Below the pieces are notes generated by a model. It was given only the letters and a program-made list of their open reading frames with translations. It was not told the origin of the DNA and made no database searches. The translations under genes were made by a program, and so were the position numbers. Shown piece by piece: positions 1-40,033 of a stretch of DNA of 40,033 nucleotides (within the stretch, counting starts at the first letter, position 1; each line of letters begins with the position of its first letter). This DNA comes from Candidatus Kuenenia stuttgartensis (GTDB lineage: Bacteria; Planctomycetota; Phycisphaerae; Phycisphaerales; SM1A02), in the NCBI GenBank assembly GCA_945870915.1, contig CAMBUI010000003.1, positions 1-40,033 on the forward strand. The letters are read 5' to 3'.

Positions 1-192
1 CCCCGGCCGCGAGATCGGACGATGCGCCGCGTCGTCCCTGAAACGAACAAACCTGTCAGAACGCGCGCGTCCAGTCCTGGGCGCGCGTGTTCGTTTTCGG
101 GAGGGTGGGATTGCGCCGAGGCGGCGCGGCGTGGTCGCCGAGGCGGGGACGGCGAGGCGCGAACCGGCGCGTCGCGAACCGGCGCGCGCGCC

Positions 193-226
193 AAAAAGAA
201 CGCCGCCCCGCGCATGCGGGGCGGCG
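193..226 (-). terminator. Intrinsic terminator of the isc cluster
   Basis: Perfect 11-bp stem CGCCGCCCCGC (201-211) / GCGGGGCGGCG (216-226) with loop GCAT. On the minus strand it is followed by TTCTTTTT (193-200). It lies just downstream of the last minus-strand isc gene. Confidence 0.85.
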
Positions 227-262
227 TGGATGTGTGCGAGTCTCGACGCGCTTCGGCGCGGA

Positions 263-688
263 TCAGGCGCTGAAGCTCGAGCCGCAGCCGCAGGTCGAGG
301 TCGAGTTCGGGTTGTTGAAGACGAAGCCCGAGCCCATGATCTCGTCCTTGTAGTCGATCGTGGTGCCGTTGAGGTAGAGGTAGCTCTTGGGATCGCAGAC
401 CACGGTGACCGTGAAGGTCTCCGCGGTATCGGTCGCGGTGGCGGTCGCCGTGCCGCCGCCCTGCTCGCCGAGCGCCGCGGTGGAGACCGCCGGCGTGCGG
501 CTGTAGGTGAAGCTCCACGCCTCGTCGGAGTCCTTCTGGACTTCGGTGAGGTCGAGGGTGTAGTTGAAGCCCGAGCAGCCGCCGCCCTTGACGCCCACGC
601 GGAGCTTCATGGTCGAGGCTTCGAAGCCGTGTTCCTGGATGATCTGGTCGATGCGGCGGGCCGCGAGTTCGGTGACGGTGACTGGCAT
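263..688 (-). CDS. iscA: HesB/IscA-family iron-sulfur cluster assembly protein with an internal insertion
   Basis: GVKGGGCSGFNYTLDL, DPKSYLYLNGTTIDYKDEIMGSGFVFNNPNSTSTCGCGSSFSA; conserved C...CGC cysteines; adjacent to iscU and iscS. Confidence 0.93.
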   Translation of the reverse strand: MPVTVTELAARRIDQIIQEHGFEASTMKLRVGVKGGGCSGFNYTLDLTEVQKDSDEAWSFTYSRTPAVSTAALGEQGGGTATATATDTAETFTVTVVCDPKSYLYLNGTTIDYKDEIMGSGFVFNNPNSTSTCGCGSSFSA

Positions 689-743
689 GGTGGTTGTCCT
701 CTCTCGGTCGGGCCGCCCTCGGCGCGACCGGTCGATGCGCGGA

Positions 744-1175
744 TCAGTGGGCGGCGGCGGTGGCGGTCGACTCGGCCGCGACGCCGTTCTTCTTCTTGTA
801 GTCGGCGATGGCGCTGCGGATCGAGTCCTCGGCGAGCACCGAGCAGTGGATCTTGACCGGCGGGAGGCTGAGCTCCTCGACGATCTGGGTGTTCTTGATC
901 GCGAGCGCGTCGTCGATCGACTTACCCTTGATCCACTCGGTGGCGAGCGAGCTCGACGCGATGGCCGAGCCGCAGCCGAAGCACTTGAACTTGGCGTCCT
1001 CGATGACGCCCTGCTCGTTGACCTTGATCTGGAGCTGCATCACATCGCCGCACTCGGGGGCGCCGACGATGCCGACGCCGACATCCTTGCGCGTCGCCAC
1101 GTCCTTGGACGTGCCGAAGCTGCCGACGTTGCGGGGGTTCTGGTAGTGGTCGATGACCTTGTCGCTGTAGGCCAT
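744..1175 (-). CDS. iscU: Fe-S cluster scaffold protein IscU
   Basis: MAYSDKVIDHYQNPRNVGSF, APECGDVMQLQIKV, KCFGCGSAIASSS, LPPVKIHCSVLAEDSIRSAI. Confidence 0.96.
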   Translation of the reverse strand: MAYSDKVIDHYQNPRNVGSFGTSKDVATRKDVGVGIVGAPECGDVMQLQIKVNEQGVIEDAKFKCFGCGSAIASSSLATEWIKGKSIDDALAIKNTQIVEELSLPPVKIHCSVLAEDSIRSAIADYKKKNGVAAESTATAAAH

Positions 1176-1239
1176 GGTGTGGTCCCTTTCAAAGCGCGGC
1201 GTTGTGCGCGCGGAGTTCTGCGTTGCTTTCTCACGCTCA

Positions 1240-1426
1240 GGATCCGGCGAGTACTTCGCCGGATCCGTGAATCCTCGACTCAGGATCCAGCGAGTCCTTC
1301 GCTGGATCCGTACTTCCCCCAGGATCCAGCGAGTACTTCGCCGAATCCGTGCTTCCCCCAGGATCCGGCGAGTACTTCGCTGGATCCGTACTTCCCCCAG
1401 GATCCAGCGAGTACTTCGCTGGATCC
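1240..1426. repeat. Five tandem palindromic (hairpin) repeats, about 39-bp period
   Basis: 27-nt palindromes start at 1240, 1283, 1322, 1361 and 1400. Consensus GGATCC[G/A]GCGA-GTACT-TCGC[C/T]GGATCC, joined by GTACTTCCCCCA-type spacers; period 43, 39, 39, 39. Confidence 0.95.
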
Positions 1427-1430
1427 GTAC

Positions 1431-2669
1431 TCAATGCGTTTGCCACTCGATCTTCGACACGTCGATGCCCTCCTTGTGGAGGTCCCACAGGGGGCTCATC
1501 GTGCGGAGATGGTTGACCGCCTTCACGATGCCCTCGATCGCATAGTCGATCTCCTCCTCGGTCGACCAGCGGCCGAGCGAGAGTCGGAGGCTCGAGTGCG
1601 CGAGCTCGTCGCCCACGCCGAGGCTCTTGAGCACGTAGCTCGGCTCGAGGCTGGCGCTGGTGCAGGCCGAGCCCGACGAGCAGGCGATGTCCTTGATGCC
1701 CATGAGCAGCGACTCGCCCTCGACGAAGCCGAAGCTGATGTTGAGGATGTGCGGGACGCGGCGCTCGAGATGGCCGTTGACCTGCGTGACCTCGAGGCGC
1801 GAGGAGAGCTCGCGCTCGAGCTTCCGGCGGAGATTCAGCAGGCGCTCGTGGTCGGTGTCCATCTCCTGCAGCGCGAGCTCGCAGGCCTTGCCGAGGCCGA
1901 CGATGCCGGTGACGTTCAGCGTGCCCGAGCGCATGCCGCGCTCGTGGCCGCCGCCGTCCTGGATCGCCTCGAGGCGCACGCGCGGGTTGCGGCGGCGCAC
2001 ATAGAGGGCGCCGACGCCCTTGGGGCCGTACATCTTGTGACCCGACCACGACATGAGGTCGATGTGGTCCTTCTCGACATCGGTCGGCATCTTGCCGACC
2101 CACTGGGTCGCGTCGGTGTGGAAGATCACGCCGCGCTCGTGGCAGAGGGCGCCGATCTCGGGCACCTCGTTGATGGTGCCGATCTCGTTGTTGGTCCACA
2201 TGATCGACACCAGGATGGTGTCGTCGCGCATGGCCTCGGCGACCATCTGGCGGGTGATCACGCCGTCGGCCGGAGGCTGCAGGAAGGTGACCTCGAAGCC
2301 CTCGTTCTGGAGGCGCTTGCAGGGGTCGAGGACGGCCTTGTGCTCGTGGGCGGCGGTGATGATGTGACCGCGTCCGGTCTGGCCCTCGGGCGCCTTCGCG
2401 TACATGCGCGCGGCGCCCTTGATCGCCAGGTTGTTCGACTCGGTGGAGCCGCTGGTCCAGACGATCTCCTTCGGGCTCGCGCCGATGAGCGCGGCGGCCT
2501 GCTCGCGGGCGCGATCGACGGCGTCCTCGCCCTCCCAGCCGAACTTGTGGTTCCGGCTGGCGGAGTTGCCGAACTTCTCGGTGAAGTACGGCAGCATCGC
2601 CTCGACCACGCGGGGGTCGGTGCGGGTCGTGGCGGCGTTGTCCATGTAGATGGGCAGTTTGACTGCCAT
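1431..2669 (-). CDS. iscS: Cysteine desulfurase IscS
   Basis: [57 protein letters not shown]-lysine region; [17 protein letters not shown] active-site cysteine loop. Confidence 0.97.
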
Positions 2670-2834
2670 CGGAATCTCTCCTCAGAAGGTGGTGATTGGC
2701 CGCGCGGAGCCGCCCCCTCGGGCGACGCCTTGTTGCGACCAAGTCTCATCATAGGGCTTCGACGGTGTCGGGAGAGCGGAGTCGGTGTCCGTTAGAATCG
2801 GGTTTTCGAGTTTCCTCAGGAGCGAGCCCCCACC

Positions 2835-3683
2835 ATGCGCATCATCGAAGACCCCGCCGAACTGCAGGCTCCCGACTTGTGCGGCTGCGGGTTCGTACCC
2901 ACGATGGGCGCGCTCCACGCCGGCCATGGCTCGCTCGTGACCCGCGCGCGGGCCGACGGGCGGCCCGTGGTCGTGAGCATCTTCGTGAACCCGACCCAGT
3001 TCGGACCCAACGAGGACTACGCCCGATATCCCCGGACGCTCGACTCCGACTGCGCGCTGCTGGAGCCGCTTGGCGCGGCGGCGGTCTTCGTTCCGCCGGT
3101 GGAGGCGATCTACCCCAACGGGCTGGCGGCGGCACGGATCGAGTCGGAGGCCATCGCGCTGCCGGCGGTCGCCACCGCGCCGGGGCTCGAGGACGCGTGC
3201 CGGCCGGGGCACTTCGGCGGCGTGGCGCTGGTGGTCGGACGGCTCTTCGACCTGGTCCGGCCGAGCGCGGCGTACTTGGGCGAGAAGGACTACCAGCAGC
3301 TCCGCCTGGTGCAGGACATGGTCTCCGCAGACCGGCCGCGCTACGGCGAGCTTCGCATCGTGCCCTGCCCCACCGTGCGCGAGGGCGACGGCCTCGCGAT
3401 GTCGAGCCGCAACCGCTATCTCTCCAGCGACGAGCGGACCGCCGCGATCGCGCTCGCGCGGGCGCTGCAGGTGGCGCATTCGGCGCAGCGGGTCGAGACC
3501 GCCGAGCGCCTGATGCGCGAGACGCTCGAGTCGTTCGGCCTCTCGACCGAGTACGCCGTCGTGCGCGATGCGCGCACGCTGATGCCGGTGAAGGGCTTCG
3601 AACAGCCGACGCGCGCGCTGATCGCCGCCCGGCTGGGCGCGACGCGGCTGATCGACAACGCCGCGATGACGGTCTGGCGCTGA
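2835..3683 (+). CDS. panC: Pantothenate synthetase (pantoate--beta-alanine ligase)
   Basis: VPTMGALHAGHGSLVTRAR, VVVSIFVNPTQFGPNEDYARYPR, YLGEKDYQQLRLVQDMV, MSSRNRYLS. Confidence 0.95.
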   Translation: MRIIEDPAELQAPDLCGCGFVPTMGALHAGHGSLVTRARADGRPVVVSIFVNPTQFGPNEDYARYPRTLDSDCALLEPLGAAAVFVPPVEAIYPNGLAAARIESEAIALPAVATAPGLEDACRPGHFGGVALVVGRLFDLVRPSAAYLGEKDYQQLRLVQDMVSADRPRYGELRIVPCPTVREGDGLAMSSRNRYLSSDERTAAIALARALQVAHSAQRVETAERLMRETLESFGLSTEYAVVRDARTLMPVKGFEQPTRALIAARLGATRLIDNAAMTVWR

Positions 3684-3712
3684 CGCGCGCGGCGCGCCAC
3701 GACGCAAACGGG

Positions 3713-3762
3713 GTCGAATGCGCGGGAAAAGTGCACCGCCTCGGGGAGAGGCTGCATTCGAC
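3713..3762 (+). other. Branched inverted-repeat structure in the panC to redoxin spacer
   Basis: Perfect 9-bp outer stem GTCGAATGC (3713-3721) / GCATTCGAC (3754-3762) enclosing hairpin GCCTC-GGGGA-GAGGC (3738-3752). No T-run follows. Confidence 0.6.
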
Positions 3763-3789
3763 AGGTACACTTCCGCCTCGGAGCACACC

Positions 3790-5055
3790 ATGATCAAGAA
3801 CCGCCTCTTCCTCCTCGGTCTCTCGCTCGCCGCCTGCATCGCCCTCGCGGGTCCGATCGCGGTGGGCAACGCCCCCGCGTCGGCGCAGCAGGACTCCGGC
3901 AAGGAATCCCCCGAGAAGGACGGCTCCGGCAAGCGCGGCGAGAAGCCCTCCGGCCGCGCCGCCAAGGACGAGCGCGAGGCCGCCCGCGCCAAGGCCAAGT
4001 GGTTCGAGAAGCTCGAGAAGGAGGACCGCGCGGCGGTCGACGCCGCGGTCGGCTTCGCCGCTCCCGCGATCCCCGAGTCGGTCGAGTTCATCAACGCGAA
4101 CTTCAAGGACCTCAAGGAGCTCCGCGGCAAGGTCGTGGTCATCCAGACCTTCACCTCGAAGAACGCCGGCGGGCTGGTGGCGGTCGAGAAGACCGTCGAG
4201 AAGGTCAAGGGCGTCGGCACCGAGGCCAAGATCTCCGCCGATGACCTGGTGCTGATCGCGATCCACACCCCCGAGGCCGCCGACAAGGCGAAGGCCGCGA
4301 TCGAGAAGCGCAAGCTCGAGCTCCCCATCGTGGTCGATGCCGACGGCGCCCTCTGCGACGCGCTGGGCGCGTACCGCCGGCCGATCGCCTACATCGTCGA
4401 CCGCCAGGGCAACCTGCGGTACGCCGGACTCAGCGGCGAAGGCATCGCCGCCGCGGTGAAGGAGCTCGCCGCCGAGAAGTTCGACCCGCAGGTCGAGGCC
4501 CGCAAGCGCGAGGAGAAGCCGCTCGACGCGACCGTCGCGTTCCCCGAGTTCGGCGGATCTGTGGGCAGCGCCGCCGACCTGCGCGGCAAGCCCGGCCCCT
4601 CTCCCGCGATCCAGAAGTGGTGGAACCACGAGCCGAACATCCAGGGCAAGCTCATGGTGGTCGACTTCTGGGCCACCTGGTGCGGCCCGTGCCGCGCGGC
4701 GATCCCCCACATGAACGAGATCGCCCGCGCCTACCCGCAGGACGTCGCCTGCATGGGCATCTCCGACGAGACCAACTCGAACTTCGACGAGGGCGTGCTC
4801 AAGCACCGGCTCAACAAGGGCGACTTCGCCTACGCGGTGGGCATCGACCCGCAGGCGCGCATGAAGAACGCCTTCCAGATCCGCGGCATCCCGCATGTCG
4901 CGATCATGTCGTCGGACGGCATCGTCCGCTGGCAGGGCCACCCGATGTCGCTCAACGCCGACGTCATGAACCAGCTCATCGCGGCGAACCGCGCGCTGCT
5001 CGCGAAGAACGGCGTCGGCGGCGCGGCGAACCGCTGGTCGAAGACGAAGCGCTGA
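3790..5055 (+). CDS. Secreted TlpA/thioredoxin-like redoxin with two thioredoxin-fold regions
   Basis: N-terminal signal peptide MIKNRLFLLGLSLAACIALAGPIAV; VVDFWATWCGPCRAAIPHMNEIA WCxxC motif; GIPHVAIMSSDG cis-Pro region; earlier redoxin-like region (KVVVIQTFTSKNAGG...). Confidence 0.85.
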   Translation: MIKNRLFLLGLSLAACIALAGPIAVGNAPASAQQDSGKESPEKDGSGKRGEKPSGRAAKDEREAARAKAKWFEKLEKEDRAAVDAAVGFAAPAIPESVEFINANFKDLKELRGKVVVIQTFTSKNAGGLVAVEKTVEKVKGVGTEAKISADDLVLIAIHTPEAADKAKAAIEKRKLELPIVVDADGALCDALGAYRRPIAYIVDRQGNLRYAGLSGEGIAAAVKELAAEKFDPQVEARKREEKPLDATVAFPEFGGSVGSAADLRGKPGPSPAIQKWWNHEPNIQGKLMVVDFWATWCGPCRAAIPHMNEIARAYPQDVACMGISDETNSNFDEGVLKHRLNKGDFAYAVGIDPQARMKNAFQIRGIPHVAIMSSDGIVRWQGHPMSLNADVMNQLIAANRALLAKNGVGGAANRWSKTKR

Positions 5056-5062
5056 GGCCGGC

Positions 5063-5169
5063 GAGGCGGGACCACCTCGCGCCGGGGGGCGTGATCACCT
5101 TGCGCCGGTGAGGCGTGATCACCTCGCGCCGGTAAGGCGGGACCACCCCGCGCCGGTGAGGCGTGATCC
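5063..5169. repeat. About 24-bp tandem repeat, roughly 4.5 copies
   Basis: GAGGCGGGACCACCTCGCGCCGGG / GGGCGTGATCACCTTGCGCCGGT / GAGGCGTGATCACCTCGCGCCGGT / AAGGCGGGACCACCCCGCGCCGGT / GAGGCGTGATCCCTCCGCG. Confidence 0.9.
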
Positions 5170-5266
5170 CTCCGCGGGCCCGAACCGACATCTTCCGAGC
5201 GTTCACCGCCCGATGCGACGCGTCGGGCGGTATCTTTCGCGGCTTCACGATTCGGATCGACACCTC

Positions 5267-6217
5267 ATGGCGAAGCCCAGCAACAGCACGAAGCCCACGA
5301 AGTCCCGCGCGACGAAGTCCCGCACCAAGAAGCCGGGCGCCGCCCGCGGCAAGCGCGCCGGATACTGGCGGACCGCCGCCAACAGCGACCGCCACGAGCT
5401 CTACGAGCTGGCCGTGCAGGAGGTCGTGAGCGAGTGCGACTTCATCGACAAGACCTGGCGCAAGCTGCGCGGGCGCCTCGCGTCGACGCTGCGCGAGGAC
5501 TTCTGCGGCACCGCGAAGGCCTGCACCGAGTGGGCGCGCCGCCGCAAGGACAACCACGCCGTCGGCGTCGACCTCGACGAGTCGGTGATCCTGTGGGGCG
5601 AGCACCGCCACCGCTCGAACCTCCCGGAGTCGATCTCGTCGCGCATCACGATCCTGCAGGCGGACGTCATGGCGGTCGAGACCCCGAAGGTCGAGACGAT
5701 CGTGGCCATGAACTTCAGCTACTTCATCTTCAAGAAGCGCGAGACGCTGGTGAAGTACTTCCGCCGCGTGCACGAGTCGCTGGCCGACGACGGCCTCTTC
5801 TTCTGCGACGCCTACGGCGGCAGCGAGGCGCACAGCGAGGTCGAGGAGGAGCGCCACCTCGACGGCTTCACCTACGTCTGGGACCAGAACAAGTACAACC
5901 CGATCACGGGCGATGTGGTGAACCACATCCACTTCCGCTTCCCCGACGGCAGCGAGATGAAGCGCGCCTTCACCTACGAGTGGCGCCTCTACAGCCTGCC
6001 CGAGATCCAGGACATGCTGCGCGAGGCCGGCTTCGAGAACGTGACCATCTACTGGGAGGGCACGAACCACAAGACCGGCGAGGGCAACGGCGTGTTCAAG
6101 CCCTCCACCAAGGGCGAGGCCTGCGCGGGCTGGATCGCCTACCTGGTGGCCGAGAAGAAGACCGGCGGACGGATCGCGCGCAAGGTCGGCGGAACGGCGA
6201 ATCGCGCGCGCCGCTGA
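5267..6217 (+). CDS. Class I SAM-dependent methyltransferase with Lys/Thr/Ser-rich N-terminal tail
   Basis: LREDFCGTAKACTEWARR..AVGVDLDES, VETIVAMNFSYFIFKKRETLVKYFRRVHESLADDGLFFCDAYGG. ATG at 5267; the longer upstream ORF runs through the repeat. Confidence 0.85.
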   Translation: MAKPSNSTKPTKSRATKSRTKKPGAARGKRAGYWRTAANSDRHELYELAVQEVVSECDFIDKTWRKLRGRLASTLREDFCGTAKACTEWARRRKDNHAVGVDLDESVILWGEHRHRSNLPESISSRITILQADVMAVETPKVETIVAMNFSYFIFKKRETLVKYFRRVHESLADDGLFFCDAYGGSEAHSEVEEERHLDGFTYVWDQNKYNPITGDVVNHIHFRFPDGSEMKRAFTYEWRLYSLPEIQDMLREAGFENVTIYWEGTNHKTGEGNGVFKPSTKGEACAGWIAYLVAEKKTGGRIARKVGGTANRARR

Positions 6218-6233
6218 CGGCGAAGGAGGCGGG

Positions 6234-7217
6234 ATGTCGAGAGCTTTCCCGGACACGGCGCTGGCGGCGGACATCGCGGCGGGACTCGCACGCGTCGAGA
6301 CGCTGTTCGAGTCGCAGCTGCTGAGCCGCTTTCCCGCGGTCAACGACCTCTGCAAGCACGTCGAGCGCTACCGGGGCAAGATGCTCCGACCGACGCTGGT
6401 GATCGTGTCGGGGCTCTCGTTCACGCGCGACGGCGAGGCGCTCCGGCCCGAGCACGACATCATCGCGGCGACCGTCGAGATGATCCACATGTCGACGCTG
6501 GTGCACGACGACGTGCTCGACGACGCGGAGATCCGGCGCCGCGGGCAGACGGTCAACTTCCTGCGCGGCAACGAGACCGCGGTGATGCTCGGCGACTACC
6601 TCATCTCGAACGCGTTCCACCTGTGCTCGCGCGCGGGGGATCCCTGGCTGAACCTGCGGCTGGGCGAGGTCACCAACACGCTGTGCGAGGGCGAGCTGGT
6701 GCAGCTGTCGCGCCGGCACGACCTCGGGCTCGACGAGAACACCTACTTCGAGATCGTGCGGCGCAAGACCGCCGTGCTGGTCGGCGCGTCGTGCGAACTC
6801 GGCACGCGGCTGGCGGGCGCGACCGCGGAGGAGACCGCGGCGATGCGCGCCTTCGGCGAGCACCTCGGCGTGGCGTTCCAGATCCAGGACGACCTGCTCG
6901 ACCTCATGGGCGATGAGGCCACGGTCGGGAAGTCGGTCGGCCGCGACCTCGAGAAGGGCAAGCTCACGCTGCCGATGATCATGCACATCGCCTCGACCAC
7001 GGGCGCCGAGCGCATGGCGGCGATCCGCGCCATCGAGGCGAAGGACGGCGCGGCGCTGCGTGCGGCGCTCGTGCGCTCCGGTTCGCTCGATGCGGCGCGC
7101 GCGCGCGCGGTCGAGATCGTCGAGGAGGCGAAGCGCGGGCTGCCAGAGACGCGCCGCGCCCACTCGCGCGAACTGCTGCTCGAGCTGGCCGACCGGGTCG
7201 TGTCGCGGGATTCCTGA
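6234..7217 (+). CDS. Polyprenyl diphosphate synthase family protein
   Basis: MIHMSTLVHDDVLDDAEIRRRGQTVN (first Asp-rich motif), FQIQDDLLDLMGDEATVGKSVGRDLEKGKLTLPMI (second motif); strong SD GGAGG upstream. Confidence 0.92.
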   Translation: MSRAFPDTALAADIAAGLARVETLFESQLLSRFPAVNDLCKHVERYRGKMLRPTLVIVSGLSFTRDGEALRPEHDIIAATVEMIHMSTLVHDDVLDDAEIRRRGQTVNFLRGNETAVMLGDYLISNAFHLCSRAGDPWLNLRLGEVTNTLCEGELVQLSRRHDLGLDENTYFEIVRRKTAVLVGASCELGTRLAGATAEETAAMRAFGEHLGVAFQIQDDLLDLMGDEATVGKSVGRDLEKGKLTLPMIMHIASTTGAERMAAIRAIEAKDGAALRAALVRSGSLDAARARAVEIVEEAKRGLPETRRAHSRELLLELADRVVSRDS

Positions 7218-7343
7218 GACGACTTGGGCGGGACGAGGCGTGGCGCGTCGCGGACTGGCGCGACGAGGAGTGGCGCGACCCGACGGCCAACGCGGCCGAT
7301 CGGTGCGCCGACCTTCGACATCGAGATTGAACTCACGCCCGGC

Positions 7344-9008
7344 TCAGCCGGTCCACGCCGAGAGCACCGCCGCGAGGTCGCCCGCGCCGACCGTGCCGTC
7401 GCCATCGATGTCGGCGGCGCCTCCGGTCGAACCCCAGGTATCGAGCACGATCGCGAGGTCGACCGCCGCCACCCGTCCGTCGCGGTCGACATCGGCCGAC
7501 ACGAAGCAGAGGGCGTTGGTCTCCTGCACGCAGGTGGCGTCCCAGGCGGTCTCGCAGCAGAAGGCGTCGAGCGTGCAGACCTCGACGCAGCAGTCGGCGT
7601 CGGCGCAGGCGGGGGTCGCGTGCTCGGCGGTGCAGGCGCCGGCGGTGGGTGAGCCGCAGACAGGCAGGCCCGGGCACTGGGCGCCGCAGTAGATGGTGGC
7701 GTAGGCGATGCAGACCTCGTCCCACGCGGTCTGGCAGCAGTACGGGTCGACGGCGCAGGTGCAGGCGCTCACGGCGGCGTCCTCGCAGGTCGGCGTCCCC
7801 TGCTCGCAGCACGCGTGCGGTCCGGAGGTCGCCTCGAGCAGCGCGATGTCGTCGAAGGTCGCGAGGTTCGACACGCTCGAGCCCGACGAGAAGCGGAACC
7901 GCACCGACGGCTCGCCCGCGAGCGGCGCGAGATCGAGCTCGACCGACGCGCATCCGCCGGCGAACACCACGGGCGCGCTCCATGCGGACACCCATGTGGT
8001 CCCGTCGAGCGAGTAGTCGATGCGCGGGCCGAGCGTGCCCGTCTGCTTCGAGTAGGTGAACGCCAGCACGGGCGCGGTGCGCGACGCGAAGCCGATGCAG
8101 CGGGTCACGGCCGCCGAGTAGGGCAGTCCCGAGGCGAAGCGCATCGCGATGTCGGAGGTCGAGGCGCAGCCGAGGCTCGAGGTCAGGAACGGCGCCGTGC
8201 CCTCGCACGCCTCGAACACCGACGGGAACCGCGCGCAGACGCTGCCGCCCTGGTAGAGGGTGCCGAAGTCGAGGGCGAGCGCGTCGAGGCAGGGCGCGCC
8301 TCCCCCGCCGCCGCCGCCGGCGCAGCTGCCGCAGCCGAACTGCGCGATCTCGGCCACGCACTGCGCGTCCCACTGCGTCTGGCAGCAGAACGGATCCTGC
8401 GCGCACACGCAGGCCGCCACGGCCGCGTCGGTGCATCCGGGACCGCCCGCCTCGCAGCAGGAGTGGCCGCCGCTGGTGCAGCACCCGACGCGGCGGATCT
8501 CGAGGTCGTCGATGGTGATCGCGTTGGTGTTCACGCCGTGGTCGAGGCGGATGCAGACGCCCGGCGCGCCGTTGAGCGGGATCGTCGCGCTGAACGCCGT
8601 GCACGCGCCGCCCGTCGCGGTGAGCGCACCGAGGATGTTCGGCGTGGCGGCGCTGCAGCTGACCGCCGTGGCGGTCGTCGTGCCGTACTTCACCACCGTC
8701 TGCGACGCGGCGAACTGGGCGTAGTTGAAGCGGATCTCGATCGCCGTGCAGCCCGCGCCGCCGGTCGCGACGAGGACGACGGGGTCGTCGCCGGACGCGT
8801 CGAGCTTGAGCGCGCCGCCCGAGTTGCAGAAGTTCGAGCTGGTCACGGTCGCGCCCGCGATGCACCATTGCACGCGGAGGTCACCGTCGGCGAGGTCGGG
8901 CGGCCCACCGAAGGACGCGAAGTCGGTCGCGTACATCGGGCACGACTGCGCCATCACCGCGCGCGACAGCGTGGCCGCGAGGGCGCCGATGAGCGCGCCG
9001 CGGAGCAT
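7344..9008 (-). CDS. Secreted Cys-rich modular protein with C-terminal dockerin-like domain
   Basis: Signal peptide MLRGALIGALAATLSRAVMA; three CC..C.D..V..C.C..DP.CC...WD..CV modules (about 8322-8465, 7674-7817, 7506-7634); C-terminal DVDRDGRVAAVDLAIVLDTWG...DIDGDGTVGAGDLAAVLSAW. Confidence 0.8.
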   Translation of the reverse strand: MLRGALIGALAATLSRAVMAQSCPMYATDFASFGGPPDLADGDLRVQWCIAGATVTSSNFCNSGGALKLDASGDDPVVLVATGGAGCTAIEIRFNYAQFAASQTVVKYGTTTATAVSCSAATPNILGALTATGGACTAFSATIPLNGAPGVCIRLDHGVNTNAITIDDLEIRRVGCCTSGGHSCCEAGGPGCTDAAVAACVCAQDPFCCQTQWDAQCVAEIAQFGCGSCAGGGGGGGAPCLDALALDFGTLYQGGSVCARFPSVFEACEGTAPFLTSSLGCASTSDIAMRFASGLPYSAAVTRCIGFASRTAPVLAFTYSKQTGTLGPRIDYSLDGTTWVSAWSAPVVFAGGCASVELDLAPLAGEPSVRFRFSSGSSVSNLATFDDIALLEATSGPHACCEQGTPTCEDAAVSACTCAVDPYCCQTAWDEVCIAYATIYCGAQCPGLPVCGSPTAGACTAEHATPACADADCCVEVCTLDAFCCETAWDATCVQETNALCFVSADVDRDGRVAAVDLAIVLDTWGSTGGAADIDGDGTVGAGDLAAVLSAWTG

Positions 9009-9176
9009 GGCTCGTCCGTGTCTGGTGGTGTTCTTCCCGCGCACGGACGGAGCATGGCACCGACCCTCCGCAGCGCCACCGATCGCGCGCCCGAGCGCCC
9101 GAATGGCGGGCATGGGGCGGTCTTCGGGGCCGCACAGGCGATGCAGACCGCACGCGTGGAACGGCGCGGCCCCTGC

Positions 9177-11474
9177 TCACCCCCAGCTGTTCAGCACGGC
9201 CGCCAGGTCCGCCGAGTCGACCGTGCCGTTGCCGTCGATGTCGCCCGGGCCGGGGGTGCCCCAGCCGTTGAGGACGATGGCGAGGTCCTGCGAGTCGACG
9301 GTGCCGTCGCCGTCGAGGTCGGCGGGGTCGCCGCCGGGCGGACAGGCGGTGGTGAGGATGCGCACGAAGTCGACGCCCGCCTCGACCACCGAGCCCGACG
9401 CGAGGTCGCGCGCCTGGAAGCGCACGCGCACATTCGCGCTGGGCGCGACGAAGTCGGCGACGCGGAAGCTCTTCTCGACCCACGCGCCGGCGTTCTCGAC
9501 GACATCCTCGAGCGTGACCCATGTCGCGCCGCCGTCGCCCGAGATCTGCACGGGCATCGAGTCGGCGTTGGGCGCGCTGCCGGTGTTGTTGGAGTACCAG
9601 CGGCGGTAGCTCAGCACCGACTCCGGGCTGCTCGCGTCGAGCACGGGAGAGACGAGCGTCGTGGTGCCGCCGTCGACATCGGCGGCGCCGACCGCGCCGC
9701 CCACGGCGCCCTGCCCGGTCACCCAGCACAGCGCGCCGGCGTCGGCGGAGTCGTTCTCCGGCTGCGCGGCGGTGCCGACGGGGTCCGCGCGCGTCCAGAT
9801 GCCGCTGGTCGCGTTGTCGCCCGCGGCGCCGACCGTCCAGCCAGCGTTGGTCTCGAAGGTGTCCTCGAAGGTCACGGTGGTGGAGGTCGCGAGCGTCGAC
9901 GCGAACGAACCCGGCGTGCGCGGCCAGCGGCCGGTGCCCACCGAGGTGCGCGCGGTCACGAACCACTGCACGGTCGATCCGCAGGGAACGGCGCCGAACG
10001 CGGCCCCGTACGAACCGCCCGCACCCGCGGCCATCGCCGATTCGGTGAAGGCCCCCGACGAACCCACGCGCCAGTGGAGCGTGACGCCGTCGGCGGCGAG
10101 CGTGCCGCGGATGGCGCGCACCTCGGCCACGATCGGGGCGGGCGCGTCGTACTGCACGGTCGTCGGCGCGCCGGCGGCGAAGCGGATCACCGCGCCGTCG
10201 ACGGTGGCGTCGGCGAGTTCGAGCGCGGCGGCGAAGTTCTCCGTCGCGTTCGGCAGGATCTCGGTCACCGGCATGACGAAGCCGTAGGTGCCCGTGTCGC
10301 GCACCTCGATGGTGTAGCTCGGCACGCCGTGCGCGCCGTAGGCGTGGTCGACCGAGCTGCCGCTCGCGATGTAGAGCGTCGAGGCGATCGGTCCGACCGT
10401 GTAGTTCAGGCCGTTGGTGCGGCGGATCGCGTCCTTCATCTCGCCTCCCAGCGCGAGGAACGCGTCGTTGTTCGGCGCAGGCGCGGTGGTGTAGCCCCAC
10501 GGCGACAGCACCAGCTGGCTGTACGCATGGAAGTCGATGTGCCCCGCGAGCGTGGTGTTCGCGATGAAGTAGTCGCGCAGCGCGGCGCTCTCGGGCTCGC
10601 TGAACGGCGACGGGCCGCGGTAGGTGTCGTCGTTCGGGACCGCGCTCGCGCCGCCGCCGCCCCACTGGAACGCCCAGTTGCGGTTGAGATCGACGCCGAA
10701 GGTGCCGTCGCCGTTGATGCGGCGGTTCTTGCGCCAGAGTCGGTTGGTGGTCCAGGTGTGCACATAGCCGTCGGGATTGCACACCGGGATCACATCGACC
10801 GAGGCGCGGTCGAGCAGCGCGGTCACGCGCGGGTCGGTGCCGTAGGAGGAGAGCAGCCGGTCGGCGATGTACATCGCCGTGGTGGTGGCGCCCCACTCGC
10901 GGGCGTGCTGGGTGGCGTTGAACAGCACGACGGGTCCGCCCGCGGGCGCCTTGCCGATGCGGATTCCCCGGATCGGACGACCCTCGAGCGATGTGCCGAT
11001 CGTGAACGGCGCCACGAGGTCGGGCCGCGTCACCGCGTAGAGGTCGAGCCGGGCGTTGATCTCGTCGATGGTGCGGAACGCCGCGAAGAAGTCCGCGCCG
11101 GCGACGCCGCCGTCGCCACCACCGCCCTGGCCACCACCGCCCTCGCGATCGCGCGCCTCGTGGTCGGCGCGCAGCAGCGGTCCGATGTCGGCGACGAGGA
11201 TCTCGAACGGGATGCCCGACTTCCGCAGCGCCTCGAGCGCGTCCGGCTCGAAGAGGAAGTCCGCCGGACCGTAGTCGAGCCGGTGGGTGAACGCGTCGCG
11301 CGACAGCGTGAGCAGCGTCCTCAGGTCGCGCGCGGAGCGAATGGTGGCGCGCACCACCGACTTCCCGTCGTGGTACTCGGGCCTCCACTGCGCGGCGGCC
11401 GGTGCCGCGGCGGCGAGTGCGACGGCGGTCCATGCGAGAATGGCGTGTGCGCGGCGGCGGATCGGGAGGCTCAT
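9177..11474 (-). CDS. Secreted M14-family zinc carboxypeptidase with C-terminal dockerin-like domain
   Basis: ATQHAREWGATTTAMYIADRLL, VDVIPVCNPDGYVHTWTTNRLWRKNRR, DLNRNWAFQWG, GHIDFHAYSQLVLSPWG, YTIEVRDTGTYGF. C-terminal DLDGDGTVDSQDLAIVLNGWG..DIDGNGTVDSADLAAVLNSWG. Signal peptide starts at 11474. Confidence 0.9.
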   Translation of the reverse strand: MSLPIRRRAHAILAWTAVALAAAAPAAAQWRPEYHDGKSVVRATIRSARDLRTLLTLSRDAFTHRLDYGPADFLFEPDALEALRKSGIPFEILVADIGPLLRADHEARDREGGGGQGGGGDGGVAGADFFAAFRTIDEINARLDLYAVTRPDLVAPFTIGTSLEGRPIRGIRIGKAPAGGPVVLFNATQHAREWGATTTAMYIADRLLSSYGTDPRVTALLDRASVDVIPVCNPDGYVHTWTTNRLWRKNRRINGDGTFGVDLNRNWAFQWGGGGASAVPNDDTYRGPSPFSEPESAALRDYFIANTTLAGHIDFHAYSQLVLSPWGYTTAPAPNNDAFLALGGEMKDAIRRTNGLNYTVGPIASTLYIASGSSVDHAYGAHGVPSYTIEVRDTGTYGFVMPVTEILPNATENFAAALELADATVDGAVIRFAAGAPTTVQYDAPAPIVAEVRAIRGTLAADGVTLHWRVGSSGAFTESAMAAGAGGSYGAAFGAVPCGSTVQWFVTARTSVGTGRWPRTPGSFASTLATSTTVTFEDTFETNAGWTVGAAGDNATSGIWTRADPVGTAAQPENDSADAGALCWVTGQGAVGGAVGAADVDGGTTTLVSPVLDASSPESVLSYRRWYSNNTGSAPNADSMPVQISGDGGATWVTLEDVVENAGAWVEKSFRVADFVAPSANVRVRFQARDLASGSVVEAGVDFVRILTTACPPGGDPADLDGDGTVDSQDLAIVLNGWGTPGPGDIDGNGTVDSADLAAVLNSWG

Positions 11475-11539
11475 CGTGCGACGAGTGTCGCGAACGGTCG
11501 GGGCACCCGCAAGACCGAGGCGCCAGATTGGCGGATTCC

Positions 11540-11591
11540 GGCACGCGGGGCTGGCACGCGGGGCTGGCACGCGGGGCTGGCACGCGGGGCC
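11540..11591. repeat. 13-bp tandem repeat, four copies
   Basis: GGCACGCGGGGCT x3 plus GGCACGCGGGGCC; the last copy runs into inverted repeat GCGGGGC-CGGAC-GCCCCGC. Confidence 0.93.
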
Positions 11592-11647
11592 GGACGCCCC
11601 GCGGAAGGCGCCCCGATCGGCGCGAGGTCGAGCGGTACACTCGACGC

Positions 11648-12631
11648 ATGCTCCATCCGCGCCGCTCCCCCGCCGTCGCGCTCCTCGCCGCCGCGCTCGC
11701 CACGCTTTGCTCGATGCTCGCAACAGGTTGCGCCAGCGCGCGACCGGCGCGGCCCGACCCGGCGGCGCGCACGCTGCACATCTTCGACGGCGCCTCCGGG
11801 GAGACGCTCGGGTGGTCCGATGTGGTGGCGCGCGCCTCCGACGCCGACGCGACCTTCGTGGGCGAGCGGCACGACGATCCCACGGGACACGCCGTGCAGC
11901 TGGCGATCTACCAGGACCTCCTCGCGCGCTTCCCGGGCACCGCGATCGCCGTCGAGCACCTCGAGCGCAACGAACAGGACACGCTCGACCTCTACCTGCG
12001 CGGCGAAATCACCCCCGACCAGTTCATCGACGGCACCGAGAGCCGCGACTGGGCCGGCAAGGACACCTGGATCGGCTTCTGGCAGCCGCTTGTCGACACC
12101 GCGCGCGAGTACGACTCGCCGGTGATCGCCGGCAACGCGCCGCGCGACTTCGTGCGCCGCGCGCGCACCGAGGGACACGCCGCGCTCGACGGGCTCCCGC
12201 AGCCCGAGCGCGCGCTCTTCGACATCCCGCTGCAATCGGTCCCCGGCGACGCCGCGTGGGACGCGCGCTGGGCCGCCTACAAGCGCCGCTTCCAGGAGTT
12301 CATGTCGGGCGGAGATCCGACGGCCGAGGATCTCGAGCGCACGGCGACCGTGTTCCTCTCGCAGTCGACCTGGGACGGCACGATGGGCGCATCGGCCGCG
12401 CAGGCGCTCGCGGCGGGCGCGCCGAAGGTGGTCTTCTGCGCGGGCTGCTTCCACATCGAGCGTTCGGGCGGCACGGTGCTGCAGTTCCTGGCGCGGCGTC
12501 CAGGCGCGAAGGCGCTCACGGTGACCGTCGTCGACAGCTCGAGCCCCGAGCTCCGCGACGAGGACCGCGGCCTCGCCGACATCGTCATCTACGGATTCCC
12601 CGTGCAACGCGCCCCCCGCACGAACGGCTAG
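11648..12631 (+). CDS. ChaN-like haem-binding family lipoprotein
   Basis: Lipobox LATGC after hydrophobic N-terminus; ATFVGERHDDPTGHAVQLAIYQDLLARFPGTAIAVEHLERN; PVIAGNAPRDFVRRARTEG; VVFCAGCFHIERSGGTVLQF. Confidence 0.83.
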   Translation: MLHPRRSPAVALLAAALATLCSMLATGCASARPARPDPAARTLHIFDGASGETLGWSDVVARASDADATFVGERHDDPTGHAVQLAIYQDLLARFPGTAIAVEHLERNEQDTLDLYLRGEITPDQFIDGTESRDWAGKDTWIGFWQPLVDTAREYDSPVIAGNAPRDFVRRARTEGHAALDGLPQPERALFDIPLQSVPGDAAWDARWAAYKRRFQEFMSGGDPTAEDLERTATVFLSQSTWDGTMGASAAQALAAGAPKVVFCAGCFHIERSGGTVLQFLARRPGAKALTVTVVDSSSPELRDEDRGLADIVIYGFPVQRAPRTNG

Positions 12632-12656
12632 ACTGCCGTGCCCGACGCGGACGCCG

Positions 12657-12678
12657 CGGCGGGACCGCGATCCCGCCG
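12657..12678 (+). other. Hairpin in the upstream region of the STAS gene
   Basis: CGGCGGGA-CCGCGA-TCCCGCCG, 8-bp stem, 32 nt upstream of ATG 12710. Confidence 0.55.
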
Positions 12679-12709
12679 GCGAGCACGCCGTCCCAACGTC
12701 AGGCCCACC

Positions 12710-13090
12710 ATGTCCGAACTGCCCGCCAAGAAGACCACCACCCACGTCGAGATCGAGGTCCGCTCGAAGCTCCTCTACGTCAAGTTCATGGGACCGCAGG
12801 TGGGGCAGCGCGAGTCGCCGATCATCAGCCAGGAGGTCGAGCCGTACCTCAAGGCGGCGGGCAAGGACCTCAAGCACTTCATCGTCGATCTCAAGAGCGT
12901 CAACTTCATGAGCTCGATGGGCGTCGGCGTGTGCATCGCGCTGCGCAACAAGGCGGTCGCCGCCGGCGGCAAGCCGATCCTCTTCGGCACCTCGCCCGAG
13001 CTGGTCAAGCTGCTCGCCATGATGAAGATCGACCAGATGTACAAGCTCGCGAAGGACCAGTCCGAGCTCGACATGCTGCTGCGCGGCTGA
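12710..13090 (+). CDS. STAS-domain protein (anti-sigma factor antagonist-like)
   Basis: LKHFIVDLKSVNFMSSMGVGVCIALRNKAVAAGGKPILFGTSPELVKLLAMMKIDQMYKL. The conserved Ser/Thr position lies in the SSMGV segment. Confidence 0.85.
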   Translation: MSELPAKKTTTHVEIEVRSKLLYVKFMGPQVGQRESPIISQEVEPYLKAAGKDLKHFIVDLKSVNFMSSMGVGVCIALRNKAVAAGGKPILFGTSPELVKLLAMMKIDQMYKLAKDQSELDMLLRG

Positions 13091-13221
13091 GGCGGAGGAG
13101 GCTGCGCGGCGCCGTCCCGCAACGCCATGCCGCACCGCCGTCCCGCACCGCCATCTCGCAACAACGGCCCGCAACAACGGCTCGCGCAGGATTCGCCCGC
13201 GCCCCCGGAACGCCTGACGCG

Positions 13222-13758
13222 CTACTTCGCCGAGCGCCGCATCCGCGCCGCGACCCGCGGCGTGACCATCCAGAGCAGTTCGCAGCGGTCGTCGCGGCCG
13301 AGCCGCAGCGCGACGGCGGCGCCCTTCTTGAAGTCGATCGCCATGCCGTCCGCCCTTCCAGTGAGGAGCCGCGACGCCAGGCGCGACAGCATCGGCTCGT
13401 GACCGACCCAGGCGACGGCGTCGATGCCGCGCATGCCCGCGAGGGCGCGCACGAGCGACTCGATGTTGTCGCCGGATGAAGTCTCGCCGCCACCCGCACT
13501 CTCGCCGCCCTCGAGCCGCTCCAGCCGCGACGGACGGGGCCAGCCGGTCTGCTCGGCGAGGATCTGCGCCGTCTGCCACGCGCGCACGAAACCGCTCGAC
13601 TCGACCAGCTCGACGCCGGGAACGATCCGACCGAGCCGCTTGGCGAGCCGGCGGAACTCCTCGCGCCCCGCGGCGGTGAGGGGGCGCCGGGCGTCATCGG
13701 GCCAGGCGGCGGCGTCGCGGTCGAAGGCTCGGGCGTGGCGGATGAGAATGAGGTCCAT
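13222..13758 (-). CDS. SixA-like histidine phosphatase
   Basis: MDLILIRHARAFDRDA (RHA/RHG motif), DDARRPLTAAGREEFRRLA, SGFVRAWQTAQIL, VAWVGHEPMLSRLASRLLTG. Confidence 0.88.
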   Translation of the reverse strand: MDLILIRHARAFDRDAAAWPDDARRPLTAAGREEFRRLAKRLGRIVPGVELVESSGFVRAWQTAQILAEQTGWPRPSRLERLEGGESAGGGETSSGDNIESLVRALAGMRGIDAVAWVGHEPMLSRLASRLLTGRADGMAIDFKKGAAVALRLGRDDRCELLWMVTPRVAARMRRSAK

Positions 13759-13813
13759 CGGTGCGGGGACTCGGCTGACGCGGGGAAGACACTTCTGCAA
13801 CACTCCGCACGAT

Positions 13814-15049
13814 ATGGCCCGACTGATCCTCGCAAACGCTCGGATTCTGACACTCGCCTCGCCCACGCCCGGCCCCCGCCGCGGCGCCGCGATGCGCGAG
13901 CTCGGCGTGATCGAGCACGGGTTCGTGGTGGTGAACGGCGACCGGATCGAGACCGTGTCGGCCGGCGACCCGCCGCCCTACTTCGGCGACGAGTACGACG
14001 TGGAGGGCCGCGTCGTCATGCCCGCGTTCACCGACTGCCACACCCACGCGTGCTTCGCGGGCGAGCGCTACGGCGAGGTCGCGATGCGCCTGGCGGGAAC
14101 GCCCTACCTCGACATCCTCGCGGCCGGCGGCGGCATCATGTCGACCGTGCGCGCGACCCGCGCCGCGTCCACCGCCGATCTCGTCGAGGGCATCCGGGCG
14201 CGCCTGCGGCAGATGCGCACCACCGGCACCGCGCACGTCGAGATCAAGTCGGGCTACGGGCTCGAGCAGGCCGCCGAGTTCCGCATGCTCGACGCGATCG
14301 AGGAGGTCGCTCGCCACGACCTCGGGCTGGTGCGGCCCACGTTCCTCGGGGCGCACGCGATCGACGGCGACGAGGCCACCTACACCGCGCGCGTGATCGA
14401 CGAGATGCTGCCCGCGATGGTCGCGCGCTACGGACCGGTCACCTGCGACGCCTACTGCGAGAAGGGCGCCTGGTCGCGCGCCGACGCGCGCCGCCTGTTC
14501 GAGCGGGCCAAGGCGCTCGGCTGCCCGCTGCGCGTCCATGTCGACCAGTTCCACGAGCTCGGCTTCCTCGACGACGCGCTCGAACTCGGGGCGCGGACGG
14601 TCGACCACCTCGAGGCGACCTCCGACGCGGGACTGACGCGGGTCGCGCGGTCGGAGGCGATCGGCGTCCTGCTGCCCGGCGCGGGGCTGACGCTCGACCT
14701 CCGCTTCGCCAACGGCCGGCGGCTCATCGACGAGGGCGGCGCGGTGGCGATCGCCACCAACCTGAACCCGGGATCGAGCCCGCTCACCTCGATGCCGCTC
14801 GCGATCGCCCTCGCGGCCCGCTTCTGCCGGCTGACGCACGCGGAGGCGATCACCGCCGCGTGCTGGAACTCCGCCTGCGCGCTCGGAATCGAGCGCCACG
14901 CGGGCTCCATCGAGCCGGGCAAGCGCGCGGACCTGGTCATCCTTCCCTCGGGCGACGAGCGCTCGCTCGCCTACGAGTGGGGCGCCGCGACCCCGATCTC
15001 GACCTACATCGGCGGCGAACTGCTCGACTGCTCCGACATCTGGTGCTGA
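13814..15049 (+). CDS. hutI: Imidazolonepropionase
   Basis: VVMPAFTDCHTHACFAGERYGE, AGGGIMSTVRATRAAS, VEIKSGYGLEQAAEFRMLDAI, FLGAHAIDGDEATY, VDQFHELGFLDDALELGARTVDHLE, ATNLNPGSSPLTSMPLAIALAARFCRLTHAEAITAAC. Confidence 0.94.
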   Translation: MARLILANARILTLASPTPGPRRGAAMRELGVIEHGFVVVNGDRIETVSAGDPPPYFGDEYDVEGRVVMPAFTDCHTHACFAGERYGEVAMRLAGTPYLDILAAGGGIMSTVRATRAASTADLVEGIRARLRQMRTTGTAHVEIKSGYGLEQAAEFRMLDAIEEVARHDLGLVRPTFLGAHAIDGDEATYTARVIDEMLPAMVARYGPVTCDAYCEKGAWSRADARRLFERAKALGCPLRVHVDQFHELGFLDDALELGARTVDHLEATSDAGLTRVARSEAIGVLLPGAGLTLDLRFANGRRLIDEGGAVAIATNLNPGSSPLTSMPLAIALAARFCRLTHAEAITAACWNSACALGIERHAGSIEPGKRADLVILPSGDERSLAYEWGAATPISTYIGGELLDCSDIWC

Positions 15050-15084
15050 TCGGCCGGCGGCGGATCGGCTACATTTCGCCTCCC

Positions 15085-15897
15085 ATGCTGGTGACCAAGC
15101 CCGAGGACATCGAAGGCGCCACGCGCGCGGCCGAGTGCGTCGTCAAGACCCACGAGCGGCTCGTCGGGTACCTGCGCGAGGGACTGACCCTCGCCGAGAT
15201 CGACGCGTTCGTCGGCAGGACGCTCGCGGAGCTCGACGCACCCTCCTGCTTCGTCGGCTACCGGATCCGCGGGCACCCGCCGTTTCCGTCGCACGCGTGC
15301 CTTTCGGTCAACTCGTGCGTCGTCCACGGCACGCACGACATGCGCGCCTCGCCGCTGCGCAGGGGCGACCTGATCTCGGTCGACATCGGCGTCCGCCACA
15401 AGGGCTGGATCGGCGACGCGGCCTGGACCTACGCGATCAAGGAGCGCGACCCGCTCAGCGAGGCGCTCATGAAGTGCGGCGTCGAGAGCCTCCGCCGCGG
15501 CGTGGCCACCCTCAAGCCGGGCCGCCCGCTCATCGACTTCGCCAAGGCGGTGCAGGGCTATGTCGAGGGCGAGTGCAAGTTCTGCCTCGTCCGCGGGCTC
15601 GGCGGTCACGGCTACGGCAAGGAGCTGCACGGCCCGCCGTTCGTGTCCAACGTCGTGCCGTCGTACCAGGGCGAGTGGCCCGAGGCGTGGAAGCAGGTCA
15701 AGCCCGGACTCCTCGTCGCGGTCGAGCCCATGATCGCCGTGTCCAGCTCGGAAACGCGCTCGAACGGACGGGAATGGCCGGTCTTCACCGCGGACGGCTC
15801 GATGAGCGTCCACTACGAGGCCGACGTGCTGGTCACCGCCGAAGGGCCGGTGAACCTGACCGAGGGCCTCTTCGCGCTTCCCGAGATCGTCGGCTGA
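15085..15897 (+). CDS. map: Type I methionine aminopeptidase
   Basis: SHACLSVNSCVVHGTHD, GDLISVDIGVRHKGWIGDAAWT, VRGLGGHGYGKELHGPPFVSN, LLVAVEPMIAV, DGSMSVHYEADVLVTAEGP. Confidence 0.93.
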   Translation: MLVTKPEDIEGATRAAECVVKTHERLVGYLREGLTLAEIDAFVGRTLAELDAPSCFVGYRIRGHPPFPSHACLSVNSCVVHGTHDMRASPLRRGDLISVDIGVRHKGWIGDAAWTYAIKERDPLSEALMKCGVESLRRGVATLKPGRPLIDFAKAVQGYVEGECKFCLVRGLGGHGYGKELHGPPFVSNVVPSYQGEWPEAWKQVKPGLLVAVEPMIAVSSSETRSNGREWPVFTADGSMSVHYEADVLVTAEGPVNLTEGLFALPEIVG

Positions 15898-16001
15898 CCG
15901 GCGCCGGCCGAACGCCCCGATCGAGCCCCGCCTCGTCGACCGTTGTCTTTGCAACCCGAACCACAACGCGCCCCTACCATGGCGCGTTCCACGGAGTCCC
16001 C

Positions 16002-18131
<2,130 letters not shown>

Positions 18132-18195
18132 GCGGCCCGCACCGGCGCGGAGGCCGGCGACCCGAGCCGGGAACCGAAGCCCGAAGCAACACCCC

Positions 18196-18230
18196 GCGGA
18201 CCGCGCCCACGCGCGGTCCGCGCTGTTTTT
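18196..18230 (+). terminator. Intrinsic terminator
   Basis: Perfect 11-bp stem GCGGACCGCGC-CCAC-GCGCGGTCCGC followed by GCTGTTTTT, just after the peptidase CDS. Confidence 0.9.
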
Positions 18231-18351
18231 GCGCGACGGCACCGTCCCCCGCGGCCGCCGCGCGCCCACGCCGCCGCGCGCACGCCCGAGGCATGCACCC
18301 CATCGGGCGCGGTGGGGCCGAGAAAGCGGCGGCGCGTTGAAGTCGCCCCCG

Positions 18352-19785
18352 ATGCGTGCCGATGCCGTCTCCGTGCGGTCCTACGACCTCATCTCCATTG
18401 GATCGGGCCCGGCCGGCGAGAAGGCCGCGCTGGTGGCCGCCCAGTACGGCCGCCGTGCCGCGATCGTCGAGATGGCGCCGAGACCGGGCGGGGCCATGGT
18501 CAACACCGGCACCGTCGCCTCGAAGGTGCTGCGCGAGACCGCGCTGGTCGCGAGCGCGCTGCGCCGCAGGCCGATCCCCGGCTTCGAGTCGGCCGTGCCG
18601 AAGGGCATGTCGATGCAGCGCTTCATGGCGCGTCGCACGCTGGTCCAGATGGAGGAGCACGACCACATCGAGGAGCGCCTCGAGGGTTCGGGCGTCGAGA
18701 TCATCCACGGCCGCGGCGAGATCGTCGACGCCCACACCGTGAAGGTCACCTGCACGGACGGCTCCACGCAGCTGCTGACCACCGACTTCATCCTGGTCGC
18801 CACCGGCTCCTCGCCGGCGCGCGGGCGCAACGTCGACTTCGGCCATCCCGCGGTCGTCGACGCCGACGGCATCCTCGAGCTCGAGACCATGCCGCATTCG
18901 CTCGTCGTCGTCGGCGCGGGCGTGATCGGCAGCGAGTACGCGAGCATCTTCGCCGAGCTCGGCGTCGACGTGACGCTGATCGAGCCGCGCAACGCGATCA
19001 TGCGCTTCCTCGACGAGGAGGTGCGCCGCGTGCTCGTGCACGGCATGGAGGACGTGGGCATCAACATCCGCTTCGGACACGCGGTCTCCGGCGTCGCGGG
19101 ACTCCCCGACGGACGCGCCCGCACGACGCTCGACGACGGGACCGTCCTCGAGAGCGACTGCGTGCTCTGGTCGCTCGGCCGCAACGGGAACACCCGCGGG
19201 ATCGGTCTCGAGAACATCGGCGTCGCGCCCGACGAGCGCGGCAACATCAAGGTCGACGCGCACTACCGCACGCCTTGCCAGAGCGTGTTCGCCGCGGGCG
19301 ATGTGATCGGCTTCCCGGCGCTCGCCTCGACGAGCATGGAGCAGGGCCGCGTCGCGGCATGCCACATGTTCGGCATCCCCTTCCTCACCAAGATCGCCGA
19401 CACCGTGCCGATGGGGATCTACACGATTCCCGCGATCGGCGCCGTCGGGCTCACCGAGGAGGAGGCGCGCAACGGCGGACGCGACATCGTCGTGGGCCGC
19501 GCCTACTACCGCGACAACGCGCGCGGCCGCATGCTCGGCGACGACCAGGGCCTGCTCAAGGCCGTGTTCGACCGCCGCACGCGGGCGCTGCTCGGCGTCT
19601 CCGTCGTGGGCGAGGACGCGACCGAACTCGTGCACTTCGGGCAGCTCGCGATCCACAGCGGCCACGGCGTGCAGCATCTCATCGAGATGTGCCTCAACTA
19701 CCCGACCCTCACCGAGCTCTACAAGGCCGCCGCCTTCGACGCCATGATGGCGCTCGCGGCGCCTGCCGCGCGCGACGCGGCCTGA
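18352..19785 (+). CDS. sthA: Soluble pyridine nucleotide (Si-specific NAD(P)+) transhydrogenase
   Basis: YDLISIGSGPAGEKAALVAAQYGRRAAIVE, NTGTVASKVLRETAL (no CxxxxC disulfide motif of lipoamide dehydrogenase), VVGAGVIGSEYASIFAELGVDVTLIEPR, VFAAGDVIGFPALASTSMEQGRVAA. Confidence 0.9.
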   Translation: MRADAVSVRSYDLISIGSGPAGEKAALVAAQYGRRAAIVEMAPRPGGAMVNTGTVASKVLRETALVASALRRRPIPGFESAVPKGMSMQRFMARRTLVQMEEHDHIEERLEGSGVEIIHGRGEIVDAHTVKVTCTDGSTQLLTTDFILVATGSSPARGRNVDFGHPAVVDADGILELETMPHSLVVVGAGVIGSEYASIFAELGVDVTLIEPRNAIMRFLDEEVRRVLVHGMEDVGINIRFGHAVSGVAGLPDGRARTTLDDGTVLESDCVLWSLGRNGNTRGIGLENIGVAPDERGNIKVDAHYRTPCQSVFAAGDVIGFPALASTSMEQGRVAACHMFGIPFLTKIADTVPMGIYTIPAIGAVGLTEEEARNGGRDIVVGRAYYRDNARGRMLGDDQGLLKAVFDRRTRALLGVSVVGEDATELVHFGQLAIHSGHGVQHLIEMCLNYPTLTELYKAAAFDAMMALAAPAARDAA

Positions 19786-19914
19786 ACGCCACCCCCGTGG
19801 CGGGGTCGCATCCGCTTCGGCGCGCAGGCGGTTGCCGAACCCACGATCGCCCGCGGATGCAGGTGACGCCGGAATCCGCGGCGCGGATGACCCGCCGGCC
19901 GCGACGGCCGCCGC

Positions 19915-22194
19915 TCACGCCCTGCTGAGCTTCGCGTGCTCGACGATGAGCGTCTTGAGGCCGACGGAGCGGAACGAGATGCGCGCCCGCGTACCGCCGA
20001 AGCCGCGCGCGAGGAACTCGACCTTGCCCACGCCGAAGATCGGGTGCCGCACCATCGAGCCCACCGGGAAGACCTCGCCCACATCCATGTCGCCGAACGC
20101 CTCGGGGTCGTCGTACTCGACGCGACCGCCGGCGTAGCGCTCGGTGAGGTCGGTCCGCTGCACGTCCTTGGCCGGGATCTCGCGCAGGAACTCGCTCTCG
20201 ATCGACGCCTGGCGCACGCCGCGCACGGTGCGCACGGCGGCGGAGCTCACCATCAGGAGCCGCTCGGCGCGGGTCATGCCCACGAAGAGCAGGCGGCGCT
20301 CCTCCTCGACCCCGTCCTCGCCCTCGCTCGAGGCGCGCATGTGCGGCAGCAGGCCGTTCTCGACGCCGATCACCGCGACGGTGTCGAACTCGAGGCCCTT
20401 GGCGGCGTGGAGGGTCATGAGCGTCACGCTCCCCTGCTCCGGATCGATCGCGTCGGCGTCGGCCACCAGCGAGACGGTCTCGAGCCAGAGGCGGAGCGCG
20501 TCGCCGAGCGTCGGCAGCGCGGGCAGCGACGACGCGAGGTCGGCATCGGCGGGCGGAGGTGCGGTCGGATCGTCGCCGTCCGCCGTGGGATCGTCGTCGG
20601 GCAGCCGGAACTGCGCCGCGGCCGAGACGAGTTCCTCGAGGTTGGCGACGCGCTCGCGCTCGTCGACGGTGGCGTGGTCGGCGAGCCGGTCGAGCCCGCT
20701 CGTCTCGAGGACCTCCGACACGAACGACGCGAGGTCGCCGGGCACGCGGGTGTCGAGCGCCTGCGCGAAGTCGCGGATCATTGCGACGAAGCCGTCGACC
20801 GCCTTGCCGATCTTGCCCGACACGATGCCGGCGTTGGCCGCCTGCGCGAAGGCGGAGATCAGCGGGATGCCGTGCGACACCGCGTAGGCCTCGATCTTGC
20901 GCACGCTGGTGTCGCCGATGCCGCGGGCGGGCGTGTTGATGATGCGGCGGAGCGAGACCTCGTCGCGCGGGTTGGCGCAGACGCGCAGGTACGCCATCGC
21001 GTCCTTGATCTCCTTGCGGTCGTAGAACGCGGTGCCGCGCGCGACGGTCGAGGGGATCATGCGCCGGCGCAGCGCGTCCTCGACCACGCGCGAGAGCGCG
21101 TTCATGCGGTAGAGCACGGCCATCGCGCGCCACGGGACGCCTGCGGCCGCGCGTTCGGCCAGCATGTCGGCGACCCTGTCGGCCTCCTCGTGCTCGTCGT
21201 TGGCCTTGAGCAGGCGCACGGGAAGGCCGTCGCCGAGGCCGGTGGTGAGATCCTTGTGCTTGCGACGGCGGTTGTGCGCGATCAGGCCGGCCGACGCCGA
21301 CACGATGTGCGCGGTGGAACGGAAGTTCTCGCCGAGCGGAATCACGCGCGCGCCGGGGAACTGCTCCTCGAAGTCGAGGATGTTCGAGATGTCGGCGCCG
21401 CGCCAGCCGTAGATCGACTGGTCGGGATCGCCGACCACGAACAGGTTCCGCGAGCGCTCCGCCAGCGCGTGCGCGATGACGAACTGCGCGTGGTTGGTGT
21501 CCTGGTACTCGTCGACCAGCACCCAGCGGTGGCGGTTCTGCAGCAGGTCGCGCACCTCGGCGTCGTTGCGCAGCAGGAGCGCGACCTTGAGCAGCAGGTC
21601 GTCGAAGTCGACGGCGTTGGAGCGGGTGAGGGTGTCCTCGTAGGCCTTGTAGGCCTTCGCGACCGAGCGGCTCCAGAAGTCGTTGGCCTCGGCGAGGTAG
21701 GCCGCCGCGTCGCGCAGCGCGTTCTTCGCGTCGGAGATCTCGGCGAGCACGCTCGCGGGCGTCCACTGGGTGTTCGAGAGCCCCGCCTCCTCGATGGACG
21801 CCTTGATCGCGTCCTTCTGGTCGCCGGCGTCGTAGATCGAGAATCCGGCCTGCAGTCCGATGCGGTCGCCGAAGCGGCGCAGGATCGCGGCGCAGTGCGA
21901 GTGGAAGGTCGACACCACGAGGCCGGTCCGCGAGCCATCCTCGCGGGCGACGAGCTGCGACACGCGCTCGCGCATCTCGCCCGCGGCCTTGTTGGTGAAG
22001 GTCAGCGCGAGGATCTGCCAGGGCGGCACACCGCGCTCGATGAGGGCCGCGATGCGGCGGGTGATGACGCGCGTCTTGCCCGAGCCCGGGCCCGCGAGGA
22101 CGAGCGCGGGTCCCCCGCCGTGCGACACCGCCTCGCGCTGGGCGGGCGTGAGCTTGTCGAGCAGTCCGGGATTGATGTCGGGGCGCAGTGTCAC
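19915..22194 (-). CDS. pcrA: UvrD/PcrA-family superfamily 1A DNA helicase
   Basis: GPALVLAGPGSGKTRVITRRIAALI (Walker A), ILALTFTNKAAGEMRERV, VLVDEYQDTNHAQF, VVGDPDQSIYGWRGADISNIL, LGENFRSTAHIV, VTLMTLHAAKGLEFDTVAVIGVENGLLPH, LLFVGMTRAERLL. GTG start at 22194. Confidence 0.95.
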   Translation of the reverse strand: MTLRPDINPGLLDKLTPAQREAVSHGGGPALVLAGPGSGKTRVITRRIAALIERGVPPWQILALTFTNKAAGEMRERVSQLVAREDGSRTGLVVSTFHSHCAAILRRFGDRIGLQAGFSIYDAGDQKDAIKASIEEAGLSNTQWTPASVLAEISDAKNALRDAAAYLAEANDFWSRSVAKAYKAYEDTLTRSNAVDFDDLLLKVALLLRNDAEVRDLLQNRHRWVLVDEYQDTNHAQFVIAHALAERSRNLFVVGDPDQSIYGWRGADISNILDFEEQFPGARVIPLGENFRSTAHIVSASAGLIAHNRRRKHKDLTTGLGDGLPVRLLKANDEHEEADRVADMLAERAAAGVPWRAMAVLYRMNALSRVVEDALRRRMIPSTVARGTAFYDRKEIKDAMAYLRVCANPRDEVSLRRIINTPARGIGDTSVRKIEAYAVSHGIPLISAFAQAANAGIVSGKIGKAVDGFVAMIRDFAQALDTRVPGDLASFVSEVLETSGLDRLADHATVDERERVANLEELVSAAAQFRLPDDDPTADGDDPTAPPPADADLASSLPALPTLGDALRLWLETVSLVADADAIDPEQGSVTLMTLHAAKGLEFDTVAVIGVENGLLPHMRASSEGEDGVEEERRLLFVGMTRAERLLMVSSAAVRTVRGVRQASIESEFLREIPAKDVQRTDLTERYAGGRVEYDDPEAFGDMDVGEVFPVGSMVRHPIFGVGKVEFLARGFGGTRARISFRSVGLKTLIVEHAKLSRA

Positions 22195-22344
22195 GGGGCG
22201 GCGATCCTACGGGCGGCGGGCGCCCGCTCCGACGGCAGGACGCGCGCACGGCGAAATCGATCAACGCGGCGAGGAGTTCGGCCCCCGGACGCGGGAGCGA
22301 ACGCCGCCGACGCCGAAAGCCCGATCGACCGAACCGCTCGAGCC

Positions 22345-22374
22345 TTGCGATGTTCGCATTTTGTTTGGTATCGT
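22345..22374 (+). promoter_or_regulatory. Candidate sigma70-like promoter driving the dcd leader region
   Basis: TTGCGA (22345-22350), 18-nt spacer, TATCGT (22369-22374), in a locally AT-richer segment. Visual match only. Confidence 0.35.
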
Positions 22375-22671
22375 GCAAGGGAGGCCGCGCCCTGCGGACA
22401 GGTCTCGACACAGGTTGTCCACCAGGCGCGCATCCGGTTCTGTCGGTTGCGTGCCAGCAGTACCCTTCGCGACCCCAGTGCTGAACGGAAGCAGGGCGAA
22501 CGGGAGGCGGACTGGACAGGCGGGGACTGAAGGCAGGAGTGCAGCGCTGAAGGAGTCGTTCAGGGTCGGGGTGTTCGAAGGATGGAGCGCTCCCCCGCCC
22601 ATCGCCCGCCGAAGGGTCGAACCGCGTTTCCGACGCGTCCTCGCCGAGTCGGTTCGACGCGGTTCCGGACA

Positions 22672-22992
22672 TTCCAAATACATCCTGAAGAAAGTTGGAA
22701 AAGAACTACCTCTTGGGGTGCTTCTCCCTTGCGACCCCAATAGGTTGGGGTAGGATCAGCCCCGCGGTCGACTGGTAGAGTCGTTTCGTCGTCCGCGCCG
22801 ACCAACTTGAAGGTTCTCGGACCTCTGCGGGATTCGCGAGATTTCCTGCCGACTCTAGAGAACAGCGTTGCATGGGCAACGCGAAACGTCTGAGGCAACA
22901 GGCTGTCTGGATGACGGCCTGAAACAAAGCACCCCGTCTCGATGCGCATGGTGGCGCGCGCGACGGGGACCGTGCGGGCCGGTGGGGCCCGC
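22672..22992. ncRNA. Candidate structured RNA or leader upstream of dcd-nrdJ (strand unproven)
   Basis: Consecutive perfect or near-perfect hairpins: TTGGGGT/ACCCCAA/TTGGGGT triad (22713-22751); CGCGG-CGACT/AGTCG-CCGCG (22763-22797); GCGTTGC-ATGG-GCAACGC (22865-22882); CAGGCTGTC-TGGAT-GACGGCCTG (22899-22921); CCCCGTC/GACGGGG (22932-22968); GCGGGCC-GGTGG-GGCCCGC (22974-22992). No credible ORF. Confidence 0.5.
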
Positions 22993-23006
22993 GTCCGGTG
23001 TGCTGC

Positions 23007-23681
23007 ATGCCAGTGTTGAGTGACACCCAGATCCGCGAGCTCGTGCACATCGAGCCCTTCGCGTCGAACGAGAAGCGGCCAGGCGTGGTCAGCTTCGGCG
23101 TGTCGAGCTATGGCTACGACGTCCGCGTCGGAACCAAGTTCAAGATCTTCACCAACGCCACCAGCGGCGGCACCGCGGTCGTCGACCCGAAGAACTTCAC
23201 CAACGACCTCTTCGTCACCATCGACACGGCGGTCACCGGCCGCGACCACATCATCATCCCGCCGAACTCCTTCGCGCTCGCCGAGACGGTCGAGGAGATC
23301 CATGTCCCGCGCGACATCCTGGCGATCTGCGTCGGCAAGTCGACCTACGCGCGCTGCGGCATCATCGTGAACGTCACCCCCCTCGAGCCCGAGTGGCGCG
23401 GCAAGGTCACGATCGAGATCTCCAACACGACGCCGCTTCCGGCCAAGATCTACGCCAACGAGGGCATCGCGCAGATGGTCTTCCTCAAGGCCGACCGCGT
23501 GTGCTCCATCAGCTACGCCGACAAGAAGGGCAAGTACCAGGACCAGGCGGGACTCACCCTCCCCATGGTTGATGGAATCAGGGTCGATGGCATCACGGTT
23601 GATGGCATCACCGCCCTTGCCCCCAACTCCGCGTCCTCCACCCCGTGCTGCAGCAGCCGGGTGCCGGCCGGAGCCCACTGA
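23007..23681 (+). CDS. dcd: dCTP deaminase with repeat-derived C-terminal extension
   Basis: [102 protein letters not shown]. Confidence 0.94.
23567..23611 (+). repeat. 15-bp tandem repeat, three copies, at the 3' end of dcd
   Basis: GGTTGATGGAATCAG / GGTCGATGGCATCAC / GGTTGATGGCATCAC, encoding [15 protein letters not shown]. Confidence 0.9.
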
Positions 23682-23736
23682 GACATCCACCGGCCCGAGC
23701 CACGCCCGCGTCCGCGCGGGTGCGGCGACGGCCGAA

Positions 23737-23790
23737 CCGACAACGATCCGACAACGATCCGACAACGATCCGACAACGATCCGACATCGA
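23737..23790 (+). repeat. 11-bp tandem repeat upstream of nrdJ
   Basis: CCGACAACGAT x4 perfect (23737-23780), then degenerate CCGACATCGA; about 85 bp upstream of the nrdJ ATG. Confidence 0.95.
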
Positions 23791-23874
23791 AACGAACCCG
23801 CCAGCCCCAATCCCGTCCAGCCAGTCCGCAGCAACCTCTCTCCGCCCGCTCGATCGCGCAGGAAGCCCTAGAAA

Positions 23875-26800
23875 ATGAAGATCTCGCGACGCTTCACCAA
23901 GTCCGGCCAGAACGTCTATGACACCGTGGAATGGACCAAGAAGTCCAGCCGCATCTCGAACTCCGACGGCTCGACCGTCTTCGAGATGAAGGATGCGGAG
24001 ATCCCCGCGTCCTGGAGCCAGCTGGCGACGGACATCGTGGTGAGCAAGTACTTCCGCAAGGCCGGCGTGCCGCAGGTCGACGCGAGCGGCAACCCGGTCG
24101 TCGACGACGCGGGCAAGCCCGTCACCGGCCCGGAGAAGTCGGTGAAGCAGATCGTGCACCGCCTCGCGGGCTGCTGGACCCACTGGGGCGAGAAGTTCGG
24201 CTACTTCTCGACGAAGCGCGACGCCGAGGCGTTCTACGACGAGCTCGCGTACATGCTGCTCACGCAGATGGCCGCGCCGAACAGCCCGCAGTGGTTCAAC
24301 ACCGGCCTCAACTACGCGTACGGCATCTCGGGTCCGGCGCAGGGCCACTGGATCGCCGACCACCGCACCGGCGCGACCAAGCTCGCGACCGACGCCTACA
24401 CCCACCCGCAGCCGCACGCGTGCTTCATCCAGGCGGTGAAGGACGACCTCGTGGGCGAGGGCGGCATCATGGACCTCTGGACGCGCGAGGCGCGCCTCTT
24501 CAAGTACGGCTCGGGCACCGGCACCAACTTCTCGCAGTGCCGCGGTGAGAACGAGCCGCTCTCGGGCGGCGGCAAGAGCTCCGGCCTGATGAGCTTCCTC
24601 AAGATCGGCGACCGCGCCGCGGCCGCCATCAAGTCGGGCGGCACCACCCGCCGCGCCGCCAAGATGGTCTGCCTCGACCTCGACCACCCCGACATCGAGG
24701 GCTTCGTGAACTGGAAGGTCCGCGAGGAGATCAAGGTCGCCGCGCTGGTCGAGGGCATGAAGGTCCTCGGCGAGGACCAGAAGAAGCTCGCCGAGAAGTT
24801 CAAGCTCAAGCTCGACTACGACTTCAACGGCGAGGCCTACTACACGGTCAGCGGCCAGAACTCGAACAACTCGGTGCGCATCCCCGATGCGTTCTTCGAC
24901 GCGATCGACGCCGACAGCGACTGGCAGCTGCTCCGCCGCACCGACGGCAAGGTCGCCAAGACCATCAAGGCGCGCGAGCTCTGGGAGGAGATCAACTTCG
25001 CCGCGTGGCGCTGCGCCGATCCGGGCGTCCAGTACGACACGACCATCAACGCGTGGCACACCTGCCCCGCGGGCGGCCGCATCAACGCCAGCAACCCGTG
25101 CTCCGAGTACATGTTCCTCGACAACACGGCGTGCAACCTCGCGTCGATCAACCTGCTCAAGTTCTACGACTCCCAGACGCGCCGCTTCGACCTCGAGGGC
25201 TACGAGCACGCGATCAACCTCTGGACGATCGTGCTCGAGGTGTCGGTGCTCATGGCGGCGTTCCCGTCCAAGGAGATCGCCGACCTCTCGTGGCGCTACC
25301 GCACGCTCGGCCTCGGCTACGCCAACCTCGGCGCGATGCTGATGCAGGCGGGCATCCCCTACGACAGCGAGGAAGGCCGCGCCGTCTGCGGCATGCTCTC
25401 CGCGATCCTGACCGGCCGCTCGTACGCCGAGAGCGCCCTGCTCGCGGCCGAGCACGGACCGTTCGCCGGCTACGCCGAGAACCGCGAGAACATGCTGCGC
25501 GTGATCCGCAACCACCGCCGCGCCGCGCTGGGCATGTCGCGCGACAGCAGCGAGTACGAGGCGCTCCGCATCCGCCCGGTGCCGATCGACCACGCGCTGG
25601 TCAAGGCCGGCCGCATCAACTTCGCCAACGCCGACAAGATGCTCGAGCGCTCGGTCGCCTGCTGGGACGACGCCCTCAACTACGGCGAGAAGTTCGGCTT
25701 CCGCAACGCGCAGACCACCGTCATCGCGCCGACCGGCACCATCGGCCTGCTCATGGACTGCGACACGACGGGCGTCGAGCCCGACTTCGCGCTCGTCAAG
25801 TTCAAGAAGCTCGCCGGCGGCGGCTACTTCAAGATCGCCAACCAGTCGCTGCGCCCGGCCATCCGCGCGCTCGGCTACACCGCCGAGCAGGCCGACGACA
25901 TGGTCACCCACGTCATGGGCTCGCTCAGCCTCGATGTGAAGCTCCCCGCGGCCGACGGCAGCGCGGCGGCGGGCGCGGGCTCGTTCCGCGACTTCCTGCT
26001 CTCGAAGGGCTACACCCACGAGCAGCTGGTCGCCGTCGAGAACTCGCTCCCGACGGTGTTCGAGATCGCGTTCGCCTTCAGCGCCTGGTCGATGCCGACC
26101 GGCGTGCTCGAGGCCTGCGGCGTCGACGCCGGGGCGGCCAAGAACGACTTCTCGTTCAACGGCCTCCGCGCGCTCGGACTCACCCGCAAGCAGATCGACG
26201 CCATCAACCGCGCGATCTGCGGCACGCAGACCATCGAGGGCGCGCCGCACCTCAAGGACGAGCACCTCGCGGTGTTCGACTGCGCGAACCGCTGCGGCCC
26301 GCTGGGCACGCGCTTCATCAAGCCCGAGGGCCACATCCGCATGATGGGCGCCTCGCAGCCGTTCATCACCGGCGCGATCTCGAAGACCATCAACCTCCCC
26401 ACCGACGCGTCGGTCGAGGACATCGGCGCCTGCTACCGCCTGAGCTGGGAGCTCGGCCTCAAGGCCAACGCGCTCTACCGCGACGGCTGCAAGCTGAGCC
26501 AGCCGCTCTCGACCAAGTCGGACAAGGAAGAGAAGGACGACGACAAGATCGACGCGAAGGTTGACGCGAAGGTTGACGCGAAGGTTGACGCGAAGGTTGA
26601 CGCGGTCAAGGTCGAGGCGAAGCTCGCCGAGCCCATCACCGACGCGGCCGAGCAGAAGGAGCTCCTCACCGAGGCGCTCGCCGCCGAGGCCGTCACCGCG
26701 ATTCCCGCGGCGCTGCCGGCCGAGGTGCGCGAGATCGTCGTCGAGCGCGTCGTCGAGCGGATCATCGAGCGTCCGATGCGCCGCCGCCTGAACGACACCC

Positions 26801-27717
26801 GCGAGTCGATCACCCACAAGTTCAACGTCGCCGGACACGAGGGCTACCTCATCGCCGGCCTCTACGAGGACGGTCGCCCCGGCGAGCTGTTCATCACCAT
26901 GGCCAAGGAAGGCTCGACCATCGGCGGCCTGATGGACTCGCTCGGCACCGCGGTGTCGGTCGCGCTCCAGTACGGCGTGCCGGTCGAGAGCCTGGTGAAC
27001 AAGTTCGCCCACCAGCGCTTCGAGCCGATGGGCATGACCACCAACGCGGACATCCCGTTCGCGAAGAGCCTGGTCGACTACATCTTCCGCTGGCTCGGAA
27101 TGCAGTTCATCCCCGGCTACCGCGAGCAGAACTCGCCGCGTCGCCCGGTGGCGTCGCCCGAAGTTCCCGTGGTTGGCGGCATGGTTGGCGGCATGGTTGG
27201 CGGCATGGTCGGCGTCGAGACCCGTTCGGACAACCGCAAGGAGGACGCATGCGCTCAAGGACCGAGCTCAGGAACGAGCCCCGCCGCGAATGCCGGCGCT
27301 TCTGCCGGCACCATGCAGACGGGCATGCAGACGGGCATGCAGACAGGATGGTCGACTCGTCGGGAGAACGCGCTGGAGGCCGTGAAGGCCGATCGCGCGA
27401 AGTCGGAGTACGGCGATTCGGGCGCGAGCTCGATCGCGCCGTCGGCCATGCCGACCTCCCCGATCACCACTTCGCGCGTCACGACTTCGCACAGCATGAG
27501 TGCCGTGACCGAGACGATGATCGGCGACACCCGCGTGATCGAGGCCGTGACCGCCGTCGAGCGGACCGCGAAGACGGTGGCCGCGAATGCGCTCGATGCG
27601 TCGAACGCGGCGCTCATGGGCGACGCGCCGGCATGCGATGGCTGCGGTTCGATCACGGTGCGGAACGGCACCTGCTACCGCTGCCTCAACTGCGGCAACT
27701 CCATGGGTTGCAGCTGA
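23875..27717 (+). CDS. nrdJ: Vitamin B12-dependent (class II) ribonucleoside-diphosphate reductase
   Basis: MAAPNSPQWFNTGLNYAYGI, KYGSGTGTNFSQCRGENEPLSGGGKSSGLMSFLKI, NPCSEYMFLDNTACNLASINL, NAQTTVIAPTGTIGLLMDCDTTGVEPDFALVKFKKLAGGGY, C-terminal zinc ribbon CDGCGSITVRNGTCYRCLNCGNSMGCS. Confidence 0.97.
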   Translation: MKISRRFTKSGQNVYDTVEWTKKSSRISNSDGSTVFEMKDAEIPASWSQLATDIVVSKYFRKAGVPQVDASGNPVVDDAGKPVTGPEKSVKQIVHRLAGCWTHWGEKFGYFSTKRDAEAFYDELAYMLLTQMAAPNSPQWFNTGLNYAYGISGPAQGHWIADHRTGATKLATDAYTHPQPHACFIQAVKDDLVGEGGIMDLWTREARLFKYGSGTGTNFSQCRGENEPLSGGGKSSGLMSFLKIGDRAAAAIKSGGTTRRAAKMVCLDLDHPDIEGFVNWKVREEIKVAALVEGMKVLGEDQKKLAEKFKLKLDYDFNGEAYYTVSGQNSNNSVRIPDAFFDAIDADSDWQLLRRTDGKVAKTIKARELWEEINFAAWRCADPGVQYDTTINAWHTCPAGGRINASNPCSEYMFLDNTACNLASINLLKFYDSQTRRFDLEGYEHAINLWTIVLEVSVLMAAFPSKEIADLSWRYRTLGLGYANLGAMLMQAGIPYDSEEGRAVCGMLSAILTGRSYAESALLAAEHGPFAGYAENRENMLRVIRNHRRAALGMSRDSSEYEALRIRPVPIDHALVKAGRINFANADKMLERSVACWDDALNYGEKFGFRNAQTTVIAPTGTIGLLMDCDTTGVEPDFALVKFKKLAGGGYFKIANQSLRPAIRALGYTAEQADDMVTHVMGSLSLDVKLPAADGSAAAGAGSFRDFLLSKGYTHEQLVAVENSLPTVFEIAFAFSAWSMPTGVLEACGVDAGAAKNDFSFNGLRALGLTRKQIDAINRAICGTQTIEGAPHLKDEHLAVFDCANRCGPLGTRFIKPEGHIRMMGASQPFITGAISKTINLPTDASVEDIGACYRLSWELGLKANALYRDGCKLSQPLSTKSDKEEKDDDKIDAKVDAKVDAKVDAKVDAVKVEAKLAEPITDAAEQKELLTEALAAEAVTAIPAALPAEVREIVVERVVERIIERPMRRRLNDTRESITHKFNVAGHEGYLIAGLYEDGRPGELFITMAKEGSTIGGLMDSLGTAVSVALQYGVPVESLVNKFAHQRFEPMGMTTNADIPFAKSLVDYIFRWLGMQFIPGYREQNSPRRPVASPEVPVVGGMVGGMVGGMVGVETRSDNRKEDACAQGPSSGTSPAANAGASAGTMQTGMQTGMQTGWSTRRENALEAVKADRAKSEYGDSGASSIAPSAMPTSPITTSRVTTSHSMSAVTETMIGDTRVIEAVTAVERTAKTVAANALDASNAALMGDAPACDGCGSITVRNGTCYRCLNCGNSMGCS
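26551..26598 (+). repeat. 12-bp tandem repeat in nrdJ (DAKV x4)
   Basis: GACGCGAAGGTT x4 perfect. Confidence 0.95.
27171..27206 (+). repeat. 12-bp tandem repeat in nrdJ (VGGM x3)
   Basis: GGTTGGCGGCAT x3 perfect, then a partial fourth copy. Confidence 0.95.
27313..27348 (+). repeat. 12-bp tandem repeat in nrdJ (MQTG x3)
   Basis: ATGCAGACGGGC x2 plus ATGCAGACAGGA. Confidence 0.95.
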
Positions 27718-27772
27718 TGGGTTGCAGCTGATGGGTTGCAGCTGACGGGCTGCAGCTGCCGGGTTGCAGCCG
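27703..27772 (+). repeat. 14-bp tandem repeat spanning the nrdJ stop codon
   Basis: ATGGGTTGCAGCTG x3 perfect, then ACGGGCTGCAGCTG and CCGGGTTGCAGCCG. Confidence 0.96.
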
Positions 27773-27832
27773 ACGCTCCCTCTCGTGGGGACCGGCGGCT
27801 GGGCTCGACTCAGGCGGACCGAAGAATCAAAC

Positions 27833-28324
27833 GGGTCGTACGACCCCGGTGAGGCGCGACGCACGGCGCTCCACCGACACAAACGTGTGCGGCTGGAGGC
27901 TGATGGCAGCGAGGACGCAATCCCGCTGCAGCGACTGATCGTGCGCCACAGGAGGTGGCTGAACTCGGAATCACCGGCACCCGCGGTGCCGGCGAACACC
28001 GAGATGATTGACAGGAACGGAAGCCGAATATCACGCACGGTCACTCACCCGGGTGTTTGCTGAGGACTCCGACACACCCGGCACAGTTCACGAAGGATGA
28101 TCCAGGTTCAGGAAGGCTGGCGAGTAGAAGGATCTGGCTCGCACCGGCAAGGCGCGCAAGGAGTTGGCAGAGCCTTCCCCAGCATGCACGGCCTCACGTG
28201 CAGCGCAGGAGACCGACCGGACCACGGATCAGACTTCGTTCCAGACCACCACGGCGGGGCCAACCACGCGAAGGCCCCGCTCTCGCCGCCCGCGGACCCC
28301 ACCTCCGCGGGCGGCTTTGTTTTT
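27833..28324 (+). ncRNA. Candidate structured RNA or long 3' region ending at an intrinsic terminator
   Basis: GGGTCGTACGACCC palindrome (27833-27846); bulged 12-bp hairpin CTCCA-CCG-a-CACA-AACG-TGTG-CGG-c-TGGAG (27869-27898); GCAGCG/CGCTGC (27906-27929); CCGGCACC-CGC-GGTGCCGG (27974-27992); CCGGGTGT/ACACCCGG (28049-28081); terminator at 28285. No recognisable ORF. Confidence 0.4.
28285..28324 (+). terminator. Strong intrinsic terminator
   Basis: Perfect 12-bp stem GCCGCCCGCGGA-CCCCACC-TCCGCGGGCGGC followed by TTTGTTTTT. Confidence 0.92.
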
Positions 28325-28446
28325 CCCAGGCCGTGTCTTTCTCGGGCCGTGTTTTTCCCAGGGTTCGAACGCGCCGCGCAGAGGGCCGAGCGGGATCGGG
28401 CACAATGCGGCGCCGGCACCGATGCCGGCACCCGCGCAACCCACGC

Positions 28447-29418
28447 ATGCCCGAGATCCCGATGCATCGATCCACCTTCCGGTGCGCCCTGCTGCTCGGC
28501 GCGCTCCTTCCCCTCGCCACCTGCATGAGCGCCTCCACCAACGCCACCTCCGCCACCCAGCACGCCGACTGGCACGCCAAGCGCCTCGAGACCCTGCGCG
28601 CGGAGGACGGCTGGCTGACCTTGGTCGGACTCGACTTCCTGCCCGAGGGCACCTCCACCATCGGCAGCGCGGACGGGGCGACGTTTCGCTACCCGAACTG
28701 CGCGGAGCCGATCGTTGGCCGGCTCGAGGTCGCGGACGGGCGGGTTTCGTTCCGCCAGGGCGCGGGTGATGGCAACGCGGTCGGGACGGAGGTCGGGACG
28801 GAGGCCGGGACGGCGGGCGGTGCGGTCGTCTGGACCGCCGACGACGCGGGTCCGCCGACGGTGCTGCGGAGCGGCACGGTGTCGTTCACGCTGGTACGCC
28901 GCAACGGACGGCTGGCGCTGCGCGTGCGCGACAACGCGAGCCCCGTGCGCACGGGATTCGCGGGCATCGCGCTCTTCCCCTACCAGCCTGCGTTCGCCGT
29001 GCGGGCGCGCGTCGAGGCGCCGCCGGCGGGCGCCACGGTCGCGATCACGAATGTGACCGGCTTCGTCGAGGAGCAGCCGGTGGCGGCGGTGCTGCGGTTC
29101 CGACTGCCCGACGATGCCGGCGGGGTGCCGGAGGCCGAGCACCGCGTCATCGCGACCGCGGGTTCCGGAGGCCGGCTGTTCGTCGTGTTCGGCGACGCGA
29201 CCAACGGCGCCGAGACCTACGGCGGTGGGCGGTTCCTCGACATCGCAGCGCCCGTGGACGGGTGGACCACGATCGACTTCAACCGGGCGACGAACCCTCC
29301 CTGCAGCTTCACGCCGTACGCGACCTGCCCGCTGCCGCCGGAGGACAACCGCCTTCCGGTCCGCGTCCCTGCAGGCGAGAAACATCGGGTGGCTGCGGAA
29401 CTTCACGCGGATCGCTGA
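28447..29418 (+). CDS. DUF1684-like domain protein, exported or lipoprotein
   Basis: Hydrophobic N-terminus LLLGALLPLATC; HADWHAKRLETLRAEDGWLTLVGLDFLPEGTSTIGS; DNASPVRTGFAGIALFPYQPAFAVRARVEA; GRFLDIAAPVDGWTTIDFNRATNPPCSFTPYATCPLPPEDNRLPVRVPAGEK. Confidence 0.82.
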   Translation: MPEIPMHRSTFRCALLLGALLPLATCMSASTNATSATQHADWHAKRLETLRAEDGWLTLVGLDFLPEGTSTIGSADGATFRYPNCAEPIVGRLEVADGRVSFRQGAGDGNAVGTEVGTEAGTAGGAVVWTADDAGPPTVLRSGTVSFTLVRRNGRLALRVRDNASPVRTGFAGIALFPYQPAFAVRARVEAPPAGATVAITNVTGFVEEQPVAAVLRFRLPDDAGGVPEAEHRVIATAGSGGRLFVVFGDATNGAETYGGGRFLDIAAPVDGWTTIDFNRATNPPCSFTPYATCPLPPEDNRLPVRVPAGEKHRVAAELHADR

Positions 29419-29483
29419 GAGAAGCGGCGAGGATCTCCTGAAGTGGGGTGCCCCGCGTCCCGGGGCAGACTGAGGAGTCTTCC

Positions 29484-30635
29484 ATGCGATCGGTGATCAT
29501 TGGCGGTGGCGTCGGCGGTTGTGCGATGGCGGCGGCCCTGCGGGGAAGTGCCGTCGGGCGCGAGGTCGCGATCCTGGAGCGGCGCGCCGTGGGCGCGGCG
29601 GGCGGCATGGGCTTCATCCTGATGCCGAACGGCGTCGATGCGCTCGAGCGGATCGCGCCGGAGATCGCCTGGCGTTCGTCGGGCCGCACCATCGACCGGG
29701 TCGCCCTGCGCGCCGCCTGCGGACGCGAACTGTCGAGCCACGCGATCGACCCGGCGCTGTGCGTGTCGCGCGAGCGCTTCCTGGGCTTGCTGCGACAGGC
29801 GGCGGGCGGGGCGCGCTTCATCGAGGGCGCGACGGTGACGGGGCTGACCCATCGGGCGGAGGCCGGGGCGGGCGAGCGCGGGTCGGGAGATGGTTTCGAC
29901 CTTGCCGCGGACACCTTCGCCAGCGTGACCTACACGGGTGATCGGGGCGTCGAGCAGCTCGGCGGCGACGCGTTCTTCGGCTGCGATGGCGCGGCGTCGC
30001 GCACGCGGGCGCTGGTGTTTCCCGAAGCGCAGCTCGCGGAGGTGGTGGTCAAGGAGATCGTGTCGGTCGCGCATGCGCCGGCGCTGGCGAAGCGGCTCGG
30101 CTCGACCTTCCACAAGTTCCACGACGAGGAGGGCGGACTCGCGGTCGGCGTGCTCGCCGAGAGCGACGAGCGGGTCGTCTGGTTCACCCAGTTCGACAGC
30201 CGGCGCTGGCCGGGCGTCGCGGCGACGGCCGCGGGCATGGCGGGCTTTGTGGCCGAGCGGCTCGCAGGCTGGTCGGACGAGGTCGCGGAGGCGTGCGCCG
30301 CCACCGACTTCGGGCGCAGCCATCTCTGGCCGACGCGGGACCTGCCGCCGATGGCGTCGCTGGCGCGGGGCAACCTGGCGCTGGTCGGCGATGCGGCGCA
30401 CGCGTGCCTGCCGTTCACCAGCCAGGGTGCCAACGGCGCGCTGGCCGATGCGGCGCTGCTGCAGGAGCTGCTGGCCGAGGTGCGCGATCCGCGCGCGCTG
30501 CGGACCGCGCTCGAGCGGTACAGCGCCGTGCGCCGTCCGCATCACCGGCGGATGTTCATGGAGGGACGGCGGCTGCGCGAGGCGTTCCTGGCGCCGATGC
30601 GTCACGGGGCGCCGGTGGTTCCGCTGGTGGATTGA
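29484..30635 (+). CDS. FAD-dependent monooxygenase (UbiH/PHBH-like)
   Basis: SVIIGGGVGGCAMAAALRG Rossmann motif; FFGCDGAASRTR; LALVGDAAHACLPFTSQGANGALADAALL. Confidence 0.88.
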   Translation: MRSVIIGGGVGGCAMAAALRGSAVGREVAILERRAVGAAGGMGFILMPNGVDALERIAPEIAWRSSGRTIDRVALRAACGRELSSHAIDPALCVSRERFLGLLRQAAGGARFIEGATVTGLTHRAEAGAGERGSGDGFDLAADTFASVTYTGDRGVEQLGGDAFFGCDGAASRTRALVFPEAQLAEVVVKEIVSVAHAPALAKRLGSTFHKFHDEEGGLAVGVLAESDERVVWFTQFDSRRWPGVAATAAGMAGFVAERLAGWSDEVAEACAATDFGRSHLWPTRDLPPMASLARGNLALVGDAAHACLPFTSQGANGALADAALLQELLAEVRDPRALRTALERYSAVRRPHHRRMFMEGRRLREAFLAPMRHGAPVVPLVD

Positions 30636-30777
30636 GGCGGGCGACGCGGCGCGGGTGAACCGCTCCGGGCGCGGATCCGCTGGCGAATCGAGAAACCCCT
30701 ACTGTGCCTGTCCTGCGTCCTTCCTGCGCCCTTCCTGAACCTTCCTGAACCTCGCCGGCCCCCCGCCTGAGCCACGC

Positions 30778-30825
30778 ATGCAGCCACGCATGCAGCCATC
30801 CATGCAGCCACCCATGCAGCCACGC
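30778..30825 (+). repeat. 12-bp tandem repeat containing in-frame start codons
   Basis: ATGCAGCCACGC / ATGCAGCCATCC / ATGCAGCCACCC / ATGCAGCCACGC, then ATG at 30826. Confidence 0.95.
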
Positions 30826-32100
30826 ATGTCTGTCCAACCTCCCGACGCCCCGCACCACGAGCCCGATTTCGAGGCGTTGCGTGAGCGCGCGTTCAACCTC
30901 CGCTGGGCGACGGTGGCGCCGGATGTGATCCCGCTGACGGCGGCGGATCCCGATCTGCCGGTCGCGCGCGAGGTGACCGAGGCGATCGCGGACTACATCG
31001 CGCGGCCGCACCTGAGCTACGGACCCGCGTGCGGGCTGCCGCCGTTTCGCGAGGCGGTGGCGCGGCACTTCGCGCGGGAGAAGTCGGCGCCGGGCGTCGA
31101 TGCCGCGCGGGTGATCGCGACCAACTCGGCGGCGAGCGCGATCACGCTGGTCGCGCGGCACCTGCTGACGGCGGGCGACGAGGTGGTGGTGCAGGATCCG
31201 GTCGACTTCCTGGTCGCCGAGAGCGCGCGTCGCGCGGGTGCCGTGATCCGCAGGTGGGAACCCACGCCCGGCGGCTCCGGTGGCGGGCCCGGTGCGGCGG
31301 GCGGATCGCGCCGGAGGTTCACCGCCGCGGGGCTGCGCGCGTTGCTCGCGTCGCCCGAGGGCGCGCGGGTGCGGCTGGTGTCGGTCTGCCACCCGCACAA
31401 TCCGCTCGGCTCGCTGTGGAGTGCGGCGGAGGTCGCGGAGATCGCGGAGGTCGTTGCGGCGCACGGCGCGGCGCTTCTGTCGGACGAGGTCTGGTCGGAC
31501 GTGCTGCTCGACGGAGCCGGGTTCGCGAGTTTCGCGGGGCAGGTCCGGCCGCGGCTCGCGCCGTGGGTGGTCTACGGCCTTTCGAAGGGCTACGGGCTGG
31601 CGGGACTGCGCATCGGCGCGGTGGTCGCGCCGGATGCCGACGCGGCGGCCGGGTTCGCGCAGGCGCAGGGCTTCGAGCACACCATCGAGGGCGTTTCGAC
31701 GCTGTCGCAGGTTGCGGCGACGGCGGCGCTCGGGCACGCGGGTGCGTGGAGGTCGGAGTTCCTCGCCCACTGCACGCGGCAACGCGATCTTGCGATCGAC
31801 CGGCTCGCGGCGCTGCCGGGCGTGCGGATCGACGACGCGCCGGAGGCGACCTTCGTCCTCTTCTGCAACATCGAGGGCACGGGGCTTTCGGAGGACGTGC
31901 TCGCGGAGCGGATCGAACGGATCGCGCGCGTCAAGGTCGTGCCGGGCAGTCCCCGCTGGTTCGGTCCCGGCGCCGCGGGGCACCTGCGCCTGAGCCTCGC
32001 GACGACGCACACGGTGCTCGAGGAGGCGCTGGACCGCATCGTGCGGGCGTGGCCGGCCATCATCGCCCCTGGCGCCGACACCGCGACGATGGCGCCCTGA
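30778..32100 (+). CDS. PLP-dependent class I/II aminotransferase (MalY/PatB-like); start ambiguous among five ATGs
   Basis: ADPDLPVAREVTEAIADYI, LSYGPACGLPPFREAVARHF, CHPHNPLGSLWSAAEVAEIAEV, LLSDEVWSDVLLDG, YGLSKGYGLAGLRIGAVV (PLP Lys). Confidence 0.88.
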   Translation: MQPRMQPSMQPPMQPRMSVQPPDAPHHEPDFEALRERAFNLRWATVAPDVIPLTAADPDLPVAREVTEAIADYIARPHLSYGPACGLPPFREAVARHFAREKSAPGVDAARVIATNSAASAITLVARHLLTAGDEVVVQDPVDFLVAESARRAGAVIRRWEPTPGGSGGGPGAAGGSRRRFTAAGLRALLASPEGARVRLVSVCHPHNPLGSLWSAAEVAEIAEVVAAHGAALLSDEVWSDVLLDGAGFASFAGQVRPRLAPWVVYGLSKGYGLAGLRIGAVVAPDADAAAGFAQAQGFEHTIEGVSTLSQVAATAALGHAGAWRSEFLAHCTRQRDLAIDRLAALPGVRIDDAPEATFVLFCNIEGTGLSEDVLAERIERIARVKVVPGSPRWFGPGAAGHLRLSLATTHTVLEEALDRIVRAWPAIIAPGADTATMAP

Positions 32101-32142
32101 GTCGACGCAGGGCGATCGGCCCTGCAGGCGGCGACGGTGCGC

Positions 32143-32544
32143 TCACGGCGCGAAGTCGACGATGTAGGAGCGACGCCAGCGGGGTTTCCAGGTGCGGACG
32201 AGCTCGACATGCACCGGGTGCTCGAGGTACGCCTTGTAGTCGTCGGGGGAGTCGAACTCGACGACGATGCCGAGGTCGTAGTCCTTCGCGACGTTCGGAC
32301 GCCCGGTCTCGAACGGTGTGCCGCAGACATAGCGACGCACCGAGGGAATGCCCGGCAGCATGCGGTCGGAGTCGGCGCGCATGGCGGCGATGTCGGCGTC
32401 GTCGGCGAGATCGACGAGCACCACATGCTGGAGCCGCATGCCGGAGGAGCTGGCCGCCGGGCCCTCGTCCCGTCCAACGCCCGCTCCGCGGCAGGCACAG
32501 ATCGAGAGGCAGAGGAGGAACGCGGCCGCGGAGCTTCGGTGCAT
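32143..32544 (-). CDS. Dabb (stress-responsive A/B barrel) domain lipoprotein
   Basis: Lipobox-like LLCLSICAC; LQHVVLVDLADDADIAAMRADSDRMLPGIPSVRRYVCGTPFE; DYDLGIVVEFDSPDDYKAYLEHPVHVELVRTW. Confidence 0.82.
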   Translation of the reverse strand: MHRSSAAAFLLCLSICACRGAGVGRDEGPAASSSGMRLQHVVLVDLADDADIAAMRADSDRMLPGIPSVRRYVCGTPFETGRPNVAKDYDLGIVVEFDSPDDYKAYLEHPVHVELVRTWKPRWRRSYIVDFAP

Positions 32545-32765
32545 CCCTCCATGGTACGGGTAGCATGCGTCCGAGAACGGATTCGGCATCGGCGCCCTAC
32601 CGTCGGGGCTCGACATGCCGATGACTCCGTGTCCCAGGGACCCGACAAACCGAGGAATCGTGGGGCTCGCGCAACGACCGGGCACGATCGGACCGAAAAC
32701 CACTCCACTCCGGCGCGCCTCGTCCGACGCCGCCGCCATGACGAAGAAGGGCTCGCGAACCACCT

Positions 32766-33458
32766 ATGGCCATCCAGACCCGCATCCAGCCGCGCCAGAC
32801 CATCCAGAACATCGCGTACGCGGTCATCTGCCTCGTGCTCGCGCTGTGGGGCTGGTACGACTACTCCGTCAAGATCCCGGGCAAGGAGGTCGCGTTCGCC
32901 GAGTACACCACGGCGGAGAAGGCGAAGTCGACGCTCGAGGAGAAGGTTCGGACCACCCCGCTGACCGCCGACGAGAGCGCGCAGTACCGCACCGCCATCG
33001 AGACGCTGGGCAAGTACAAGGAAAAGCCGGCGGAACCCGCCGCGTACGACCGACCTGTCCAGCTCTGGCTCTACATCGTGGGTTGCGGCGTGATGGGCGT
33101 GCCGTGGTTCGCGTGGGCGCAGTGGCGCCTCTCGCGCTCGCGGTACCGGCTCAACGACGACGGCTCGTTCGACTGCGGCGCGGGCAGCTTCGCCCACGAC
33201 GAGGTCACGGGCATCGACATGGACCGCTGGATGGCGAAGTCGATCGCGTTCGTGCTGCTCAAGGACGGTCGCCGGATCGAGCTCGACGACTTCAAGTACA
33301 AGGGCGTGGAGGACATCGTGGCGGCGCTCGCCGCGCGCTTCCACCCCGGACAGTGGACGAGCGACGCGCGTCCGATCGGCGATCCGAAGTCGCGCGACAC
33401 CAAGAAGGCCGCCGAGGCCGCGGCATCGGCCGGGACTCCGGACGCGCCGCAGGGATAA
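32766..33458 (+). CDS. Hypothetical protein with two predicted TM segments
   Basis: TM segments IAYAVICLVLALWGWYDY and LWLYIVGCGVMGVPWFAWAQW, followed by a soluble C-terminal region. No family recognised. Confidence 0.75.
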   Translation: MAIQTRIQPRQTIQNIAYAVICLVLALWGWYDYSVKIPGKEVAFAEYTTAEKAKSTLEEKVRTTPLTADESAQYRTAIETLGKYKEKPAEPAAYDRPVQLWLYIVGCGVMGVPWFAWAQWRLSRSRYRLNDDGSFDCGAGSFAHDEVTGIDMDRWMAKSIAFVLLKDGRRIELDDFKYKGVEDIVAALAARFHPGQWTSDARPIGDPKSRDTKKAAEAAASAGTPDAPQG

Positions 33459-33554
33459 ACCCTCCCAGCGCGGGCGGAACCCGCGTTCGGGCGCCGGACG
33501 CACGCTGCCCGAGGCGGAAGTCCGCCCGTTCCACACCTATCGCCCCTGCCGACC

Positions 33555-33577
33555 AACCCGCGCCCGACGCGGGTTTT
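33555..33577 (+). terminator. Probable intrinsic terminator
   Basis: AACCCGCG-CCCGA-CGCGGGTT with TTTT at 33574-33577, between two plus-strand CDSs. Confidence 0.55.
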
Positions 33578-33627
33578 GGCTACGCTTCGCGACTTGCGGG
33601 CGGGTGCCCGCACACCCGAGTCCAGCC

Positions 33628-34749
33628 ATGCGCGCCACCACCGAACCGACCACGCCGATCGAGAAGCAGGACCGCTGCAGCGATCTCTCGCACCGCCCCC
33701 GGGTCCTGCTCGGCAAGATGGGCCTCGACGGCCACGACCGCGGCGTCAAGCTCATCGCGCGCGTGATGCGCGACTCGGGCATCCATGTGATCTACTCCGG
33801 CCTGTGGCAGACGCCGCGCAGCCTTGCGATCAGCGCCCGCGACGAGGACGCCGACTGCATCGCCTGCTCGATGATGTCGAACTCGCACCTGGTGCTGGTC
33901 CCGCGCCTGCTCGAGGAATGCGCCAAGGTCGGCCGGCCGGACATGATCGTGAACGTCGGCGGCATCATCCCGCAGGACGATGTGCAGAAGCTCCTCGACG
34001 CCGGCGTCGCGCGGGTCTACCACACCGGCACCGGCATGACCGAGATCGTGGGCAGCGTGCGCGACAGCGTGCGCGACTACGCGCCCCTGGCGGCGAAGGT
34101 CACGACCCACCCCACCGCGCTGCTCGCGCGCAACATCTCGCTCGCGCACGCGGGCGCGAAGACCGACGCGCCGCGCCGCCGCCCGAGGCAGGTCGTGGGC
34201 ATCACCGGCTCGCCCGGCGCGGGCAAGTCGACGCTCGTTGCCGCGATGGCCAGCGAGGCCGTGCGCCGCGGCGAGCGGATCGCGGTCGTCGCGTTCGACC
34301 CGATGAGTCCGATCACGGGCGGCGCGCTGCTGGGCGACCGCCTGCGCGTCGACTTCAACGCCGTCGACGAGGGGATCTTCTACCGCTCGCTGGCGATCGT
34401 GGGCGAGGACTACCGCACGCTCAACGAGATCATCGAGCTCATCGGCGGCGCGGGCTACGACAAGCTCATCGTCGAGACGGTGGGCGCCGGCCAGAACGAC
34501 GTCGCGATCCGCACCTTCGTCGACCGCACCGCGGTCGTGGTGGTGCCCGGCATGGGCGACTCGGTGCAGATGGACAAGGCTGGCATCCTCGAGATCGCCG
34601 ACCTGTTCGTCGTGAACAAGGCCGACCACGCCGGCGAGTCGAAGCTGGTGCGCGAGCTGCTCGACATCGCGGGCGGACGCCGGATCTTCGAGACGATCGC
34701 GACGCAGGGCAAGGGCATCGTGGAGCTGCTCGAGGGACTGTTCGCCTGA
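33628..34749 (+). CDS. Fusion of cobalamin-binding (mutase small-domain-like) domain and MeaB/ArgK-type P-loop GTPase
   Basis: VLLGKMGLDGHDRGVKLIARVMRDSGIHVIYSG (DxHxxG), ACSMMSNSHLVLVPRLLEE, NVGGIIPQDD; then GITGSPGAGKSTLVAAM, VVAFDPMSPITGGALLGDRLR, LIVETVGAGQNDV, LFVVNKADHAGESKL. Confidence 0.92.
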   Translation: MRATTEPTTPIEKQDRCSDLSHRPRVLLGKMGLDGHDRGVKLIARVMRDSGIHVIYSGLWQTPRSLAISARDEDADCIACSMMSNSHLVLVPRLLEECAKVGRPDMIVNVGGIIPQDDVQKLLDAGVARVYHTGTGMTEIVGSVRDSVRDYAPLAAKVTTHPTALLARNISLAHAGAKTDAPRRRPRQVVGITGSPGAGKSTLVAAMASEAVRRGERIAVVAFDPMSPITGGALLGDRLRVDFNAVDEGIFYRSLAIVGEDYRTLNEIIELIGGAGYDKLIVETVGAGQNDVAIRTFVDRTAVVVVPGMGDSVQMDKAGILEIADLFVVNKADHAGESKLVRELLDIAGGRRIFETIATQGKGIVELLEGLFA

Positions 34750-34861
34750 GTGCGGCCGGGGTCGCGACCGCGCGACCGCTGAACCGCATGCGCCGAAGCC
34801 CTTCGGCACCGAAGCCCTGCAGCACTGAAGCCCGCCACCGCAGCCCGCGACCGCCCGCCCC

Positions 34862-35422
34862 ATGCTCTCGACCCTGTTCAACACCGAGGACACGGGCCTC
34901 TGGTCCGTCACCGCGATCTCGCTGGCCATCGTGCTGGCGCGCCTGATCGACGTCTCGCTGGGCACCTTCCGCACCGTCGCGGTCGTGCAGGGCCGGCGCG
35001 GGCTCGCGTGGATCCTCGGGTTCTTCGAGGTGCTCACCTGGGTGCTGGTGGTGAGCGAGGTGCTCGCGACGGTCAAGGACCACACCTGGTTCGCGATCCC
35101 CTACGCGGTCGGCTTCGCCACCGGCAACTACGTGGGCATCATGGTCGAGGCGCGCCTCGCGCTCGGACGGCAGGTGGTGCGGATCTTCTCGAAGGACGGG
35201 ACGCGGCTGGCGGCGGCGCTGCGCGAGGCGAACTTCGGCGTCACCGAGTTCGACGGGCGCGGCAAGGACGGGCCGGTGACGATGCTCTTCGTCGAGGTCG
35301 AGCGCAAGACCGTCGGCGAGATCGTGCGCCGTGCGCGCGAGGTCGACCCGCGCTGCTACTACACGGTGGGCGATATCCGCGTGGCCTCGACGGCCGCGGG
35401 AATGCCGACGCGGACGAGCTGA
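34862..35422 (+). CDS. DUF2179 / UPF0316-like membrane protein
   Basis: ISLAIVLARLIDVSLGTFRTVAVVQGRRGLAWILGFFEVLTWVLVVSEVL; YAVGFATGNYVGIMVEARLALG; C-terminal soluble domain. Confidence 0.85.
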   Translation: MLSTLFNTEDTGLWSVTAISLAIVLARLIDVSLGTFRTVAVVQGRRGLAWILGFFEVLTWVLVVSEVLATVKDHTWFAIPYAVGFATGNYVGIMVEARLALGRQVVRIFSKDGTRLAAALREANFGVTEFDGRGKDGPVTMLFVEVERKTVGEIVRRAREVDPRCYYTVGDIRVASTAAGMPTRTS

Positions 35423-35423
35423 C

Positions 35424-35951
35424 TCAGAGCTTCCGGGTGGCGAAGTAGGTCACGCCCGCAGGCGCGGTGGCGGCGACGCCGTCGAGCCCGGTGTAGCCGA
35501 GGCGCCGGTAGAGGCGGATCGCTCCGCCGTTCGACGCGGCCACCTCGAGGGTGATCTTGCCGAACCCGTGCTCGCGGCCGAGGTCGGCGAGCACCTCGAG
35601 CATCGCGGTGCCGAGGCCCTTGCCGCGGGCCGCGGGCGCGACGTGCACGTCGTGCACGTTGAACAGCTGCGTGCGGCCGAACGACGAATAGCCCTCGAAC
35701 GCGATCAGCACGCCCTCGGTCTCCTCGCTCTCGGCGCGGGCGGCGAGCAGCACCAGCGTGCCCGCGCGGCGCGCGAGGTCGTCGGCGACGCGGCCGAAGT
35801 GCGCGGCGTCGAGGTGCGGCGAGCCCGACACCGGCTCGGCGGCGAACTCGGCCATCAGGCGCGCGAACGCGGCCCGGTCGTCGGGATCGGCGAAGTCGCA
35901 GATCCAGACATCGTGCTCGCCCGCCTGCGGCTGCGCGGTGGGATCACTCAT
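35424..35951 (-). CDS. GNAT-family N-acetyltransferase
   Basis: VHDVHVAPAARGKGLGTAMLEVLADLGREHGFGKITLEVAASNGGAIRLYRRLGYTG. Confidence 0.9.
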   Translation of the reverse strand: MSDPTAQPQAGEHDVWICDFADPDDRAAFARLMAEFAAEPVSGSPHLDAAHFGRVADDLARRAGTLVLLAARAESEETEGVLIAFEGYSSFGRTQLFNVHDVHVAPAARGKGLGTAMLEVLADLGREHGFGKITLEVAASNGGAIRLYRRLGYTGLDGVAATAPAGVTYFATRKL

Positions 35952-37518
35952 ACTTGCCGCGATTCGCGATCTGGAAGTCGTGGAGCGACGCCAGCTCGGC
36001 CGCCGAGAGCGACGCGATGCGGTTGAACCGGTCGATGATCGGCTGGGCGTTGTCCGAGGCGAGCTTGCCGAGGTTCTCCGCCTTCTTGGCGAGGATGCCC
36101 TTGAGGTCGGCGGTCGTGTTGCGCGCGTGGCCGGCGGGGTACATCACGAGGCCGGAGTCGTACTTCCTGCCGTCGGCCATCTCGATGACGAGCGACGTCG
36201 GGATGCCGTCCGGATAGCGGCGGTCGTACTCGGGGCCGCCGTGGGTGAAGGAGAACTTCTCCATCAGCGCGCGGGTCTTCTTGTTGGAGATGGCGTCGGG
36301 CGCGTAGTCGTGCGGCACGAGCATCAGGTACTTCCAGTAGCAGTTGTCGCAGTGGCCGAGCTTGGTCGACTTGGTCGACTCGGCCATTTCAATGGCCTTC
36401 CGCAGCAGGGTGCCGACGATGTAGACCATCGAGTGGTCGGCCGACTGGCGCGTCTTCGGGTCGCGCTTGGCGGGGTCGCCGATGATGCCGAAGGCGGGCT
36501 CGTAGGCCACGATGTTGATGGACTTGATCTGGTCCGACTGCTCGAGAATCTGCGGATTCTCGCGGAGGAGCGTGAGCACGCCCTGCAGCGCGCCCGCCGA
36601 CTGGTGCTCGTACAGGCCGAGCTTGAAGTGCATGCCCATCACGGCGAAGTCGCTGCCCGAGTGCGAGAGGACGAGGTCGAACGGGCTGTCGCCGCCGGTC
36701 TTCTCGAACTGGCGGAACATGCTCTCGGGATTGCGGAAGATGTCGCGCGGGCCCATGAATCCGCGCATCGAGCGCATCATCGAGAGGACGGCGACCTCGG
36801 TCGAGATCGCGGCCGACGCGCCCTTCGAGTCGCTGAGCTGCTTGCCCGCGCGGATCGCGCGCCACGGGATGTAGTGGGCGACGGTCATGCCGATCGCGCT
36901 CTCGATCTGCTCGGCGGTCGCGCCCATCATCGCGCCGTAGGTCGCGGCGCTGGCGATCGCGCCGTGCACGACATGGTCGATCTTGTAGGTCTTGAGCGAG
37001 AAGACCTCGGCCAGGCGGCCGCGGATCTCGTCGATGCAGACCATGCCGCGCAGCGCATACGCGCCGTCACGGCCCTGCTGCTGCGCCGCGGCGACGGCGA
37101 CCGGGTAGAAGTCGTTGTGGCCGAACTCGCCGGCGGTGTGGCCGAGCGTCGGGTTGAAGCCGAAGTTGGTGCCGTTCGAGTCCCACTCGCGCACGGCGTT
37201 CGAGTTGGCGACGATCGCCTTTTCGGCCGCGACCTTCAGGTTCGAGCCGAAGACGGTGGCGCCCTTCGCAGCGGGATACTCGGCGGCCTCCGCGCGCAGG
37301 ATGACCGGCGCGTTGGTGTTGAGCGCGATCGCGCTGATGCCGCACAGCACCGCGTCGGTGTGGAACATCGTGGTGCGCTCGAGCACCGACGCGTCGGGGT
37401 TGCCGATCTTGCCCGACATGAAGTCGATGGCGAACTGGCCGATGCCGAGCGCCTGGTTCGTGTTGCGGGGAAGGACGGTCTGGTTCTTGAGCGCTGCTGC
37501 GTCGGTCGGGATGGCCAT
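35944..37518 (-). CDS. MmgE/PrpD family protein (2-methylcitrate dehydratase-like)
   Basis: MFHTDAVLCGISAIALNTNAPVILRAEA, IDHVVHGAIASAATYGAMMGATAEQIESAIGMTVAHYIPWRAIRAGKQLSDSKGASAAISTEVAVLSMMRSMRGFMGPRDIFRNPESMF; 3' end overlaps the GNAT start by 8 bp. Confidence 0.87.
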   Translation of the reverse strand: MAIPTDAAALKNQTVLPRNTNQALGIGQFAIDFMSGKIGNPDASVLERTTMFHTDAVLCGISAIALNTNAPVILRAEAAEYPAAKGATVFGSNLKVAAEKAIVANSNAVREWDSNGTNFGFNPTLGHTAGEFGHNDFYPVAVAAAQQQGRDGAYALRGMVCIDEIRGRLAEVFSLKTYKIDHVVHGAIASAATYGAMMGATAEQIESAIGMTVAHYIPWRAIRAGKQLSDSKGASAAISTEVAVLSMMRSMRGFMGPRDIFRNPESMFRQFEKTGGDSPFDLVLSHSGSDFAVMGMHFKLGLYEHQSAGALQGVLTLLRENPQILEQSDQIKSINIVAYEPAFGIIGDPAKRDPKTRQSADHSMVYIVGTLLRKAIEMAESTKSTKLGHCDNCYWKYLMLVPHDYAPDAISNKKTRALMEKFSFTHGGPEYDRRYPDGIPTSLVIEMADGRKYDSGLVMYPAGHARNTTADLKGILAKKAENLGKLASDNAQPIIDRFNRIASLSAAELASLHDFQIANRGKYE

Positions 37519-37685
37519 CGGTGTCGCCTCTCGGTGTCGCTTCGTGGATTCGCGTCGTGGTGCCGCTTCGTTGTGTCGCCTTTGGGATTCGCGCCCGAAA
37601 GCGGCCGCGAAGGGCGGAGATGGTAGCAGAGGCCGCGGCGCGAAACTCCCGCGAAATGCAGTGTCGGGACGCATGCCCCGCGCGG

Positions 37686-38453
37686 TCACGGCAGCTGCCG
37701 GCGGCAGACCTCCGCGACCGCACCGACCTGGGCGAAGCCGATCGCCATCGTGACCGTCCACGCGATCGGGGCGAAGAACCACCCGAGGAACGGGACGAGG
37801 ATCAGCAGGTAGACGCCGATGAGCCCCCACCGCGCGAGCGGCGGCATGACCGCGTGCCAGCCCGAGACGAGCGCCGACGACTCGCGCCGCAGCGAGCCGA
37901 GGACGCCGAGCGTGACGAAGTCGGAGCCGATCGCCAGGAGCGGCGCGAGGAGATAGGCGGCGACATACATCCCGTCGAACGCGCCGCTGCGCGTCGACGC
38001 GAGCAGCGCATCGACGGCGAGCAGCGCCACCACCATCGCGAACGCCGCGATGCGCGCCACCATCGCGACGCGCAGCGTGCGCACCCGTGCCGGTCCGAGC
38101 TCAGGCATCGCCATCCGCCACACGGCGACGGCCTGCGTGACGATCTGCAGCGGCATGAGGATGAGGAATGCCACGATCGTCGCGATCCAACCGCCATCGC
38201 CGCCGACGGACAGAAGGGAGCCCGTCACCAGCAGTACGAACAGCGCCGGCACCGCGAGCAGCAGCAGGCACGGGATCCACGCCAGCCGCGACATCCGCGC
38301 CAGCCGGTGCAGGCAGTCTGCGGTCCACCAGCTCAGACCGGGCGCGTCGATGACCCACCCGCACTCGGGACAGGTCTCGCCGACGGCGCGGCCACGCAGG
38401 TCGTATCCACACCGGCATGGAAACAGCCGGTGAACAGGCATGCTCTCGTTCAC
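37686..38453 (-). CDS. Zinc-ribbon plus multi-TM membrane protein (paralogue 3 of cluster)
   Basis: CRCGYDLRGRAVGETCPECGWVID then about six hydrophobic segments; GTG start at 38453 overlaps the upstream TGA as GTGA. Confidence 0.75.
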   Translation of the reverse strand: MNESMPVHRLFPCRCGYDLRGRAVGETCPECGWVIDAPGLSWWTADCLHRLARMSRLAWIPCLLLLAVPALFVLLVTGSLLSVGGDGGWIATIVAFLILMPLQIVTQAVAVWRMAMPELGPARVRTLRVAMVARIAAFAMVVALLAVDALLASTRSGAFDGMYVAAYLLAPLLAIGSDFVTLGVLGSLRRESSALVSGWHAVMPPLARWGLIGVYLLILVPFLGWFFAPIAWTVTMAIGFAQVGAVAEVCRRQLP

Positions 38454-39178
38454 GGCGCCGCCCTCCGATGCGACTCGTCGCGCGGTGTCAACTCGGCCTT
38501 GATCCGCCGGAGTGCAACCGCGCACGCGATCGCACCGATCGCGCCCGACCGCAGGACCCAGGTCGTGATGCCCGACGGGTCGACCGTGAGCGGCATGCGC
38601 GCGACCACCATCCCGTAGCCGGCCGCCGCAACGGCGATGTAGGCGGGAGCCTTGCTTGCCGGCGACAGCCCGCCGCTCGGCGCGATCCGCGCGACCGCGA
38701 TCGCAAGCAGCAGGTCGCCCGCCAACTGCACCGGCAGCTCCGCAACGAGGCTGTACGGGACGATCGAGGTCAACTCGAACGCCAGCAGCGCGCATCCCCA
38801 CACGGCCCTTCCCGCCATCACGATCCAGAGCGCCCGATGCCACGGCGAATCCCTCGGCAGCATGCGTGCGACCAGCACGCACAGGTAGGCGCCGAGCAGG
38901 ATGGCGAGCCCGTGCGCAACGTGAAGCGCACCATCGAGCGCCGCGTTGACCGAGGGCTGCGGATCCAGCAGCTGTCCCAGAATCGCGACCGCCAGCGGAA
39001 CCGCCAGCAGCGCAGCCACCGCGACAGCGAGCCGCGCCGCTGGACGCGCGTTCAGGGCACCACCGTCGGCGAGCCCGCCGGTGAGTGCGATCGTGATCGA
39101 TTGCGCTCCGCACTCCGGGCAGCGTGCTCCCTTCGCGCTTCCGCCGAGGTCGTAGCCGCACTCGATGCAGCGGTTCAT
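38450..39178 (-). CDS. Zinc-ribbon plus multi-TM membrane protein (paralogue 2 of cluster)
   Basis: MNRCIECGYDLGGSAKGARCPECGAQS then several TM-like segments; ATG overlaps the upstream TGA as ATGA (39175-39178). Confidence 0.78.
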   Translation of the reverse strand: MNRCIECGYDLGGSAKGARCPECGAQSITIALTGGLADGGALNARPAARLAVAVAALLAVPLAVAILGQLLDPQPSVNAALDGALHVAHGLAILLGAYLCVLVARMLPRDSPWHRALWIVMAGRAVWGCALLAFELTSIVPYSLVAELPVQLAGDLLLAIAVARIAPSGGLSPASKAPAYIAVAAAGYGMVVARMPLTVDPSGITTWVLRSGAIGAIACAVALRRIKAELTPRDESHRRAAP

Positions 39179-40029
39179 GCCCGCTCCAGCGCGCGCAGGC
39201 GCCGCGCGAGCGCGAGCAGTTCCGCCGACGTCCATCCGAGGAAGACCGCCGAGGAGAGAAAGGCGCCGTAGGGTGGCCTCGGCGACATGAGGACGCTCCG
39301 CGACCACAGGATGGCGGCGATGGCGCCCAGCGCGCACATCACGATCCATCGGGCACGCGGGATCGGCGCCACGCGGGTTCCGCGCGCGACATGCTCGATC
39401 GACCACGCGAACACCGCGTCGCTGAAGGCGATCACGGCGATGCAGACCTCCACGAAGCGCGTCGAGCCCGATCGCCCGACAAGGGGGAACCCGATCGCGA
39501 GCAACGCCAGCATGGCGAGCATCCGCACCGCGGCCGCGGATGCACCGATGGTGCGTCGCCGCGCGTCGGCCGGATGGCGCGCCATCGCGAACATCCCGAG
39601 TGGGAGTGTGACCTGCGAGACGACGAGGCCCACGACCACGGTCGCCGTCCCACGCGTGGATATGAGAAGAAGCACCGTCACCAGCGCGAACGACGCCGCG
39701 CCGCACGCCATCACCCACGCTCCGGCCGCGAAGCGCCGACGCCCGGACGCCGTCGACCACGCGCCGCGGAAACGCGCCGGCTCGACGGCAAACCCGCACT
39801 CGGGGCAGTTGTCGCCGACCGTGCTGCCCGCGAGGTGGTAGTCGCAGCGCTCGCAGCGCGCGGGAATCCCACCGGCTTCCGACCCCCGCGGCCGCGGCTT
39901 GAGGCGCGTGCCCTCCGGCAGCAGCTCCGCGACCTCGACCTCCGCGCGCGACGGCAGCGACGGAATCGCGCCCTCGCGCATCGCGGCCAGCGCGCCGGCT
40001 GCATTGCCGCGGGCGAGCGCACGCGGCAT
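39175..40029 (-). CDS. Zinc-ribbon plus multi-TM membrane protein (paralogue 1); start may lie beyond the window edge
   Basis: CERCDYHLAGSTVGDNCPECGFAVE then TM-like segments; about 55-residue N-terminal extension; ORF reaches the window edge. Confidence 0.7.
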   Translation of the reverse strand: MPRALARGNAAGALAAMREGAIPSLPSRAEVEVAELLPEGTRLKPRPRGSEAGGIPARCERCDYHLAGSTVGDNCPECGFAVEPARFRGAWSTASGRRRFAAGAWVMACGAASFALVTVLLLISTRGTATVVVGLVVSQVTLPLGMFAMARHPADARRRTIGASAAAVRMLAMLALLAIGFPLVGRSGSTRFVEVCIAVIAFSDAVFAWSIEHVARGTRVAPIPRARWIVMCALGAIAAILWSRSVLMSPRPPYGAFLSSAVFLGWTSAELLALARRLRALERA

Positions 40030-40033
40030 GTCG

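Follow-up and report, generated by a model that had tools for sequence, protein, structure and literature searches.

The dcd-nrdJ operon of the window, which is the whole stretch of 40,033 nucleotides that was analysed, is probably (at roughly 0.6 in our estimate) under two-level control, where NrdR acts on transcription and a folded leader acts on translation, with CsrA as the guessed regulator of the leader. The segment upstream of dcd is three different things, namely operator and promoter DNA, a variable stretch and a structured leader RNA. The window makes up contig 3 in a draft assembly of 2.7 Mb from a freshwater planctomycete; its matches within the genus, in the named collection, are for the most part Planctomycetota assemblies from lake and pond metagenomes. 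Two blocks upstream of dcd are common to the same-genus genomes, at about 22691-22757 and at about 22891-23010. When the draft genome was searched with PF02867, nrdJ was the only gene matched. The genes around the segment are the following:

19918-22194, minus strand: UvrD-type helicase, divergent from dcd
23007-23681, plus strand: dcd, dCTP deaminase, with its ATG at 23007 (Pfam DCD, 120 bits)
23875-27717, plus strand: nrdJ, class II B12-dependent ribonucleotide reductase (Pfam Ribonuc_red_2_N and Ribonuc_red_lgC)

In the control that we propose, a rise in dATP would place a NrdR tetramer on both of its boxes (22703-22750), and the bound NrdR would block RNA polymerase because box 2 sits between the -35 and -10 elements. 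In the leader, the helix P3 would pair the weak ribosome-binding GGUG and the helix P0 would abut the start codon, and the folded leader would limit the initiation of dcd. A regulator reading the hairpin loops would then set the balance; our guess is CsrA, on the GGA loop of P1 or, in a second genus, of P2b.

Two stretches near the operon also carry sequence words of other kinds. Positions 22350-22450, upstream of the dcd promoter and beside the divergent uvrD, contain GTTC-N7-GTTT/C, which resembles a LexA box of the alphaproteobacterial type, and a DnaA-box-like ACAGGTTKTCCAC followed by CTGTCGG; the second of these is also found in genus g17. Between dcd and nrdJ, positions 23738-23784 are a short tandem repeat with the unit CGACAACGATC.

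The elements assigned to the promoter DNA are:

22703-22718, no strand: predicted NrdR box 1, GAACTACCTCTTGGGG, with the core CTACCTCTTG of the form C-W-A-N4-T-W-G, 32 bp from box 2
22729-22734, plus strand: -35 element TTGCGA, with TTGC equally far from box 2 throughout the family
22735-22750, no strand: predicted NrdR box 2, CCCCAATAGGTTGGGG, a palindrome with the core CAATAGGTTG
22751-22756, plus strand: -10 element TAGGAT, at a conserved position and with the pattern T-A...T

The preliminary description had seen two triads of short words upstream of dcd, in each of which one arm can pair with either neighbour, and had taken such exclusive pairings as typical of switch or attenuator RNAs. 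All the words it quoted are found where it placed them. Triad 1 is made of 7-mers, and only 0.7% of shuffles contain such a triad; we take it to be a NrdR operator in promoter DNA, with binding predicted from the sequence. Each box has the conserved C and, nine positions on, the conserved G. The spacer between them is 16 bp, and the palindrome at 22734-22751 has its partner centred 32 bp upstream. This layout, exact or relaxed, is found in most other members of the genus with an assembled promoter as well as in other genera of the family, and almost every genus sampled has box 2 ahead of dcd. Among 42 dcd leaders of the family, a relaxed box pair was found at a core-to-core distance of 31 bp in 16 and of 32 bp in 12; the remaining distances between 11 and 69 bp gave 0 to 6 leaders each. 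The control for this box-pair test, E. coli nrdHIEF, scores at 31 bp, with a few other distances scoring too. Published NrdR spacers are 15-16 bp, with the boxes overlapping the polymerase site (PMC12051234; PMC9110341), and the operator is another member of this known box-pair kind. The genome encodes nrdR (TIGR00244, 151 bits, above the cut-off).

In nearly all genera TTGC and TA...T stand on either side of box 2 at a fixed distance, so that box 2 occupies the whole 16-bp spacer of the promoter. We infer a transcription start near 22763. Triad 1 is probably a DNA element outside the transcript, since transcription would start downstream of it; it is conserved as an inverted repeat of the promoter, which speaks against its role as an RNA switch. 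The link to the nucleotide pool, suggested earlier for the leader, is retained, but it runs via the NrdR boxes in the DNA.

Between the inferred start and the structured RNA lies a stretch in which we see no conserved feature:

22763-22889, plus strand: variable 5' part of the leader, holding triad 2 (z -0.57), without sign of function

This stretch is poorly conserved and unalignable among relatives, with a length of about one to several hundred bases. Triad 2, made of 5-mers, is at chance level, as at least one 5-mer triad arises in 93% of shuffles, and it falls in sequence that relatives do not have in common. The shuffle statistics and the operator evidence together rule out the triads as an RNA switch, and no conserved alternative pairing was found in the leader. 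The whole 321-nt segment (22672-22992), which had been called hairpin-dense, does fold better than shuffles on the two strands (z -3.3 and -3.2), but the excess comes only from 22891-23007 (z -3.8) and not from the segments with the triads, 22672-22762 (z -0.49) and 22763-22890 (z -0.57).

The structured part of the leader consists of the following elements:

22890-23006, plus strand: conserved structured leader RNA, recognised by covariation and model matches, directly before the dcd ATG
22901-22919, plus strand: hairpin P1, GGCUGUC-uggau-GACGGCC, with GGA in the loop and double-sided changes in 6 of 7 pairs
22928-23005, plus strand: closing helix P0, 22928-22930 with 23002-23004/5, with A-U/G-C exchanges
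22932-22968, plus strand: P2, CCCCGUCU/CGACGGGG, with the inner hairpin P2b, GCGC-AUGGUG-GCGC
22969-22999, plus strand: P3, ACCG-[UGCGGGCC GGUGG GGCCCGCG]-UC-CGGU, with double-sided changes in 9 of 12 pairs

The fold, three hairpins and a short closing helix in 117 nt, is a real structured element as judged by covariation. P1, P2 with P2b, and P3 came out of a first alignment, which comprised 14 members of the genus; the short P0 was added afterwards and is the weakest helix (79% of cells paired). Within this one genus, double-sided changes were found in 18 of 34 pairs, making 55 cells compared with 18.4 +/- 3.9 in shuffles and at most 13 when slid. After a second genus had been added (18 genomes in all), they were found in 26 of 34 pairs and in 100 cells, against 31.3 +/- 4.8 in shuffles and at most 23 when slid, in an alignment that was fitted to the structure of the model and so leans towards it. 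These compensatory changes in the dcd upstream regions of relatives strongly support the earlier proposal of a cis-regulatory RNA before dcd-nrdJ. P2 has double-sided changes in 7 of 8 pairs and P2b is nearly invariant, and the P3 loop GGUGG is present in 18 of 18 aligned sequences. Cells with G-U (37) outnumber those with A-C (10), which places the structured RNA on the plus strand. At the level of sequence, then, comparison has shown the helices, strand and position of the RNA, as it has the box pair and the promoter layout. Covariation in a leader does not by itself make it a switch.

Two further pairings were considered and rejected. A pseudoknot between GGUG of the P3 loop and either an upstream CACY or downstream dcd codons is not kept across species in the alignments, and for a start-codon closing helix GGCA/UGCC, GGCA is present in only 5 of 14 complete leaders.

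With the covariance model, the element is found in 15 of 16 genus members and in four of the second genus, the latter at 42-52 bits; in each case it stands immediately before dcd, as the only copy in its genome. The model's match in the window, 22889-23024, extends into the first dcd codons, and weak matches before dcd in other genera were discarded as probably driven by the dcd codons within the model. Outside the genus, the phylum and class samples gave no match under strict filters, because of which weak relatives may be missed. In the Dcd tree, both element-bearing genera and the AGGA-hairpin genus (g60) fall to one side of a split with weak support; the leader RNA may have arisen once or more than once. 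A hairpin ACC-GGUGG-GGU, with the loop of P3, occurs about 115 nt upstream of the dcd ATG in genus g44 (L070, L125).

Rfam scans of the window and of 14 loci of relatives, at gathering and at permissive thresholds, returned nothing relevant. As no family matched, the leader RNA is not a known housekeeping RNA, a match that the preliminary description had named as refuting, and it is uncatalogued in the libraries searched. The nrdJ RNA motif has been reported upstream of nrdJ in streptomycetes (PMC8079986). Its model, RF03034, stayed below the gathering cut-off in the window and at the locus in seven genomes, and its best match in the window's own genome lies elsewhere with 20.5 bits versus a cut-off of 40.3. 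A cobalamin-responsive leader, also suggested earlier, found no support, as RF00174 at the gathering cut-off matched neither in the window nor in its own genome; canonical cobalamin riboswitches are found elsewhere in 6 of 7 genomes tested and not at the dcd locus.

Control of dcd at translation is likely on the modelled fold, since P3 pairs away the weak ribosome-binding GGUG. For most members of the genus, the pairing of this word, just before the ATG, with the anti-Shine-Dalgarno sequence amounts to only about -5.3 to -6 kcal/mol; many other genera have better such sites. The 3' strand of P3a takes up most of GGUG, and the computed fold leaves the word mostly paired. Translational control is also likelier than attenuation because no terminator U-run follows the structure.

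CsrA is our leading guess for the regulator of the leader, a tentative one, with binding predicted by analogy. Each of the 14 aligned genus members has GGA in its P1 loop, and the second genus has it in the P2b loop rather than in P1. In P2b the usual loop is AUGGUG; G005 has AGGAA there, and g17 has AGGAU or AGGAC. Hairpins with an AGGAN pentaloop occur in the dcd leaders of 9 of 11 members of a third genus (g60), of 3 of 4 in g17 and of 6 of 14 in the window's genus and of 4 of 39 genomes (four genera) elsewhere in the family; the antisense strand gave 0 of 68 and the flanking controls 0-1. This statistic was conceived after the loops had been seen. The AGGAN hairpins match the published repeat of CsrB, CAGGA(U/A/C)G in hairpin loops (PMC7652899), and the GGA-bearing loops resemble CsrA sites. 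Canonical CsrA, with the leucine and arginine equivalent to L4 and R44 of the E. coli protein, is encoded in 20 of 20 genomes; being found in every genome tested, it does not discriminate. Counting against CsrA, the GGA loop sits in different hairpins in the two genera, the window's own loop is UGGAU and not the preferred AGGAU, and CsrA, as a candidate, does not explain the invariant GGUGG of the P3 loop. A second GGA site in CsrA targets usually lies at the ribosome site; here that site carries GGUG rather than GGA, and GGA is found in the P2b loop of G005 and g17.

The hairpin of g60 (L049, L054, L096, L098-L105) is small and covarying, with the loop AGGA(A/C/U), and stands about 27 nt before dcd and just before an AAGGGG ribosome site. 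Two CsrA-type genes were seen in the genome of the window, G000:C23 and G000:C54 (85 and 52 bits), and also in most related genomes.

The leader allows other readings. A metabolite riboswitch, responding to a dNTP, another nucleotide or a form of cobalamin and gating dcd-nrdJ translation, would account for covarying helices in a 5' UTR, for strongly conserved loops (GGUGG, GCAUGGUGGC) and for the association with a single gene, right where translation of a nucleotide-pool operon begins. We nevertheless regard it as unlikely: only two genera carry the RNA, the P1 and P2b loops differ between them, which is unusual for an aptamer core, and neither RF03034 nor the cobalamin models match, in genomes of which six in seven have cobalamin riboswitches elsewhere. 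The narrower proposal of a novel riboswitch class, in which the 117-nt leader senses a deoxynucleotide or related metabolite and gates dcd and nrdJ translation beneath NrdR, is if anything a little less probable. It is doubtful, too, that the leader is a constitutive standby site, in which AGGA and GGUG loops mimic Shine-Dalgarno sequences and recruit the ribosome to a start codon without a good one. The loop words are complementary to the anti-Shine-Dalgarno sequence, and pairing in this genus is weaker than in most other genera sampled, but a general initiation device should recur, whereas this one is a single copy per genome, only before dcd, and g60 has its AGGA hairpin together with the Shine-Dalgarno-like AAGGGG. 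Binding of Dcd, NrdJ or another protein to the leader, repressing its own synthesis, would fit an RNA tied to dcd in every case; we hold this improbable and know of no autogenous leader binding for dCTP deaminase or class II RNR enzymes.

A leader peptide of 23 codons (22948-23019), translationally coupled to dcd, has very little to recommend it. Nine of 15 genomes have this frame, which closes 10 nt inside dcd, though in G007, one of the nine, it is shifted inside; it stops early in G006 and G015, has no start in G004 and G005, is fused in frame to dcd in G001 and lies in another frame in G009, and changes in the stems alter residues yet keep base pairs. Just as implausible is a separate small RNA, or a terminator on the minus strand. 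A simple scan does find the terminator-like match that had been noticed, at 22945-22929, but its T-run is not kept in relatives, no minus-strand gene needs a terminator, and the asymmetry of G-U over A-C favours a structure on the plus strand. Two-level control by NrdR and a folded leader is the reading that we prefer.

The predicted operator would extend NrdR control of RNR genes to a planctomycete family, and it lies within its promoter in a clean arrangement; the leader would be an uncatalogued structured RNA on an operon of dNTP synthesis, a pathway for which few RNA-level controls are known to us. Should CsrA bind the leader, the supply of DNA precursors would be linked to a regulator of carbon state; to our knowledge, few studies have addressed CsrA targets in this phylum. 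If a metabolite binds it, the leader would be a new riboswitch class.

Among known systems, the nrdJ RNA motif (RF03034) is also a structured RNA upstream of nrdJ, and the cobalamin riboswitch (RF00174) is likewise a structured leader on the operon of a B12-dependent enzyme, but the leader RNA here matches neither model and has no visible cobalamin core. CsrA/RsmA target leaders such as that of glgC likewise have a GGA hairpin loop and cover the ribosome site; here the conserved fold (P0-P3) is much larger, with one clear GGA loop in most members, and the CsrA site is putative. The predicted operator resembles those of Streptomyces nrdRJ and E. coli nrdHIEF, where two palindromic boxes about three helix turns apart likewise overlap the promoter of an RNR operon. 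It differs from them in its GC-rich half-sites (CCCCAA/TTGGGG), in box 1 being an imperfect palindrome, and in having dcd as the first gene of the operon.
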